A stretch of DNA of 64,000 nt from Sandaracinus amylolyticus (GTDB lineage: Bacteria; Myxococcota_A; Polyangia; Polyangiales; Sandaracinaceae), in assembly GCF_000737325.1 (NCBI RefSeq), contig NZ_CP011125.1, positions 5,332,001-5,396,000 on the forward strand, read 5' to 3'. The notes under the pieces were generated by a model. The model searched no databases. It worked only from the letters and a program-made list of their open reading frames with translations, and was not told where the DNA came from. Within the stretch, counting starts at the first letter, position 1. Every line of letters begins with the position of its first letter. The position numbers and the translations under genes were made by a program. Shown here piece after piece: positions 1 to 64,000 of this stretch.

Positions 1-966
1 GCGCCGGCGGGTCAGGGCTCGACCGACGACGCGGGCGCTCCGATGCAGGCGCCGATCGGCCCCGAGCACCTGCCGTGCGAGGTGACCCACGAGTTCCGCG
101 CGCACGCGCCCGGCGCGATGGACGCGCCCTACGAGCTCGCGCCCGCGGCGGGCAACACGACGATGTGCTTCGCGTTCGCGTCGCCGTTCACCGACGTCGA
201 GCAGGGCACGGCGTTCGCGCCGATCATCGACGACCCGCGCGTGCTCCATCACTGGATCATCTTCGGCGCGACCGCGCTGCCCGAGGGGATCGAGCCGGGC
301 GATGCGTGGGAGTGCGGCACCGCGCTGAACCAGGGCTCGCAGTTCCTGCAGGGCTGGGCGCCGGGAGGGCGGAACTCGGTGCTGCCGGACACGATGGGAC
401 GCGAGCTGCCGGGCTCGACCGGCTTCGTGGTCCTGCAGGTGCACTACTGGAACGTCGCGGGCTACGGCGACGTGCGCGACCGGAGCGGCGTCGCGATGTG
501 CTCGACGCAGACCGCGCGCGAGCACGAGATCGGCACGTCGACGCTCGGCTCGCTCGCGATCGCGATCCCGCCGCGCGCGCGGGGGCACGAGGTGGTCGGG
601 CGCTGCACGCCCGCGATCACGGCGCCGGTGACGGTCGTGGGGTCGGGCCTGCACATGCACACGCACGGCGTCTCGATCCGCACCGAGGTGCTGCGCGGCG
701 GCAGCGAGGCCGACGTCGTGATGCTCGCGGACGAGCCGCACTGGGACTTCAACGCGCAGACCGGATGGATCCCGCCCGGCGGCTCGCTGGTGATCAACCC
801 GGGCGACGTGCTGCGGACGACGTGCGTCTACGACAACCCGACGGACGCGCCGATCTACTTCGGCGAGCGAACGGAAGACGAGATGTGCTTCAACTTCGTC
901 TCGGCCTATCCCGCAGGCGCGCTCGCGAACGCAGCGGGCGCAGCACGCAGGCTCTGCGTCGAGTGA
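1..966 (+). CDS. Copper type II ascorbate-dependent monooxygenase-like protein (5' partial)
   Basis: The frame is open to the first base of the window, so the true start lies upstream; the first ATG inside is at 43. Numbered from that Met, the protein shows the two copper sites of the peptidylglycine/dopamine monooxygenase fold. HH at 69-70 (VLHHWIIF) and the His in VLQVHYWN fit the CuH ligands. HMHTHG fits the CuM His-x-His pair, and the Met of DEMCFNF fits the CuM methionine. Family members hydroxylate a C-H bond using O2 and ascorbate, and in bacteria they are usually exported. The export signal would lie outside the window. The substrate cannot be told. The gene ends at a strong hairpin shared with the convergent gene at 1259-1939. 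Confidence 0.8.
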   Translation, partial: APAGQGSTDDAGAPMQAPIGPEHLPCEVTHEFRAHAPGAMDAPYELAPAAGNTTMCFAFASPFTDVEQGTAFAPIIDDPRVLHHWIIFGATALPEGIEPGDAWECGTALNQGSQFLQGWAPGGRNSVLPDTMGRELPGSTGFVVLQVHYWNVAGYGDVRDRSGVAMCSTQTAREHEIGTSTLGSLAIAIPPRARGHEVVGRCTPAITAPVTVVGSGLHMHTHGVSIRTEVLRGGSEADVVMLADEPHWDFNAQTGWIPPGGSLVINPGDVLRTTCVYDNPTDAPIYFGERTEDEMCFNFVSAYPAGALANAAGAARRLCVE

Positions 967-1098
967 GCACGCTGCGCCGCGCGCTCGGGATCGAATGAGC
1001 GCAGCGTGACGATGGACGGGCGCGTGAGCGGCGAGCACCGCAAACGCGCCCGCAGCCGTTCGCACCCCGCACGCGCCGTCGCACGGCCGTCCGGACCC

Positions 1099-1166
1099 AC
1101 ACCGCGCCGACGGCGCCTTGTTGCATCGGGGGGACGAGTCCCGGTGCGGCGCCGTCGGCGCGGTGT
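1099..1166. terminator. Long hairpin between convergent genes, probable bidirectional terminator
   Basis: Two perfect 19-nt arms (1099-1117 and 1148-1166) enclose a 30-nt loop that can itself form a shorter imperfect stem. It lies between the ends of the monooxygenase gene and the convergent hypothetical gene, and is followed by a short T-run. The position fits transcription termination in both directions. Confidence 0.7.
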
Positions 1167-1258
1167 TTCCGCGAGGAAGGGGACGAGGAACGAGGAGGCG
1201 AACGAGAGAAAATCGTCTGGGTCGCGCTCGCGCCGGAACGCGAGCGCGACCGGAGGCT

Positions 1259-1939
1259 TCAGGACGCGAGCGCGAGCGAGTCGACGAAGCGCGCGAACGG
1301 GCGCCACGGCTCGTCGGCATCGAGCGTCTGCAGATCCTCGAGGTGCAGTGCCTGCGCGAGCGTCACCGCGATCCACGCGCGACGACCCGGCATCGCGACC
1401 AGCGGGACGAAGCGCAGCGCCACGTCCTTCGACTCGAGGAGCACGTTGAGCGCGTACACGAACGAGCGCGGCGGCAGACCGTCCATCGACACCGGGCGCG
1501 CACGACCGCTGCGCGCGTGCGTCTGCATGCGGCGCAGCGTGACGCGCGCGCGCGTCGTCGCGATCGTCTCGCGCTCGGTCGCGAGGCGAACCTCGAGGCC
1601 CTCCGCCGTGCGACGCGTCGCGATGCGGACCTCGGGCAGGATCAGCTGCGTCGCGCCCGCGAGCGCCTCGGGCGCGGTCGGCTCGTCGGCGAGCTCGAGC
1701 ACGCGGTCCGACTGCGCGCGCCAAGCGCGCTCCACCGGGTCGCCCGACGCGTGGTAGTGGGCCGCGAGCACCATCGCCATCGTCGCGTCCGTCGGCGGCG
1801 CCGACATCAGCCGGGTCAGCCAGCGCGCGTCGAGCTCGCGCGCGAGGCCCGCGTCGCGCCACCCCGCGAGCACGGGGACCCAGCTTGGATGCACACCCGA
1901 CGGAAGATCACGGCGTGCCGCCTTGGTGGAAGCTTCCAT
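1259..1939 (-). CDS. Hypothetical protein
   Basis: No recognised family. From ATG 1939 the product is 226 residues, soluble, without a signal peptide or membrane segment. It has an Ala-rich helical first half and a C-terminal half with hydrophobic strands (FVYALNVLLESKDVALRF and AWIAVTLAQALHLEDL). The frame stays open upstream to 2140, but that part has poor codon bias and does not look coding, so the internal ATG was chosen. There is no strong ribosome binding site before it and the start is uncertain. The gene converges on the monooxygenase gene and shares its terminator hairpin. The next gene upstream on this strand ends at 2168. Confidence 0.55.
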   Translation of the reverse strand: MEASTKAARRDLPSGVHPSWVPVLAGWRDAGLARELDARWLTRLMSAPPTDATMAMVLAAHYHASGDPVERAWRAQSDRVLELADEPTAPEALAGATQLILPEVRIATRRTAEGLEVRLATERETIATTRARVTLRRMQTHARSGRARPVSMDGLPPRSFVYALNVLLESKDVALRFVPLVAMPGRRAWIAVTLAQALHLEDLQTLDADEPWRPFARFVDSLALAS

Positions 1940-2167
1940 GCCGCGGCTTCGAGCAACCCACGTGCCGTCGAGGCGGTGCGCACCGTGGTTTCCGAAAGGC
2001 TCATGAATTCCGTGGCTCGCCGCCACTGGGTGGCGACTCCAGCAGCCGATCGTGCGGGGCGAGCGCACGCACGTGAGGCACGTGCGCGCACGCTTTGCGC
2101 TGAACGTGGAACCTAGAGCGCGGAGCGCGCCGGTTCTCACACCTCGGACCCCATCGGAGCGACGCGA

Positions 2168-3685
2168 TCAGAGCGACGGTCGCCACGCGATCGCGGGCGG
2201 CATGATGATGCCCGCGACGTCGATTCCGCCGCCGAAGACGCCGTCGTTCGTGAGGGCCGCGCCCTCGCGGATCACCGCTGCGTCCCAGCCCGCCGGCATC
2301 ACCGCGCGCTGCGAGACGACGCCGAGCGCGCTCCCCGCCGCGCGTGCGCGCACGTTCGTGAGCGACACGCTCGCGGGCGCGGCGCCGCCGAGATCGACGA
2401 GCAACCCGGCGCGCGCGTTGTCGTCGAGCGCCACGTCGGCGAGCACGATCGCGGGCATCGGCGCGGTCCCCGACGCGCGCCGCACGAGCACGCCGTCGCC
2501 GAGCTCGACCGTGCCCGAGGTGCTCGGCACCGGCGCGCGCACCTGGCGCGCGACGGTCGACCCACGCACCTCGACGCGCTCGGCATCGATCGCGACGACG
2601 CCTGCGCCGTCGCCGCCTTCGAGGTCGAGCGCGCGCGCCACGAGCGAGCCGCCCTGCACCTGCACCGCGGGCGCGCCGAGGCCCGACGCAATCACGCCAT
2701 CGATCGCGACCGCGCTGCGATCGGCGAACACGCCGTACCCGGCCCCGTTCTCGACGCGCAGATCGGCGATCTCGACGCGCGGCGACGACACCGCGGACAC
2801 CGCGATCGCCGGCACGCCATTGCCCGCGAAGAGGTCGGTGATGCGCACGCCGCGCACGCGCACGTCGGACTCGAACGCGGAGACGACGATGCCGCGCACG
2901 TCGTCCGCGTCGGGCTCGACGTCGGTGTCGATCACCTCGAGCACGCTGCGCTCCACCGAGAGGCCGCCGACCGCGAGCCCGCTGATGTCGAGATCCTCGA
3001 CGCGCACGCCGCTCGCTCCGGGCGCCGCGAGATCGCCGACGTCGACCGCGACGACCGCCCACGTCCCGGTGCCGGCGGACGTGGTCGGCGCGCTCGCGGC
3101 CGCCGCTTCGAACATCGGCCCGTCGATCTTCACCGAGCGCATCACGACGCGCTCACGCCCACGCAGCGCGACGCCGGCGCCGCGCGCGATGTGGACCGAG
3201 ACGCGCTCCATCGTCGCGTCGCCGTCGCCCGCCGCGCGCATCGCCCAGCCGCCGCCGAGCACGTTCACGCGCAGATCACGCACCGTCGCTCCGGTGCCCT
3301 CCGCGAATTCGATCGCGGCACCGGTGTCGCCGCCGTCGACCTCGGACGTCGGGCCCTCGCCCGCGAGCGTCACGCCGGGCGGCACGACGAGCGGGCCCTC
3401 GGCGCGGCATCCCTGGCGCAGCACGACCGTGGCGCCCGGCGCGGCAGCCGCGAGCGCCGCGCGCAGATCACCGATCGCACAGACCGGGAACACGCCGGCA
3501 TCCGCCGGCATCGCGGCGTCGGGCCCGGCGCGCGAGGCTCCGTCGTCGTCGTCGTCCTCTCGCGAGCCATCGACCTCGACGCTCCCGTCGTGCCCCCCGT
3601 CGCTCGACGAGCCGCTCCCGTTCGCGCCCTGCCCCGCGCCGCAGCCGGCGAGCAGGAGCGCGAGCGCCACGCGCTTCCCCCACAT
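2168..3685 (-). CDS. Lipoprotein with parallel beta-helix repeats
   Basis: ATG 3685 follows a good ribosome binding site (ggagagg, about 10 nt upstream). The N-terminus is a lipoprotein signal (ALALLLAGCGAG), followed by a Gly/Ser/Asp-rich linker containing a run of five Asp. The remaining 430 or so residues are short alternating beta-strands with many 'VRxxxI' and 'VEIADLRVEN' turns, typical of right-handed parallel beta-helix proteins of the pectate-lyase-like superfamily. There are about a dozen coils of 20-25 residues and no obvious catalytic cluster, so it may be a surface scaffold or polysaccharide-binding protein rather than an enzyme. It lies downstream of purEK on the same strand but is separated by hairpins and probably has its own promoter. 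Confidence 0.75.
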   Translation of the reverse strand: MWGKRVALALLLAGCGAGQGANGSGSSSDGGHDGSVEVDGSREDDDDDGASRAGPDAAMPADAGVFPVCAIGDLRAALAAAAPGATVVLRQGCRAEGPLVVPPGVTLAGEGPTSEVDGGDTGAAIEFAEGTGATVRDLRVNVLGGGWAMRAAGDGDATMERVSVHIARGAGVALRGRERVVMRSVKIDGPMFEAAAASAPTTSAGTGTWAVVAVDVGDLAAPGASGVRVEDLDISGLAVGGLSVERSVLEVIDTDVEPDADDVRGIVVSAFESDVRVRGVRITDLFAGNGVPAIAVSAVSSPRVEIADLRVENGAGYGVFADRSAVAIDGVIASGLGAPAVQVQGGSLVARALDLEGGDGAGVVAIDAERVEVRGSTVARQVRAPVPSTSGTVELGDGVLVRRASGTAPMPAIVLADVALDDNARAGLLVDLGGAAPASVSLTNVRARAAGSALGVVSQRAVMPAGWDAAVIREGAALTNDGVFGGGIDVAGIIMPPAIAWRPSL

Positions 3686-3701
3686 GAGCGCTAGCACCTC
3701 T

Positions 3702-3779
3702 CCGGAACTTCGTTCCGGTGATTTCCCCCTCGTGCTGCCGACCGGACGTTCGATACGGAACGAGCGACCCGTCGGCAGC
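3702..3779. terminator. Hairpins downstream of purK
   Basis: A small hairpin with 7-nt arms (3702-3708 and 3712-3718) lies next to a larger one with 9-nt arms, gctgccgac at 3734-3742 and its complement at 3771-3779. They sit between the purK stop and the start of the lipoprotein gene on the same strand. This could be a terminator for purEK or leader structure of the lipoprotein mRNA. No clear T-run is present. Confidence 0.4.
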
Positions 3780-3822
3780 CGAGGTGTGACCGGAGCTGCG
3801 CTCCGCGGCACGCGCGATTCTG

Positions 3823-4922
3823 TCAGAGCGCGTCGACGACGCGGAGAACCTCGGCCAGACGCGCGTCGCGGCCCGCCTCGTCGTCCGCACGCACGGTCAC
3901 GTGACCGACCTTCCGGCCCGGGCGCGGCTCCTTGCCGTACAGGTGCAGGTGCGCGCCGTCGATCGCGAGGATGGACGCGGGCTCGGGCAGCGCGCCGACG
4001 AGGTTCACCATCGCGGCGTGGCCGTGCAGCGCGGTCGAGCCGAGCGGCAGCCCCGCGACCGCGCGCAGGTGGCTCTCGAACTGGCTCGTCTCCGCGGCCT
4101 CGATCGTGTGGTGACCGGTGTTGTGGACGCGCGGCGCCATCTCGTTCGCGAGCAGTCGATCGCCCGCCTGGAACAGCTCGAGCGCGAGCACGCCGACGTA
4201 GTCGAGCGACTCGAGGATCGCGCGCAGGTACGCGCGCGCCGTCTCCTCGATCGCGATGGTCGCGCGCGCGGGCGCGATGCTCACGCGGAGGATCCCGTCG
4301 CGGTGCACGTTCTCGGCGAGCGGATAGAACGCGATCGATCCGTCCGCGCCGCGCACGCCGAGCTGCGAGACCTCGCGCTCGAACGCGACGAAGCCCTCGA
4401 GGATCGAGGGGCGCGCGCCGAGCGCGGTGAACGCGCCATCGACGTCCTGCATCGTCCGCAGCACGCGCTGGCCCTTGCCGTCGTAGCCCATCGTGCGCGT
4501 CTTGAGCACCGCGGGCAGGCCGATCGTCGCGACCGCGGCGCGCAGATCGTCCTCGGAGTCGATCGCCGCGAAGGGCGGCGTGTCGATGCCGAGCTCGCGG
4601 AAGAGCGTCTTCTCCTCGATGCGATCGGCCGCGACGCGCAGCGCGTCGATCGAAGGGCGCAGCGGCACCTTCGCGCCCACGCGACGCACCGCCTCGAGCG
4701 GCACGTTCTCGAACTCGTAGGTCGCGACGTCGATGCGCGACGCGAATTCGTCGAGCGCCGCGGGATCGTCCCACGCGCCGATCACGTGCTCGCCCACCGC
4801 GCACGCGGGCTCGTCGGGCTGCTGCGCGTACGCGACGCAGCGCACGCCCATCGGGTGCCCCGCGAGCGCGAGCATGCGACCGAGCTGACCAGCGCCGAGC
4901 ACTCCGACGCGCATCGTGCGGC

Positions 4923-4926
<4 letters not shown>
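3823..4926 (-). CDS. purK: N5-carboxyaminoimidazole ribonucleotide synthase PurK
   Basis: PurK is the ATP-grasp enzyme that makes N5-CAIR from AIR, bicarbonate and ATP in de novo purine synthesis. The product is 367 residues, the usual length. The N-terminal nucleotide-binding loop is [13 protein letters not shown]. The ATP-grasp core shows [17 protein letters not shown], the metal-binding region [17 protein letters not shown], and the conserved EFENVP near residue 70. The ATG at 4926 overlaps the purE stop (ATGA), so translation of the two is probably coupled. A second ATG four codons in (MRVGVLG) is an alternative start. Context with purE makes the call firm. Confidence 0.95.
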
Positions 4927-5429
<503 letters not shown>

Positions 5430-5521
5430 GGTGTCCCCGGAAAAGAGGCCGGGATGGTAGCGGGGAAATCCGAGCCGTAAAGGGCGGCCGCCCGAAAAGT
5501 CGGGCCGTGGCCCAGCGGGCG

Positions 5522-6895
5522 TCAGGCGTGCGCGAACGGACCCGTGATCGCGAGGGTGAGCCCGTCGGTCTGGAGGCTCACGAACATCGCGCGCCCGTCG
5601 GGCGAGAAGCACACGCCCGCGAGCTCCGAGCGGCTCAGCGTGTTGCGCGCGAAGTCGAACACGCGTCCGTCGGTGCCGATCGCGCGCACGTAGTTGCGAT
5701 CGCGGCCGTCCTCGCAGAAGAACACGACGCCGTTCGGCGCGACGACGAGGTTGTCGGGCATGTCGAAGTCCGCGCTGCCCTCGCTCTGCGCGAGGAGGAG
5801 GAGCTCGCCTCCGTCGCCCTCGGGCTCGACGCGGAAGAGCTGACCGTTCGCGTCGGGCCCGCCCGCCGAGGCGGCGAACACGACGGCGCCGCGCTGCGGA
5901 TCGAACGCCATGCCCTCGCCCCGCACGAACGAGGCGGCACCGTCCTGCTGCGCGAGGTGGCGCAGCACGTCGTCGCCGGGATCGGGATCACGCACGGGCA
6001 CCCACGCGATCTCGAGGCGCTCACCGGCGCGGAGACCGGTGCCGGTGCGGGCGCGCGGGCGGCCGCGGATCGCGAGCGCCTGGAGCTCGCCGTCGAACGG
6101 GCGCGCGGGATCGTGCGGCACGAAGCGATAGAGGCACGAGTCCTCGCGATCCTCGGTGAGGTACGCGATCGACGTGCGCGGATCGACGCACGCGGCCTCG
6201 TGACGGAAGCGGCCGTAGCCGCGGATCGGCTGGGGCGCTGCGATGCGCGCGGCGGTGGGATCGCACGCGAACACGAGGCCGTGGCGCGCGTCGTAGTCCT
6301 CTTCGCAGCTGAGCCAGCCCCACGGGCTCGGGCCGCCCGCGCAGTTGAGCGTGGTGCCGCCGAGCACGAGGTTCGTCGAGCGCACCTCGAGCGTCGCAGG
6401 GTCGAGCACCACGCGCGTCACGCCGCCCATGCCCTCCTGCGAGTACGACTCGGGCGCGACGCCGTCGGTCCACGGTCCGAGCAGCCCGACGTGCGCGGGG
6501 TTCTCGTGGTTGCGCAGCAGCGCGAGCGATCCGTCGGGGAGCGTGAAGCACGCCATTCCGTCGGGGCGTGCCGGGACGCGCAGTCCGTCGCTCATCGTCG
6601 TGCCGGTGCGCGAGATCACGCGGTACGAGAAGCCCTCCGGCAGATCGAGCCGGCCCTCGGGGTCGGGACGCAGCGGGCCGTAGGGCCCCGGACGCCACGG
6701 GCGCGCTTCGTCGCGCGCGCCGAACGTCTGCACCAGCGGGAACCCCGCCGCGAGCGCCGCCGCGGCGCCGCCCGCGTACAGGAAGCTGCGCCGACCGAGG
6801 AGGCCACGACGATCCGCGCCGGCGGCGTCGTCCGCTGCCGCGGTGCACGCGTCGACCGGACTGCGCTCCGCGGGACTGCTGCGAGGAGCTCGCAT
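5522..6895 (-). CDS. PhoX-like (DUF839) Tat-exported protein
   Basis: The N-terminus carries a twin-arginine export signal, [18 protein letters not shown] (Arg35-Arg36 from ATG 6895), behind a long n-region. The mature part has PhoX/DUF839 hallmarks: [75 protein letters not shown], and a C-terminal [12 protein letters not shown]...CEDG. PhoX enzymes are calcium/iron-dependent periplasmic alkaline phosphatases, but many DUF839 members have no proven activity. The protein probably folds as a beta-propeller in the periplasm. The start is supported by the Tat signal but lacks a strong ribosome binding site. It is divergent from the membrane protein at 7027, leaving about 130 bp for two promoters. 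Confidence 0.8.
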
Positions 6896-7026
6896 CGGAC
6901 GGACCAGAATGGTCCCCGAGGCGTGCCCTGGCCAGTGCTCGATGGGCACCGCCGCGTGACAGGGTCGGGCCACGTGCGCTACGACGCGCGACGTTGGCGA
7001 CGCACGGCAACGGGAAGAGCGCGGGG

Positions 7027-8685
7027 GTGTGGCTCGAGCGCGCGCGGGCGTGGGCGCGAGAGCACGGCATCGCGGCGATCGTGCTCGGCGTCGCGGCAAT
7101 CGCCCTCACGATGCCGCTCGCCACGGTGCGCTGGCTGCCCTTCGTCGACTACCCGCAGCACCTCGGCACCATCGCGGCGATCCACGGTCAGGGCGACGCG
7201 ATCTTCGATCGCTTCTTCGTCGTCGAGTACGCGCGCAGCCAGTACCTGCTGCTCTACGTGCTCGGCGACTGGCTCGCGTCGATCTTCGGCGTCGATGGCG
7301 CGGGGCGCGCGACGGCGATCCTCTCGATCGCGACGCTGCCGCTCGCCGTGGGCTGGTACCTGCGCGTGCACGGTCGGCCCGCGATGCTCGGCGCGCTCGC
7401 GGCGCCCATCGCGATGCACGCCTACGTGTTCTGGGGGTTCCTCAACTACGCAGCGGGCATGGTGCTCGCGATCGTCGCGCTCGGGACGCACGCGCGGCTC
7501 GTGCAGCGGCCCGATGCGCGACGCGCGATGTGGCTCGCGCTCGCGGCGCTCGCGACGTTCTACGCGCACGCGCAGCTCTACGCGTGGATGGGCCTCGCGT
7601 GCATCGTGCAGCTCGTCGCGATGGCGCCCGCGGTGGGGCGCGCGCGCGCGGTGCGGGCGCTCGTCGGATCGATCGTGGCCGCGCTGCCGAGCGTGATCGC
7701 GATGGCGTGGTGGCTGCGCCAGTCGGGCGTGATCGAGCGGGGCGAAGCGGGCTCGCGCAGCGGGCACGCGGCGGAGGTCGCGGCACAGGGCGCGGCGCCG
7801 ATCTTCACGCCGGTCGCGGACACCGTGCGCGCTTGGCTCGGGCACTCGTTCGACGTCTACCGCGACGGCAGCGGCGTGACGCTCGCGGTCGCGTTCTTCG
7901 CGGGCGTTCTCGTCGTGATCGCGCTGCGCGGAGGCCGCGACGCGGTGGTGGTCCCCGCGAGCGTCGAGGGCACGACGACGAGCGGTCCGTGGTGGCGGCG
8001 GATCATCGCGTCGTCGCCCGAGTGGCCGATGCCGCGCACGGTCGCGCCCGAGCTCGTGCTGCTGCTGACGTTCGCGCTCTATCTGTTCGCGCCGTTCTCG
8101 TACCGGCTGATCGAGCCGATCAACCATCGCTTCCTTCCGCTCGCGCTCGCGCTGCTGCCAGTGCTCGGACCGCGCGGTGCGCTGCCGATGCGCGCGAGCC
8201 TCGTCGTCGCGCCCGCGCTGATGGCGCTCGCGATCGCGACCGGTCAGGTGCACGCGAAGCGCTTCGGCGAGACCGATCGCGAGATGGGCGAGCTCTCCGC
8301 GGCGCTCGAGCACACCGAGCCCGGTGGGCGCTTGCTCGGGCTGATCTTCGATCCGCAGAGCGAGGTCGTGCCGCTGCCGATCTACCTGCACGCGCACCAG
8401 TACTTCCAGGCGCGCGTCGGTGGGCTCGCGTGCTTCTCGTTCGTCGAGTTCCCGAAGTCGCCGGTGCAGTACGCGGAAGGCGCGGCGCCGCCGCCCTTCC
8501 CTCCGCGCTTCGAGTGGACGCCGCAGCGCTACGACCACGCGGTGTGGGGTGAGTCGTTCGACTACTGGCTCGTGCGTCACGAGTCGGGGCGCGACGCGCC
8601 GCGCTCGATCTTCCGTGGCGCAGCGAGCCCGCCGGAGGCGGTGTTCGAGAGCGATCGCTGGACGCTCTTCGCGCGACCGCGGTAG
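7027..8685 (+). CDS. Polytopic membrane protein, GT-C-like
   Basis: About 552 residues with roughly ten hydrophobic segments. The first is IAAIVLGVAAIALTMPLATV, and the loop after it carries RWLPFVDYPQHLGTI. An acidic residue in the first external loop, several central membrane segments and a soluble C-terminal domain resemble GT-C type glycosyltransferases that use lipid-linked sugars. No diagnostic motif settles the activity. The start is taken as GTG 7027, since no ATG occurs in frame before residue 29 and the codon bias begins here. Two other large proteins of similar build occur at 12673 and 19208, suggesting a family active in envelope glycan assembly. Confidence 0.6.
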   Translation: MWLERARAWAREHGIAAIVLGVAAIALTMPLATVRWLPFVDYPQHLGTIAAIHGQGDAIFDRFFVVEYARSQYLLLYVLGDWLASIFGVDGAGRATAILSIATLPLAVGWYLRVHGRPAMLGALAAPIAMHAYVFWGFLNYAAGMVLAIVALGTHARLVQRPDARRAMWLALAALATFYAHAQLYAWMGLACIVQLVAMAPAVGRARAVRALVGSIVAALPSVIAMAWWLRQSGVIERGEAGSRSGHAAEVAAQGAAPIFTPVADTVRAWLGHSFDVYRDGSGVTLAVAFFAGVLVVIALRGGRDAVVVPASVEGTTTSGPWWRRIIASSPEWPMPRTVAPELVLLLTFALYLFAPFSYRLIEPINHRFLPLALALLPVLGPRGALPMRASLVVAPALMALAIATGQVHAKRFGETDREMGELSAALEHTEPGGRLLGLIFDPQSEVVPLPIYLHAHQYFQARVGGLACFSFVEFPKSPVQYAEGAAPPPFPPRFEWTPQRYDHAVWGESFDYWLVRHESGRDAPRSIFRGAASPPEAVFESDRWTLFARPR

Positions 8686-8918
8686 CTCGGCGCGCCCAGA
8701 CGTGTGCTCGGACGGCGTCAGGTCCTCGTCCTGGCCGACGGGGCGAGCGGCGGCGAACTCGATCCTCCGACGGGATGGTCTGTCGCGGCGGACACGGTCC
8801 GGATCGAGCCGCGCTGATCGGCGCCGAAAAAAAGATCGCGGCGGTGTCGGGCCGGGCGCATCTCGTTCGTCGTTCCATCGAGCGCCACGCGCGCACGACC
8901 GACGAGAGGGACACACCG

Positions 8919-9410
8919 ATGACCGCGAAGAAGCAGAAGATCTACACGCACCTCTGGTACGCGAAGGACGCGGAGGGAGCCGCGCGGCACTATGCCTCGA
9001 TCTTCCCCGATTCCCGCGTCGATCGCGTCACGCCGCTGCCGGCGGAGTCGCCGAGCGGGCCTCCGGGCTCGGTCAGCATCGTCGACTTCACGCTGTTCGG
9101 GGAGCGCTTCCAGGCGATGACCGCCGGACCGCACCACGACTTCAACGACGCGATCTCGCTCGTCGTCGAGTGCGACAGCCAGGCCGAGCTCGATCGCTAC
9201 TGGAACGCGCTGCTCGAGGGCGGCGGCCGGCCGCAGGCGTGCGGCTGGCTCACCGATCGCTACGGGGTCCGCTGGCAGATCGTGCCGGCCGTGCTCGACC
9301 AGCTGATGCGCGACGACGACCCGGCGCGCGCGAAGCGCGTCGCCGACGCGATGCTGAAGATGGTGAAGCTCGACATCGCGACGCTCGAGCGCGCCTACCG
9401 CGCGGAGTGA
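8919..9410 (+). CDS. VOC family protein (PhnB-like / 3-demethylubiquinone methyltransferase-type domain)
   Basis: 163 residues. ATG 8919 follows gagaggga. The start KIYTHLWYAKDAEGAARHY, then FPDSRVDRVTPLP, SIVDFTLFGERFQAMTAGP, FNDAISLVVEC and the C-terminal WLTDRYGVRWQIVP match the PhnB-like branch of the vicinal oxygen chelate fold. Proteins of this branch are small dimeric proteins often named after 3-demethylubiquinone methyltransferase, but they lack a SAM-binding fold and rarely have a known substrate. The gene stands alone between two longer intergenic gaps. The role is unknown; the fold is secure. Confidence 0.85.
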   Translation: MTAKKQKIYTHLWYAKDAEGAARHYASIFPDSRVDRVTPLPAESPSGPPGSVSIVDFTLFGERFQAMTAGPHHDFNDAISLVVECDSQAELDRYWNALLEGGGRPQACGWLTDRYGVRWQIVPAVLDQLMRDDDPARAKRVADAMLKMVKLDIATLERAYRAE

Positions 9411-9562
9411 ACGACACCCGACGCGCGAGGCCGTCGATCGACCTCGCGCGTCACGCACTGCGCCGCGCAATCGTCTAGCAGGCGACGCGTCTGTCACGAG
9501 CGCCACCGCCCTCAACGTGCGTGTCGCTCGCGTCGACCTATGCTCCGGCACACGTGAACGAC

Positions 9563-10327
9563 ATGACCCTGGAAGAGCTCTTGACGCGCGTCGAACGAAC
9601 GCGCCTCCGAGCACACACGGAGTGGTTCCGACGCTGGCACCGGCCCGCCATCGCGATCACCACGACGACCGAGGAGATCCGATTGGGCGCGAGTCGTTTT
9701 GGAGGCGTTCCCGATCTTCCCGTCGACGTCGAATGGCCGCGACACGACAAGGGTCCCTATCGATTCCTCGCGCAGATCGATCTCGCCGACCTGCCGTCTC
9801 GCCGCGCATCGTTCGCCGAACCGTGGCGGGATGTCCTACCGAGCGACGGCGTGCTCTCGCTCTTCGTGGCTGACGACCCGACGCGTGAGATGGACCCTCG
9901 CGGTGAGATCTTCTGGGGTGATCCGCGATACGCGGTCGCGCTCCTCTCAGCAGCGCACGTCGAGAGCAGTCCGCGTCAACCGCCGCCCGAAGTCGACTTC
10001 GGTGCTCCCGCGGCGATCGCGTTCACTCCGACCATCGATATTCCTCGCGACGAATATCAGGTTCGAGACTGGCCTTTCACCACTGACGAGCACGAGACGT
10101 ACGATGTCCTGCGCGCGACTCTCCATGGTCGCGACTATCTCTTCGGATATCCGCAACATTGCACGCTCGCGTACGACCCGACTCCGACAGGCCAGATTCC
10201 GCTGCTCTCGCTGGGATCCGATGACGAGCGCGCGTGGTACTGGCACGACGGTGACTGCTTGATGCTCTTTCTCGAGCCCGGGCGTGCACACCCGGGCGCG
10301 ATCTCGCTCGGCTCGGATGCAGGGTGA
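9563..10327 (+). CDS. DUF1963 (YwqG-like) protein
   Basis: The core RFGGVPDLPVDVEWP, YRFLAQIDLADLP, GVLSLFVADDP, YPQHCTLAYDP and PLLSLGSDDER...CLMLFL is the DUF1963/YwqG pattern. This is a cytoplasmic beta-rich family of unknown function that often sits in polymorphic-toxin or stress contexts. The start was put at ATG 9563 (254 residues); GTG 9554 or GTG 9521 are possible. Wobble positions are clearly AT-richer than in the neighbours (for example around 10036-10065), which suggests recent acquisition. It converges on the lipoprotein gene ending at 10358, with no other partner in sight. Confidence 0.8.
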   Translation: MTLEELLTRVERTRLRAHTEWFRRWHRPAIAITTTTEEIRLGASRFGGVPDLPVDVEWPRHDKGPYRFLAQIDLADLPSRRASFAEPWRDVLPSDGVLSLFVADDPTREMDPRGEIFWGDPRYAVALLSAAHVESSPRQPPPEVDFGAPAAIAFTPTIDIPRDEYQVRDWPFTTDEHETYDVLRATLHGRDYLFGYPQHCTLAYDPTPTGQIPLLSLGSDDERAWYWHDGDCLMLFLEPGRAHPGAISLGSDAG

Positions 10328-10357
10328 ATCTCGAGCCGGAGTGCGCCGCGCGTCGGC

Positions 10358-12448
10358 TCAGACCGGCGGCTCGATGCACACGTTGCCGATGCACGTCGCG
10401 CCGTCGCAGCAGTCTTCGTCGCTGCCGCACGTCATCCCGCCGCGACGGCACTCCGTCTCCGGCGGCGGCACGCACACGGGCGCGCCGTCGGGGCCCTCTT
10501 CGCACGTCTCGGAGCAGCACTCCGCGCTCGTCGCGCACGAGCTCCCGGTCACGCGGCACGGCTCCGGCGCCCAGTACGCCGCGATGTTGTGCACGCCCGT
10601 GCTCTGCCCGGGCAGCCAGTACGGCACCAACGACGGATCGCTGCCGGCGGGCGCGGTCGCGTCGATCGCCGCGACCCAGAGCTGGCGCAGACCGCGCCCC
10701 TGCGTGCCCGCGATCGTGTTGCCGTAGTCGCGACGCGAGTAGAACGCGACCCAGTAGTAGCGCGCGCCCTCACGCTCGTCGGTGACGTACGGCGCGAACG
10801 TCGGGAAGTACGAGCTCGCGCCCGTCGGTCCGCCGTTCAGCGTGTCGAGGCGCACGAGGTTCGTGCCGTCGGGCGCGATGCGATAGAGCGCGCCCGCGGG
10901 CACGTCGTGCGTGCCGGGCACGAAGCTGAACGTGCGCGGCCCGTGCTGGAAGACGAGCACCTGCGCGTCGGGCGACCACACCGGGTGCGAGTCCGCGGTG
11001 CCTCCCTCGGGCGCGCCGGCGAGCGTGCTGCCCTCGTGGATCTTCGTCGGCGCGCCGAACGCGAGGGGCGCCGTCGAGGTGCGCGGCATCACGTACACGT
11101 CGCCGTCGATCGGGTGCGAGTCGGGCGCGACCGCGACCTCGCCCATGAACGCGATGCGATCGCCTTCACCGGGCGACCACGACGGGAAGCTCGTCCCCGC
11201 GCCCGGCAGACCCGCCGCGCCGACCGACGTGCCCGTCGAGGCATCGACGATCACCATCGGGCCGCTCCAGCCCGCCGATCCGATCAGCATCGTGCCCGTC
11301 GGATCGTAGGTGCCCATCGTGATCGGAGCCGCAACCGGCGAGTTGCGCGTCGGCGCGGGGTCTGCGCCGAGCGGCGTCGTGAGATCGAACTGCATCCCGG
11401 CGTTGTCGCCCTCGCGCACGCCCCACAGCCAGCGCCCGTCGCGCGACACCGTGTGGCACGCGATGCAGCGGCCGCCGCTCGGCGCCGGCGCCGGCGCGGG
11501 CACGACGACGGCGCGCGCCGCGCTCACCGGGTCGATGGACTCGGTGCGGCCCGCGCTGAGATCCCAGAAGTACACGCGGCCGAACAAGCTGCCGCGCGCG
11601 AGGCGCATCGAGCGCGGCGCGGCACCCGCGACCACGCGCGACGTCGCGCTCTCGAGCCGATCGATCTCGATGCGCACGTCGTCGTCCGCATCGCTCTCCG
11701 CGATCGCGCGCCACGCGTCGCGATCGACGAGCCACGCATGGCGGAACGCGTCGCCGGCGTGCGCGAGGTACGCGATGATCGTCGCGTGGGGCTTGGTCAG
11801 GCGCACCCGGAACACGTCGCCCGCGGCGCCCACCGGCTGCCACTGCACGTCGGGCGGCGCGACGTTCTGGGGCATCACCGCGCCCTCGAGCGGATAGACG
11901 ATCGTCGCCGCGCTCGGATCGCCCGCGACCGGCGCGCCGAAGCGGCCCGGCGTGGTCGCGGGATCGACGCCCTCGCCGAACACGCTGCGCTCGACGACGA
12001 TCTCGAGGGTCGCGTTCGCGCTCAGCACGTCGCTGCCGCTCGCGAGGCGCGCGTTCACCGTGACCACGCCGCCCGCGACGCCGCTCGCGGTGAAGGTGCC
12101 GGTGCTGGCGATCGCGCCGAGCCGCATGCTGCCCGTCGACCAATACGCCGTCGCGGTCGCGTCGTGCTCGGTGCCGTCGTTGCGCGTCGCGATCAGCCGG
12201 AACGACTGCGTCGCGGGCGCGTCGTCGATCGACGTGATCGTCGCGGTAGCGGGCTCGACGCGCACCGACGCGAGCGCGCGCGGATCACTCGCGTCGCCCA
12301 CGGCGCCGTCACCCCGGACGCGACAGACACCGTCGACGCACGACTCGCCGGCGCGACACTCGCCGCTGCTCGAGCACGTGCCGCTCATCGTGCCGTTGCA
12401 GCCTGCGATCGCGACGAGCGCGATCGAGATCGAAAGGAAGCGATGCAT
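10358..12448 (-). CDS. Lipoprotein with Ig-like domain, CxxCH motif and beta-propeller repeats
   Basis: ATG 12448 is preceded by gaggag. The lipobox ends a 16-residue signal (ALVAIAGCNG). After a short Cys-rich stretch (CSSSGECRAGESCVDGVC), an Ig-like Big_2-type region follows (VRVEPATATITS to VTVNARLASG). A central part contains RCIACHTVSRDGRWLW, a c-type haem attachment motif of a single CxxCH. The C-terminal half has TolB/PD40-like propeller blades (DSHPVWSPDAQVLVF, ALYRIAPDGTNLVRL). The end is a Cys-rich tail with two CxxxxECC-type units. It is probably exposed at the cell surface. The haem motif could support electron transfer, or it could be a zinc/structural motif. It is divergent from the gene at 12673. 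Confidence 0.75.
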   Translation of the reverse strand: MHRFLSISIALVAIAGCNGTMSGTCSSSGECRAGESCVDGVCRVRGDGAVGDASDPRALASVRVEPATATITSIDDAPATQSFRLIATRNDGTEHDATATAYWSTGSMRLGAIASTGTFTASGVAGGVVTVNARLASGSDVLSANATLEIVVERSVFGEGVDPATTPGRFGAPVAGDPSAATIVYPLEGAVMPQNVAPPDVQWQPVGAAGDVFRVRLTKPHATIIAYLAHAGDAFRHAWLVDRDAWRAIAESDADDDVRIEIDRLESATSRVVAGAAPRSMRLARGSLFGRVYFWDLSAGRTESIDPVSAARAVVVPAPAPAPSGGRCIACHTVSRDGRWLWGVREGDNAGMQFDLTTPLGADPAPTRNSPVAAPITMGTYDPTGTMLIGSAGWSGPMVIVDASTGTSVGAAGLPGAGTSFPSWSPGEGDRIAFMGEVAVAPDSHPIDGDVYVMPRTSTAPLAFGAPTKIHEGSTLAGAPEGGTADSHPVWSPDAQVLVFQHGPRTFSFVPGTHDVPAGALYRIAPDGTNLVRLDTLNGGPTGASSYFPTFAPYVTDEREGARYYWVAFYSRRDYGNTIAGTQGRGLRQLWVAAIDATAPAGSDPSLVPYWLPGQSTGVHNIAAYWAPEPCRVTGSSCATSAECCSETCEEGPDGAPVCVPPPETECRRGGMTCGSDEDCCDGATCIGNVCIEPPV

Positions 12449-12672
12449 GCGCGGTCTCCTCGATCGCCGCGCACAGCAAGCTCCGATCCCAGCGCGGATC
12501 CCACACGATCCGACGTCGCGCGCGCGCATCGTGGCCGCTTCCGACACGACGCCCAGGGTCTGCCGGCCCGAGCAGCGGGCACGCGCGTCCCCGGCGACTC
12601 GCGACCGCAGCAGCCGCATCGGCGACCCCGTGTGGTACACCCGGCCGGCCCTGCTCGCGCGGGGCTCCGCGC

Positions 12673-14907
12673 ATGCGCCGAACTCCCGCCCTCGCCCTCC
12701 TCGCTCGGCTCGCGCCGTTGCTCCTCGCCGCGGCCGCGCTGGCGTCGATCGCAGGTGCGCTGTCGATCTTCGATGCGGTCACCCGACCGACGCGCGCCAA
12801 CGGCTTCGAGCGCCTCTCGAGCGGCGGCTCGCAGTGCGACTTCGACGATCCCGCGTGGGCGCGCAACGCGGTGCGCTCGTTCGACGTCGAGCCCTTCGCG
12901 CCCGAGCAGGAGCACCCCGAGCAGTGCGTGTCGTGGCGCGCGTGGTGGGCCGTCGCGCGACCGACTCGCCTGGAGCTCGAGATCGAGTCCGACGACGACG
13001 GCTTCGTGCTCCTCGACGAGCGTCGGTTCGTCGATCATCCGGGCGCCCACGCGCGCAGCACGCGCGGCGAGACCCGCGAGATCGATCCCGGCGTGCACCG
13101 CGTCGAGGTGCGCTGGATCAACCGCGGCGGCGGCGGGTACCTGCGGGTGCGCATGCAGGATCGTCGCGACCCGTACATGGCGGGCGTGCTCCCGCTCGAT
13201 CGCGACGCGTTCTTCGTGAGCCGCTTCGACGCGGAGCGCGCGCTCGAGTCGGGATCGCTCACGCGGCGCGCGCCCGAGCGTGCGCGCGACTTCGCGCTGC
13301 TCCTCGCGCTCGGCGGGCTCTTCGGGTGGCTCGCGATCCGCGCGTGGCGGCGTCGTGGCGAGAGCCCGCTGCGGCGCTTCGCGGTGATCGACGTCGCGAT
13401 GGGCGTGGGCGTCACGCTGCTCGCGGTGCTGGTGCGATCGACGCGCATCGCCGACACCGATCTCGCCTGGGACGAGCTCTGGTACTGGAACGCGGGCGAG
13501 CAGCAGGTGCGCAACGCGCTGCTCGGCGACTGGAGCGCGGAAGCGTTCCGCTTCAACCACGAGCACCCGCCGATCACGAAGTGGATCTACGGGCTCGGCG
13601 GGGCGCTCGGCGGGGTCGACGGAGCGCGGCACGTGGGCGCCGTGCTCAGCGCGGTGTCGGTCGGCCTCGTCTACGCGATCGGCCGCGTGCTCTTCGATCG
13701 TCGCGCGGGCATCGCGGCGGCGCTGCTGATGGTCTCGATGCCGCACGTCGTCGCGCACGGGCGGCTCGTGGGGCACGAGACGATCGTCGTGTTCTTCTGG
13801 TGCGCGACGCTGCTCGCGCTCGCGGTGTGGCTGCGCAGCGTGCGCTTCGGCGCGAGCTACCGCGATCGCCTGGTGCACGGCGACTCGCTCGCTGCGTTCG
13901 TCGGCGGGCTGCTGTTCTTCCCGGGCCTGCTCTCGCGGCTGACGTTCCTGTGGATCACGATCCCGATCACGTGGGCGCTCGTCTGGGCGCGACGTCGCGA
14001 GATCGCGCGCGGCACGTGGCCGATCCCGATCGCGGCGTTGATCGGCGGCGCGATCGGCCTCGGGATCAGCATCGCGCTCTGGCCGTGGATCCACACCGAT
14101 CCCGCGGGCCATCTGCGCCAGACGTTCGGGCACTGGGGCGGTCGCCTGCCCACCGAGTACTTCCTCGGCGAGCGCATCGTCGGGCCGCCCTTCTCGTACT
14201 ACCCGGTGCTCTTCGTCGTCACGACGCCGCTGCTCGTCGTGATCACCGGCGCGATCGGGATCGTGATCGGCGTGCGACGAAAGGCGTGGCGCGCGGCGAG
14301 CGTGCTCGTCCTGATCGCGCTGCTCGCGCCGTTCCTCCAGGGGCTCTCGTCGTTCCGACAGGACCTCGCGCGCTACGTCGTGCAGTGCTGGCCCATGCTC
14401 GCGCTCTTCGGCGGCGTCGCGCTCTCGCGCGCCGGGGCCGCGCTCGCGTCGCGCATCGGGCGCGCGTCGCGCGCGACCCCCGCGCTCGCGCTCGCGCCGG
14501 CCGCGGCGATGGCGCTCTACGGCTTCGTCGAGCTGCGCTCGGTCGAGCCCTTCCCGCTCGACTACTACTCCGAGCTCGTCGGCGGGCCCGGCGGCGTCGC
14601 GGAGCGCCAGCTCTTCGACGTGTCGTGGTGGGCCGAGGGCGCGGGCCACGCGGTCGCGTGGCTCAACGAGCACGCGCGCGAGGGCACGCGGGTGCGCATC
14701 GACACGTCGAACTGGGACGTGCGGCCGCGCCTGCGCGACGATCTCGTCGAGGTGCCGTTCCGCTCGCGCGTGCCCGCGGAGTACGTCGTCACGAACTATC
14801 ACCTGTACGGCGATCCTCCGCCGCCGGGCTGCGAGCGCGTCCACCACGTGGACGTACGCGGCGCGCCGCTCGCGAGCGTGTGGGAGTGCGAGCTCGAGGG
14901 ACGATGA
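12673..14907 (+). CDS. GT39/ArnT-like glycosyltransferase with an N-terminal PA14-like domain
   Basis: 744 residues. A first membrane segment (residues 8-30) is followed by an extracytoplasmic beta-rich domain at about 95-165 (LELEIESDDDGFVLLDE, DPGVHRVEVRW) that resembles PA14. A GT-C core then spans about ten membrane segments. The catalytic-type acidic pair sits in the first loop (DTDLAWDELWYW, Asp267-Glu268), and HEHPPITKW (296-304) matches the HPP loop of PMT/ArnT enzymes. Such enzymes move a sugar from a polyprenyl-phosphate donor to a lipid or protein outside the membrane. The stop overlaps the ATG of the next gene (ATGA), so the lipoprotein at 14904 is probably a partner. Confidence 0.8.
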   Translation: MRRTPALALLARLAPLLLAAAALASIAGALSIFDAVTRPTRANGFERLSSGGSQCDFDDPAWARNAVRSFDVEPFAPEQEHPEQCVSWRAWWAVARPTRLELEIESDDDGFVLLDERRFVDHPGAHARSTRGETREIDPGVHRVEVRWINRGGGGYLRVRMQDRRDPYMAGVLPLDRDAFFVSRFDAERALESGSLTRRAPERARDFALLLALGGLFGWLAIRAWRRRGESPLRRFAVIDVAMGVGVTLLAVLVRSTRIADTDLAWDELWYWNAGEQQVRNALLGDWSAEAFRFNHEHPPITKWIYGLGGALGGVDGARHVGAVLSAVSVGLVYAIGRVLFDRRAGIAAALLMVSMPHVVAHGRLVGHETIVVFFWCATLLALAVWLRSVRFGASYRDRLVHGDSLAAFVGGLLFFPGLLSRLTFLWITIPITWALVWARRREIARGTWPIPIAALIGGAIGLGISIALWPWIHTDPAGHLRQTFGHWGGRLPTEYFLGERIVGPPFSYYPVLFVVTTPLLVVITGAIGIVIGVRRKAWRAASVLVLIALLAPFLQGLSSFRQDLARYVVQCWPMLALFGGVALSRAGAALASRIGRASRATPALALAPAAAMALYGFVELRSVEPFPLDYYSELVGGPGGVAERQLFDVSWWAEGAGHAVAWLNEHAREGTRVRIDTSNWDVRPRLRDDLVEVPFRSRVPAEYVVTNYHLYGDPPPPGCERVHHVDVRGAPLASVWECELEGR

Positions 14908-15617
14908 GCGGACGTGTCGTGATCGTGGTGGCCCTCGCGCTGTGCGCGGGGTGCGAGGTCTCCTTCTTCGGCGGCGAGCCGGTGCGCTTCGGCGGCAGCG
15001 ACACCGGCGGCATCGCCGCGGGCGCGGAGGCGCGACCGTGCGGCGAGCCCGACGATGCGCGCGCGGCGCGCACCAACGAGGACGGCTGCAGCGAGCGATG
15101 CCGCATCGAGCCGGGCGCGACCGAGATCACGTGCGACGCCGTGACGCTCGGCGCGCCGCGCGAGAACGTCGCGACGCTCGATCTCGGATCGAGCGACGGC
15201 GTCGTGATCACCCTCGAGATCTGCAATCCGACGGGCACCGTGCTGCAGATCTCCGACTCGCCGACGGCCGACGCCGACGGTGGCGATGCGGGCTCGAGCT
15301 CGCACGACGCCGACGTGATGCTGGTCGACACCACGCTCACGGTGCGCGCGAGCCAGAGCGCGCGCGTCGATCCGTCGAGCGCGCGCAACTTCGTGCCCGC
15401 GAGCGGATGCCACGAGCGCACGATCGTGATCGCGGATCAGATCGTCTATCTCGTCGAGGCGGACGCCGGGCTCTGCGGGACGGGCACGCTGCGCATCAAC
15501 CCGCCGACCGACGACGAAGGCGCGCCCGACGCGAAGTGGTACCTCGCGCTCGGCGGCACGGTCGACGGCGCGCAGTCCGGCAGCGGCGTGCGCGGCGCGA
15601 CGCTGTGCTTCTGGTGA
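14904..15617 (+). CDS. Small lipoprotein, translationally coupled to the glycosyltransferase
   Basis: The ATG lies within the stop region of the preceding gene (overlap ATGA). The signal peptide ends in LALCAGC, a lipobox. The mature protein of about 220 residues has a Cys-rich beginning, PCGEPDDARAARTNEDGCSERC, shortened here to its ends PCGEPD and CSERC, and a later beta-rich domain with VVITLEICNPTGTVLQISD. No named domain is recognised. Coupling suggests that it works in the envelope next to the GT39-like enzyme, but this is inference. It converges on the gene ending at 15636, only 18 bp away. Confidence 0.7.
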   Translation: MSGRVVIVVALALCAGCEVSFFGGEPVRFGGSDTGGIAAGAEARPCGEPDDARAARTNEDGCSERCRIEPGATEITCDAVTLGAPRENVATLDLGSSDGVVITLEICNPTGTVLQISDSPTADADGGDAGSSSHDADVMLVDTTLTVRASQSARVDPSSARNFVPASGCHERTIVIADQIVYLVEADAGLCGTGTLRINPPTDDEGAPDAKWYLALGGTVDGAQSGSGVRGATLCFW

Positions 15618-15635
15618 GCGTGCTCCTGCTGAGCG

Positions 15636-16196
15636 TCACCAGCGAACGGTGATCCGCGCGCGCGCGCCGCTCGGATCGAGCTCGATGCTCGCGTCGCCGG
15701 TCGCGCCCACCGCGGCGAGGCACGCATCGCAGGTGCCGACCTGCGCCAGCAGGAACGCGGTCTCGCAGAACGCACGCGGCAGGTGCGCGTAGTCGAGGTG
15801 GATCCCGTCGTCGATCTTCGTCGCGGTGAGCTCGCCCGCGCCGCGCGTCACGAGCTCCCAGACGCGCGGCGCGCGACGGATCAGGGACTCGGGCCGACGG
15901 CCGTCGATCGAGAGCGCGGCGCTCACGATCGGCCGCATCAAGGGCGCGCGCATCGACTCGGTCGTCAGGTCCGCCCAGAACACGCGCGCGCGATCCGGAC
16001 CGAGCCCGCGCACGATCGCGCGGCACACGTCCGCGTGCAGCTCGGCGGAGACCCACCCGAGGATCCCGGTCTCGCGCAGCGGCGCGCGCACCACCTCCAG
16101 CTCGCGCAGCGCTCGCTCGCGCTCGCCGCCCGTGAGCCCGCGCTTCGCGCGGGACACGGCGACCTTCGACCAGCTCGCGCGCACTTCGGCGGGCAT
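15636..16196 (-). CDS. Hypothetical protein, possibly a myxobacterial TIGR02265/DUF2378-type protein
   Basis: 186 residues from ATG 16196. It has no signal peptide or membrane segment. The order of elements (LREIxxxGWVSAELHADVCRAI-like region, DRARVFWADLTTES, then a C-terminal GTCDACLAAVGATGDASIEL) is loosely like the roughly 180-residue TIGR02265 family restricted to myxobacteria, but the match is not firm. A CxxC pair (CDAC) occurs near the C-terminus. The gene is divergent from the acetyltransferase at 16269, with 72 bp between the starts. There is no strong ribosome binding site and a slightly longer start is possible. Confidence 0.5.
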   Translation of the reverse strand: MPAEVRASWSKVAVSRAKRGLTGGERERALRELEVVRAPLRETGILGWVSAELHADVCRAIVRGLGPDRARVFWADLTTESMRAPLMRPIVSAALSIDGRRPESLIRRAPRVWELVTRGAGELTATKIDDGIHLDYAHLPRAFCETAFLLAQVGTCDACLAAVGATGDASIELDPSGARARITVRW

Positions 16197-16268
16197 CGAG
16201 ATCGGAAAGATCGTGCGCCCGCGCGGGATCGGCAAGCGAAAGGCGGGCGCGCTATCACTCACCGCACG

Positions 16269-16754
16269 ATGAGCGCACCGACGATCCGCACCATCGAGCC
16301 GCGCGACGACGCGCAGGTGGCGAGCGTCATCCGCAGCGTCATGCCGGAGTTCGGCGCCGACGGTCCGGGGTTCGCGATCCACGACCCCGAGGTCTCGTTC
16401 ATGTCGCGCGCGTACGCGCGGCCGCGCTGCGTGTACTTCGTCGTCGAGGCGGACGGACGCGTCCTCGGCGGCGGCGGCGTCGCGCCGCTCGACGGAGGCG
16501 ACGCCGACACCTGCGAGCTGCGCAAGATGTACTTCCTGCCCGAGCTGCGCGGCCGCGGGATCGGGCGCGCGGTGCTCGAGCGCTGCATCGAGGCCGCGCG
16601 CGCGATGGGCTATCGCCGGATGTACCTCGAGACACTGACCGGCATGGACGGCGCGATGCGCCTCTACGAGAAGCTCGGGTTCCGCCGCATCGGGTGCAGC
16701 CGAGGCGCGACCGGGCACCACGGCTGCGACACGTTCTACGAGCGCGAGCTGTGA
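16269..16754 (+). CDS. GNAT family N-acetyltransferase
   Basis: 161 residues. The acetyl-CoA pyrophosphate loop is RGRGIG (94-99) within LRKMYFLPELRGRGIGRAVL, preceded by the usual strand VYFVVEADGRVLGGGGVAPL and followed by GYRRMYLETLTGMDGAMRLYEKLGF, all classical GNAT elements. The substrate cannot be predicted; a small amine or an amino acid is most likely for this compact type. A perfect 36-nt palindrome follows the stop codon directly. Confidence 0.85.
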   Translation: MSAPTIRTIEPRDDAQVASVIRSVMPEFGADGPGFAIHDPEVSFMSRAYARPRCVYFVVEADGRVLGGGGVAPLDGGDADTCELRKMYFLPELRGRGIGRAVLERCIEAARAMGYRRMYLETLTGMDGAMRLYEKLGFRRIGCSRGATGHHGCDTFYEREL

Positions 16755-16790
16755 TGCTACGGAATCCGTAGCGCTACGGATTCCGTAGCA
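16755..16790. terminator. Perfect 36-nt palindrome made of two tandem palindromes
   Basis: The block starts at the base after the acetyltransferase stop and reads the same on both strands over 36 nt. It is built from two 15-nt units (16757-16771 and 16774-16788), each with 7-bp arms around one central base and together forming a larger palindrome. It lies between two convergent genes, so a bidirectional terminator is the simplest reading. The tandem operator-like form also fits a protein binding site. Confidence 0.6.
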
Positions 16791-16795
16791 GACGA

Positions 16796-17095
16796 TCAGT
16801 CGTCGTCCTGCTCGTCGTCCACCTCGCTGCGGATCACGCGTCCGTCGTTCGCGTCGATCACGAGCTCGTGCTCGCGCCCCTGCGCGTCGCGCAGCTCGAC
16901 CTCGTAGACGACGCGACCGGCCTCCTCGTCCTGCTCGATCGACTCGACCTGCGCGCCCGGCACGTGCTCGACCGCGATGCGGCGCGCGCCCTCCATCGCG
17001 AGTCGCGGCGACGACTGCGCCGCCGCGGCGCCGCCGCCCAGCGCGAATGCGACCATCATCGAGAGCACCACCGCGATCTTCTTCATCCGATTCAT
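16796..17095 (-). CDS. Secreted single-PepSY-domain protein
   Basis: 99 residues. ATG 17095 has a perfect aggaggt ribosome binding site. A Sec signal peptide (KKIAVVLSMMVAFALGGGAAAAQ) is shown here by its core VVLSMMVAFALGG. The mature part is one PepSY unit: ARRIAVEHVPGAQVESIEQ, then VVYEVELRDAQGREHELVID and DANDGRVI. The tail is acidic. PepSY proteins next to two-component systems are often periplasmic regulators or ligand-binding partners. Here the gene is divergent from a response regulator/sensor kinase pair and shares an intergenic region with four putative operator half-sites. Confidence 0.85.
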   Translation of the reverse strand: MNRMKKIAVVLSMMVAFALGGGAAAAQSSPRLAMEGARRIAVEHVPGAQVESIEQDEEAGRVVYEVELRDAQGREHELVIDANDGRVIRSEVDDEQDDD

Positions 17096-17127
17096 CGCGA
17101 CCTCCTGGCGCCACGATGCGCCGCACG

Positions 17128-17175
17128 TCCGAACGCCGTCTGAACGCGCGCGCGGATCCGAACGGCAGCTGAACG
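17128..17175. promoter_or_regulatory. Putative response-regulator operator: four GAACG half-sites
   Basis: GAACG occurs at 17131, 17142, 17160 and 17171 on the + strand. Within each pair the spacing is exactly 11 bp, and the two pairs (17128-17146 and 17157-17175) start 29 bp apart. Direct repeats spaced 11 bp apart are the standard binding mode of OmpR/PhoB-family dimers. The block lies between the divergent PepSY and response regulator genes, so autoregulation of both arms is likely. This is inferred from spacing alone. Confidence 0.6.
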
Positions 17176-17216
17176 ACCCGCTCGAAACGAGGCGCGGAGA
17201 GCGGTAGGACGGAGCG

Positions 17217-17876
17217 ATGCGCGTCCTCGTCGTCGACGACGATCCCGAGCTCCTCGATCTCGTGGTGCGTGCGCTCGAGCGCGACGGTCATCGCGTGCAG
17301 GGCGCGCGGTCGTGCGCGGACGCGCGCAGCGCGCTGTCGGCGGGAGGCGCCGACGTGATCGTGCTCGACGTCGAGCTCCCCGACGGCACCGGCGTCGCGC
17401 TGTGCCGTGCGCTGCGCGACGAGGGCGAGCGCGTGCCGATCCTGCTGCTCACCGCACACGGCGAGGTCCCGCAGCGCGTCGCCGGGCTCGACGCGGGCGC
17501 CGACGACTTCGTCGCGAAGCCCTTCGCGGTCGCCGAGCTCCGTGCGCGGGTGCGCGCGCTCGGCCGGCGCGGTCCGGTCGATCGCGGCGTGGTGCATCGC
17601 GCGGGCGGCATCGAGCTCGATCTCGGCGCGCGGCGCGCGCGGCGCGACGGGGCCGAGGTGCCGCTCACCACGCGCGAGTGGGCGATCGTCGAGCTGCTCG
17701 CAGGACGTGGCGGGCGCGTCATCGCACGCGGTGAGATCCTCGACGCGGTGTGGGGCGAGATCACCGACGAAGCGAGCGCGAGCCTCGACGTCCTCATCGC
17801 GCGCATCCGCCGCAAGCTCGGCGCCGGCGTGATCCGCACGCTGCGCGGCCAGGGCTACGCGCTGGGAGAGACCTGA
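17217..17876 (+). CDS. OmpR/PhoB-family response regulator
   Basis: 219 residues. The receiver domain (1 to about 112) has the acidic pair in VLVVDDDPELL, the phospho-acceptor Asp51 in VIVLDVELPDG, a Thr in LLLTAHG and the Lys in DDFVAKPFA. The C-terminal winged helix (about 125-218) ends in VLIARIRRKLGAGVIRTLRGQGY, shown by RTLRGQGY. It should bind the GAACG repeats just upstream. The sensor kinase gene starts one base after its stop, so they form a two-gene operon. The divergent PepSY gene is the likely target. Confidence 0.93.
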   Translation: MRVLVVDDDPELLDLVVRALERDGHRVQGARSCADARSALSAGGADVIVLDVELPDGTGVALCRALRDEGERVPILLLTAHGEVPQRVAGLDAGADDFVAKPFAVAELRARVRALGRRGPVDRGVVHRAGGIELDLGARRARRDGAEVPLTTREWAIVELLAGRGGRVIARGEILDAVWGEITDEASASLDVLIARIRRKLGAGVIRTLRGQGYALGET

Positions 17877-17877
17877 C

Positions 17878-19200
17878 GTGCGTGGTCCTCGCAGCCTGCG
17901 CGCGCGGGTCGCGCTCGCGAGCGCCGGTGCGGCCGCGCTCGCGGGCGCGGTCGCTGCGATCGTCGCGGGGTGGACCGCCGAGGAGCTCGTGCGCGCGCAC
18001 GACGACGACGCGCTGCTCGCCCACGCGCGGACGCTCGCCGACGAGGTGGACGACGAAGAGCGCGAGGCCGAGGAAGACGGAGAGCGAGCCGAGCTGGACG
18101 CGATCCTCGCGGACGAGCTCGACGAGCTGCCGGTGCTGGACGCGCGCGTCGTGGTGCACGACGGCGAAGGACAGGCGCTGGGCGGAGATCGCGACCTGGC
18201 CGTGCTCCCGGTCGGTTCGTGCGACGACGCGGGCGCGCTGCGCGCATGCACCGTCGCGCTCGGCGCGCGGCGGCTCACGCTCGCGGCGAGCGAGGGCGCC
18301 GCGCGCGATCATCGGTCGCTGCTCGTCATCGCGCTGCTCGCCGGCGCGCTCGTCGGCGCGCTGGCCGGCGGCGTCGCAGCGTCGCGCATCGCGCGCGTCG
18401 CGCTCGCACCGCTCGGCGCGCTGCGCGATCGGGTGCGCGCGATCGATCCCGGCGCACCGCGCGTGGATCGCATCGCGACGCCGGAGCACGACGCGGAGCT
18501 CGAGGATCTGCGCGCCGCGATCGCCGAGCTGGTGGAGCGGCTCGCGATCGCGCTCACGCAGGCGCGGAGCTTCGCGTCCAACGCGGCGCACGAGCTGCGC
18601 ACGCCGCTCGCACACGTCGCGGGCGAGCTCGAGCTGCTCACCGAGCGATCCGATCGCGAGGCGCTCGAGCGAACGCGGGCCCAGGTGGCGCGCCTCGTCG
18701 AGCTCGTGCAGCGCTTGCTCGTCCTCGCGCGCGCGGAGCCGATCGATCGCGCGCACGCCGAGGCCGTCGATCTGGGTGACGTCGCGCGCGAAGTCGTCGC
18801 TCGGGCGGGCGCCCCCTCGCGGGTGCGGCTCGCGCTCGAGGACGACGTGATCGTCGCCGGTGACGCCGCGCTGCTCGAGGCGCTCGTCTCGAACGCGCTC
18901 TCGAACGCGCTGAAGTTCTCGGACGATCTCGTCGATCTCGAGGTCTCGCGGGCAGGCGACGAAGCGCGCATCGAGGTGCGAGATCGCGGGCCGGGGATCG
19001 CCGACGAGGATCGCGCGCGCGTGTTCGACGCGTTCTATCGGTCGCGCGCCGCGCGCGCGTCGGGCACGCCGGGACACGGCATCGGGCTCGCGCTGATCGC
19101 GCACGTCGCGACGGCGCACGGCGGACGCGTCGAGCTCGTGCCCAGCGAGCGCGGCGTGCACCTCCGCGTGCTCCTGCCGCGCTGGAGCCCGCGTCGTTGA
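17878..19200 (+). CDS. Sensor histidine kinase, partner of the upstream response regulator
   Basis: 440 residues from GTG 17878. The first membrane segment is at about 11-32 and the second at about 148-167. Between them is a periplasmic domain of about 115 residues rich in acidic residues (ADEVDDEEREAEEDGE), which could bind cations. A HAMP-like stretch follows. The H-box is SNAAHELRTPL with His238, the N-box is VSNALSNALKF, and the G-boxes are DRGPGI and GHGIGLAL. The short EnvZ/QseC-like build and a neighbouring PepSY gene fit a system sensing a metal or a cationic compound, but no ligand can be named. It converges on the next gene with only 7 bp between the stops. Confidence 0.9.
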   Translation: MRGPRSLRARVALASAGAAALAGAVAAIVAGWTAEELVRAHDDDALLAHARTLADEVDDEEREAEEDGERAELDAILADELDELPVLDARVVVHDGEGQALGGDRDLAVLPVGSCDDAGALRACTVALGARRLTLAASEGAARDHRSLLVIALLAGALVGALAGGVAASRIARVALAPLGALRDRVRAIDPGAPRVDRIATPEHDAELEDLRAAIAELVERLAIALTQARSFASNAAHELRTPLAHVAGELELLTERSDREALERTRAQVARLVELVQRLLVLARAEPIDRAHAEAVDLGDVAREVVARAGAPSRVRLALEDDVIVAGDAALLEALVSNALSNALKFSDDLVDLEVSRAGDEARIEVRDRGPGIADEDRARVFDAFYRSRAARASGTPGHGIGLALIAHVATAHGGRVELVPSERGVHLRVLLPRWSPRR

Positions 19201-19207
19201 CGGTCGG

Positions 19208-21655
19208 TCAGCGCCAGATCGCGTCGAGCGCGACGGTCGCCTGGTGCCTGCGTCCGGTGCTCGGCGTGACCGCGATCTCGAGCCGCGCGGTCTGGCCCAC
19301 ATCGGGCGTCGGGATCACGATTTCGTGCATCGCCGCGTCATCGCGCGCGGGCACCTCGAAGCGGCCGACCTCGCGCTCGTCGACACGCACCACGACGAGC
19401 GCGTCACCGCGCAGCCCGTCCGGGACGGCCCAGCGGATCGCGAGCTCGCGCCCGGCGCGCACGTCGTTCCAGATGACGCGCCGCTCCTGTCCCGAGCGAC
19501 CGGTGGGCACGACCATGAGCTCGCGCGCCTCGCCACCGACGCGCGGCGGATCCGACACTGCGAGCCCGACCATGCCGTAGAGCCCGCTGTCGAAGTGCGA
19601 GCACTCCCAGCTCATGTGCTCCCACGCGAGGAAGTCACACGGCACCTCGCCGTGCATCACGACGGCGCGGCGCACGCCCTCGGACGACGCGACGCGGAAC
19701 GGCTCGCGCGCCTGCACGCCACGACGCACGCCGCCGGTCACGAGCAGCACCACGATCGTCGCGAGCACGAGCGCTCCCGCGCGACGCGCGTCGATCGCGC
19801 GCGCTCGATCGGCTGCCCACGTCGCGAACGCATCGGCGCTCACCGCGGCGGGGGCCGCGAGCGCGATCGTCGTGATCGGCGCCCATGCGCCCGCGCGCGG
19901 AAGGACCGCGAACAGCGCGAGCGCGAGCAGCGCGAGGCCCGCACGCACGTCGCGTCGCGCGGCCAGCGCGATCCCCGGGATCGCGAGCACGAGCCACGGC
20001 GCGAGCAGACGGATCGCCGAAGGCTCGTCGAACGTGCGCGCGAGCATCGTGACCGCCGACGCGCCCTCTCCTTCGCTCGCGGGCGCGACGGCCCACACGA
20101 TCGCCGCGAGCGCGATCGCGACGCCGCCGATCGCGCGTCGATCCGCGCCCAGCCGCTCGAGGCCGAGCGCGAGCAGCGCGCTCACGATCAGCACCGGCCC
20201 GCCGGCGAGGCAGGCCTCGCGCACCTCGGGCACGAGCGCGCACGCACCGACCGCGAACGCGGCGATCGGCGAGGGCACCACGCGCTCGAGCATCCGCGTG
20301 ACGCGCGCCGCGAGCAGCCCCGCGACGATCACGTGGACCAGCACGACCGCGATCGCCGCGCTCGTGCCCTCGAGCCCGATCGCGCGCGCGACCTCCATCG
20401 CGCCTTCGCCCCACGCGCCCGCCCCGAGCGCGCGCGCCTCGGGGCGCGGACCGAACGGAAGCGCGACCAGCGCACCGCCCGCGACCGCGATCGCCGCGAC
20501 GAGCCCCGCGGTGCGCGGCGCATGCGACACCCGGCGCACCCGCATCGCGATCGTGCGCACGGCGCGCTCGACGACCTCGAGCGTCACCGCGATCGACGGC
20601 ACCAGCAGCGCGAGCGCGGGCCAGTGGAAGCGATGCCCTTCGTACGCGTACTTCGCGAACACGACGAGGCTCGCGCTCACACCGAGGATCGCGCCGATCG
20701 CGTGCAGCGGGCGACGTCGCAGGAGCACGAGCAGACCGGGCACCGCGAGCACCATCGCGGTGAACGTGTGGACCAGGCCGTAGTAGCCGCTCCACATGCG
20801 CTCGAACCCCTCGGCGAAGGGCGTCGCGAACGCGTCGAGGTGATCGGCGACGACCGGCCGGCCGCCCTGCGTCACCAGCGTACGGTTGTAGCCCGACCAC
20901 CAGGGCTTTCCGTACATCCACCAGTTGATCCCGGCGTACGTCAGCAGCGCGATCGTGCCGGCCGCGAGCGAGCGCCGCAGCGTCGTGCCGTCGCGTCGCT
21001 CCGCGATCGTCAGCACGAGCGCGGGCATCAGCATCAGCGCGGTGGGCTTGATGATCACGCAGAGCGCGATGCACGCGCCCGCGAGGACGCCGCGCCCCAC
21101 GAGCACCGCGGCGAGCCCCTGCGCGAACGCCGCGAGCATCAGCACGTCGACGCTGAAGTCGTAGGCCGACTGCAGGATCGCGGTGCCCATCACGAAGAGC
21201 GCCACCGCGAGCGCGGCAGGCGCCGGCGGCGCGTACGCGCGCGCGAAGCGGTAGAGGCCGCTCGCGATGAGCGCGAACATCAGGAGGTTCCACGCGAGCG
21301 TGCCCGGGAGCCCGACCGCGAAGTACACCGGGCTCGCGATCAGCGGGTGGATCCACGGGTGCTTCGGCCAGTGCTCTCCGCGCGCGCCGAGCGCGACGTT
21401 GCTCCAGCCCGGATCGAGATCGCGGTTCCAGCCGAGCGTGCCGGTGTACCAGGACGACGCGAACGCGTGCTGATCGAGCGTGAGGTCCTCGACGATCGTC
21501 GTCGCGACGTTCACGTAGAAGCGCCCGTCACGGAAGATCCACGTGTTCGCGTGGAGCTGCGGCATGACGCTCGCGACCGCCGCCGCGAGCGCGAGGACAC
21601 CGATCGCGATCGCGACGCGTGGGCTGGGATCGCGAGGATGAGGGCGAGCGGTCAT
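19208..21655 (-). CDS. Large polytopic membrane protein, GT-C-like
   Basis: 815 residues with about 18-20 hydrophobic segments and a C-terminal soluble beta-rich domain of about 190 residues (from about 630). The first external loop contains FRDGRFYVNV with Asp43, where GT-C glycosyltransferases carry their catalytic acid, and later loops contain HPWIHPLIASPVYF. The overall layout fits a mannosyltransferase-like or O-antigen/exopolysaccharide transferase, but there is no decisive motif. ATG 21655 is the only good start. It is the third such protein in the window (with 7027 and 12673). Confidence 0.6.
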   Translation of the reverse strand: MTARPHPRDPSPRVAIAIGVLALAAAVASVMPQLHANTWIFRDGRFYVNVATTIVEDLTLDQHAFASSWYTGTLGWNRDLDPGWSNVALGARGEHWPKHPWIHPLIASPVYFAVGLPGTLAWNLLMFALIASGLYRFARAYAPPAPAALAVALFVMGTAILQSAYDFSVDVLMLAAFAQGLAAVLVGRGVLAGACIALCVIIKPTALMLMPALVLTIAERRDGTTLRRSLAAGTIALLTYAGINWWMYGKPWWSGYNRTLVTQGGRPVVADHLDAFATPFAEGFERMWSGYYGLVHTFTAMVLAVPGLLVLLRRRPLHAIGAILGVSASLVVFAKYAYEGHRFHWPALALLVPSIAVTLEVVERAVRTIAMRVRRVSHAPRTAGLVAAIAVAGGALVALPFGPRPEARALGAGAWGEGAMEVARAIGLEGTSAAIAVVLVHVIVAGLLAARVTRMLERVVPSPIAAFAVGACALVPEVREACLAGGPVLIVSALLALGLERLGADRRAIGGVAIALAAIVWAVAPASEGEGASAVTMLARTFDEPSAIRLLAPWLVLAIPGIALAARRDVRAGLALLALALFAVLPRAGAWAPITTIALAAPAAVSADAFATWAADRARAIDARRAGALVLATIVVLLVTGGVRRGVQAREPFRVASSEGVRRAVVMHGEVPCDFLAWEHMSWECSHFDSGLYGMVGLAVSDPPRVGGEARELMVVPTGRSGQERRVIWNDVRAGRELAIRWAVPDGLRGDALVVVRVDEREVGRFEVPARDDAAMHEIVIPTPDVGQTARLEIAVTPSTGRRHQATVALDAIWR

Positions 21656-21706
21656 GCGCGCAGAGCGCGCGGACCATAACGCGCCGCCCTGACCGGCGCG
21701 ACCGTC

Positions 21707-22063
21707 TCAGGCGCCTTCGTAGCGCGCGCCGCTCGTGCAGGTCTCCATCACCTCGACGCGCGCGAGCTGCGGCAGGCGCGGCTTGGTGCGCGCCCAGATC
21801 CAGCGCGCGAGCAGCTCGCTCGTCGGGTTCGAGAGACCTTCGATCTCGTTCAGGTAGTAGTGATCGAGCTGCGCGCGCACCGGCTCGAACGCCTCGCGGA
21901 TCGTGTCGAAGTCGACGACCCAGCCGAGCTGCGGATCGAGCTCGCCGCGCACGGTCAGACGCACGCGGTACGAGTGGCCGTGCAGGCGCGCGCACTTGTG
22001 CTCGGGCGGGACGTTCGGCAGTCGGTGCGCGGCCTCGAACGAGAACTCTTTCCAGATCTCCAT
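21707..22063 (-). CDS. queD: 6-carboxy-5,6,7,8-tetrahydropterin synthase QueD
   Basis: 118 residues. Zinc ligands His13 (FEAAHRLP), His28 and His30 (RLHGHSY) and the catalytic Cys24 (EHKCARLHG) are all present, as is the VDFDTI region. QueD turns dihydroneopterin triphosphate into 6-carboxytetrahydropterin, the substrate of QueE, on the path to preQ0 and queuosine. Its ATG overlaps the queE stop (TGATG), so translation is coupled. No queC is seen in this window. Confidence 0.93.
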   Translation of the reverse strand: MEIWKEFSFEAAHRLPNVPPEHKCARLHGHSYRVRLTVRGELDPQLGWVVDFDTIREAFEPVRAQLDHYYLNEIEGLSNPTSELLARWIWARTKPRLPQLARVEVMETCTSGARYEGA

Positions 22064-22716
22064 CACGGGATCCCCAACAGCTTGTGGGTCTGGAGGCTGA
22101 GGCTCCAGCGCGGGTGCGCGAGGCAGTGCTCGATCGCGCGCTTCGTGCTCGTGCTCGTGCTCCGCGCGCCCGGTCCGACCAGCGTGCGATCGTCCATCGG
22201 CTGCAGGTAGAAGTGCTCGAAGCGCAGCGACTCGAGCGACGCCGGGTCGAGCCCTTCCTGCGGGAAGACGAGCTTCAGCTCGTGCCCCTCGCGCACCACG
22301 AGCTCCGAGCCCGCCTTCGGGCTCACGCAGATCCAGTCGATGCCGGGCGGCACCTCGATCGTGCCGTTCGTCTCGATCGCGATCTCGAACCCGCGCGCGT
22401 GCAGCGCGCCGATCGCCGCCGCGTCGAGCTGCAGCAGCGGCTCGCCTCCGGTGCACACGACGTACGGCGCGCCGCCGCCCGGCCACTTGGACGCGACCGC
22501 GTCGGCGAGCGCATCGGCATCCGCGAAGCGCCCACCGCCGACGCCGTCGATGCCCACGAAGTCGGTGTCGCAGAACTGGCAGACGGCGCGCGCGCGATCC
22601 TGCTCGCGGCCCGTCCACAGGTTGCAGCCCGCGAAGCGGCAGAACACGGCGGGACGACCGGCGCGCGCGCCCTCGCCCTGCAGCGTGTAGAAGATCTCCT
22701 TGACCGAGTAGGCCAT
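22063..22716 (-). CDS. queE: 7-carboxy-7-deazaguanine synthase QueE
   Basis: 217 residues. The iron-sulfur cysteines are spaced C31-x14-C46-x2-C49 (FAGCNLW to VCQFCDTDF), the expanded radical-SAM loop typical of one QueE branch rather than the CxxxCxxC of most radical SAM enzymes. IFYTLQGEGARAGRPAVFCRF at the N-terminus (core LQGEG) and CTGGEPLLQLD are also diagnostic. QueE rearranges 6-carboxytetrahydropterin to 7-carboxy-7-deazaguanine. It lies upstream of and overlaps queD. About 230 bp separate its start from the divergent lipoprotein gene. Confidence 0.95.
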   Translation of the reverse strand: MAYSVKEIFYTLQGEGARAGRPAVFCRFAGCNLWTGREQDRARAVCQFCDTDFVGIDGVGGGRFADADALADAVASKWPGGGAPYVVCTGGEPLLQLDAAAIGALHARGFEIAIETNGTIEVPPGIDWICVSPKAGSELVVREGHELKLVFPQEGLDPASLESLRFEHFYLQPMDDRTLVGPGARSTSTSTKRAIEHCLAHPRWSLSLQTHKLLGIP

Positions 22717-22948
22717 CGCGGGGCGGAGGGTGTAGCGCCGCGCGCCACCGGGCGCGAGGGGCCTGCTCACGGCGAGCACACGGTCGGATTCGCCGCTCCG
22801 CGAGCCTTCACCGCGCGACGTTGTGGGGCATCGAGGAGCGTCGATGAGGTCGTGTGCGCACTCGCGCGACGTAGCGCAGGGCCACGCGGCGAGTCGGACG
22901 ATCACTTCTTCCTTCGACGGGGAGCTCGAAACGAGTGGAGGGCTACAG

Positions 22949-24565
22949 ATGGACAAGCGAAGGGGGAGGCGGGCGCGCTCGATGGCGCTCGCGGGGTGCA
23001 TGCTCGCGCTCGCCGCGTGCAGCGCGGCCGAGCCGGCACCGGTCGGTGTCGCCGTCGAGTCGGTGCACGACGAGGGGCTCTTCGAGCTCGATCGCAACGC
23101 CGTCGGCGGCGCGGAGGACGGCGACGACTGGGACGACGTCAACCTCCCGCTGCCCGGCGGCGACGGGGGCGACGCGTTCGATCACACGGGCGTGCTCCCC
23201 GACGGCAGCGGTCAGACGATCTTCCGCGGCGGCGGGAGCAAGGACGACCTCGACATCACGGGATGGCGTCATCGCGCGAGCGGTCCGGTGCCCGACAAGG
23301 ACGACATCACGAACGCCTACGCCGCGGCTTACATCGACGAGGACTCGGGCGACACGATCCTCTACTTCGGCATGGACCGCGTCGACACCGCGGGCGACGC
23401 GAACATGGGCTTCTGGTTCTTCCAGCAGAGCGTGACCGCGAACGCCGACGGCACGTTCGACGGCGAGCACACGGTGGGCGACCTGCTCGTGCAGATCGAC
23501 TACTCGAACGGCGGCACGGTGCCCAACGTGCGCGTGCTCGTGTGGGTCGGCACCGGAGGCGAGATCAACGGCACGCTCGACGTGTTCTTCGAGGGCAGCG
23601 CCGACTGCCTGAGCCCGTCGCAGGACACCGTCTGCGCCACCACGAACGTCGTGGAGGCCGCCTCGCCGTGGACGTACGTCCAGAAGGGCGAGACCGCCGA
23701 CGGCCCGTTCCCGCCGCTCTCGTTCGTCGAAGGCGGCGTCAACATCAGCGAGGTGTTCGCGGGCGCGGAGAACGGCGCGCCCTGCTTCTCGTCGTTCATG
23801 GCGACGACGCGCGCGTCGACCAGCGTCGACGCGGTGCTCAAGGACTGGGTCCTCGGCGCGTTCGAGGCGTGCGGCATCGAGATCACGAAGACGTGCGATC
23901 AGGGCCGCCTCAACGAGGCGGGCACCGGGTTCGTCTTCGACTACCACATCACCGTCACGAACATCGGCGGCGGCCTGCTGCACGACGTGACGATCACGGA
24001 CGACCTCGCGGGCACCACCACGACGCTCGAAGATCCGCTCGGCGCGACCCCGGTCACGATCGACGGCTCGTTCGAGAGCGCGGAGAACGGCCCCTTCACG
24101 AACACGGCGAGCGTGACGGCCGCGGCGGTGCCGGGAGGTGAGGTCGTCGCGGAGGACGAGACGAGCGACGTCTGCGAAGCGGCGGACACCAACCCCGCGG
24201 TCACCGTGAGCAAGGTGTGCGAGCCGCGGCTCGCGGAGATCGGCGGTCAGGTGGTCGTGCTGATCGATGGCTCGGGTCAGGTCTGCAACACGGGCGACGT
24301 CCCGCTCGCGGGCATCACGGTCACGGACGACTGCGGGAGCGGGCCTTCGCAGACCGACACGATCGCGTCGCTCGCCGTCGGTGCGTGCGCCGACTGGGAG
24401 GTCACCTGCACGCCGAGCGAGTCGAACGCCGACCCCGAGCTGGCGGAGTTCTCGGACACCGCGAGCGTGACCGCGACGCCGACCGTCGGCGACACGACGC
24501 CGGTCACCGACTCGAGCGACCTCGCGACGTGCGCGCTCTGCCCGGAGCCGACGACGCCGGGCTGA
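22949..24565 (+). CDS. Surface lipoprotein with DUF11-like repeats
   Basis: 538 residues. ATG 22949 follows gtggaggg. The lipobox is MLALAACS with Cys24. The first 290 or so residues form a beta-rich domain (GGDGGDAFDHTG, DTILYFGMDRVD, NMGFWFFQQS) of no named family. The last 230 residues are at least two DUF11-like Ig modules (FDYHITVTNIGGGLLHDVTI, VCNTGDVPLAGITVTDDCG; cores ITVTNIGGG and ITVTDDCG). Such modules are structural and found in large surface proteins. It is AT-poor like its neighbours and has a good independent start. The role is likely surface adhesion or scaffolding. Confidence 0.75.
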   Translation: MDKRRGRRARSMALAGCMLALAACSAAEPAPVGVAVESVHDEGLFELDRNAVGGAEDGDDWDDVNLPLPGGDGGDAFDHTGVLPDGSGQTIFRGGGSKDDLDITGWRHRASGPVPDKDDITNAYAAAYIDEDSGDTILYFGMDRVDTAGDANMGFWFFQQSVTANADGTFDGEHTVGDLLVQIDYSNGGTVPNVRVLVWVGTGGEINGTLDVFFEGSADCLSPSQDTVCATTNVVEAASPWTYVQKGETADGPFPPLSFVEGGVNISEVFAGAENGAPCFSSFMATTRASTSVDAVLKDWVLGAFEACGIEITKTCDQGRLNEAGTGFVFDYHITVTNIGGGLLHDVTITDDLAGTTTTLEDPLGATPVTIDGSFESAENGPFTNTASVTAAAVPGGEVVAEDETSDVCEAADTNPAVTVSKVCEPRLAEIGGQVVVLIDGSGQVCNTGDVPLAGITVTDDCGSGPSQTDTIASLAVGACADWEVTCTPSESNADPELAEFSDTASVTATPTVGDTTPVTDSSDLATCALCPEPTTPG

Positions 24566-24626
24566 GGACGCGGTGATGCGATCGGAGGGCGGGAGTGCTC
24601 GCGCGCTCCGGCCCTTCGTCGTTCCG

Positions 24627-25616
24627 TCAGTGCCCGGTCTGCTGCCGGAGCAGCGTGCGCGAGCCTTCGTACTCGAGCGCCTGCGGCAGCAGGTAGAAGT
24701 TCTGCGGGTCCACCGCGCGCGGCCACAGCGTCGTGCCGAGCTGCACCCGCGTGCTGTCGATCGCGCTCGTCTGCATGAGCGTCGCGATCTGCTGGCAGCT
24801 CAGCGTCACGCCGCCGCTCGCGAGATCCCGCGCGAGCGCCGTCTGCGCGTACGTGCGCGTGTCGCGGCGGAAGCGCTGCACGAGATCCTGGAACTGCGGC
24901 TCGGGCATGCCGACGACGATCACCGGCGCACCGCCCTGCCCTGCCTGCGCGCCGCCGCTGCCGCTCGTCCCGGTGCCCTCTTCCGCGTCGGCGCGCGTCG
25001 CCGCGCCCACGGGATCGACCATCTCCTGGCATGCCGTGCTGTTGCCGAGATCGCACGCCTGACGCAGCAGCGCGGCCATGCGCTGGTAGTCGCGCGCGAC
25101 GCCCATCGCGCGCCCGTAGATGTACGCGACCTCGCGGCACGCATCGGCGTGGCGCATGCCGCACGCACGCTCGTAGTACGACTGGCCCGTCGGCCAGCTC
25201 ACGGGCACGCCCTGCCCCGTCCAGTACAGCGTGCCGAGGTCGTAGCAGCCGAGCGCATACCCGCCGGTGCACGCCATCGCGTAGAAGCGGTGCGACTCCG
25301 AGAGGCTCGTGGGCACGCCGTGCCCGGGGCTCTGCTGGTGGATCCACCCCATCGCGCGGCACGAGCGCATGTCGCCGCCGTTGCACCCGTAGCGATAGAG
25401 CTGCGCGGCCATCTCGAAGCTCACCGCGACGCTCGTGCCCTCGTGGTACGCGTCGCCCGCGAACGCGCAGCGATCGAAGCGGCCCGCGTAACAGGCCTGC
25501 GCGTCGGCGAGCGCCTCCTGCGCGGAGGCAGGCGAGACCGACGCCGTCGCGAGCGCGATCACGAGCGCCGAGATCCCGAGGGCCACCTTCGCGCCCGTCG
25601 CCTGCGTTGCCGTCAC
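24627..25616 (-). CDS. Secreted Sel1-repeat protein with C-terminal DUF4476 domain
   Basis: GTG 25616 follows aggagga; the product has 329 residues. A signal peptide ends at ASVSPASAQ. Several Sel1-like helical repeats follow, each with paired Cys (AACTGGYALGCYDLGTLYWTG, core GCYDLGTLYW; DACREVAYIYG; ACDLGNSTACQEM). The paired Cys are probably disulfides, as in secreted Sel1 proteins of the HcpA type. A Gly/Ala linker leads to a DUF4476 domain (SCQQIATLMQT, then LWPRAVDPQNFYLL and GSRTLLRQ). Such proteins usually act as adaptors or stabilisers in the periplasm. It is convergent with the DUF11-like gene. Confidence 0.8.
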   Translation of the reverse strand: MTATQATGAKVALGISALVIALATASVSPASAQEALADAQACYAGRFDRCAFAGDAYHEGTSVAVSFEMAAQLYRYGCNGGDMRSCRAMGWIHQQSPGHGVPTSLSESHRFYAMACTGGYALGCYDLGTLYWTGQGVPVSWPTGQSYYERACGMRHADACREVAYIYGRAMGVARDYQRMAALLRQACDLGNSTACQEMVDPVGAATRADAEEGTGTSGSGGAQAGQGGAPVIVVGMPEPQFQDLVQRFRRDTRTYAQTALARDLASGGVTLSCQQIATLMQTSAIDSTRVQLGTTLWPRAVDPQNFYLLPQALEYEGSRTLLRQQTGH

Positions 25617-25800
25617 CGCGCGTCCTCCTGCTCCGGGGCGCGAAATTCTCACAACGGCGCGACCGCGCCAAGTGTGCACTCGCGATGCAGCCCTGGCGGA
25701 ATGCCCATTTCTTCGGGCGTTTCACGGATTCGCGCGCACCGTCGCCCACGAGGTGCGCGACCGAGCACGCGTGCTCCGAACGCCTGGTACATTGCGCCGC

Positions 25801-27198
25801 GTGCGCGTCCGACTCGCGTTCCGAAGCGGCACGATCGAGGTGCACGGGCTGCCCGAGGGCACACCCGCGCTGCCGGCGACGTGCGTGTGGGACGCGCGGA
25901 CGCGATCACACCGCGCGCCCGGCATCGCGTACGCCGACGTCGTGCTCGCGCTCAAGGCCGCGGAGATCGAGGTCGACGACGACGCGCGCGCGTACGAGGA
26001 GATCGACGCGGCCCCCGTGATCCAGCGCGAGCCGCGGCCCTACCAGCGCGAGGCGATCGCGGCGTGGAAGCGGGCGCGCGGGCGCGGCGTGGTCGTGCTC
26101 CCGACCGGCGCGGGCAAGACGCACGTCGCGGTGATGGGCATCGAGCTGTGGAAGCGATCGACGCTCGTGATCGCGCCGACGCTCGACCTCGTGCGCCAGT
26201 GGTACGACCTGCTGCGCTCGACGTTCGATCGCGAGATCGGCCTCGTCGGCGGCGGCGAGCACGACGTGCAGCCGATCACGGTGACGACCTACGACTCGGC
26301 GTACATGCACGTCGAGCACATCGGGAACCGCTTCGGGCTCGTGGTGTTCGACGAGTGCCACCACCTGCCGGGCCCGACCTACGCGCTCGCGGCGCAGCTC
26401 GCGATCGCGCCGTTCCGCCTCGGGCTCACCGCGACGCCGGAGCGCGCGGACGGACGCGAGACGCTGCTCGACGAGCTGATCGGCAAGACCGTCTATCGAC
26501 GCGACATCGTCGAGCTCTCGGGCGAGTTCCTCGCGGACTACGACGTGGTGCGCATCCCGGTGCACCTCACGCCCGAGGAGCGCGACGAGTACGAGGCCGA
26601 GCGCAGCGTCTACCGCGCGTTCCTCGCGAAGAGCGGCATCCGCATGAGCCAGCCCGACGGCTGGGGGAAGTTCATCATGCTCTCCGCGCGCAGCGCCGAG
26701 GGCCACCGCGCGATGCAGGCGTACCGACGCCAGCGCGAGCTCGCGCTCACCGCGCCCGCGAAGCTCGACTGGGTCGAGCGCCTCCTGCACCTGCACCGCA
26801 ACGACCGCGCGATCCTCTTCACGCAGGACAACGCGACCTGCTACGCGCTGTCGCGACGGTTCCTAATCCCCGCGATCACGCACCAGACGAAGGTGAAGGA
26901 GCGCAGCGCGATCCTCGCCGGACTGTCCGACGGCACGTACTCCGCGGTCGCGACGAGCAAGGTGCTCAACGAGGGCGTCGACGTGCCGGACGCGAACGTC
27001 GCGATCGTCGTGTCGGGATCGGGCTCGGTGCGCGAGCACGTGCAGCGCCTCGGCCGCGTGCTGCGCAAGAAAGAAGGCAAGCTCGCGACGCTCTACGAGC
27101 TCGTCACCGCCGACACCGGCGAGGCGTACACGAGCGAGCGCCGTCGCGATCACAGCGCGTACTCGCAGAGCGGTCGCGTGCGCTCGTTCCGAGGCTGA
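25801..27198 (+). CDS. XPB/Ssl2-like superfamily 2 DNA helicase
   Basis: 465 residues from GTG 25801; TTG 25792 is an alternative start. Walker A is PTGAGKT (101-107), motif II is DECH (184-187), motif III is GLTATPERAD, and motif VI is QRLGRVLRKK. The short N-terminal part and the run LGLTATPERADGRETLLDEL, shortened here to its core, are as in archaeal and bacterial XPB helicases. XPB unwinds DNA in nucleotide excision repair. The gene is followed after one base by a Bax1/DUF790 gene, the known archaeal XPB partner, so the two very likely act as a helicase-nuclease complex. It is divergent from the Sel1 gene. Confidence 0.9.
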   Translation: MRVRLAFRSGTIEVHGLPEGTPALPATCVWDARTRSHRAPGIAYADVVLALKAAEIEVDDDARAYEEIDAAPVIQREPRPYQREAIAAWKRARGRGVVVLPTGAGKTHVAVMGIELWKRSTLVIAPTLDLVRQWYDLLRSTFDREIGLVGGGEHDVQPITVTTYDSAYMHVEHIGNRFGLVVFDECHHLPGPTYALAAQLAIAPFRLGLTATPERADGRETLLDELIGKTVYRRDIVELSGEFLADYDVVRIPVHLTPEERDEYEAERSVYRAFLAKSGIRMSQPDGWGKFIMLSARSAEGHRAMQAYRRQRELALTAPAKLDWVERLLHLHRNDRAILFTQDNATCYALSRRFLIPAITHQTKVKERSAILAGLSDGTYSAVATSKVLNEGVDVPDANVAIVVSGSGSVREHVQRLGRVLRKKEGKLATLYELVTADTGEAYTSERRRDHSAYSQSGRVRSFRG

Positions 27199-27199
27199 G

Positions 27200-28426
27200 A
27201 TGCTCACGCCCGACTTGGTCCATGCCCGCAGGCAGAAGGACGAGCTCAAGCTCGTGGGGCTCGGCGCGCGACGCGAGCAGGCGATGGAGCTCGCGGAGAT
27301 GGTCGTCGAGCTCGCGAAGGAGCACGTCGGTCGCCCGCGCGAGGAGCTCGAGCAGGCGTGGCAGGCGATCGAGGTCGAGCCGCGCGATCGCAAGCTGCTC
27401 GACGGGATGACGAAGCTCGTCGAGGACGCGCTCGTCTTCGACAGCGAGGTGGGCGACGACGCGCCCGCGCTGCGCGCCGAGGTGTTCCGTCGCGCGACCG
27501 AGGCGCGTCGTGCGCTCGGCGACGACGCGCTGCTCGATCGCTCCTCGGTGCTCGCCGACGTCGCGACGAAGCACGGCATGGACCCGGAGACGCTCGACCG
27601 CGCGCTCTATGGCGATCTCCGCAGCGCGCACCTCTTGCGCGAAGTGCGCGCGCCCGGCCCGCGCGCGCTCGTCGAGGGCTACGACCTCGCGCAGGCGCAG
27701 GCCGTGCTGCTGCGCGCGACGAAGGTCGTCGCGATCCTCGAGGACATCGAGCCCGCCGCGATGCGCGCGCTCTTCCGCAAGCTGAAGTTCTTGCGGCTGC
27801 TCTACTCGATCCGCGCCGAGGGCCCGGGCAAGTGGCGGCTCGACATCGACGGGCCGTTCAGCCTGTTCGAGTCGGTCACGAAGTACGGCCTCGCGCTCGC
27901 GCTCGCGCTGCCCGCGATCGCATCGAGCGGCACGCATCGCGTCGTCGCGGACGTGCGCTGGGGCAAGGAGCGCCTGCCGCTGCGCTTCGTGATGGAAGGA
28001 TCGGCGCTGGGCTCGCCGAAGGAGCGAGGCCGCGACGAGATCCCCGCGCGCCTGAGCGACGAGGCCGAGGCGCTGCGCGCGCGCATCGAGGAGAAAGGCG
28101 GCGCGTGGCGCGCCGAGGTCGCGGACGTGATCCTCGATCTTCCGGGCGTCGGCGCGTGCGTGCCCGACCTCGTGTGCACGCACCGCGCGAGCGGCGCGCG
28201 CGTGCTCGTCGAGGTGATGGGCTACTGGAGCCGCGACGCGGTGTGGAAGCGCGTGGAGCTCGCCGAGAAGGGCCTGTCCGAGCCGGTGCTCTTCTGCGTC
28301 AGCGAGCGCCTCCGCGTGAGCGAGGCCGTGCTCCCCGACGACGCGCCCGCCGCGCTCCTGGTGTTCAAGGGCGTGATCCCGATCGGCGCGCTGCTCGAGA
28401 AGCTCGAAGCGCTGCGCCGCCGCTGA
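27200..28426 (+). CDS. Bax1-like (DUF790) nuclease, partner of the XPB-like helicase
   Basis: 408 residues. ATG 27200 starts two bases after the helicase stop. DUF790 hallmarks are YDLAQAQAVLLRA (161-173), KWRLDIDGPFSLF (211-223) and TKYGLALA. The C-terminal nuclease-like part shows VPDLVCTH (321-328) and VLVEVMGYW (335-343), which match the acidic core of a PD-(D/E)xK-type fold. In archaea Bax1 binds XPB and cuts single-stranded DNA near the junction that XPB opens. An equal role here is inferred from gene order and motifs. Confidence 0.85.
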   Translation: MLTPDLVHARRQKDELKLVGLGARREQAMELAEMVVELAKEHVGRPREELEQAWQAIEVEPRDRKLLDGMTKLVEDALVFDSEVGDDAPALRAEVFRRATEARRALGDDALLDRSSVLADVATKHGMDPETLDRALYGDLRSAHLLREVRAPGPRALVEGYDLAQAQAVLLRATKVVAILEDIEPAAMRALFRKLKFLRLLYSIRAEGPGKWRLDIDGPFSLFESVTKYGLALALALPAIASSGTHRVVADVRWGKERLPLRFVMEGSALGSPKERGRDEIPARLSDEAEALRARIEEKGGAWRAEVADVILDLPGVGACVPDLVCTHRASGARVLVEVMGYWSRDAVWKRVELAEKGLSEPVLFCVSERLRVSEAVLPDDAPAALLVFKGVIPIGALLEKLEALRRR

Positions 28427-28489
28427 GCGTCCGGGGGAGGGATTGACGGCGGACCGCGATCTGGCGCCCTCTCTACGGGAGAGGTGCCG

Positions 28490-30013
28490 ATGTCCGACCG
28501 TTCGTCCCGTGCGCTCGCCGCTCTCGTGCTCGCCGCGCCACTCGTGCTCTTCGGTTGCGGCGAGAGCCATGCTCCAGAGGACGACGCCGGCGCCGCGGCC
28601 CACGATGCGAGCAGCGACGAGCGCGACGCGTCGGCGCCGCCGAGCGACACCGGCGTCGAGCCCTCGTCGTGCCTGCCGGGCACGATCGAGACCACGTCGT
28701 GCGGTCGCTGCGGGACCACCGATCGCTTCTGCGATGTCTCGGGCACCTGGACGCAGGGCGAGTGCCGCGACGAAGGCGTGTGCGTGCCCGGCGATGCGCG
28801 CGAGACGCCCTGCGGCAACTGCGGCACGCAGACCGAGCGGTGCAGCGACGCGTGCGAGTGGACGCCGCCGAGCGCGTGCACCGGCGAGGGCGAGTGCGCG
28901 CCGGGCGCGACGACGCGCACCGACGAAGGCTGCGAGCCCGGCGGGATGCGCGACGCGGTGTGCAACGCCGCATGCACGTTCGAGCCGATCGGCGAGTGCG
29001 AAGGCCGCTGCGACACGCCGGGCACGATCGAGCACGTCCCGTGCGGCACGATGTGCGGGACGGTCGAGCGCTTCTGCACGACGGATCACCGCTGGATGTA
29101 CGAGGAGTGCGTCGAGGCCGGCGTGTGCGTGCCCGGCACGACCGAGACCGCGCCGTGCGGCCGCTGCGGCACCCAGACGCAGCGCTGCAACAGCACGTGC
29201 GAGTGGGTGCCCTCGAGCGAGTGCACGGGACAGGGCGAGTGCCTCCCGGGCAGCACGACGTACTCGAGCACCGGCTGCGGCGCGGACGAGGCGCGCCTGC
29301 TCACGTGCGACGACGCGTGCGGCTACCAGGCGGGACCGTGCGTCGTGACGCGCACGGGTCTGCTCGAGGGGCTCGGCGCGCCCGAGGGCGTCGTCGCGGT
29401 GGGCGACGACGGCTCGTCGCCCGCGATCGATCTGAGCGCGGCGTTCCCGAGCGGGCTGACGCTCTACGGGACGACGTACACGACGCTCTTCGTGAACAAC
29501 AACGGCAACCTCTCGTTCGGCGGCGCGCTCTCGACGTTCACGCCGGAGTTCCCGCGGGCGACGGCGCCGAGCCCGCGCACCGCGCTGATCGCGCCGTTCT
29601 GGGGCGACGTCGACACGCGCGGCGGAGGCCGCCCCGCGTCGAACGACGTGCACTGGGACATCGACGGATCGCGCTTCGTCGCGACGTGGCGGCTCGTCGG
29701 CTACTACAACTCGCACGTCGATCGGCTGAACAGCTTCCAGGTCGTGCTCACGAACCGCAGCGACGTCGCCCCCGGCGACTTCGACGTCGAGTTCCGATAC
29801 GCCCAGTGCCAGTGGACGAGCGGCGACGCGAGCGGCGGCACCGGAGGGCTCGGTGGCGACGAGGCGAGCGCGGGGTTCGAGGCCGGCAACACGATCGACT
29901 ACCTCGCGCTGCCCGGCTCGGGCACGCCCACCGTGCTCGACCTCTGCACGACGTCGAACGTCGGACCGCCCGGGCTCTGGCGCTTCCAGGTGCGCGGAGG
30001 CGTCCCGCGCTGA
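28490..30013 (+). CDS. Cys-rich lipoprotein with a C-terminal NIDO (nidogen-like) domain
   Basis: 507 residues. ATG 28490 follows gagaggtg. The lipobox is LAAPLVLFGCGE. A linker rich in Asp/Ala is followed by about eight short Cys-rich units of the form CxxGxxETxxCGRCGTxxxxC, alternating with GECxPG. From about 295 a NIDO domain follows: TLFVNNNGNLSFGG, ALIAPFWGDVDTRGGG, NDVHWDIDGS, FQVVLTNRSDV and FEAGNTIDYL. NIDO domains in bacteria occur in surface and adhesion proteins. The repeats are similar to those in the lipoprotein at 51358. Confidence 0.85.
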   Translation: MSDRSSRALAALVLAAPLVLFGCGESHAPEDDAGAAAHDASSDERDASAPPSDTGVEPSSCLPGTIETTSCGRCGTTDRFCDVSGTWTQGECRDEGVCVPGDARETPCGNCGTQTERCSDACEWTPPSACTGEGECAPGATTRTDEGCEPGGMRDAVCNAACTFEPIGECEGRCDTPGTIEHVPCGTMCGTVERFCTTDHRWMYEECVEAGVCVPGTTETAPCGRCGTQTQRCNSTCEWVPSSECTGQGECLPGSTTYSSTGCGADEARLLTCDDACGYQAGPCVVTRTGLLEGLGAPEGVVAVGDDGSSPAIDLSAAFPSGLTLYGTTYTTLFVNNNGNLSFGGALSTFTPEFPRATAPSPRTALIAPFWGDVDTRGGGRPASNDVHWDIDGSRFVATWRLVGYYNSHVDRLNSFQVVLTNRSDVAPGDFDVEFRYAQCQWTSGDASGGTGGLGGDEASAGFEAGNTIDYLALPGSGTPTVLDLCTTSNVGPPGLWRFQVRGGVPR

Positions 30014-30162
30014 GCTGCTGCCTCCGGCGCGCACCGTCCACTTCGTGGTCGGCTCGCGCGCTCGGTCGCGACACCCTGGCGCGCGAACGTCGCGTCGCGG
30101 AAGCGATCCGCGGCCTCCATGCGCCGCGCGTATGGGCACGCCGCTTGTTATGCGCGGAACGC

Positions 30163-30885
30163 ATGGTTCGGACCGCGATCCTCTCGTGCCTCGTGCTCGC
30201 GCTCGCCGCGTGCAGCCGCCCCGATGCGCCGGCTGCGCACGAGGCCGCGCCCCTGCTCGACGAAGGCGAGGTCCTCCTCGATCGGCGCGAGGACGGCGCG
30301 ACGCTGATCGGCCGCCTCGCGCCGGTGCCCGAAGACTCCGACGCCGATCGCGTGCTCACGCTCGGCACCAGCGGGCTCGACGGATCGCTCGACGGCGCAT
30401 CGGTGCTCGACGCGCGCTTCGTCGCGGGTGGGCTCGTCGTGCTGCGCGCCGACCACGTGCTCGTCGCGCATCGCGACGGCGCGACCATCGAGCTCGACAC
30501 GCAGGTCGAGGGCCCGCTCTCGATCGCCGGGACGCGCGTCGCCTACGTCCGCGGCGAGTTCCCCGAGCTCGAGCTCGCGATCGCCGATGCGCGCAGCGGC
30601 CAGGCGCGCGCGCTGACGCAGGGCATGGCGCCGGCGTGGTCGCCGGCGCTCTCGCCCGATGCGACCGAGATCGTGTTCGTTTCGGGCGTGCGCGGATCGC
30701 CGCTGCTCTACCGCGTGGACACCCGCGGCGGCGCGCCGCGCGCGCTCCCGCCGAGCGAGCGCTTCCCCACCGCGCCCGTCGCGCCGCGCTGGACCGCGGA
30801 CGGCACGCTGCACTTCGAGGACGAGCGCGGCCCCGCGACGCTGCTGATCGGCGAAGGCGACGGCGTGCTCGAAGGAGCGCGGTGA
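30163..30885 (+). CDS. Lipoprotein with partial TolB/PD40-like propeller
   Basis: 240 residues with the lipobox LVLALAACS. The mature part is beta-rich with blade-like repeats: VLVAHRDGATIELDT, LAIADARSGQARALTQG, WSPALSPDATEIVFVSGVRG and LYRVDTRGGAPRAL. Three to four blades are visible, too few for a full propeller, so it may dimerise or complete its fold with a partner. Its stop overlaps the ATG of the M23 peptidase gene (TGATG), so the two are translationally coupled. Confidence 0.7.
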   Translation: MVRTAILSCLVLALAACSRPDAPAAHEAAPLLDEGEVLLDRREDGATLIGRLAPVPEDSDADRVLTLGTSGLDGSLDGASVLDARFVAGGLVVLRADHVLVAHRDGATIELDTQVEGPLSIAGTRVAYVRGEFPELELAIADARSGQARALTQGMAPAWSPALSPDATEIVFVSGVRGSPLLYRVDTRGGAPRALPPSERFPTAPVAPRWTADGTLHFEDERGPATLLIGEGDGVLEGAR

Positions 30886-33233
30886 TGCGCTTCGCGCTCG
30901 CCACGATCGCGGTGCTCGCGCTCGCGATCCCAGCGTCCGCGCAGGTCCGCCATCGCCGGCCTTACGCCGAGTCCTACCGGCTCAACTACGGCTTCGACAA
31001 CAACGGCGGTGGCTCCGGCTGCTCCGACTACACGTGCGGCGGCGCCTGTTACGACGGGCACACCGGCTCGGACTTCGGCACGCCGTTCGGCACCACCGTG
31101 CTCGCGTCGCAGTCGGGCCGCGTGATCGCGACCCACAACGGCTGCGCGAACTACGGCGCGGTGGGCAACACCTGCGGCGGTCGCTGCGGCAACTACGTGC
31201 AGATCGAGCACAGCGACGGATCGCGCTCGATCTACTGCCACATGCGCCTCGACTCGCTGCGTGTGAGCACCGGGCAGAGCGTCTCGTGCGGTCAGGTGCT
31301 CGGTCAGACCGCGTCGAGCGGCAGCAGCTCGGGCCCGCACCTGCACTACGGCTACCGGCGCACCGCGAGCGCTGCGCAGCGTGATCCCTACTCCGGTCGC
31401 TGCGCGAGCGCGGCGACGATCTGGGTCTCGACCGGCGCGTACCGCGAGGCGCCCGGCACGAGCTGCGGCTGCACCCCGAGCGCCGAGTCGTGCAACGGGC
31501 GCGACGACGACTGCGACGGGCGCGCCGACGAGTCGCTCTCGCGCGCGTGCTCGACCGAGTGCGGCGCGGGCACCGAGACGTGCTCCGGCGGCGCGTGGGG
31601 CGCGTGCAGCGCGCCGCGTCCTTCGGCCGAGGTCTGCAACACGCGCGACGACGACTGCAACGGCACGCCCGACGACGCCGACGTCTGCGAGATCGATCTG
31701 CTGCACGCGCAGCCGAGCGTGTACGCGCCGCCGCGCACGACCGACGTGAACGCCGACGGGCGCGCCGATCTCTGCGCGCGCGGCTACGGCGGCGTGCGGT
31801 GCTGGCGCGCGAACGGGAGCGGCTGGGACGCACCGACTGCGGCGATCCCGTGGAGCGATCCCAGCGGCTGGACCGACGTGACGAACTACACGACGTTGCG
31901 CATGGGCGACGTCGACGGCGACGGTCGCGCCGACGTCTGTGCGCGCGCCAACGCGGGCTTCCTCTGCGCGCTCGCCACCGCCGACGGCTTCGCCACCCAC
32001 ACCACCTGGCGCGACGGGATCAGCGACGAGAACGGCTGGGCCAACCCGCGCTTCTACACGACGATCCGCCTCGCCGACGTGAACGGCGATCGCCGCGACG
32101 ATCTCTGCGCGCGCGACAACGCCGGCTTCGGCTGCTGGCTCTCGAACGGGACGAGCTTCGACATGCGCGTCGAGGGCCCGCGCTGGTCCGACGCGAGCGG
32201 CTGGGGCGCGGCGCGCCACTACGGGTCCATCCGCATGGGCGACGTGAACGGCGATCGCCTGGCCGACGTGTGCGCGCGCGCCGGCGCGGGGGTCGAGTGC
32301 TGGCTCTCGGACGGCAACGGCTTCCCCACGCGCGTCGCCGGCCCCGAGTGGAGCGACGCGCTGGGATGGGGCGCGATGCGCTTCTGGAGCACGATGCGCC
32401 TCGCCGACTTCGACGGAGACGGTCGCGCCGATCTCTGCGCGCGGAGCAGCACCGATCTCCGCTGCGCGCGCTCCACCGGCACGTCGTTCGAGCCCGCGAC
32501 CATCGTCGCGCCGCTCGCCGACGAGAGCGGCTGGGACGACCTCACGAACTACGCGACGCTGCGCGTCGGCGACATCGACGCGGACGGCGCGGACGATCTC
32601 TGCGTGCGCTCGAACGTGGGCATCGAGTGCTACGCGTGGAACCGCACCGAGTTCGTGCGCGTCGCGGGCCCCGCGTGGTCCGACGAGAGCGGCTGGAGCC
32701 CGGCCAAGCACCACCAGACGATCCGCCTCGCCGACGTGAACGGCGACGGGCTCGAGGACGTGTGCGGGCGCGCGATCGCGGGATGGCGCTGCCATCCGTC
32801 GCGGGGCGACGGCTTCGGCGACGCGATCGTGCTCGACGAGCTGCGCGACGACGGGAGCTGGAGCGAGCCTCGCTACTGGGCGACGATCCTCTCCGCGGGC
32901 CACGCGTGCCGCGCCGAGATGGAGTCGTGCAACGGGCGCGACGACGACTGCGACGGCGAGATCGACGAGGACGCGCGCGCGGAGATCTGCAACGAGGTCG
33001 ACGACGACTGCGACGGCGAGATCGACGAGAACGACGTGTGCCTCGTGGTCGCGCCCGACGCCGGTCTCGACGCGGACGGCGGCGTGCCGCGCGCCGACGC
33101 GGGCACGAGCAGCGGCGGCGGCAGCATGGTCGTGGGGGGATGTGGCTGTCGCGCGGGCGGTGGACGCGCCGGCGCGGGCGCGTGGGCGGCGCTGGTCGCG
33201 CTGGCGCTCGTGATCGCGCGACGGAGGCGTTGA
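30885..33233 (+). CDS. Secreted M23 peptidase with FG-GAP-like repeats and MYXO-CTERM tail
   Basis: 782 residues. After a signal peptide (cut near AQ at 20), the LytM/M23 zinc peptidase has His59 and Asp63 (DGHTGSDFG) and His152/His154 (GPHLHYGY), plus a Cys-rich surround. Two CNxRDDDCxG metal-binding-type motifs follow at about 204-245. Seven repeats of about 58 residues come next, each with (R/T)xxDVNGDxxxDLCxR, an FG-GAP/VCBS-like calcium loop. Two more CN...DDDCDG motifs follow. The C-terminus is a Gly/Cys-rich MYXO-CTERM signal (GGCGCRAGG, a membrane segment, then RRRR), a sign of sorting to the outer surface by myxosortase. It probably cleaves peptidoglycan cross-links or extracellular peptides outside the cell. 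Confidence 0.9.
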   Translation: MRFALATIAVLALAIPASAQVRHRRPYAESYRLNYGFDNNGGGSGCSDYTCGGACYDGHTGSDFGTPFGTTVLASQSGRVIATHNGCANYGAVGNTCGGRCGNYVQIEHSDGSRSIYCHMRLDSLRVSTGQSVSCGQVLGQTASSGSSSGPHLHYGYRRTASAAQRDPYSGRCASAATIWVSTGAYREAPGTSCGCTPSAESCNGRDDDCDGRADESLSRACSTECGAGTETCSGGAWGACSAPRPSAEVCNTRDDDCNGTPDDADVCEIDLLHAQPSVYAPPRTTDVNADGRADLCARGYGGVRCWRANGSGWDAPTAAIPWSDPSGWTDVTNYTTLRMGDVDGDGRADVCARANAGFLCALATADGFATHTTWRDGISDENGWANPRFYTTIRLADVNGDRRDDLCARDNAGFGCWLSNGTSFDMRVEGPRWSDASGWGAARHYGSIRMGDVNGDRLADVCARAGAGVECWLSDGNGFPTRVAGPEWSDALGWGAMRFWSTMRLADFDGDGRADLCARSSTDLRCARSTGTSFEPATIVAPLADESGWDDLTNYATLRVGDIDADGADDLCVRSNVGIECYAWNRTEFVRVAGPAWSDESGWSPAKHHQTIRLADVNGDGLEDVCGRAIAGWRCHPSRGDGFGDAIVLDELRDDGSWSEPRYWATILSAGHACRAEMESCNGRDDDCDGEIDEDARAEICNEVDDDCDGEIDENDVCLVVAPDAGLDADGGVPRADAGTSSGGGSMVVGGCGCRAGGGRAGAGAWAALVALALVIARRRR

Positions 33234-33317
33234 GCCAAAGAGACCTCGCGCGTGCACGTTCGGCTATGCTCGGCCGACGTCGGGCACGAGCCCGCCCGGG
33301 GGAGCTCCCAGCCTTTC

Positions 33318-36300
33318 ATGAGCAGCGATCGCGAGCGTGAGAGCCGTCGTCGTCGGCGGCGCAGTGGTGGTCCAGGTCTCTCGCGCGCCTTCGGGCGCCT
33401 CTCGGCGAGCGCGCGCAACGCGGTGGAGGTGATGCGCCTCGGGCGGCTCGGCGCGCCCTACGCCGCCGCGTTCGAGGTGGCGTACGAGGATCGCGTCTCG
33501 AAGCTGCGCCACTACCTCGCGCCCGCGCCGGTGCCGGGCGCGCTCGACGAGCTCCCCGACGACACCGAGTCGCTGCGTCCGGTGCTCCTCGTCCCGCCGC
33601 TGATGGTCACGAGCGAGGTCTACGACATCTCGCCCGAGCTCAGCGCGGTCACGCAGCTCGGTCGTGCCGGGCTCGACGTGTGGCTCGTCGACTTCGGCGC
33701 GCCCGAGCGCACGCCCGGCGGCATGGAGCGCACGCTCGACGATCACGTGCGCGCCGTCGATCGCGCGATCGACGAGGTCATCAAGCGCACCGGCAAGGAC
33801 GTGCACCTCGCGGGGTACTCGCAGGGCGGCATGTTCTGCTACCAGGTCGCGGCGCTGCGCCGGAGCGCGGGCATCCGCTCGATCGTCACGTTCGGATCGC
33901 CGGTCGACATCCGCCGCAACCTCCCGGGCATCGGCGTGCAGGCCGCGGAGCGCGTGATCGCCGCGGCGCGACGCGCGGTCGAGATCCCGCTGCGCCAGAT
34001 GGAGGGCCTGCCCGGCTTCCTCACGAGCACCGGCTTCAAGCTGCTCAGCGTCCGCAAGGAAGTGCAGCAGGTCTTCGAGTTCGTGCAGAAGCTCCACGAC
34101 CGCAACGCGCTCGAGAAGCGCGAGAGCCGCCGCCGCTTCCTCGCGGGCGAGGGCTTCGTCGCGTGGCCCGGCCCGGCGTTCCGCACGTTCGTCGACGAGT
34201 TCATCGTGCACAACCGGCTCGCGTCGGGCGGCTTCGTGATCGACGGGCGCACGGTCACGCTCGCCGACGTCACCTGCCCGATCCTCTTCTTCGTCGGCGA
34301 GACCGACGAGATCGCGCGCGCCGCGTCGGTGCGCGCGATCCGCGAGGCCGCGCCCGCGTCGGAGATCCACGAGATCCCGGTGCGCGCCGGGCACTTCGGG
34401 CTCGTCGTCGGCAGCCGCGCGGTGACCGTGACCTGGCCCTCGGTGATCGAGTGGGTGCGCTGGCGCGACGCGGACGGCGCCATCCCCGAGCGCCTGCGTG
34501 ACGAGCCCTCGCGCCCCTCGCCGATCGACATCGACGACGAGGAGTTCGACGAAGCGCCGATCGACGTCGAGGCGTTCTACGACGTCGCGACCGGCGCGGT
34601 CGACGCGATGTGGACGCGCGTGAGCGACGTCGGCCGCGAGGTCGGCGAGGTGATCGACTCGCTGCGCTGGCAGGTCCCGCGCCTCCAGAAGCTGCGCCGC
34701 ATCGAGGCCCACACGCGCATCTCGATGGGCAAGGCGCTCGCCGATCAGGCCGCCGCGATCCCCGAGAGCACGTTCTTCCTCTGGAAGGGCCGCGCGTTCA
34801 CCTACCGCGACGCGGATCGCCGCGTCGACAACGTCGTGCGCGGCCTCGTGCACTGCGGCGTCCGCAAGGGCACGCGCGTCGGCGTGCTGATGACGACGCG
34901 TCCTTCGTACCTGTCGATCGTCTGCGCGCTGAACCGCATGGGCGCGGTCGCTGTGCTGCTGAGCCCCGACAGCACGCGCATCTCGCTCGAGCACGCGCTG
35001 CGGCTGCTCGGCGAGACCGGCGCGCCGATGGAGCTGCTCGTCACCGACCCCGACCACGCGGAGCGGGCGCGCGAGGCGTTCACGGGCCCGGTGCTCTCGC
35101 TCGGCGGCGGTCCTCCTGGCCGGGGCCCCGCCGCCCCCGGCCCTGGCGAGAAGCCCACGCTGCCCGAGGGCGTGCTCGACATGGAGTCGATCGATCCCGA
35201 CGCCGTCGTGCTGCCGCCCTGGTACGAGCCCGACGCGGGCCGCGCGTCGGACCTCGCGTGCATCATCTTCACCGCGGGGCGTCACGAGGTCCCGAAGGCC
35301 GCGCGCATCACGAACCGACGCTGGGCGTTCTCCGCGCTCGGCGCGGCGGCCGGGTGCACGCTGACCTCGAACGACACCGTCTACTGCTGCCTGCCCCTGC
35401 ACCACGCGGCGGGCATGCTCGTCGCGGTCGGCGGCGCGCTGGTCGGCGGCGCGCGCCTCGCGCTCGCGAAGCGCTTCGATCCCGAGACGATGTGGCCCGA
35501 GGTCCGTCGCTACGGCGCGACCGTCGTCTTCTACGCCGGCGACATGCTGCGCGCGGTCGTCGAGGCGCCGGCATCGCCGCTCGACGCGCACTCGCCCGTG
35601 CGCCTCTTCGCGGGCAGCGGGATGCGCGCCGACGTCTGGGAGCGCCTGGTGCAGCGCTTCGGTCGCGCGTCCGTGCTCGAGTTCTACGGATCGACCGAGG
35701 GCAACGCGGTGCTCGCGAACGCGTCGGGCACGAAGATCGGCGCGCTCGGTCGTCCGCTGCCGGGCAGCACGGATCTCGCGCTGCTCGGGTGGGACTTCGA
35801 CAAGGAAGACCTCGCGCGCGACGAGTCGGGCCGCTTGCTCACGAGCGGCATCGACGAGCCGGGCGTGCTGATCGCGCGCATCGATCCGGTGCATCCGATG
35901 GCGACGTTCGACGGCTACGTCGCGCGCCCCGAGGGACGTCGCGAGGGCGACGAGGAGAGCGAGGCCGCGGGGCGCGTGCTGCGCGGCGTGTTCGAGGCGG
36001 GCGACGCGTGGTTCGTCACCGGCGACCTGCTGCGTCGCGACGCCGACGGCGACTACTGGTTCGTCGATCGCCTCGCCGACGTCGTGCGCAGCGCGGGCGG
36101 GCCGATCCCGACGATCGCGATCGAGGACTCGCTCGCGCGCATGCCGGGCGTGCGTCGCGCGGCGGCGTACGGCGTGAGCCTGCCCGGCATCGCGGGCGAG
36201 GTGCTCGTCGCGTCGATGGTGCCGAGCCGCGGCGTCGATCTCGACGGCGACACGCTCTCGCGCGAGATCGCGCTCGCGCTGGTGCCGGCGCGCAGGCCGC

Positions 36301-36524
36301 GCTTCGTCCGGCTCGTCGAGGCGATCCCGCTGACGGACGGCTACCGCACGATGAAGGCGCCGCTGCGCGAGGCGGGCGTGTCGCTCGACGACGGCGCGGG
36401 CACGTTCGTCTACGACGCGACGACCGAGCGCTACGCGCTGCTCGACGTCGCGCAGTGGGAGCAGGTCGTCGGCGAGCTGCGCACGAAGGGCAGCTCGAAG
36501 CGCCCGGCGGCGCGTCGTCGCTGA
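33318..36524 (+). CDS. Alpha/beta-hydrolase (PHA-synthase-like) fused to an acyl-CoA-ligase-type AMP-binding domain
   Basis: 1068 residues. The first about 400 residues are a PhaC-like alpha/beta hydrolase: VPPLMVTSEVYD, nucleophile Ser168 in GYSQGG, Asp in GETDEIA, His in RAGHFG. Polymerising PhaC proteins have Cys at the nucleophile; Ser points to an esterase or acyltransferase instead. From about 470 comes an AMP-binding domain of the long-chain/FATP-like type: FYGSTEGN, TGDLLRRDADGDYWFVDRL (core TGDLLRRDADGDYW) and the Lys in YRTMKAPLR are conserved. The phosphate-binding loop, normally SGTTGxPK, is degenerate here (IFTAGRHEVPKAA). The ligase may still act weakly or on a special substrate. 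The ribosome binding site is a gggggag-type sequence. Confidence 0.85.
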   Translation: MSSDRERESRRRRRRSGGPGLSRAFGRLSASARNAVEVMRLGRLGAPYAAAFEVAYEDRVSKLRHYLAPAPVPGALDELPDDTESLRPVLLVPPLMVTSEVYDISPELSAVTQLGRAGLDVWLVDFGAPERTPGGMERTLDDHVRAVDRAIDEVIKRTGKDVHLAGYSQGGMFCYQVAALRRSAGIRSIVTFGSPVDIRRNLPGIGVQAAERVIAAARRAVEIPLRQMEGLPGFLTSTGFKLLSVRKEVQQVFEFVQKLHDRNALEKRESRRRFLAGEGFVAWPGPAFRTFVDEFIVHNRLASGGFVIDGRTVTLADVTCPILFFVGETDEIARAASVRAIREAAPASEIHEIPVRAGHFGLVVGSRAVTVTWPSVIEWVRWRDADGAIPERLRDEPSRPSPIDIDDEEFDEAPIDVEAFYDVATGAVDAMWTRVSDVGREVGEVIDSLRWQVPRLQKLRRIEAHTRISMGKALADQAAAIPESTFFLWKGRAFTYRDADRRVDNVVRGLVHCGVRKGTRVGVLMTTRPSYLSIVCALNRMGAVAVLLSPDSTRISLEHALRLLGETGAPMELLVTDPDHAERAREAFTGPVLSLGGGPPGRGPAAPGPGEKPTLPEGVLDMESIDPDAVVLPPWYEPDAGRASDLACIIFTAGRHEVPKAARITNRRWAFSALGAAAGCTLTSNDTVYCCLPLHHAAGMLVAVGGALVGGARLALAKRFDPETMWPEVRRYGATVVFYAGDMLRAVVEAPASPLDAHSPVRLFAGSGMRADVWERLVQRFGRASVLEFYGSTEGNAVLANASGTKIGALGRPLPGSTDLALLGWDFDKEDLARDESGRLLTSGIDEPGVLIARIDPVHPMATFDGYVARPEGRREGDEESEAAGRVLRGVFEAGDAWFVTGDLLRRDADGDYWFVDRLADVVRSAGGPIPTIAIEDSLARMPGVRRAAAYGVSLPGIAGEVLVASMVPSRGVDLDGDTLSREIALALVPARRPRFVRLVEAIPLTDGYRTMKAPLREAGVSLDDGAGTFVYDATTERYALLDVAQWEQVVGELRTKGSSKRPAARRR

Positions 36525-36544
36525 CGCGGCGCAGAAGAGAATTC

Positions 36545-36609
36545 ACCGCAGAGGGCCGCAGAGAGCCGCAGAGAAATCCTCTCTGCGGCCCTCCGTGGCC
36601 CTCCGTGGT
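36545..36609. repeat. Imperfect 32-nt inverted repeat made of 10-nt GCAGAGGGCC-type units
   Basis: The left arm (36545-36576) contains three copies of a 10-nt unit (gcagagggcc-like). The right arm (36578-36609) is its near-complement with six or so transition differences, with one base between. This layout resembles the short 'ccgcagagggc...gccctccgtgg' intergenic repeats found in many bacterial genomes. It lies 20 bp after the stop of the hydrolase/ligase gene, so it may act as its terminator. The remaining bases to 36799 hold no gene that could be seen. Confidence 0.6.
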
Positions 36610-36799
36610 CGATCTCTCCTTCATCCCGCGAGGAGCGCGCGCTGCGCCGCGCGTGGCGCAGAGCGGGCGCCGCTCCGTGGCGCGCTGCGCTGACGCGCGA
36701 ATTCCCGCGATCTCGCGCGGTACGGATCCTGCGAAATCCAGCGCTGTCCGCCCGCGCGAGCAGTTCGTGTGGGTCGCCGACGTTCGCGAGAGGATCTGC

Positions 36800-38602
36800 A
36801 TGACGTCGTCTGGTGCACGCAGCTCGCATCCGGCCTCGCGCGACGCCGTGCCATCCGAGGAGATCATCGAGATCTCGCTCGCGAGCAGCAGCATCGTCGA
36901 GGTCGCGCCCGAAGCTGCGCGCGCGCTCGCGCCGGACGCGACGATGCCCGAGCGCATCGGGCGCTATCGACTGCTCCACGAGCTCGGCCGCGGCGCGATG
37001 GCGCGCGTGCACGTCGCGGTGACGCACGGGCCCGCGGGCTTCGAGCACCTCGCCGCGATCAAGACGCTGCTCGACTGCTACACGCACCTCGACGAGTTCA
37101 ACACGATGCTGCTCGACGAGGCGCGCCTCGGCGCCGCGATCCGGCACCCGAACGTCGTCGAGACGCTCTCGGTCGGCATCGATCCGATCGCGGGCCCCTT
37201 CCTCGTCATGCAGTACGTCGAGGGCGTCACGCTCGCGACGCTGCTCAAGCGCGCGCGCGAGCAAGGGCGCGTGATGCCCACGCGCGTGATCGTCCGCATC
37301 CTCGCCGACATGCTCGAGGGCCTCGCGGCGGCGCACGCGGTGCGCGGTCCGGACGGCGAGCCGATGCGCATCGTGCATCGCGACGTGAGCCCGCAGAACG
37401 TGCTCGTCGGCGTCGACGGCGTCGCGAAGGTCTCGGACTTCGGCGTCGCGAAGGCGAAGGCGCGCCTCACCACGACGCAGGCCGGACAGTTCAAGGGCAA
37501 GGCGTCGTACTCGTCGCCCGAGCACGTCGCGGGCGAGCAGGTCGACGAGCGCGCCGACGTGTTCTCGGCGGGCGTGATGCTCTGGGAAGGGCTCACGGCG
37601 CAGCGGCTCTTCAAGGGCGACATGGTCACGTCGATGCGCCGCGTGCTCACCGAGCCGATCCCGTGGGTCTCGCGCATCGCGCCGCAGCACGAGGCGTTCG
37701 ACGAGATCGCGGCGCGCGCGCTCGAGCGCACCCGCGAGCGACGCTTCCAGTCCGCCGACGCGATGCTCGAGGCGCTGATGCGCGTCGCGGAGGAGACGGG
37801 CGTGGTGGGCACGCACCGCGAGGTCGCGGCGTTCGTGTCGCTCACGTGCGGCGACGGCATCGAGTCCGATCGACGCGTCATCGCGCACCACCGCACGCTC
37901 GCGAGAGACGCGCCCAAGCGCGACGCGTCCTCGGACGCGATCGACATCACGATCCCGACGCCGCCTCCGGCGTCGATGGCGCAGGACGCGCACGACGCGC
38001 GGAAGCGCCGCGCGTCGGCGCGGCTCGACACCATCAAGGTGCGCGTCGCGCAGCGGAAGCAGCGCTCGGCCGCGCGCGTCGTGGGGCTCGCCGCGGTCAC
38101 GCTCGCGGCGCTGACGCTCGCGTTCGTGGTCGCGCGCGTGGTGCGGCCGCACGTGGTCGCGACGCCGATCGCGGCGACGACGCTGCCGGTCGAGACCGAG
38201 GCCGAGACCGAGGCCGTGGCCGAGGCCGTGACCGAGGCCGTGACCGAGGCCGAGGCCGAGGCCGTGATCGAGCCCGTCATCGTGACGCTGCCTGCGGCTG
38301 CCGCGGAGCCCGACGCCGAGGCACCGCCGCCGCCGGTGCAGGTGCGGCGCGAGCCTCGACGTGCACGGCCGGTCGCGCCGGCTCCGCCTGCCGACGACGA
38401 CGCGCCGATCGCGCCGACGCCCGAGACCGAAGCGGCGCCGGAGCTCTCGACGAGCGCGACCGCGGTGGTGCTCGCCGCGCGTGACGCCGTGCGCGCGATG
38501 GAGACCGACGACGAGAGCGAGAGCGAGCCCGACGCGCTCACGCGCGAACCGCCCGACCTCGATCACCAGCCGATCGCGGCGGTCCAGCCCCCTGCGCCGT
38601 GA
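36800..38602 (+). CDS. Membrane Ser/Thr protein kinase (Pkn type)
   Basis: 600 residues. ATG 36800 follows gagagga. The cytoplasmic kinase domain spans about 54-330: P-loop LGRGAMARV (62-70), Lys88 in AAIK, HRD at 193-195 in IVHRDVSPQNVL, DFG at 213-215, and YSSPE in the activation segment. This is an active-type Hanks kinase. One membrane segment (AAVTLAALTLAFVVARVV) lies near 435. The C-terminal extracytoplasmic part is low complexity: a Thr/Glu/Ala array encoded by a GAGGCC hexamer tract, then Pro/Ala-rich sequence. No ligand domain is seen. It converges directly on the TPR gene ending at 38603. Confidence 0.92.
   Translation: MTSSGARSSHPASRDAVPSEEIIEISLASSSIVEVAPEAARALAPDATMPERIGRYRLLHELGRGAMARVHVAVTHGPAGFEHLAAIKTLLDCYTHLDEFNTMLLDEARLGAAIRHPNVVETLSVGIDPIAGPFLVMQYVEGVTLATLLKRAREQGRVMPTRVIVRILADMLEGLAAAHAVRGPDGEPMRIVHRDVSPQNVLVGVDGVAKVSDFGVAKAKARLTTTQAGQFKGKASYSSPEHVAGEQVDERADVFSAGVMLWEGLTAQRLFKGDMVTSMRRVLTEPIPWVSRIAPQHEAFDEIAARALERTRERRFQSADAMLEALMRVAEETGVVGTHREVAAFVSLTCGDGIESDRRVIAHHRTLARDAPKRDASSDAIDITIPTPPPASMAQDAHDARKRRASARLDTIKVRVAQRKQRSAARVVGLAAVTLAALTLAFVVARVVRPHVVATPIAATTLPVETEAETEAVAEAVTEAVTEAEAEAVIEPVIVTLPAAAAEPDAEAPPPPVQVRREPRRARPVAPAPPADDDAPIAPTPETEAAPELSTSATAVVLAARDAVRAMETDDESESEPDALTREPPDLDHQPIAAVQPPAP
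38192..38277 (+). repeat. In-frame GAGGCC-type hexamer tract inside the kinase gene
   Basis: About 14 hexamers of GAGGCC, GAGACC, GTGGCC and GTGACC encode a Glu/Ala/Thr/Val dipeptide-like array just after the membrane segment of the kinase. Six-base units keep the frame, so unit number can change without loss of function. The same unit forms the two intergenic arrays at 48761-48931 and 49545-49655. Confidence 0.75.
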
Positions 38603-39721
38603 TCAGCGGCCGCGGCGCGCAAGGTCCTGATCGAGGCGCTCGGCCGCGCGCGTCGCGTGCTCCGCGTACCGGCCTTCGTTGCCGCCGCCCGTCAGGTACG
38701 TCGCCCACGAAGCGCGCGCGCGACGCAGGAGCTCCTCGCGCGAGGCCGCCGCATCCGCTTCGAGCGCCAGCGCTTCCCAGCCGACGCCGTCGTACGCGTG
38801 GACTTCGTACGCCGGCTCGAAGAACACGAGGCGGCTGTGGAGCACCGCCATCGGTCCGTGCGCGCGCCGATCGACGCCGAGCCGCGCGTCGGTCGGCGAC
38901 GGTGCCGCGAAGGGATCGGCCTGGATCGCGCGACGCGCGGTCGCGAGCGCCTCGCGATGCTCGCCGCTGCGGTCGAGCGCGAGCGCGAGGCCCCACAGCG
39001 AGAGCACGCGACCGAGCGAGTCGTTGCCCGCGAGCTCGCTCGCGCGGCGGTAGGAGGCGATCGCGCTCTCGAGGTCGCCGATCATCATCGTGTTCTCGGC
39101 GAGGTTGAGGTGCACCGTCGCGAGCGGCACCGGCGTGAAGAGCCGCGCCAGCGAGAGCTCACGATCGGTCATCGCCTGCGGCATCGGCGCGGCGGGCAGC
39201 AGCGACGCGTCGAGCGCGCGCCGGTACTCGGAGACCGCCGCGCGGTGATCGCCGCGTCGCGAGTGCAGGATCGCGAGCTCGAACGCGACGCGATCGGCGT
39301 GGTAGTCGGGATCGGCGCGACGCAGATCCTCGAACGCCGCGACCGCTTCTTCGGTGCGACGCTCCTCGCGCCCGTCGGGCTCCCGCCGGAACCAACCCGC
39401 GAGCGCGAGGCCGGTGAAGTAGAGGAGATCGGGGTCGTCGGGGAGGTCGCGCCGCGCGCGCTCGAAGCGCACGAGCGCTTGCTCGAAGAGCACCTCGGGC
39501 GGCGGGCCCAGCGAGTCGGGATCGGACTCCTGCGCGTCGAGGAGCTTCACGAGCCCTTGGCGCCGCAGCTGTCGCGCGCGGCGTCGCTCGGGGTGCGCGT
39601 GGTCGCCCCACGAAGGCTCACCCGCGCGCTGGACGCCGCCCTCGAGCTCCTGCGCGCGCGCGACCGCGGCCGCGCCCAGGAGCGCGGCGAGGAGCGTGAC
39701 GAGCACGTGGCGCGAGAGCAC
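38603..39721 (-). CDS. Secreted TPR-repeat protein
   Basis: 372 residues from GTG 39721. A signal peptide (LVTLLAALLGAAAVARAQ) leads into at least four tetratricopeptide units: VLFEQALVRFERARRDLPDD, YHADRVAFELAILHSRRGDHRAA (core AFELAILHSRRGDH), TVHLNLAENTMMIGDLESAI and VLSLWGLALALDRSGEHREA. No enzymatic domain. It is probably a periplasmic scaffold or adaptor. Its stop meets that of the kinase gene. It is divergent from the VWA lipoprotein gene at 39873. Confidence 0.75.
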   Translation of the reverse strand: MLSRHVLVTLLAALLGAAAVARAQELEGGVQRAGEPSWGDHAHPERRRARQLRRQGLVKLLDAQESDPDSLGPPPEVLFEQALVRFERARRDLPDDPDLLYFTGLALAGWFRREPDGREERRTEEAVAAFEDLRRADPDYHADRVAFELAILHSRRGDHRAAVSEYRRALDASLLPAAPMPQAMTDRELSLARLFTPVPLATVHLNLAENTMMIGDLESAIASYRRASELAGNDSLGRVLSLWGLALALDRSGEHREALATARRAIQADPFAAPSPTDARLGVDRRAHGPMAVLHSRLVFFEPAYEVHAYDGVGWEALALEADAAASREELLRRARASWATYLTGGGNEGRYAEHATRAAERLDQDLARRGR

Positions 39722-39872
39722 GACGAGCCCGGTGTAGACAAAGCGCGCGGGCGCGTCGAGAGGACGGGGGCGAGACCGAGACCGAGGGCGGACGCGAGAC
39801 GGAGCCGACGCGGCATCGATGTCGCCGGGGCGTCACCGGCTTGGTGTCGCGGCGGCGTGATAAGCTCGATCG

Positions 39873-41216
39873 GTGCACTTGCCGTATGGTCGTGTCGCGG
39901 CGCTCCTCGCCCTCACCCTTCCCTTCGTCCTGCCTGCGTGCACCGAGCGCGCAGAGGGCTTCGACGCCTCGGGGCTGCTCGTCGACGCATCAGTCGACGG
40001 CGCCGCGGACGCCGGCGGCTTCGACGCCGGCCCCGACGACGCGTCGACGCCGACCGATGCGCCGATCGACGCGCCGATCGTGCTCGATCCCGACGCGGGC
40101 TGCGCGATGGGCAGCTCGCTCGTCGAGGTGACGCGAAGGCCGGTCGACATCATCTGGGTCGTCGACAACTCGACCTCGATGGAGCCGGCGATCCGGCAGG
40201 TGCAGGAAGGCATCAACGACTTCGTCGACCTGATCACCGACCGTGAGCTCGACGACTACCGCGTCATCATGCTGAGCCTGCGCGGTCGCGGGCTGAGCGG
40301 GAGCCGCTACCGCGTGTGCATCCCGCCGCCGCTCTCGGGCGACTCGGACTGCGGCGACGGCGAGCGCTTCTTCCAGGTCGAGGTCGACATCCGGAGCACC
40401 CAGCCGATCGAGCAGATCCTCGGCACGCTGGGGCAGTCCACGGGCTACACGGACGGCAGCGGCGTCGGGTCGGCGCCGTGGCGGCACCTGCTGCGCGAGG
40501 ACGCGACGAAGACGATCGTCGTCGTGACCGACGACAACGCGAGGACGTGCGCCCGGCCGCATCAGATGGACGCGGAGTGCATCGCGGGGCGGCCGCCGCT
40601 CACCGAGACGTCGCTCGAGGACTACCCCGGCGGGCTCCATCCGTTCGGGGGCGGCACCTCGGGCGCGCCCCGCGCGCTCGGGCCCGGGCTGCTCACGGCG
40701 ACGTACGGCACGCTCTTCGAGGGCTACACGTTCAACGCGATCTACGGCTACGGGTCCGAGACCGATCCGGACGTCGCGTGCAGGTTCTCGGCGACCGACG
40801 AGGCGAGCCCGGGCTGGACGTACACGACGCTGGTGCAGCGCACCGGCGGCGTGCGCGCGAAGATCTGCGACGGCGCCCCGGCGTGGGGTCCCTTCCTCGA
40901 CCGCGTCGCGAGCACGGTCGCGGAGACGTCGCGCATCGAGTGCGAGGTCGCGATGCCGGAGCCGCCCGAGGGCACGGTGCTCGATCCGCGGCGCGTGAAC
41001 GTGCAGATCCGCGGCGCGTCGGGCTCGACCACGATCCCGTACGCGGGCGCGGCGGCGTCGTGTGATCCGACGCGCGGTGGATGGCACTACGACGACGCGG
41101 CGAGCCCGACGCGCGTGATCCTGTGCCCGAGCTCGTGCGAGTTCGCGCGCGAGGAGACGGCGGAGACGAGCGGGGGGCTCGACGTGATCTTCGGGTGCCA
41201 GTCGATTCCGATCTGA
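39873..41216 (+). CDS. VWA-domain lipoprotein
   Basis: 447 residues from GTG 39873. The signal ends in a lipobox-like LPFVLPAC. A DAG-rich linker (to about 78) precedes a von Willebrand factor A domain with an intact MIDAS motif DNSTSM in DIIWVVDNSTSM, and the later VVVTDDNA. Ten or more Cys in the C-terminal third (DVACRF, CDGAPAWG, SRIECEV, SCDPTRGG, CPSSCEF) probably form disulfides. Myxobacterial genomes hold many such VWA lipoproteins; they are thought to be surface metal-dependent adhesion proteins. No partner gene is adjacent. Confidence 0.8.
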   Translation: MHLPYGRVAALLALTLPFVLPACTERAEGFDASGLLVDASVDGAADAGGFDAGPDDASTPTDAPIDAPIVLDPDAGCAMGSSLVEVTRRPVDIIWVVDNSTSMEPAIRQVQEGINDFVDLITDRELDDYRVIMLSLRGRGLSGSRYRVCIPPPLSGDSDCGDGERFFQVEVDIRSTQPIEQILGTLGQSTGYTDGSGVGSAPWRHLLREDATKTIVVVTDDNARTCARPHQMDAECIAGRPPLTETSLEDYPGGLHPFGGGTSGAPRALGPGLLTATYGTLFEGYTFNAIYGYGSETDPDVACRFSATDEASPGWTYTTLVQRTGGVRAKICDGAPAWGPFLDRVASTVAETSRIECEVAMPEPPEGTVLDPRRVNVQIRGASGSTTIPYAGAAASCDPTRGGWHYDDAASPTRVILCPSSCEFAREETAETSGGLDVIFGCQSIPI

Positions 41217-41237
41217 GCGCTCCGCTCGCTCTGACAC

Positions 41238-42037
41238 TCAACGCGCGTCGACGATCGGCGTCGGTGCGGTCGGGCCGCTCGACGGATCCGCTGGCGCGGG
41301 CTGCTCGCGCTTCCGGCGCGATCGGAACGTGTCGATCGGGGTCATCACCGCGTGCCGGAACCGCTCGACGGAGCTCGGGTCGGTGGTGTCGACGTCGGCC
41401 GCGAGCATCCGCGCGTAGCGGCTGACCTCGCGCGAGAACGCTTGCATCGCCTCCTGGAGCGCCTTCGAGCGCGGCGTCTCGCGCGGCGCGCCTCCGATCC
41501 CGAGCGCCTCGCGCAGCGCGTCGCACGACGTCCTCGCCGTGGCGCGGGGCTCGGGACCGATCATCGCGTCGAGCTCGGCCTCGAGACCGAGCTGCGCGAT
41601 CACCCGCAGGATGCGATCGGCCTCGGACCACGCGGCGTGCGCGTCCCAGCGGGTGAACCCGAGGCCGTTCGGGAACAGCCACGCGTGGAGCGCTGCGGCG
41701 CGCGCACCGACACCGTCGCTCGGCCCGGGAGTCGGCTCTTCGCGAGCAGCGTGTCGTGCGTCGCGCCGAACGCGGCGCCGAGGAGGTCGAACGCCGGCTT
41801 CACGGCGGCCGATCCCTGGCGTGCGGTGCGAATGTCGTCGATCGCGATTGCGATGTCGTCGATCGTGTCGAGCTGCGCCCGCGCGCGCCGCGAGAGGTCG
41901 CCGGGGGCGGCGACGCGCAGCGAGCCCGCGAGCGGCTTGACGTGGCTCGCGCACAGGCGGACGCCGTCGCAGTAGTTTCCGAACGTGATCGGCTCGGGGC
42001 GGAGCGGGATCGCAAGGGAACGTCCAGGACGGGGCAT
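41238..42037 (-). pseudogene. Hypothetical gene interrupted by a single frameshift near 41722-41735
   Basis: Two overlapping reading frames fit together as one protein. From ATG 42037, the first frame codes through PRPGRSLAIPLRPEPITF, HVKPLAGSLRVAAPGDLS, FDLLGAAFGATHDTLLAKSRLPG. After this the coding signal jumps by one base to a second frame (SDGVGARAAALHAWLFPNG, AWSEADRILRVIAQLGLE, FSREVSRYARMLAADVD) that runs to the stop at 41238. One missing base at the cccggg run explains it. The product of about 266 residues is soluble and mainly helical, with no named family. This may be a real disabled gene or a sequencing error. Confidence 0.55.
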
Positions 42038-42239
42038 CGCTCTGCTCGTCGGTGAGGGGGAGCGCGGCAGCGACGTCCGTGACGCGCGCGCCGCACGATC
42101 CCGGGTTTCGGCGCGAAGCGAGCTGCGTTGCGCGCGAAGACGCGCGCACGGCGCCCGAGTGGGTCGGTGCGAGCGCAGATCGGAGCGATCGGCAGGCTCG
42201 CTGGTGGCGGGATCGTCGAGGTCGGCCTTCGGGCGTCGC

Positions 42240-42546
42240 GACGGTCGGCGGGACCGCTGAGATCAGCGTTCGGCCGCTTCGAGGGTCGAGCGGATCGCTG
42301 AGATCAGCGTTGGGCCGCTTCGAGGGTCGACCGGAACGCTGAGATCAGCGTTGGGCCGCTTCGAGGGTCGACCGGAACGCTGAGATCGACGACGGGAGCG
42401 CTTCGAGGGTCGGGCGGGACGCTGAGATCGACGACGCCAGCGCCTCGAGGGTCGAGCGAAACGCTGAGATCGACGACGGCAGCGCTTCGAGGGTCGAGCG
42501 GACCGCTCAGGTCGACGACGACGGCCACGCCAGGGTCGGTCACATC
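42240..42546. repeat. Tandem repeat of 41-42 bp, about seven units
   Basis: Unit starts (gctgagatc) lie at 42256, 42297, 42338, 42379, 42421, 42463 and 42505: three 41-bp steps, then three 42-bp steps. The last units, read on the minus strand, give a 14-residue repeat (VVDLSVPLDPRSA-like), but the 41-bp units break that frame, so this is not a stable gene. A degenerate older unit can be traced upstream to about 42214. The gap 42038-42706 holds nothing else that could be recognised; 42547-42706 is unremarkable. Confidence 0.85.
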
Positions 42547-42706
42547 GTCGCGGTGAACGGTGGACGAGGATCGCGGGTCGCGTGATCGTAGAGGTCAGCT
42601 CGGGCGGCGCATCGAGGTCGGCGTGACCGCCGAGATCGGCGCTGCGGGCGAGAAGCCGCTGCTCATCGGGGAGCCGGTCGGGCGGTGCACCGCGTGTGCT
42701 CGCGCG

Positions 42707-43633
42707 ATGCAGATCGCGCAGCGGCCATTGGACCTCGTGCTGCGGCCACTCGCGTGGTTGCTGTCGTCGTGCGTGCTCGGATGCGGGACCCGGTCGTCGC
42801 CCGCGCTCGGCGACGCCGGGCTCGCGCGAGCGGACGACGCCTCGCCGGGTGACGCCGGGCCCGCCACGCCGGACGATGCGGGGCCCGCCGTGCCGGGCGC
42901 GATCGAGCTGCCGCCCGGGTTCACCGTGTGGGACCTCGTGGCCACGGCCGACGGAGACGCGTGCCTCGGCGGGAGCCGCACGGGTCGCGAGGCGTCCGAC
43001 GAGCTGCCCGAGGTGATGCAGGGCGATGCGTTCATCGCCTGTTTCACACCCGAGGGCCGCACCCGCGCCGTTGCGATCGACTGCTCGCGCGGGTCCTTCG
43101 GGGTGCACCGCCTCGCCGCGCATCCCGGCGGAGATCTCTACGCGCTCATGGAGGCCGGCTGCGTGACCGAGGCCTTCGGCGTCGTGCGCTTCGACCGCGC
43201 GCTCACGGTGCTCGCGAGCACGGCGATCACGAGCGACGAGTCGCCACCTCCCTACGTGCGCGCGATCGCGGCGTCGCACGACGCGGTGGTCGTCGGCGGA
43301 TCGATGCGCCGCCCCGGGCGCGTCGGAGCGAGCGACGTGCGGCACGGTCCGTTCGCCGCGATCCTCGCGCCCGACGACCTCGCGACCCGGCACCTCGTGG
43401 CGCCCGCGCCAGCCGGCGGCGAGTCGTACTCGGACGTCGGAGTGGACTTCGTCGCGGCCCACGGGGACCGCGCGCTCGTATTCGGTCGGGACGTCGAGGG
43501 CGGGAGCTTCGCGCGAAGCGCGGGATCGTTCGTGTCGTGGTCGCGACCCGGGCCGTGTTCGACGCCGAAGACCCGGGCGCCGTGCTCACCTTCCATCGCT
43601 GACCACCGCTCGCGAGTCGCTCTGCTCGCGTGA
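42707..43633 (+). CDS. Lipoprotein, probably with a frameshift close to its 3' end
   Basis: From ATG 42707 the signal ends in a lipobox (LSSCVLGCGT), then a DAG-rich linker. The rest is a beta-rich domain (FTVWDLVATADGDACLGGS, AFIACFTPEGRTRAVAIDC, GVHRLAAHPGGDLYALMEAG; cores given) without a named family, perhaps a propeller. Near 43520-43535 the reading frame becomes unlike the rest (SWSRPGPCSTPKTRAPCS), while the +2 frame continues as a good beta-strand end (VVVATRAVFDAEDPGAVLTF) with a stop at 43602. The original end was therefore probably 43602, with a small indel. The intact frame as it stands ends at 43633. Confidence 0.55.
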   Translation: MQIAQRPLDLVLRPLAWLLSSCVLGCGTRSSPALGDAGLARADDASPGDAGPATPDDAGPAVPGAIELPPGFTVWDLVATADGDACLGGSRTGREASDELPEVMQGDAFIACFTPEGRTRAVAIDCSRGSFGVHRLAAHPGGDLYALMEAGCVTEAFGVVRFDRALTVLASTAITSDESPPPYVRAIAASHDAVVVGGSMRRPGRVGASDVRHGPFAAILAPDDLATRHLVAPAPAGGESYSDVGVDFVAAHGDRALVFGRDVEGGSFARSAGSFVSWSRPGPCSTPKTRAPCSPSIADHRSRVALLA

Positions 43634-43696
43634 GCGCTCTGCCGTCGTGAGCGACGCCAACTCGTGCTCGCGGAAGAGCTCTGCGACGCGCGTAGA

Positions 43697-44050
43697 ATTC
43701 GGCTCCACGATGCCCGAAGGGCGAGTCGGTCCGCGTGAATGACGCGAGCGCGCGAAGCGCTCTCGCGTCATCACGCGTTCCCCCTACTCCACCGAGCTGC
43801 GACCATCCCTCCGCGCGCGGCCGAAGCCCTACCAGCCGGGGCGCGGGGAGGGGGCCCGCGCGCAGTTCCGCAGCGCCAACCAGCCTCCTGTACGCAGCCG
43901 AATGCGAGTCAGCGCGACGCGCTGAAGGCGCATCGCGCTGACGAGAGCCCCGGCCATCGTCCACCGAAACCGGAGCAGGTCGGATCGCGAGGACCGTCCG
44001 AGCACGGGCCCGCTTCCCGCGCCCCTCGCCGAAGCCCTACCCCGCGCGGC
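43697..44050. repeat. Dispersed repeat of about 350 bp, copy 1
   Basis: This segment is highly similar over its whole length, with small indels, to 49725-50069 in the same orientation. Shared blocks include attcggctccacga at the left, gcgcgaagcgctctcgcgtc, and gccggggcgcggggaggggg. An imperfect hairpin lies near 43741-43772. Translations in all frames shift between the copies, so conservation is at DNA or RNA level. It starts after a hypothetical lipoprotein gene and ends 7 bp before the stop of the oxoamine synthase gene. The other 60 bp back to 43634 hold nothing recognisable. Confidence 0.85.
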
Positions 44051-44056
44051 CGATCC

Positions 44057-45298
44057 TCAGACCTCGAGCTCGCCGATCTCTTCACCCGACAAGACGAAGA
44101 ACGCCTCGCCGTACGTCTTCAGCAGGTCGAGGCACTTGTCCATGTCCTCGCGCGAGTGCCCGCGCGTCACGTTCAGGCGCAGCCGCTCCTCGCCGTGCTT
44201 CACGCCCGGATACGTGATCGGGACCATCATCACGCCGTTCTCCATCAGCGCGACGTGCATGAAGAGCGCCTTGCGCTCCTCGCGGCACATCACCGGCATG
44301 ATGTGCGTGTCGCTGTGCCCGAGATCGAACCCGATCTCCTTCAGCGACTTCCGCATGTAGCCCGCCTTCTCGCGCAGCTCGCCGACCAGCTGCGGGCCGC
44401 TCTCCTCGAGCATGTCGAGGATCGTGCTCGCCGCCGCGACGATCGGCACCGGCAGCGTCGCGCTGAACAGGAACGAGCGCGCGCGGTGCTTGATGTGATC
44501 GACCACTTCCTCGTCGCCGAGGATGATCCCGCCGATGCCGCCGAACGTCTTGCTGAACGTCGAGACGACGACGAGCTTCTCGCTCGGGAACTTCCCCTCG
44601 AGCCCGTGCTCCTCGAGAATGCCGCGGCCGTGCACGCCGAGCGTGCCGGTGCCGTGCGCGTCGTCGAGCACGAGACACGCGTCGTGTTTCGCGCAGACCT
44701 CGATCAGCTCCGCGATCTTCGCCTGATCACCGTCGAGCGAGTACACGCCCTCGATGCACACGAGCGCGTTCTTGCGCTCCTTCGTGCGCAGCACGCGGTC
44801 GAGCGACTTCGCGCTGTTGTGGTTGAAGAAGCGGATCTCCGCGCCGCTCTTCGGCACGCCCGCCGCGAGGAACGAGCCGTCGAGGATGCACGCGTGCGAG
44901 AGCTGATCGAGCACCAGCGTGGTGTCGATGTCGGCGAGCGACATGATCGTGCCGACCATCGCCTGGTAGCCCGTCGTCGTGACCAGGCACTTCGGGAACT
45001 TGAACCAGTTGGCGAGGCGCTCCTCGAGCTCGACGTGCGCCACCGTCGTCGCCTGGACGCGCGAGCTCGAGAGGCCGCACGCGTAGCGATCGACCGCGGC
45101 CTTCGCCGCCTCCTTCACCTTCGGGTGGGTGGTGAGGCCGAGGTAGTCGTTCGAGCTGAAGTTGACGAGCGGCTGACCCGCGATCGTCGTGTGCAGGCCC
45201 CCCGTCTCGAACGGGCGGAAGAACGGATAGACCTGCTTCTCCTTGGCCTCACGGATGCGCGCGAGCTCGGCGTGGGCCTTGTCCTTGATCCAGCTCAT
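44057..45298 (-). CDS. Alpha-oxoamine synthase (BioF/KBL/serine palmitoyltransferase family)
   Basis: 413 residues. ATG 45298 follows ggggaag. This PLP-dependent Claisen-type enzyme joins an amino acid to an acyl-CoA with loss of CO2. The Schiff-base lysine is Lys250 in VSTFSKTFGG. His136 (LSHACILDG) stacks on PLP, and DDAHGTG (212-218) binds the ring. ACGLSSSRVQATTVAHVELE is the substrate-facing start of the fold. The TFSK lysine context is closer to bacterial serine palmitoyltransferase than to BioF (usually TLSKA), but this is not decisive. No bioA/bioD or sphingolipid genes are adjacent, so the product could be a sphingoid base, a KAPA-like acid or a signal molecule. Confidence 0.85.
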   Translation of the reverse strand: MSWIKDKAHAELARIREAKEKQVYPFFRPFETGGLHTTIAGQPLVNFSSNDYLGLTTHPKVKEAAKAAVDRYACGLSSSRVQATTVAHVELEERLANWFKFPKCLVTTTGYQAMVGTIMSLADIDTTLVLDQLSHACILDGSFLAAGVPKSGAEIRFFNHNSAKSLDRVLRTKERKNALVCIEGVYSLDGDQAKIAELIEVCAKHDACLVLDDAHGTGTLGVHGRGILEEHGLEGKFPSEKLVVVSTFSKTFGGIGGIILGDEEVVDHIKHRARSFLFSATLPVPIVAAASTILDMLEESGPQLVGELREKAGYMRKSLKEIGFDLGHSDTHIMPVMCREERKALFMHVALMENGVMMVPITYPGVKHGEERLRLNVTRGHSREDMDKCLDLLKTYGEAFFVLSGEEIGELEV

Positions 45299-45541
45299 TC
45301 GGTTCTTCCCCGGCGAAAACGGCCGGTCTTCGTACCCTTCGAGAGCAGCCGTTTCAAGTGCGCGACCTCTACGCACCGGTGCGTCGGGCCCTACGCGGCG
45401 AGGGCCTCGCTCCCCGCCCGCGCAGCCCCCGCCGCTCGTTCGGGGAGCTGTCGAACATCGGCTCGTCCTGCCGGTCTCTACCGTCCGCGCGCGTCGCGCG
45501 CTCCCGTCCGGGACCCGCGGGACGAGCACTCCCGCAGGGGC

Positions 45542-46429
45542 TCAGGCCCGGAACAGCATCGGCAGGAGCTGGATCCCGAGCCCGGTCGCGACGAAGCGCA
45601 TCTTCCGGTTCGAGGTCAGCTTCGTCATCCAGTCGAAGCGACCGGCGTCGGCGAGCGGCGGCTGCGCGCCGGTCGCGGTGCGCGCGCCGAAGAGCACGCG
45701 CAGGCCGTCGTAGTACGCGTGCTCGAGCGGCTCGCGCACGATCTCGACGTGCGGCAGCGCGCGCTGGAGGCGCTCGATCACGCGCGTCGCCATCACCTCG
45801 CGCTCCGGCGTCGCGCGCACGATCGCGCGCCGTCCGGGCATCGCGCAGCCGAGCGCGGACGACGCGTCGAAGACGCGATCGATGGTGCGCACCGAGCGCT
45901 CGAACGCATCGACCTCGAAGCCGTCGTCGGCGCGCGCGGCGCCCGCCTCGACCATCGCGAACATCCGGAAGTGCGGCGAGAAGCCCGGCTGCTTGGGGTG
46001 CGGCTGGGCACGAACGGTCTGGTGCACGGTGCAGAGGCGCACGTCGGCGCGCGGATCCTTCGCGAGCCGACGCGCGCACTCGAGCGCGAGCACGTTCGTC
46101 GGGTCGCTCACCACCTCGGTCCCGCGCGACGCGCTGATGGTGCGGTCCTGCGAGGTCGGCGCGAGGACCGAGCAGGCGCCGAGCGGCGCGACGGGCGAGA
46201 GCAGCAGCGCCTCGTACTCGTGCGCGACGTCGAGCGCGAGCGCATCGAGCCGGTTCGCGAGCCGCAGGTCGAGCGCGGAGGGCTGCACGAAGCCGTCGCG
46301 CTCGCGCTGCGCGAGGAGATCGCGGGGCGTGCGCCGTGACGCCTGGGCGCGCGCGAGCTCGAGGAGGAACGGCGTCGTCTCGCTGCTTGATGCTGCGAGG
46401 AGATCACGAGGTGCGCGCGGCCCGGACAT
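45542..46429 (-). CDS. Conserved-looking hypothetical protein
   Basis: 295 residues from ATG 46429. It has no signal peptide or membrane segment. A distinctive core reads PLGACSVLAPTSQDRTIS, GTEVVSDPTNVLALECARR, VRLCTVHQTVRAQPHP and FSPHFRMFAMVEAG, with Cys and His in good positions for a ligand site. The build (mixed alpha/beta with a strand-rich centre) has a loose feel of class II synthetase-like proteins, but no motif proves it. It is on the same strand as and upstream of the oxoamine synthase, 240 bp apart, and might form an operon with it. No function is assigned. Confidence 0.6.
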   Translation of the reverse strand: MSGPRAPRDLLAASSSETTPFLLELARAQASRRTPRDLLAQRERDGFVQPSALDLRLANRLDALALDVAHEYEALLLSPVAPLGACSVLAPTSQDRTISASRGTEVVSDPTNVLALECARRLAKDPRADVRLCTVHQTVRAQPHPKQPGFSPHFRMFAMVEAGAARADDGFEVDAFERSVRTIDRVFDASSALGCAMPGRRAIVRATPEREVMATRVIERLQRALPHVEIVREPLEHAYYDGLRVLFGARTATGAQPPLADAGRFDWMTKLTSNRKMRFVATGLGIQLLPMLFRA

Positions 46430-46563
46430 ATGCCCGGAGCATCTCGGCCTCGTCCCCCTCGGCGCAAGCCGCTCGCTCGCATGCGCGCGCTCGGTGGCGA
46501 GGACGCCCGGTGCACGATGCCGAGACGGATCGCCCGCGCGTCCCCAACTCAGATGCACCCCGC

Positions 46564-48756
46564 ATGCGATCCCAGCGCCTCGTCGTCGGACTCCTCGCCG
46601 TCGTGCTCGCCGCCTGCGTAGAGGCTCGCGGCGCCGCGCCGGATGCAGGCTCGACGCCCGCGGTCGACGCGGCCTCGCCGATCGACGCCGCGCCCCACAC
46701 CGACGCCGGCAATCTGGACGACGCCGGCAATCTGGACGACGCCGGCAATCTGGACGACGCCGGCGCGCCCGATCACGACGGCGGCCGCTCCGACGGCGAC
46801 GCCGGCGCGATGAGCGACGCCGCGCCGCCGCCGGCGCCCGAGCTCGTCATCGCGTTCCCCCCGCCGCGCTCGCTGTTCACCGAGGCGACCCTCCGGGTGC
46901 TCGGGCGCGCGGGCGGCGTGGTCGCGGTGCGCGTGAACGGCGTGCTCGCGGAGACGGATGATGCGTTCGCGTCGTGGACCGCGATGGTCACCCTCGCCCC
47001 GGGCGAGAACGACGTCGAGGTGATCGCCGAGGCGGCGGACGGCGCCGTCGTCGCTCGACGGCTCGAGATCGAGCGCCGCGACGGCTCGCTGTTCGAGCTC
47101 GGCGATCTCGCGGGCCCGATCGGCGGCGAGCTCTTCGCGATCTCCGGACACGCGCTCGCCGCGATCGATCCGGTGCGCGGCACGCGCCGCGTCGTCGCGC
47201 GCTGGGACGATGCCTACCTCGACGGGCTCGTGTCCGACGGAACGTCGCTCTACGCGGTCGACTCCGACGCGAACCGCGTCGTCGCGCTCGATCCGGCGAG
47301 CGGCGCGCGGCGCGTGGTGTCGGACGGTGGCGCGCGCCTGTGGTGGGCGCGGGACCTCGCGTTCGATCCCGAGCGCGCGCGGCTCCTCGTGACCGACTAC
47401 TCGCGGCGGCAGGTCCTCGCGATCTCACTGGTCGACGGCGCGCGGAGCGTGCTCGCGCCGCTCGACCCGGCCGGTCCGATCGACGTGCTGCGCGGCCGTG
47501 GAGAAGCGGTCGTCGGCCACGGGGCCGCCGTGTCGACGCTCGATCTCGAGACCGGCGCGGTCACGATCCTGAGCGACGCGACGCACGGCGAGGGTCCGGC
47601 GCTCTCCTGGGTGTACGACCTCGTGCTGCGCGCCGACGACACGCTCGCGCTCACCGGACCGTCGCTCCTGCGCATCGAGACGACGGGCGAGCGTCGCGGT
47701 GACCGCACGTTGATCTCGGGCGCCGGGCGAGGCACCGGGCCGGCGCTCGGCCACGCGGTCTCGGTGCGCGTCGATCCGGCGCGCCCCGGTGTCGTGTGGG
47801 CGCTCGACATCGAGAACGACGCGGTCGTCGAGATCGATCTCGCGACCGGGGATCGGCGGTGGGTGTCGCGCGAGGGGTTCGGTGCCGGTCCGCCGCTCGG
47901 CAGCTACGAGGGCTCGCTGGAGATCGAGGACGGCCGTGCGTTCGTGGTCGAGCCACGACGTGTGATCTCCATCGATCTCGCGACGGGCGAGCGCCACGAA
48001 GTGGCGGTCGCCGACGCCGCGCTCGCGGGGCTGACGGGCGGGGTCCACGTCGACGCAGCGGGCGCCCGGGCGTGGGCGAGCGCCTCGCTGGGCGAGGCGG
48101 GCGCGCTGGTCGACGTCGATCTCGCGAGCGGTGCGCTTCGCGTGGTGTCCGATGGGACGCGGCCCGAGCAGGGCGTCGCGCTCGGTCATCCCAGGGCGCT
48201 GGCGCTCGACCCGACGAGACGCCGCGCGGTGATCTCGAGCGGCAGCGCGCTCGTCGCGGCCGACGTCACGACGGGCGCGCGCACGCTGGTCTCGAGCGGC
48301 GAGCGCGGCGACGGGCCGACGTTCACGACGGCCGCCGACATCGAGATCGCGCGCGACGGCTCGCGGGCGTGGGTCGTCTCGCAGCTCGAGGAGGCGGTGT
48401 TCGAGGTCGATCTCGAGAGCGGGCGACGCCGGGTGATCTCGGGGCCGGACGTCGGCGCGGGTCCGCCGCTCGTGTGGCCGACGGGGCTCGTCCGCGCGGC
48501 GACCGACGACGCGCTCTGGGTCGTGGTGCCGACGTTGCTCGGCGATGCGTGGGGGCTCTATCGCGTGGACCTCGCGACGGGCGAGCGCACGCAGATCTCG
48601 GGCATGGCGGCGGGTGCGGGGCCGAGCGAGTACCGCGCGTCGCGCGTCGCGCACGACGGCGTGGCCGGGCGCGTGTTCGTGACGACGCCGGGCGCGCTGA
48701 ACGCGCTGCTGGCGATCGACACGACGTTCGGGCAGCGGGTGATCGTGTCGAAGTAG
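46564..48756 (+). CDS. Lipoprotein with an NHL/YVTN-type beta-propeller
   Basis: 730 residues. ATG 46564 starts a signal with the lipobox VVLAAC. A long DAG-rich linker contains three exact copies of NLDDAG. Next an Ig-like module ([20 protein letters not shown], then [14 protein letters not shown]) and a propeller of about 10 units with the signature [13 protein letters not shown] / [13 protein letters not shown] / [13 protein letters not shown]. Such repeats occur in SMP-30/NHL-like and YVTN proteins. No catalytic residues were found. It is probably a surface-exposed structural or binding protein. A hexamer array begins 5 bp after the stop. Confidence 0.8.
46711..46764 (+). repeat. Three exact 18-bp tandem copies inside the lipoprotein linker
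   Basis: The unit aatctggacgacgccggc starts at 46711, 46729 and 46747 with no differences, coding NLDDAG three times. Exact copies suggest recent expansion by slippage. The frame is kept because the unit is a multiple of three. Confidence 0.9.
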
Positions 48757-48760
48757 AGAG

Positions 48761-48931
48761 GCCGAGTCCGAGGCCGAGGCCGAGGCCGACGCCGACGCCG
48801 ACGCCGAGGCCGAGTCCGACGCCGAGTCCGACGCCGAGTCCGACGCCGAGTCCGACGCCGAGGCCGAGTCCGACGCCGAGTCCGACGCCGAGTCCGACGC
48901 CGAGTCCGACGCCGAGGCCGAGGCCGAGTCC
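48761..48931 (+). repeat. Hexamer array 1, (GCCGAG/TCCGAC)n
   Basis: About 28 units of 6 bp, mixed gccgag, gccgac, tccgac and tccgag, with no other sequence between them. It starts just after the stop of the lipoprotein gene. Together with array 2 (49545-49655), which has the opposite orientation, it flanks the four-helix-bundle gene. The interval 48932-49067 holds no gene that could be supported. Confidence 0.9.
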
Positions 48932-49067
48932 TCGCTGCACGTGAATGAGGGCTCGGATGCGCCGCCGGCGCGCATCGCTCGCGCCGCCGAACTGCGGGCG
49001 TCACGAGCGGTGCGCGCTTCGTCGGCGGAACGTGCGGCCAGGGAGAGAGGGCGCGACTGTGACCCTT

Positions 49068-49142
49068 CCTCCTCGCCGTCTCTCTCCGGAGCACCGGGCT
49101 TCGCCCTCGCGATGCGTGCTCCGGAGAGCGCCAGCGAGGAGG
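49068..49142 (+). promoter_or_regulatory. Hairpin that encloses the ribosome binding site of the four-helix-bundle gene
   Basis: Two stems stack: 49082-49094 with 49116-49128 (13 bp, perfect) and 49068-49076 with 49134-49142 (9 bp, perfect), joined by a 5x5 internal loop. A gggcttcgccc mini-hairpin fills the apex. The outer right arm is gcgaggagg, which contains the Shine-Dalgarno core six bases before ATG 49149. Folding in RNA would hide the site. Confidence 0.7.
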
Positions 49143-49148
49143 GCGAGG

Positions 49149-49499
49149 ATGAGCGGGAACGAAGGTGTGCTCGACGTCGAGGTGGTGGCCGAACGCGCGG
49201 TCGCACGACTGGGCGAGAACGCTGCGCGATTGAGAGCCCGAAGTCGGTGGCTCGCGGATCAGGTGGAGCGCGCAGCGGGGAGTCTGCTGCTCAATCTCGG
49301 AGAGCAACGACACAACACGCGCGGCAATCGACGGCTGCGTCTCGAGACTGCCGCGGGGAGCGCGAGCGAGCTGCGCCGTGCGCTGCGATTCGCGCGTCTG
49401 TATCGCCATCTCGATGCGGCGGTCTGCGAGGAGATCGATGGAGATCTCGACCGCGTGCTCGCAATGCTCTGGCGAATGCGTCAGCGCTGCAGCACGTGA
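49149..49499 (+). CDS. Small four-helix-bundle protein (23S rRNA intervening-sequence / Avd-like)
   Basis: 116 residues, nearly all helix. The signature SLLLNLGEQRHN, followed by LRLETAAGSASELRRALRFA, matches the conserved 'NIAEG...A.GSA.E....L' pattern of the four-helix-bundle family. That family includes proteins in 23S rRNA intervening sequences and the Avd subunit of diversity-generating retroelements. The start is set by gaggaggg before ATG 49149. No reverse transcriptase or rRNA gene is visible here. Inverted hexamer arrays lie on both sides and its ribosome binding site sits in a long hairpin. Function unknown. Confidence 0.75.
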   Translation: MSGNEGVLDVEVVAERAVARLGENAARLRARSRWLADQVERAAGSLLLNLGEQRHNTRGNRRLRLETAAGSASELRRALRFARLYRHLDAAVCEEIDGDLDRVLAMLWRMRQRCST

Positions 49500-49544
49500 C
49501 AGTCGACTCGAGCCCCGGTGGCGTTCGCGCTCGCGGTCGGACCG

Positions 49545-49655
49545 GAGTCGGACTCGGTCTCGAACCCCGACGCGGTCGCGGACGCGGACTCGGCCTCGGC
49601 CTCGGCCTCGGCCTCGGTCTCGGCCTCGGTCTCGGACTCGGTCCCGGTCTCGGCC
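49545..49655 (-). repeat. Hexamer array 2, inverted relative to array 1
   Basis: On the + strand the units are ctcggc, ctcggt and ctcgga, the complements of those in array 1. The purest part is 49588-49654. The left part (49545-49587) is more degenerate. It follows the four-helix-bundle gene stop by 46 bp. Array 1 and array 2 could pair in a transcript and enclose the gene. Confidence 0.8.
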
Positions 49656-49665
49656 CCAACGCTCG

Positions 49666-49703
49666 CGCTCGATTCAGGGCGAGGCGCTCGATTCAGGGCG
49701 AGG
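49666..49703 (+). repeat. 19-bp exact tandem duplication
   Basis: The unit cgctcgattcagggcgagg occurs twice, at 49666-49684 and 49685-49703, between hexamer array 2 and copy 2 of the dispersed repeat. It may mark the boundary or insertion junction of one of these elements. Confidence 0.85.
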
Positions 49704-49724
49704 CGCGAAGCGCGAGCCCGATCC

Positions 49725-50069
49725 ATTCGGCTCCACGATGCCGAAGGCGAGTCGGTCCGCGTGATGGCGCGAGCGCGCGAAGCGCTCTCGCGTCATCACG
49801 CGTTCCCCCACCACACCGCGCTGCGTCGATTCCCCCGCGCGCGGCCGAAGCCTTACCAGCCGGGGCGCGGGGAGGGGGCCCGCGCGCAGTTCCGCAGCGC
49901 CATCCAGCCTCCGCGACACACGCGAATGCGAGCGAGCAAAGCGCGAAGCGCTGCGCGAGCGAGAGCCCCGGCCGTCGACGGTCACGCCCGAAGCAGGTCG
50001 GATCGCGAGGACTGTCCGAGCACGGGCCCCCTCCCCGCGGCCCTCACCGAAGCCCTCCCCCGCGCGGCC
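49725..50069. repeat. Dispersed repeat of about 350 bp, copy 2
   Basis: This is the second copy of the element at 43697-44050, in the same orientation. It ends 3 bp before the stop of the beta-ketoacyl-synthase-like gene, as copy 1 ends 7 bp before the stop of the oxoamine synthase. Both copies are therefore 3' neighbours of minus-strand genes. A shared imperfect hairpin lies near 49763-49798. No protein-coding gene could be supported in 49500-50072. Confidence 0.85.
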
Positions 50070-50072
50070 CCA

Positions 50073-51275
50073 TCAAGCTCGCTTGAGAACCACCGCGCTG
50101 ACGTTCCCGTAGTACCCCACGGCCGTCACGACGACGACGTCACACGAGCCGTCCACGTGCCCGCTCAGCAGAGGCCCCACCGGCGCGTCCGACGAGATCC
50201 ATGCGACCGCCGACGCCATCCCGAGCGCACCCGCCCCCGCGAAGCACTCGCCCCACATCGCCTTCGGCGCCGCGACCGCGACGTCCGGCCCGAGCACCTG
50301 CTCGATCGCGTAGAGCTCCGCGACGTCCCACTTGCGCAGGCCCGAGCAGCTCGCGCACACCGCGTCGACGCTCGAGGGCGGAAGGCCGGCGTCGTCCAGC
50401 GCGAGACGGATCGCGCGCGCCACCGCGACCGGCGACGCGTTCAAGAGGAACGCGCCCTCCGTCGGCGACTCGAACGCCGTGCCGTAGCCCGCGATCAGCG
50501 CGCGCACCTTCGCGCCGCGCGCCTCCGCCTCGGTGCGGCGCTCGACGCACAGGTACGCCGCGCCCTCGCCGAGGTGCATGCCCGCGCTCTCCGCCTGGCC
50601 CGGCGCCCAGTCCTCGTCGCCCTCCGCGAGCGCGTCGAGCTTCTGCATCGCGACGTAGAGCGGCTCGCTCAGGACGTCGCCGCCGCCGACGAGGAACGCG
50701 TCCGCGCGACGATGCGCGAGGTGCGTCTCGCACGTCAGCACCGCGTCGAGCGCGCCGCAATTGCCGTCGACGATCGTGACGTTCGGCGCGCGCAGATCCT
50801 CCCAGATGCTCACGTAGCCCGCGGCCGCGTTGATCACGGTGTTCGGGAAGCGCGCCGGGTTGATGTAGCGAGGATCCTCGAGCTCCGCGACGAGGTTCAG
50901 CTCGGTGATCGAGTCGAGCGATCCGTACGCGGTCGAGCTGCAGATGCCGATCTGATCGGGGCCGAGCTTGCCGACGAACTGGCCGTTCTGCTTGAGCCCC
51001 GCGCTCTCGAGCGCCTGCTTCGCCGCGACGATCAGGTACTTCGTGAGCTTGTCGAAGTTGCGGTGGCCCTTGTCGCCGAGGAACGCGTTCGCGTCGAAGC
51101 CGCGCACCTCCGCCGCTCGGGCGCCCGGGAGCTTCTCCGCGGGCAGCGCGGCGCACGGGCCGCCGAAGGCACGCGCGCGCGCCGCGAGCGGGTCGCCGAG
51201 CGCCGCGAGGAACCCGGCGTGATCGAGCGCGACCGGGGAGACGGTGCCGAGACCCGTGATGGCGAGCGGCTTCAT
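50073..51275 (-). CDS. Beta-ketoacyl-synthase-like protein lacking both catalytic histidines
   Basis: 400 residues with a thiolase-fold KAS layout. It begins KPLAITGLGTVSP. The nucleophile position is Cys173 in VDGNCGALDA, and LGEGAAYLCVE and a GDVLSEPLY loop are present. The first catalytic His region, usually NAHGTGT, reads VCASCSGL; the second, usually GHxxGA, reads WGECFAGAGA with Glu343, while Lys338 is kept. It may still be a thiolase-fold partner subunit or a non-condensing enzyme, as chain-length factors are. ATG 51275 was chosen. It is divergent from the lipoprotein gene at 51358. Two cysteines in VCASCS are a local oddity. Confidence 0.75.
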   Translation of the reverse strand: MKPLAITGLGTVSPVALDHAGFLAALGDPLAARARAFGGPCAALPAEKLPGARAAEVRGFDANAFLGDKGHRNFDKLTKYLIVAAKQALESAGLKQNGQFVGKLGPDQIGICSSTAYGSLDSITELNLVAELEDPRYINPARFPNTVINAAAGYVSIWEDLRAPNVTIVDGNCGALDAVLTCETHLAHRRADAFLVGGGDVLSEPLYVAMQKLDALAEGDEDWAPGQAESAGMHLGEGAAYLCVERRTEAEARGAKVRALIAGYGTAFESPTEGAFLLNASPVAVARAIRLALDDAGLPPSSVDAVCASCSGLRKWDVAELYAIEQVLGPDVAVAAPKAMWGECFAGAGALGMASAVAWISSDAPVGPLLSGHVDGSCDVVVVTAVGYYGNVSAVVLKRA

Positions 51276-51357
51276 GGAGTGCGCGGATACCCGATCGCCC
51301 CCGGCGACGCCACCCTGTACTTGCGGACGCTCGTACTGCGAGGGCAGCATCGATGGG

Positions 51358-52956
51358 ATGCGCCGAGTCGTACCTCCGGGCGCGGTCGCGTTCTGCGTCA
51401 CCGCGCTCGTCGCGTGCAGCACGCCACCCACCCAGCTCGTCGTCGTGGTCGACACCGACCTCTCGCCAGGGGTCGACCTCGACGAAGTGACGGTGACCGT
51501 GACCGGTCCCTCCGGGATGGCCGAGGTCGAGCGCGCGTCGATGGAGGCCGCGACCGACGCGGCGATGCTGCCGCTGACGCTCGGGGTCGCGCCGCACGGC
51601 GACGCGCTCGGGCCGGTGACCGTGCTCGCGGCGGCGCTGCGCGACGGCTCGCCGGTGCTGTCGCGCGAGCATCGGGTGACGCTGGTGCGCGGCGAGACGC
51701 GCGTGCTGACGCTGCACCTCGCGCGCGCGTGCCTCGGACGCGCCGCGTGCCAGGACGGCGAGACCTGCGGCGAGGCGGGCTGCGTCGCGATCGACGTCGA
51801 GGGCGACGCGCTCCCGAGCTGGCAGGGCGCCGCGCCGCGCCTCGACGACGACGCGGGCGTGCCCGACGCGGGCACCGAGACGTGCACCCGCCCGAGCGAC
51901 TGCGACGACGACGACCCCTGCACGACCGACGGCTGCGAGGGCGGCTCGTGCGTGCACGCGCCGGCGGAGGGCGCGTGCGACGACGGCATCTTCTGCAACG
52001 GCCTCGACCGCTGCGAGGACGGGCGCTGCAGCGCGCACGACGGGCCGCCCTGCGTCGGCGCGACGACGTGCGACGAGTCGAGCGATCGCTGCACCGGCTG
52101 CAGCGGCGACACGGACTGCCCGGCGCCCACCGAGGGCGCGTGGAGCGCGTGCGCGTTCGAGACCGACTGCGAGGAGAGCGGCACGCAGACCCGCACGGCG
52201 CGCACGTTCGCGTGCGTCGAGGGCGCGTGCGAGCCCACCGACCGCGACGAGACGCAGGCGTGCTCGCGCACGACGACCGGCCTCGAGTGCGCGGCGGCGA
52301 CGTGCGCGGAGTGGAGCGCGTGCGGCGGCTTCGAAGCCACGTGCGACGAGAGCGGCACGCGGTCGCGCGCGTGCAGCGTGGGCGAGTGCGCGGGCGGCGC
52401 GTGCACGGCGCGCGCGATCACGGAGACCGAGGCCTGCACGCGCGACACCGACGGCAGTGGATGCGGCGACCCGCAGTGCGGCGCGTGGAGCGGGTGCGGC
52501 GACTTCGCGGACACCTGCGACACGAGCGGGACCGAGACGCGCACGTGCCGTCCCGCGCTGTGCGTCGACGGGGCGTGCGGGCTCGGCGCGGAGTACGTCG
52601 AGTCGCGTCCCTGCTCGCGCGCGACCGACGGCGTGTCGTGCGGCGCGCGCGAGTGCCCGCCGCTGTGGGGCGTGTGCAACGGCGCGGGCTGCTCGACGAG
52701 CGGCACGCAGACGCGCACCTGCGACGATCGCGTGTGCGGCGGCGGGGTGTGCGGCCGCGTGCCGGCGGTGGAGAGCCAGGGCTGCTCGCGCGTGACCGAC
52801 GGCCAGGCGTGCGACGACGGGCGCTGGTGCACGGCGGGCGATCGCTGCAGCGCGGGCGTGTGCCGGTCCGGCGCCGACGAGTGCTACGGGAGCTGCACGT
52901 GCACGGTGGGCGGATGCCGGCCGCCGCCGGGCAGCACGATCATCTGCGACGTGTGA
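51358..52956 (+). CDS. Cys-rich lipoprotein with thrombospondin-like repeats
   Basis: 532 residues. ATG 51358 begins a signal with the lipobox VTALVACS. A beta-rich part (TQLVVVVDTDLSPGVDLDEV, core VVVVDTDLSPG) is followed by more than 40 Cys. EGF-like DxCxxGSC units (PCTTDGCEGGSCVH) lead into at least four units WSACxxxxxTCxxSGTxxRxC (for example EWSACGGFEATCDESGTRSR) that resemble thrombospondin type 1 repeats. It probably forms a disulfide-rich extracellular protein. The start of the TPR gene follows after 8 bp, so the two likely share an operon. Confidence 0.8.
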   Translation: MRRVVPPGAVAFCVTALVACSTPPTQLVVVVDTDLSPGVDLDEVTVTVTGPSGMAEVERASMEAATDAAMLPLTLGVAPHGDALGPVTVLAAALRDGSPVLSREHRVTLVRGETRVLTLHLARACLGRAACQDGETCGEAGCVAIDVEGDALPSWQGAAPRLDDDAGVPDAGTETCTRPSDCDDDDPCTTDGCEGGSCVHAPAEGACDDGIFCNGLDRCEDGRCSAHDGPPCVGATTCDESSDRCTGCSGDTDCPAPTEGAWSACAFETDCEESGTQTRTARTFACVEGACEPTDRDETQACSRTTTGLECAAATCAEWSACGGFEATCDESGTRSRACSVGECAGGACTARAITETEACTRDTDGSGCGDPQCGAWSGCGDFADTCDTSGTETRTCRPALCVDGACGLGAEYVESRPCSRATDGVSCGARECPPLWGVCNGAGCSTSGTQTRTCDDRVCGGGVCGRVPAVESQGCSRVTDGQACDDGRWCTAGDRCSAGVCRSGADECYGSCTCTVGGCRPPPGSTIICDV

Positions 52957-52964
52957 GGGCGACG

Positions 52965-53741
52965 ATGCGGACGCTGGCAGCGATCCTCGGAGCACTGATC
53001 ATCGCGCTCGCGGCGCCGGTCGACGCGCAGGGCGGCGGCGACATGGAGCAGGCGCGCGCGCTCTTCCAGGCGGGCCTCGCGGCGGCGCGCGAGGCGCGAT
53101 GGGACGAGGCGCGCGAGGCGTTCGAGCGATCGCTGGCGATCGCGGAGCGGCCGAACACGCTGCTGAACCTGGCGGGCGCGCAGGCGCAGACGGGGCGGCT
53201 GGTGGCGGCGGTGGCGAGCTATCGGCGCTTCCTCGAGCTCGCGACCAGCGGGCGCGAGGCGCGGTATCGATCGCAGGCGGGGGACGCGCTCGCGGCGCTG
53301 GAGCCGCGGATCGCGCGCCTGACGATCGCGACGGCGGGGCTCGAAGACGACGACGAGGTGCAGCTCGACGGCACGACGGTCACGTCGCTCGCCGCGTCGA
53401 TCCCGGTCGATCCGGGCGCGCACGTCGCGCGCATCGTGCGCGACGGAGAAGAAGTCGCGCGCCAGTCGATCGCGCTCGGCGAGGGCGAGGTGCGCACGGT
53501 CGCGCTCGAAGCGCCGCGCGTGGTCGCGCGCGCCGAGCCGGTGGCCGTGGCGGCTCCGTTCGTCGTCGAGCGAGAGGACGAGCGCGACCAGGGCGACGGC
53601 GACACGTGGCTCTGGGTCGGCATCGGCGTCGGCGCCGCGGTCGTGGTGGGCGTGGCGATCGGCGTCGCGGTCGCGGTGACGAGCAGCGAGAGCGGCCCGC
53701 TCTACAGCGGGAACCTCGGCGACGGCATGGCGCGCTTCTGA
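52965..53741 (+). CDS. TPR protein with PEGA-like domain and C-terminal membrane anchor
   Basis: 258 residues. A signal peptide (ILGALIIALAAPVDAQ) precedes two TPR units (ARALFQAGLAAAREARWDEA, TLLNLAGAQAQTGRLVAA). From about 115 there is a PEGA-like beta segment (LTIATAGLEDDDEVQLDGT). One membrane segment (WVGIGVGAAVVVGVAIGVAV) lies near the C-terminus. This order is a common type in myxobacterial genomes, often beside kinase genes, and suggests an envelope sensor or adaptor. It follows the Cys-rich lipoprotein by 8 bp. It converges on the zinc-ribbon gene ending at 53743. Confidence 0.75.
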   Translation: MRTLAAILGALIIALAAPVDAQGGGDMEQARALFQAGLAAAREARWDEAREAFERSLAIAERPNTLLNLAGAQAQTGRLVAAVASYRRFLELATSGREARYRSQAGDALAALEPRIARLTIATAGLEDDDEVQLDGTTVTSLAASIPVDPGAHVARIVRDGEEVARQSIALGEGEVRTVALEAPRVVARAEPVAVAAPFVVEREDERDQGDGDTWLWVGIGVGAAVVVGVAIGVAVAVTSSESGPLYSGNLGDGMARF

Positions 53742-53742
53742 G

Positions 53743-54189
53743 TCACGGCGCGCGCCCGAGCGCGTGCCCGCACACGTAGCAGTGCTCGCGCCATCCCGCG
53801 ACGGGATAGCCGCACTCGGGGCACCGCCGCGTCGCGCGAACGTCGCCCGCGATCGCTTCGCGGATGCCGCGCTCGCGCCCGCTCCACGACTGCGCTGCGC
53901 TCTGGCGCGCAGTCATCACCAAGGGCCTCGCCGGACGGCCGAGCACGATGGCGGGCTTCTCCGACGCGTCGGGCTCCTCGCGTGCGATGCACTGCCCCGC
54001 GAGCGCGCGCTCGACCGTCTCGGCGTCGTCGCGACAGAAGTACACGCGCTCCGAGCACGCGGTGCAGTGACGCACGTCGGGATCGTCGGTGCGCTCGAGC
54101 GCGTCCCACTGCAGCGGACAGCGCACGCGAAAGCTGATCCCACAGCGACGAACGGTTCGTCTGACGCGAAGCGGATCGGCGTCGTTCAT
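53743..54189 (-). CDS. Double zinc-ribbon protein, coupled to the kinase
   Basis: 148 residues. The first CxxC pair is in RHCTACSERVYFC with an upstream Cys in RVRCPLQW; the second is RCPECGYPVAG with HCYVCGHA. Each set can hold a zinc ion. Its ATG at 54189 comes one base after the kinase stop, so it is the second gene of the kinase operon. It may be a substrate or modulator of the kinase. No enzymatic domain could be found. Confidence 0.75.
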   Translation of the reverse strand: MNDADPLRVRRTVRRCGISFRVRCPLQWDALERTDDPDVRHCTACSERVYFCRDDAETVERALAGQCIAREEPDASEKPAIVLGRPARPLVMTARQSAAQSWSGRERGIREAIAGDVRATRRCPECGYPVAGWREHCYVCGHALGRAP

Positions 54190-54190
54190 C

Positions 54191-55774
54191 TCAGAACTCG
54201 TCTGCCAGCGGCACCGGCGCGCGGCGCGCCGGGCGCTCGCGCGTCGCGCGGCGCGGCGCGCTCTCGCTCGTCGGTCGCGCCGTGGTCTCGCGCGGTGGCA
54301 CGGCCTCGGGCTCGGCGGACGGGCGCTCCTGCTCGGCCACCGCGTCGGCGGGCGGCGCCGCGGGCTCCACGGCGGACGGCGCCCCGGGCTCCACGGCGTC
54401 GGCGGGCGGCGCCGTGGGCGCGGTGGGCACGGCGATCGCGGGCGGGGGCGCGACCACCGGCGCGACCGCAGGCGTGGGGCTCGCCGGCGCGAGCGGCGTG
54501 ACGGTCATCTCGGGATCGCTCGCCGGGCGCATCACCACCGCCGCGCCGATCCCGATCGCGACGAGCACCGCGAGCACGACCGCCGCGATCGCGATCCACG
54601 GCGCGCGCGGCGTCGGCTTCGCCTCCGGCGCCACGAACGTCGGCGCTGCCGGCGTCGGGCTCGTGCGCACGATCGTCGGCGGGATCGAGACGCGCTCGCT
54701 CGCTTCCTCCTCCGGCGCGTAGTCGATCCCGGCCGCGCTGATCGTCATCGTCTTCAGCGCCTCGTCGCCGCGGGCACCGAGCGCGTCGCGACGCTCGACG
54801 TTCTCGATCACCGCGGAGACGCTCGGCGGCAGCTGCCGCAGGTCGCGCTCGATCGCCGCGTCCATCACCGCCGCGAGCAGCTCGGCGAGGTTCGCCGCGT
54901 CGATCATCACCGCGCCCGGGAGCGCCTCCGCGATCGCGCGGCGCATGTCGTGCGCGGTCGCGAAGCGGTCCTCCACGTTCGGCGCGAGCGCCTTCATCAC
55001 CACCGCGTCGAGCGCGGGCGAGATCTCCGGCGCGTAGGTGCTCGGCGGATCGACCTTCGGGTGCCGCACGAGCTCGAGCAGCGCGAGGTCCTCTTCCGCT
55101 TGGAAGAGCTTGCGCATCGTCAGCATCTCCCAGAGCACGATGCCGATCGCGTAGACGTCGCAGCGCCGATCCACCGGGCGCCCGAACGCCTGCTCGGGCG
55201 CCATGTAGCGCAGCTTGCCCTTGAGCGACCCGCCGACGGTCGACTGTCGGTTCTTCGCCTTGGCGACGCCGAAGTCGATGAGCTTCACGTGCCCTTCGTA
55301 CGCGAGCAGCACGTTCTGAGGGCTCACGTCGCGATGCACGACGCCGAGCAGCGCGCTCTGCTCGTCGCGCAGCTCGTGCGCGGCGTGGAGCCCCGCGAGG
55401 ACCTGCGCCGCGACGTTGCACGCCATCTCGGGCGTCAGCCTGCGCCCTCGCCGCGCGAGCCCGTCCATCAGCTGCGCGAGCGAGCAGCCGTGCACGTACT
55501 CCATGACGAGGAAGTGCTGTCCGTCCTGCTCGCCCAGCTCCTCGACGTGCACGACGTTCGGGTGGTGGATGCGCGCCTGCAGCAGCGCCTCGTCGACGAA
55601 CATCCGCACGAACGAGCGATCGCTCGCGAGGTGCTCGTGCACGACCTTGATCGCGACGTGCCTCCGGAACCCCGCAGCGCCCGAGCGACGCGCGAGGAAC
55701 AGCGTCGCCATCCCACCGGCCTTCAGCTTCGCGAGGATGTCGTAGGCGCCGAGCCGTGTGCCGACAGCGAGCAC
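54191..55774 (-). CDS. Membrane Ser/Thr protein kinase (Pkn type)
   Basis: 527 residues from GTG 55774; the frame is longer, but codon bias drops upstream. The kinase domain spans about 6-275: LKAGGMATLFLAR glycine loop, Lys43 in VAIK, HRD 147-149 in VVHRDVSPQNVL, DFG 167-169, RYMAPEQ. All catalytic residues are present. One membrane segment (WIAIAAVVLAVLVAIGIGAAVV) lies at about 395-417, followed by a Pro/Ala-rich extracytoplasmic tail without a recognised ligand domain. It is coupled to the zinc-ribbon gene. It is divergent from the fabF-like gene with 102 bp between the starts. Confidence 0.92.
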   Translation of the reverse strand: MLAVGTRLGAYDILAKLKAGGMATLFLARRSGAAGFRRHVAIKVVHEHLASDRSFVRMFVDEALLQARIHHPNVVHVEELGEQDGQHFLVMEYVHGCSLAQLMDGLARRGRRLTPEMACNVAAQVLAGLHAAHELRDEQSALLGVVHRDVSPQNVLLAYEGHVKLIDFGVAKAKNRQSTVGGSLKGKLRYMAPEQAFGRPVDRRCDVYAIGIVLWEMLTMRKLFQAEEDLALLELVRHPKVDPPSTYAPEISPALDAVVMKALAPNVEDRFATAHDMRRAIAEALPGAVMIDAANLAELLAAVMDAAIERDLRQLPPSVSAVIENVERRDALGARGDEALKTMTISAAGIDYAPEEEASERVSIPPTIVRTSPTPAAPTFVAPEAKPTPRAPWIAIAAVVLAVLVAIGIGAAVVMRPASDPEMTVTPLAPASPTPAVAPVVAPPPAIAVPTAPTAPPADAVEPGAPSAVEPAAPPADAVAEQERPSAEPEAVPPRETTARPTSESAPRRATRERPARRAPVPLADEF

Positions 55775-55876
55775 ACGCGCATCATAGCCCGCCTCGGGTG
55801 GCTCGCCGTCGACGAGAATTCGCACGGCGCGCGCGCTTGAACGCGAGGAGGCCGGGCGCCAATATCGCGCCTCCCT

Positions 55877-57112
55877 ATGGGTCGCGTCTACGTCACGGGC
55901 ATGGGCGTCGTCAGCTCGCTCGGCTTCGGCCGCCGGGCGTACTGGCAGGCGCTCGTCGAAGGTCGCTCGGGCATCAGCGACGTGACGCTGTTCGACACCG
56001 CGTCGATCGGGCGCAGCCTCGCGGGCGAGGTGAAGGGGTTCCGCGCGCGCGACTACATGAGCGCCGCGGAGTCGCGCCGCGCCGGTCGCTGCTCGGCGTT
56101 CGCGATCGCCGCCGCGCGCATGGCCGCGGAGGACGCGGGGCTCAAGGGACAGGCGCTCGCGGGCGAGCGCACCGCCGTCGTCATCGGCACCACGATGGGC
56201 GAGGCGAACGTGCTCGGCGAGCTGCAGAAGGCGTGGATCCACGAGGGCAACGAGGCCGTCCCCTCGGCGAAGCTCCCGCGCTACGGCACGACGCTGCTGC
56301 CGATCCACGTCGCGCGCGCGTTCGGCAGCAAGGGCATGGTGCAGACGCTCCCCGCCGCGTGCGCCGCGGGCAACTACGCGATCGGGTTCGCCGCGGATCA
56401 GATCCGCGCGGGGCGCGCCGACGTGGCGATCACCGGCGCGGTCGAGATCATCGAGAAGCTCGAGTACGCGGGGTTCGCGCGGCTCGGCGCGATGTCGCCG
56501 GACAAGTGCATGCCCTTCGACAAGAACCGCAAGGGCCTGATCCTCGGCGAGGGCGCGGCGATGCTCGTGCTCGAGAGCGAGGGGAGCGTGGTGCGCCGCG
56601 GCGCGGTGCCGCTCGCGGAGGTCGGCGGCTACGGCCTCGCCTGCGACGCGCACCACATCACGCGCCCGCACCCCGACGGCGCGGGATCGATCACCGCGAT
56701 GCGCCAGGCGATCGAGTCGAGCGGGCTCACGATCGACGACGTCGATCACATCAACGCGCACGGCACCGCGACGCCCAACAACGACTCGGTCGAGGCGCTC
56801 GTCATCCGCAAGGTGTTCGGCGACAAGCGCGTCCCGGTCACGAGCATCAAGAGCATGATCGGGCACTGCATGGGCGCCTCGAGCGCGATGGAGTCCATCG
56901 CGTGCGTGATGACGCTGCAGACCGGCATCATCCCGCCGACGACGAACTACGAGACGCCGGACCCCGAGTGCCCCGTCGACGTCGTCGCGAACGTCGCGCA
57001 GGACCACGAGGTCGACGTCGTGCTCAACAACGCGCTCGCGTTCGGCGGCTACGACGCCGTGGTGTGCTTCGCGAAGCCGGGCCGCCTCCCGCGCGGCGCC
57101 GGGATGCCCTGA
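55877..57112 (+). CDS. Beta-ketoacyl-[ACP] synthase II type protein (FabF-like)
   Basis: 411 residues with the full Cys-His-His set: Cys162 (PAACAAGN), His295 (INAHGTATP) and His330 (KSMIGHCMGA), plus GEGAAMLVLE. It joins malonyl-ACP to an acyl primer in fatty acid synthesis. No fab, ACP or ketoreductase genes are nearby, so it may serve a special lipid rather than the housekeeping route. It could be a partner of the degenerate homologue at 50073, but 4.5 kb of unrelated genes lie between them. ATG 55877 was chosen. Confidence 0.9.
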   Translation: MGRVYVTGMGVVSSLGFGRRAYWQALVEGRSGISDVTLFDTASIGRSLAGEVKGFRARDYMSAAESRRAGRCSAFAIAAARMAAEDAGLKGQALAGERTAVVIGTTMGEANVLGELQKAWIHEGNEAVPSAKLPRYGTTLLPIHVARAFGSKGMVQTLPAACAAGNYAIGFAADQIRAGRADVAITGAVEIIEKLEYAGFARLGAMSPDKCMPFDKNRKGLILGEGAAMLVLESEGSVVRRGAVPLAEVGGYGLACDAHHITRPHPDGAGSITAMRQAIESSGLTIDDVDHINAHGTATPNNDSVEALVIRKVFGDKRVPVTSIKSMIGHCMGASSAMESIACVMTLQTGIIPPTTNYETPDPECPVDVVANVAQDHEVDVVLNNALAFGGYDAVVCFAKPGRLPRGAGMP

Positions 57113-57193
57113 CGCACGACGGACACGCTGGACATCCGTCCCGCCCATCGTGATAGCCTCGCCCCCGCCAACCAAACTGATGGGGGTGTGACG

Positions 57194-58042
57194 ATGGGAT
57201 CGTTCTTCCGCGTGTTCGGCTTCATGGGCCAGGTGCTCGGGATGGTGAAGGACAACCCGAAGCTCCTGACGCCCGTCGCGCTGAACCTCGCGATCGCCGT
57301 CCCGGTGAACATCCTCTTCGCGCTCGTCCTCGCGTTCACGCCGGTCGAGTGGCAGTACACCGTCGGCTACCTGTTCACCGTCGTCGGGCTCACGGCGCTC
57401 TACTTCATCGACTACTTCTGCGGCGGCCTGACCGCGTCGATGGTGTACGACCAGGTCACGACGGGCACCGCGGGCATCGGGCCCGCGTTCAGCCGCACGC
57501 TCCGCGCGAGCCCCGGCATCCTGGTGTTCGCCGTCGTGTCGGCGATCTTCGACTTCCTCTCGAACCTGGCGTCGCAGCGCCAGGGGATCATGCGCCTCGT
57601 CGGCCCGATGATCCTCGGGGTCATCCGGATGATCTGGACGACCGCGACCTACGTGATCATGCCGGCGCTCGTGGTCGAGCAGCAGGGCTTCTTCGCGGCG
57701 CTCAAGCGGAGCAAGGCGCTGATGGAGAACGACCCGACGCAGGTCGGCGTGGGCGTCGTCGGCATGGGCCTCGTGTCGTGGCTGCTGAGCGCGGTGACGA
57801 TCGTCCCCGCGTACGCGGCGTACTCGTGGCTCGCGATGAACGTGCACCCGGCGGCCGGCATCCTCGTGTTCTTCACGCTGACGAACACGTTCTGGGCGGT
57901 CTCGGGCTACCTCAAGGGCGTCTACTACACGTGCTTCTATCTCTGGGCCGTGGAGTGCGAGCGCAACCGCAGCGCGAGCCCGCAGCTCGCGCCCGCGCCG
58001 CTGCGCAACGTCATCGGCGGGCTCGAGGCCGGCGCGTACTGA
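57194..58042 (+). CDS. DUF6159-like polytopic membrane protein
   Basis: 282 residues. ATG 57194 has a gggggtg ribosome binding site; GTG 57188 is an alternative. There are five or six membrane segments, starting with KLLTPVALNLAIAVPVNILF. The N-terminal SFFRVFGFMGQVLGMVKDNP, LMENDPTQV in the middle and the FYLWAVECER end resemble DUF6159 proteins. Function unknown. It is downstream of the fabF-like gene on the same strand but 80 bp away. A strong terminator follows. Confidence 0.65.
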   Translation: MGSFFRVFGFMGQVLGMVKDNPKLLTPVALNLAIAVPVNILFALVLAFTPVEWQYTVGYLFTVVGLTALYFIDYFCGGLTASMVYDQVTTGTAGIGPAFSRTLRASPGILVFAVVSAIFDFLSNLASQRQGIMRLVGPMILGVIRMIWTTATYVIMPALVVEQQGFFAALKRSKALMENDPTQVGVGVVGMGLVSWLLSAVTIVPAYAAYSWLAMNVHPAAGILVFFTLTNTFWAVSGYLKGVYYTCFYLWAVECERNRSASPQLAPAPLRNVIGGLEAGAY

Positions 58043-58061
58043 ACGCGCGACAGCTCGAACG

Positions 58062-58095
58062 ACGAAGGCCGCGCGGGTGACCGCGCGGCCTTCGT
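58062..58095. terminator. Perfect 15-bp terminator hairpin
   Basis: The arms 58062-58076 and 58081-58095 are perfect complements with a gtga loop, then a short T-run (gcgttt). It lies between the convergent stops of the DUF6159-like gene and the receiver-like gene, so it can work in both directions. Confidence 0.9.
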
Positions 58096-58108
58096 GCGTT
58101 TCGGGCGC

Positions 58109-58897
58109 TCAGCCCTCGCCGGAGGTCCGGACCATCTGCGCGATGATCATCGCGTCGCGCACCGCGTCGAGCTCGCGCGCTCGCACCGCGACGATCGGAG
58201 GCGCGCCGTCGCGCATCGCGCACCCCGACGCGAGCGCGTCGTGCAGCGCGTCGTCGCCGCACACGATCGCGTCGACGAAGAGCGCGTCGAGCAGCACGTG
58301 CACGTCGGCGATCGCCGATGCCGTCGACGCCCTCGCGCCGGCTCTCTCGACGTGGATCGCGAGCGCATCGCGCACCGACGCGTCCGCGGAGATCACGACG
58401 ACGTGCGCCGCTCGCGCCGGGCGCCGCCGCGCACGAGGGCGAACGCCCGCGCGCGCCCGCCACCACACGAGCTCGCGCACCAGCGCGCCGGCCAGCACGG
58501 TGTCGACGCGTCGCTCCGCGATCACCGGCAGCTCGAGCGCGCGCACCACCGCGCGCGCCACCGATCGCCTCGCGAGCGACACCGCCGCCGAGCCCGCGCC
58601 CTCGGCCGCGCCGATCGCCATGAGCTCGACGCACGCGGTGTCGATGCGCGCGCGCGTCGCGCGCAGGCTCGCGACGGCGGCCCGCTCCGGCGGGACGCCG
58701 AGCTGTCCGCCCCAGACGAGCGCGCACGCGAGCGACGCGAGCGCATCGCTCGACGCGCGGCGCCGCATCGTTCGACGGACTCGCTCCACGAGCGCGAGCG
58801 CGTGCACGCGCTCCGACTCCGCGAGCAGCTCGCCGAGCTCGCACGCGCGCGCGACGACCTCCGCCACGCCCGCCGAGAGCGCGATCCGCTGGCCCAT
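58109..58897 (-). CDS. Unknown protein with a C-terminal pseudo-receiver domain
   Basis: 262 residues. The first about 160 are helical and of no known family. From about 165 a receiver-like fold follows (HVVVISADASVRDALAIHVERAG, core VVVISADASVRDAL; then FVDAIVCGDDALHDAL). The acidic pair is replaced by SAD, and the usual phospho-acceptor position is shifted or absent (AIVCGDD), so phosphorylation is doubtful. It is the last gene of a row of regulatory genes on this strand; its ATG overlaps the AraC stop (TGATG). Confidence 0.6.
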   Translation of the reverse strand: MGQRIALSAGVAEVVARACELGELLAESERVHALALVERVRRTMRRRASSDALASLACALVWGGQLGVPPERAAVASLRATRARIDTACVELMAIGAAEGAGSAAVSLARRSVARAVVRALELPVIAERRVDTVLAGALVRELVWWRARAGVRPRARRRPARAAHVVVISADASVRDALAIHVERAGARASTASAIADVHVLLDALFVDAIVCGDDALHDALASGCAMRDGAPPIVAVRARELDAVRDAMIIAQMVRTSGEG

Positions 58898-59778
58898 CAG
58901 GCGCCCTCTTCCGACGAGGCGCGTGGTCCGCCGCCGTCGCCGCTTCGCGCGTCGGGCACGCGCCGCACCGACGAGCCCCGACCCGTCGTGCGCGTATCGC
59001 CGACGCGTGCGTAGGCGAGCGGTGAGACGCCGATCAGCTTGCGGAACGAGCGACTGAAGTGGCTCTGATCGGCGAAGCCCGTCGCGACCGCCGCGTCCGA
59101 GCCGCGCGCGCCGCTCGCGATCAGCGTGCGCGCGACGGCGAGCCGGTAGTAGTTGAGGTACGTGTGCGGCGGCACGCCGTGGTACGCGCGGAACGAGCGC
59201 GCGAGGTGGAACTTGCTCGCCCCGCTCTCGGCCACGAGATCGTCGAGCGTCGGCGTCGTGCGGAACCGGCTCTCGAGGTACAGCCGCGCGCGACGCACCG
59301 CGCCCGGCTCGAGCACCGAGCGACGCGGTCGCTCCGCCGCGATCGTGCGCGCGCTCGGGAGGAGCGCGAGCATCTCGGTGAGCGCGTCGTCGATGCCGTC
59401 ACGCGCATCGCGCTGCCAGCGCGAGGCCACGTCGGAGGCGAGCGCGGCGAGCGTGGGGCTCACCTCGAAGCGCTCCGCACGCTCCGCCGCGCTCCGCAAG
59501 AGCGCGCGCGGGACCTGGAACAACGCGAGCGCGATCGGAGTGCGCTCGGTCTCCACGACCGCGACCTCGTGCGGCATGCATAGTCGTGCGAGGCCCTCGT
59601 GCAGCACGATGCGCTCGCCGCGGCAGCGCGCCGTGCCCTCCCCTCGCACGACGAGGAGCAGCACGAGCCCCTCCGCCATGCTCACCCACCAGCTCGGCGC
59701 TCCGAGCTCGACTCGCGCGAGCTCGACGCCGCGCCCGTCCCTCACGTACTCGACGCGTACACTGCCGATCGGTCGCAT
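58897..59778 (-). CDS. AraC-family transcriptional regulator
   Basis: 293 residues. An N-terminal cupin-like sensing part (VLLLVVRGEGTARCRGERI) precedes the C-terminal double helix-turn-helix at about 165-265: LDDLVAESGASKFHLARSFRAYHG and GFADQSHFSRSFRKLIGVSP (cores ASKFHLARSF and DQSHFSRSFRK), which is the AraC/XylS signature. Its ATG follows gggggg. The inducer is unknown. It lies between the hybrid kinase gene (66 bp upstream) and the receiver-like gene, suggesting one operon for signalling. Confidence 0.9.
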   Translation of the reverse strand: MRPIGSVRVEYVRDGRGVELARVELGAPSWWVSMAEGLVLLLVVRGEGTARCRGERIVLHEGLARLCMPHEVAVVETERTPIALALFQVPRALLRSAAERAERFEVSPTLAALASDVASRWQRDARDGIDDALTEMLALLPSARTIAAERPRRSVLEPGAVRRARLYLESRFRTTPTLDDLVAESGASKFHLARSFRAYHGVPPHTYLNYYRLAVARTLIASGARGSDAAVATGFADQSHFSRSFRKLIGVSPLAYARVGDTRTTGRGSSVRRVPDARSGDGGGPRASSEEGA

Positions 59779-59844
59779 CTGCCCCCCGCGTCCTTCAGCA
59801 CCTATGCGCGCGGAGCGCGGCGAAAGGCCCGAGAGCGGCGGACT

Positions 59845-61671
59845 TCATCGAGGGACCCGCGCTCCCGACACGAGCGATGCGACGGCCGCGACGAGCGCGT
59901 GCGACGCGACGGGCTTCACGACGTGCTCGTCGAACCCCGCATCGAGCGCGCGCTGACGATCGACCGCGCGCGCGTACACCGACGCGCAGAGCGCGGGCAG
60001 GTGCGGCGCGCCCGTCTCGCGCTCGCGCAGACGCCACCGATGCACGAGCGATCGGCCGCGCTCGTCGGGCGCGCCGAGCTCCGCGACGAGCACGTCCCAC
60101 GGGCCGCCGCTCTCGAGCTCGCGCCACGCATCGTCCTCGGACGACGTCGCCACGACCTCCGCGTGCGACGCGCGCAGCGCGCGCGACGCGAGCTCGACCG
60201 CGTCGCGATCCTCGTCGACGAGGAGCACGCGGCGACCCGCGAGCGCGGTGCTCGCCTCCATCGGCGCGAGCACGGCGTCCGGTCTCTCGGTCACCCCGAC
60301 GAGCGGGAGCTCGACGACGAACGTGCTCCCGCGCCCGACTCCCTCGCTCGTCGCGCTGACGCGCCCCTCGTGCAGCTCCACGAGCTGCTTCACGATCGAG
60401 AGCCCGAGCCCGAGCCCGCCGCGCTTCGAGTCGCTCCGCCGCACCTGACGCCACCGCACGAAGAGCACCGGCAGCACCTCGGCGTCGAGCCCGCGCCCGG
60501 TGTCCTCCACGACGATGCGCGCGACCTCCGTGGTGCGCTCGACCGACACCCGCACGCGCCCGCCGGGCGGCGTGAACTTCAGCGCGTTCGAGACGAGGTT
60601 CGAGACGATCTGCTCGACGCGCGACACGTCCGCGAGCACGAACGCATCCCGCGCGATCGGCCCGAACGAGAGCTCCACCTGCGCGCGCTCGGCCGCGGCG
60701 CGGAGCCCCTCGACGACCACGCGCACCGGATCCGCGACGCGCAGGCGCCCGCGATCGAGCAGCAGCTTGCCCGCGAGCGCGCGCGCGACGTCGAGCAGGT
60801 CCGAGACGATGCGCTCCTGCGCCCGCGCGTTGCGCTCGATCACCTCGATCGCCTTCGCGAGCGTCGGCTGATCGCACGCCCCCGAGCGAAGGATCTGCGC
60901 CCAGCCGAGGACCGCCGAGAGCGGCCCGCGCAGCTCGTGCGAGAGCATCGCGACGAACTCCTCGTGCGCGCGGTTCACGCGCTCGGCCTCGTGCCGCGAC
61001 GCGCGCTCGGCCTCGAGCGCCTGCGCGAGCGCTTCGCTGCGCCGCTTCGCGTCGGTGACGTCGACGAGCGCGCCGATCACGTGAGGCGTCGGCTCCGCGC
61101 GCCCCTCACCGCGCAGCAGCAGCCACTCGTCGCGACCGTGCACGCGCAGCTCCATCTCGATGCGCTGCTGCGAGCGCGCGGCGTCCTCGAGCGCGCGCGC
61201 CAGCGCCGCGCGCTGCGCGGGATCGAAGCACGACACGAGCGCGTCGCGGCACGTCGCGCCCTCGACGCCCTCGTGCAGCGCGCCTTCGACGTGGAGGCGG
61301 TCGCCGTTCGGGCTCCACTCGAACACGGCGATGCCTGCGCTCGCCATCGCCTGCACGCGCCGTCGCTCGCTGCGCGGCGGGCACGAGGGCGCGGGGCACA
61401 CCGGGTGAACGGCGGTCTTCTCGATCCGGACGTCGATCTCGATCTCGCTGCTGCGCGTGAGCGCCGCGCCGCGGCTCCTCCGTACCGACGCGAACGACGA
61501 CTCGGTCCACGGCATCCGGCTCAGCGATCGCGCGCGATCGTGCGGCGCGCGCTCGATCCTCACGGCGTCCGACACCAGCTGCGCGAGCGCCGCGCTCGGT
61601 GCGGTCGACTGCGCCTCTTCGCGCGCGACGACGCGCAGCGACGAGCTCGACGCGGTTCGGGATCGATGCAC
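59845..61671 (-). CDS. Hybrid histidine kinase with a Glu-substituted receiver
   Basis: 608 residues from GTG 61671, which follows aggaga. The N-terminal about 100 residues are low quality. A PAS-like sensor domain (GIAVFEWSPNGDRLHVEG, WLLLRGEG, IGALVDVTDAKRR) spans about 110-210. HisKA has His245 in AMLSHELRGP. HATPase motifs are SNLVSNALKFT, DTGRGL and GLGLGLS. The C-terminal receiver has LLVDEDRDA and Lys586 (HVVKPV), but the phospho-acceptor is Glu531 (VLVAELGAP) instead of Asp. There are no membrane segments, so it acts in the cytoplasm. Upstream is a single-receiver gene; downstream is an AraC regulator. Confidence 0.88.
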   Translation of the reverse strand: MHRSRTASSSSLRVVAREEAQSTAPSAALAQLVSDAVRIERAPHDRARSLSRMPWTESSFASVRRSRGAALTRSSEIEIDVRIEKTAVHPVCPAPSCPPRSERRRVQAMASAGIAVFEWSPNGDRLHVEGALHEGVEGATCRDALVSCFDPAQRAALARALEDAARSQQRIEMELRVHGRDEWLLLRGEGRAEPTPHVIGALVDVTDAKRRSEALAQALEAERASRHEAERVNRAHEEFVAMLSHELRGPLSAVLGWAQILRSGACDQPTLAKAIEVIERNARAQERIVSDLLDVARALAGKLLLDRGRLRVADPVRVVVEGLRAAAERAQVELSFGPIARDAFVLADVSRVEQIVSNLVSNALKFTPPGGRVRVSVERTTEVARIVVEDTGRGLDAEVLPVLFVRWRQVRRSDSKRGGLGLGLSIVKQLVELHEGRVSATSEGVGRGSTFVVELPLVGVTERPDAVLAPMEASTALAGRRVLLVDEDRDAVELASRALRASHAEVVATSSEDDAWRELESGGPWDVLVAELGAPDERGRSLVHRWRLRERETGAPHLPALCASVYARAVDRQRALDAGFDEHVVKPVASHALVAAVASLVSGARVPR

Positions 61672-61697
61672 GTGTGTCTCCTGTCCAATCCGCCGCG

Positions 61698-61731
61698 CAC
61701 GGGCGCGGGAGCCAGCGCTCCCGCGCCCGTG
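61698..61731. terminator. Perfect 15-bp hairpin
   Basis: Arms 61698-61712 and 61717-61731 enclose a cagc loop, with no mismatch. It lies 27 bp upstream of the start of the hybrid kinase gene and 270 bp after the stop of the receiver gene on the same strand. It could end the receiver transcript or sit in the kinase leader. Confidence 0.6.
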
Positions 61732-61762
61732 GCGGAGGTCCCCCTGGTACGTGTCTCCGCGC

Positions 61763-61808
61763 TCGCGATGCCGGCCGGTTCCCCCCCAGGCCCCGGCCGG
61801 CATCGCGA
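61763..61808. terminator. Perfect 16-bp hairpin
   Basis: Arms 61763-61778 and 61793-61808 enclose a 14-nt loop rich in C. It is the second of three strong hairpins between the receiver gene and the kinase gene. There is no T-run, so simple termination is not certain. Confidence 0.55.
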
Positions 61809-61892
61809 CCCGACGATCCTCGCGAGGCCCCACCTCGCTCGCATCGCCGGACGTTCGCTGCGGACGCGCCCCCACGCCCCCGCAGCGTTCGC

Positions 61893-61927
61893 CGTACGCG
61901 CGGTGATCCCCCGATCACCCGCGTACG
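61893..61927. terminator. 15-bp hairpin with one bulged base
   Basis: Left arm 61893-61908 has one extra C at 61901; right arm is 61913-61927; the loop is cccc. It is the hairpin nearest the stop of the receiver gene and the best candidate for its terminator. The stretch 61672-62003 holds no gene that could be supported. Confidence 0.55.
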
Positions 61928-62003
61928 CGCATCCTCGTCGTTCTCTCCCTCGACCCTCGCGAAGACCGCGGCGCCCCCCGACGCGCGCCCTTCGCTCGGC
62001 GCA

Positions 62004-62489
62004 TCATGCCCTGGTCCCGACCTCGCGCACCACTCCCTCTTCGTGAAGGGCCCCGAGCAGGGCATCCGGCGTGAACGGCTTGCGCAGCACACGCCTGACC
62101 AACGGCGTGAGCTCGGCGATGCGCGCCTCGTCGCTCGAGCTCGTCATCAGGAACCGCTTCGTCGACGGCGCGACGCGGCAGAGGTCGCGCAGCACGCGCG
62201 CACCGTCGACGTCGGGCATCTCGAGATCGACCAGCACGACGTCGAACGAGACGCGCGACGCGAGCTCGAGCGCGACGCGCGCATCGCTCAGCGGCACCAC
62301 CGTGAGCCCCGCACGCGCGAGCACGTCCGCGATGGTCCGCAGCAGCCAGGCGTTGTCGTCGACGATCATCACGCGCGCGCGACGCGCGGTCGCGCGCGTC
62401 AGACCGCGCGGCGCCGACGATGCCTCGCTCGGCGCGGCGTCGCTCGGCGAGAGCGCGACGCTCAGTCCACGTGCGTTCCGCTGGCTCAT
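62004..62489 (-). CDS. Single-domain response regulator (CheY-like receiver)
   Basis: 161 residues from ATG 62489, which follows gggggg. A longer form from ATG 62618 also has a ribosome binding site and plausible codons. The receiver has VMIVDDNAW, phospho-acceptor Asp88 (VVLVDLEMPDVDG), a Thr/Ser in FLMTSSSDE and the Lys in RVLRKPF. There is no output domain, so it probably passes phosphate or acts by protein binding. It precedes the hybrid histidine kinase on the same strand and is its likely partner, because that kinase's own receiver lacks Asp. Confidence 0.88.
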   Translation of the reverse strand: MSQRNARGLSVALSPSDAAPSEASSAPRGLTRATARRARVMIVDDNAWLLRTIADVLARAGLTVVPLSDARVALELASRVSFDVVLVDLEMPDVDGARVLRDLCRVAPSTKRFLMTSSSDEARIAELTPLVRRVLRKPFTPDALLGALHEEGVVREVGTRA

Positions 62490-62945
62490 GTCACCCCCCA
62501 ACTGCTCGCGCAGACGGGTCTCCTCCTCGCGTCCCGCGAGAGGCGCCCACCGCGTCGTCCAGGACGGCAAGTCGCCACGCGCTCGTCGCATCGCTTGTTC
62601 GATCTTGTGCTCGCGCATCGCCCCCCGGCGGATGCGCATCCCACGGGTGCCACGAGCCCGGTCGCGGTGCTTGTCCGTTCTTGCGATCGACTGCACGCGT
62701 CCGCTCTTGTTGCAGCGGCGCGACCATTCGAGGCTCTTCGCGTGCGAGCACGCGTGTCGTGGGACCCTCCGCTCGCGCTCTTCGAGCGGCTACGATGAGG
62801 CGTTCGGCCTGCGCTGGCGCGGTTCGCGCAAGACGGCTCGCGCCTCCGGGGACCGCTTGCCATGTTGGGAGAGGACCGGCGATGACGCGCGCTTGACGCA
62901 CCGCGTCGTCGGGTCCATTTACGGGCCGGAAACCGAGGAGAAACC
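62490..62945. other. Intergenic region upstream of the NADH dehydrogenase gene
   Basis: This holds the divergent promoters of the receiver gene and of the NADH dehydrogenase gene. If the receiver starts at 62618, the gap is 327 bp. An open frame on the minus strand (62491-62901) has no good start or codon bias and is not counted. The right part (from about 62700) is lower in GC than the neighbours, as promoter regions are. No operator was recognised. Confidence 0.5.
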
Positions 62946-64000
62946 ATGCTGCGCAAGGAAGAACCTCACGTCGTCGTCCTCGGTGGAGGCTTCGGCGGGC
63001 TCGCGACGGCGCGCGCGCTCCGGCGCGCTCCGGTGCGCGTGACCTTGGTCGACCGCAGCAACCACCACCTCTTCCAGCCGCTCCTCTATCAAGTCGCCAC
63101 CGCGGCGCTCGCGGCGCCCGACATCGCGTCGCCGATCCGCCGCCTGCTCGCGCACCAGCGCAACGCGACCGTGCTCATGGGGGAGGTCGCGCGCATCGAT
63201 CCCGCGGCGCACGAGGTCTGGCTCGAGGACGGCTCGAAGCTCGCGTACGACTACCTCGTCGTCGCGACCGGCATGACGCACGCGTACTTCGGCCACGACG
63301 AGTGGGCCGCGCACGCGCCCGGTCTCAAGTCGCTCGGCGAGGCGATCGAGGTCCGCAACGACATCCTCCGCTCGTTCGAGCGCGCGGAGCGCGAGCCCGA
63401 TCCCGCGCGTCGCCGCGAGCTGACGACGTTCGTCGTGATCGGCGCGGGCCCGACCGGGGTCGAGCTCGCGGGCGCGCTCGCGGAGATCGCGGGGCGCACG
63501 CTCGCGAAGGACTTCCGCCACTTCGATCCCACCACGACGCGCGTCGTGCTGGTCGAGGCGGGCCCGCGCATCCTGCCGACCTTCGCGCCCGAGCTGTCCG
63601 ACAAGGCGCTCGCCGAGCTGAAGCGGCTCGGCGTGGAGGTCCGCCTCTCGACGAAGGTCACGAAGATCGAAGAGGGCTGCGTGCACATGGGCGACGAGGT
63701 CGTGCGCAGCAACACGATCCTCTGGGCCGCAGGCGTGCGCGCGAGCCCGCTGACGAAGGACCTCGGCACCGAGCTCGATCGCGCCGGACGCGTGAAGGTC
63801 GCGGACGACTGCACCGTGCCCGCGCGCCCCGAGATCTTCATGCTCGGCGACCTGATCTCGAAGGAGCAGGACGGCAAGATGCTCCCCGGCGTCGCGCAGC
63901 TCGCGCTGCAGACCGGACGCCACGCGGCGAAGAACATCGTGCGCTCGGTGAAGGGCCAGGAGCGGCTGCCCTTCCGGTATCGCGACAAGGGCTCGATGGC
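62946..64000 (+). CDS. ndh: Type II NADH:quinone oxidoreductase (3' partial)
   Basis: ATG 62946 follows gaggaga. The FAD-binding loop is VVVLGGGFGGLATARAL (residues 9-25), then NHHLFQPLLYQVATAAL. The NADH loop is VVIGAGPTGVELAG (around 164-177). The second FAD motif is EIFMLGDLIS, with LPGVAQLALQTGRHAAKNI near the window end. These are hallmarks of NDH-2, a peripheral membrane flavoprotein that passes electrons from NADH to quinone without pumping protons. The last about 60-100 residues, including the usual membrane-binding tail, lie beyond 64000. No other respiratory genes are adjacent. Confidence 0.93.
   Translation, partial: MLRKEEPHVVVLGGGFGGLATARALRRAPVRVTLVDRSNHHLFQPLLYQVATAALAAPDIASPIRRLLAHQRNATVLMGEVARIDPAAHEVWLEDGSKLAYDYLVVATGMTHAYFGHDEWAAHAPGLKSLGEAIEVRNDILRSFERAEREPDPARRRELTTFVVIGAGPTGVELAGALAEIAGRTLAKDFRHFDPTTTRVVLVEAGPRILPTFAPELSDKALAELKRLGVEVRLSTKVTKIEEGCVHMGDEVVRSNTILWAAGVRASPLTKDLGTELDRAGRVKVADDCTVPARPEIFMLGDLISKEQDGKMLPGVAQLALQTGRHAAKNIVRSVKGQERLPFRYRDKGSM

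What the first reader, a model, noticed from the sequence alone, without database searches (positions are those of the whole stretch)
48757..49660. Four-helix-bundle gene enclosed by inverted hexamer arrays, with a hairpin-hidden ribosome binding site
Seen directly: a 171-nt (GCCGAG/TCCGAC) array, a 22-bp double-stem hairpin whose outer arm is the Shine-Dalgarno region of ATG 49149, a small four-helix-bundle gene, then a hexamer array of the opposite orientation. In a transcript the two arrays could pair and enclose the gene, a layout like intervening sequences in 23S rRNA that carry such genes. It may be a small RNA-based or mobile cassette. Mobility is inference.
Basis: partly seen in the sequence, partly recalled or inferred. 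Interest (0 to 1): 0.7.

Follow-up and report, generated by a model that had tools for sequence, protein, structure and literature searches.

The report
Multicopy S23-protein cassette between hexamer arrays
A short gene for a small helical protein, related to one otherwise known mainly from insertions inside ribosomal RNA genes, sits between two mirror-image repeat arrays and recurs as a discrete many-copy unit across this group of soil bacteria, so it is probably a new form of a poorly understood selfish or mobile element.

Summary
In detail: a 171-nt hexamer array, a strong hairpin whose outer arm contains the Shine-Dalgarno, a PF05635/TIGR02436 (S23, "23S rRNA-intervening sequence protein") gene, and an array of opposite orientation. 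It is not unique. This genome (10.33 Mb, probably Sandaracinus amylolyticus) has 9 such genes, a congener 13, relatives up to 31. Hexamer arrays are rare elsewhere (0 in 400 kb of the congener, 3 in 380 kb here), yet lie within 1 kb of 8/9 and 8/10 of these loci. In all 11 two-sided Sandaracinus loci tested (8 independent) the arms are inverted and share a hexamer class. The genes are under strong purifying selection (window dN/dS 0.08). In the congener one whole unit (array-leader-gene-hairpin-array, 1,230 bp) is present where this genome has a clean empty site, so unit and arrays are gained or lost together. None examined lies in rRNA. Limits: the window copy itself is syntenic in both species; array orientation is direct in other genera; solo arrays exist; ribosome-binding-site hiding is not general; no transposase was seen and no RT is needed; polarity and mechanism of movement are unknown.

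The parts
48758..48931 (+). Left hexamer array (GCCGAG/TCCGAC), beginning directly after the stop codon of the upstream 806-aa ORF
   Evidence: TRF period 6/12/54; the 24-mer (GCCGAGTCCGAC)x2 occurs nowhere else in the genome
48932..49067 (+). Spacer between left array and hairpin; no function assigned
   Evidence: Aligns with the sister-species copy L126; no Rfam match
49068..49142 (+). Leader hairpin (arms 49068-49094 / 49116-49142), outer arm holds the Shine-Dalgarno
   Evidence: conserved with one compensatory change in G002; SD mean unpaired 0.06 vs 0.345 null
49137..49142 (+). Shine-Dalgarno AGGAGG
   Evidence: sequence; 6 nt before ATG 49149
49149..49499 (+). S23 / four-helix-bundle gene, 116 aa
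   Evidence: TIGR02436 and PF05635; dN/dS 0.076 against G002
49537..49653 (-). Right hexamer array, inverted relative to the left one
   Evidence: TRF; 112-nt inverted repeat with the left array, 78% complementary; array-array duplex -172 against -90 kcal/mol for the direct-orientation control

Best explanation
The feature is one copy of a small, discrete, multicopy genetic unit: an S23 (IVS-type, four-helix-bundle) gene behind a structured RNA leader, usually followed by a 3' hairpin, enclosed by two hexamer arrays. Shown: the unit recurs at many places, its arrays belong to it, its protein is selected for function, and one entire unit with both arrays is absent cleanly from the same place in a sister species. 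Inferred: it behaves as a selfish or mobile element whose ends are the arrays; in this genus the inverted arrays close the transcript into a long double-stranded stem (or a DNA cruciform), as the terminal inverted repeats of 23S rRNA intervening sequences do, and the S23 protein binds the element's own RNA or arms in cis. Output of the protein in the window copy is probably limited by the hairpin that holds its Shine-Dalgarno. How it moves is unknown.
For: 9 PF05635 loci in this genome, 13 in the congener and 0-31 in 57 relatives. Non-syntenic copies share only a core from about -215/-250 before the start codon to +35/+50 after the stop, then homology ends at the arrays. Arrays lie within 1 kb of 8/9 (G000), 8/10 (G002), 10/11 (G007) and 4/6 (G012) loci, against 0-4% of random positions; binomial P 9e-5 to 8e-17. 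Genome-wide pattern scans: every GTGAGC-array match here lies at one S23 locus or 4 kb from it, and 60 of 62 GACGCN matches lie by three S23 genes. All 11 two-sided Sandaracinus loci pair better inverted than direct, arms sharing a hexamer class. Empty site: L070 unit 3518-4747 is missing at G000:7145256, the flanks (88% and 92% identical) abutting. dN/dS 0.00-0.10 between most copies, including unlinked paralogues with dS 0.15-0.42. 3' hairpin: mean z -2.40 (n=97) against 0.01 in controls. Window arms fold together, z -9.0.
Against: Most copies in the two Sandaracinus genomes are syntenic, the window one included, so movement is slow. Arrays are direct in G007 and mixed in G053, so pairing of the arms is not a family-wide need. 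Solo arrays without an S23 gene exist. The empty site shows no long target duplication and could be a deletion in G000. The window copy lacks the 3' hairpin. No promoter or transcript evidence.
Confidence: 0.6

Rival explanations
1. The S23 genes are ordinary host genes (for example RNA-binding regulators) amplified by slow gene duplication, and the arrays are simple-sequence repeats that expand in relaxed intergenic DNA around them.
For: Strong purifying selection; most Sandaracinus loci are syntenic; solo arrays exist, commonly in G009 and G012.
Against: Array enrichment at S23 loci is 20-fold or more in three genomes, and no array was found in 400 kb of G002; both arms of a locus share one hexamer class in mirror orientation; the empty site removes gene and both arrays together; copy number varies 0-31 among relatives.
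Confidence: 0.2
2. The units prefer to insert next to or inside pre-existing hexamer arrays; the arrays are the target, not part of the element.
For: Solo arrays of the same unit type in G009 and G012 and a few in G000; direct array orientation on both sides in G007 is what insertion into an array would give.
Against: The empty site in G000 has no array; inverted arms in Sandaracinus cannot result from insertion into one array; arrays are almost absent elsewhere in G002.
Confidence: 0.12
3. They are relatives or leftovers of diversity-generating retroelements (Avd-like protein) or another reverse-transcriptase element, mobilised in trans by an RT.
For: Avd and PF05635 proteins are reported as structurally alike (PMC10053308); G000 encodes 14 RT matches.
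Against: 7 of 29 relatives that carry S23 genes have no RT match, and copy numbers do not correlate (Spearman 0.19, P 0.15). No RT lies in the window; the nearest is more than 800 kb away.
Confidence: 0.05

Closest known systems
Intervening sequences (IVS) of bacterial 23S rRNA genes with an S23p ORF (Coxiella, Leptospira; PMC4990558)
   Same: S23/PF05635 four-helix-bundle ORF in the loop of a long stem formed by terminal inverted repeats; size range similar (about 0.4-1.2 kb); mobility long suspected, mechanism unknown.
   Different: Intergenic, not in rRNA; up to 31 copies per genome; arms are simple hexamer arrays that differ by subfamily; ORF has a good Shine-Dalgarno and strong purifying selection, whereas the Coxiella S23p is reported as probably not made and decaying.
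23S_rRNA_IVP ORFs in 16S/23S insertion sequences of CPR bacteria (PMC11270868)
   Same: Same protein family inside inserted units scattered over several sites.
   Different: Those lie in rRNA genes; no hexamer arrays are described in the passages read.
Avd accessory protein of diversity-generating retroelements (PMC10053308)
   Same: Related four-helix-bundle fold.
   Different: No RT next to the gene; RT absent from several S23-rich genomes.
Transposons or MITEs with terminal inverted repeats (general knowledge)
   Same: Discrete unit with inverted ends, many dispersed copies, an empty site.
   Different: No transposase; ends are variable simple-repeat arrays; no long target duplication seen.

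Membership tests
S23 / 23S_rRNA_IVP protein family (PF05635, TIGR02436) | Profile match over the curated cut-off | tested here: met
   TIGR02436 33.6 bits against cut-off 24; PF05635 33.6 against 33.8, marginal; all 17 aligned family members match PF05635
23S rRNA intervening sequence (IVS) | Inserted in a 23S rRNA gene | tested here: not met
   No rRNA in the window or in 16 element loci by Rfam; the window copy lies between an 806-aa ORF and a ketoacyl-synthase-like gene
23S rRNA intervening sequence (IVS) | Terminal inverted repeats that form a closing stem around the ORF | tested here: met
   112-nt arms 78% complementary; fold z -9.0; met in Sandaracinus, not in G007
23S rRNA intervening sequence (IVS) | RNase III excision from the transcript | not testable with these tools
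   needs RNA work
Diversity-generating retroelement | Reverse transcriptase next to an Avd-type gene | tested here: not met
   No PF00078 match within the window's genome range; 7 S23-bearing relatives have none at all
DNA transposon / IS | Transposase gene in the unit | tested here: not met
   The only conserved ORF of the unit is S23
DNA transposon / IS | Target-site duplication | tested here: inconclusive
   One empty site at 88-92% identity; no long duplication visible, short one cannot be judged
Group I/II intron or other described RNA family | Rfam covariance-model match | tested here: not met
   No match at gathering threshold in the window or in 16 element loci except a neighbouring tRNA

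The most novel reading that the evidence does not exclude
These units are a separate class of compact mobile RNA-protein elements: a structured leader, a cis-acting S23 protein and self-generated hexamer-array ends, moving without transposase or resident reverse transcriptase, with rRNA intervening sequences as a special case of the same class.
Probability: 0.3. Interest if true: 0.88.

Novelty: new variant of a known kind. Interest (0 to 1): 0.7.

Why it matters
S23/IVS proteins have a solved structure but no known function, and whether intervening sequences are mobile has been an open question for decades. A bacterial order that carries them in many intergenic copies, with the protein under strong selection, recognisable ends and at least one presence/absence site, gives a tractable system to test what the protein does and how such elements spread. 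The hexamer arrays would also be an unusual kind of element end.

Tried and rejected
(1) Known structured RNA: no Rfam family in the window or in 16 element loci. (2) Reverse-transcriptase dependence: not supported across 57 relatives. (3) Defence system: no PADLOC match. (4) Ribosome-binding-site hiding as a general rule: absolute in G012 and its family, moderate in the window, absent in most other clades. (5) Inverted arrays as a general rule: true in Sandaracinus only. (6) The array at 38191-38277 as a second element: it lies in a coding sequence (Glu-Thr-Glu-Ala type repeats). (7) Closest relatives of P0001, and an outgroup for the empty site, in the GTDB contig collection: nothing found. 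(8) G007 against G009 for a fresh empty site: G009 contigs break inside the arrays, so undecidable. (9) Literature for intergenic S23 units with arrays: none found in the open library, which does not prove absence.

Full report
WHAT IS IN THE WINDOW. A 171-nt (GCCGAG/TCCGAC) array runs from 48758 to 48931, starting right after the stop codon of an 806-aa ORF. A hairpin with 27-nt arms (49068-49094 / 49116-49142, 89% complementary) precedes ATG 49149, and AGGAGG (49137-49142) is in its outer arm. The 116-aa product matches TIGR02436 above its cut-off and PF05635 just below, and the family profile matches the solved S23-type proteins 2GSC and 2RLD. A period-6 array in the opposite orientation follows at 49537-49653. 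As RNA the two arrays form one long closing stem, z = -9.0.

IT IS ONE OF MANY. The window's genome is a single 10,327,335-bp contig; by size it is probably Sandaracinus amylolyticus DSM 53668T, reported as 10.33 Mb (PMC5010890, abstract; inference). It has nine PF05635 loci. The congener G002 has 13, G007 has 31, and 29 of 57 relatives have some. Copies at different places share only a core, from about 215-250 nt before the start codon to 35-50 nt after the stop, at 80-94% identity; the homology then ends at the arrays. In most clades the core has a structured leader with covarying pairs and a hairpin just after the stop codon (mean z -2.40, n = 97, against 0.01 for other genes). The window copy lacks this 3' hairpin. 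In G012 and G053 many units hold two convergent S23 genes.

THE ARRAYS BELONG TO THE UNITS. In random 20-kb pieces, period-6 arrays are rare: 3 in 380 kb of G000, 0 in 400 kb of G002, 6 in 400 kb of G007, 9 in 400 kb of G012 (some of the G000 ones appear to be coding). They lie within 1 kb of 8/9, 8/10, 10/11 and 4/6 S23 loci in those genomes (binomial P 9e-15, 7e-17, 1e-14, 9e-5). Pattern scans of the whole genome agree. In Sandaracinus each locus has two arms of the same hexamer class in inverted orientation: of 11 two-sided loci (8 independent after merging syntenic pairs), all pair far better inverted than direct, and the classes form blocks by subfamily: GCGTCR, GTGAGC, CCGAGN, CCCGCT and GGGCGA. 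The window copy and its orthologue in G002 keep inverted, matching arms although the repeat sequence itself has changed. The orientation rule does not hold elsewhere: arrays are direct in G007, and direct or inverted in G053. Solo arrays without an S23 gene exist in G000 and are common in G009 and G012.

GAIN OR LOSS AS A UNIT. The G002 locus L070 holds an array-leader-gene-hairpin-inverted-array unit at 3518-4747. In G000 the two flanks (88% and 92% identical over 3.5 and 2.7 kb) abut at position 7145256 with neither gene nor arrays. There the stop codons of two convergent genes are only 3 bp apart (TGA-GCG-TCA), which favours insertion in G002, but a deletion in G000 cannot be excluded without an outgroup; a search for one found nothing. 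No long target duplication is visible. Five loci, the window one included, are at the same place in both species; L031 and L072 lie on opposite sides of the same gene; L027, L032, L033 (G000) and L065, L067, L070, L071 (G002) had no syntenic partner among the loci compared, and an empty site was shown for L070 only. Turnover is therefore slow.

THE PROTEIN IS SELECTED. dN/dS is 0.076 for the window gene against G002, and 0.00-0.10 for most pairs, including unlinked paralogues with dS 0.15-0.42. That differs from the Coxiella IVS, whose S23p is reported as probably not translated and decaying (PMC4990558). One copy in G000 (L034) is frame-broken while its orthologue L073 is intact.

RIBOSOME-BINDING-SITE HIDING. 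In the G012 family the Shine-Dalgarno is fully paired (unpaired probability 0.001 or less against about 0.4-0.5 with shuffled upstream sequence). In the window it is 0.06 against 0.345 (6 of 60 shuffles as closed) and 0.04 in G002 (5 of 60). Most other clades show no excess. The window hairpin is conserved with one compensatory change and no broken pair. So the trait is real in some lineages, moderate here, and not a family rule.

MECHANISM. Best reading: a selfish or mobile S23 cassette related to rRNA intervening sequences, whose ends are the arrays and whose protein acts on its own RNA or arms. Shown: multicopy discrete unit, arrays as part of it, selected protein, joint presence/absence at one site. 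Inferred: mobility, cis action, stem formation in a transcript. A resident reverse transcriptase is not needed (7 of 29 S23-bearing relatives have none), no transposase is in the unit, and no known RNA family matches. The route of movement is unknown.

KNOWN OR NEW. The protein family and the idea of S23-coding intervening sequences are known; intergenic multicopy units bounded by subfamily-specific hexamer arrays were not found in the open literature searched. It fails the defining IVS feature of lying in 23S rRNA, so it is filed as an S23 family member and a new variant of the IVS-like kind, not as an IVS.

Noticed in passing
window 49701-50080 and 43697-44051: A dispersed repeat of about 355 bp (86% identical copies) next to the right array; also beside the G002 orthologue and in L030. 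A separate repeat family, with a strong hairpin GCGCGAGCGCGCGAAGCGCTCTCGCG.
   Followed up: partly
window 46430-48757: The 806-aa ORF upstream of the left array is missing at this place in G002; the synteny break falls at the left array.
   Followed up: partly
L031 (G000) and L072/L179 (G002): The same S23 subfamily lies on opposite sides of one conserved gene in the two species, with a solo array near the other side in G000; arrays seem to sit at rearrangement points.
   Followed up: partly
window 42239-42520: A separate tandem array of a 41/42-bp unit.
   Followed up: no
G000 C1 172012, 1463274, 2237593, 6480714, 8587925, 9086747, 9737454, 10316101: Eight reverse-transcriptase matches of nearly equal score and equal length, probably one multicopy element.
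   Followed up: no
G009 contig ends, for example C240 and C279: Draft assemblies break inside the hexamer arrays, so S23 units are likely under-counted in such genomes.
   Followed up: partly
L085-L090 (G012), L093-L095, L098 and L099 (G053): Units with two convergent S23 genes; in G012 each gene has its own long hairpin that sequesters the Shine-Dalgarno.
   Followed up: partly
L028/L066: S23 copy next to tRNA-Ile and a sigma-factor gene, with about 58 nt of near-perfect inverted repeat (GCACGTG type) instead of long arrays.
   Followed up: partly
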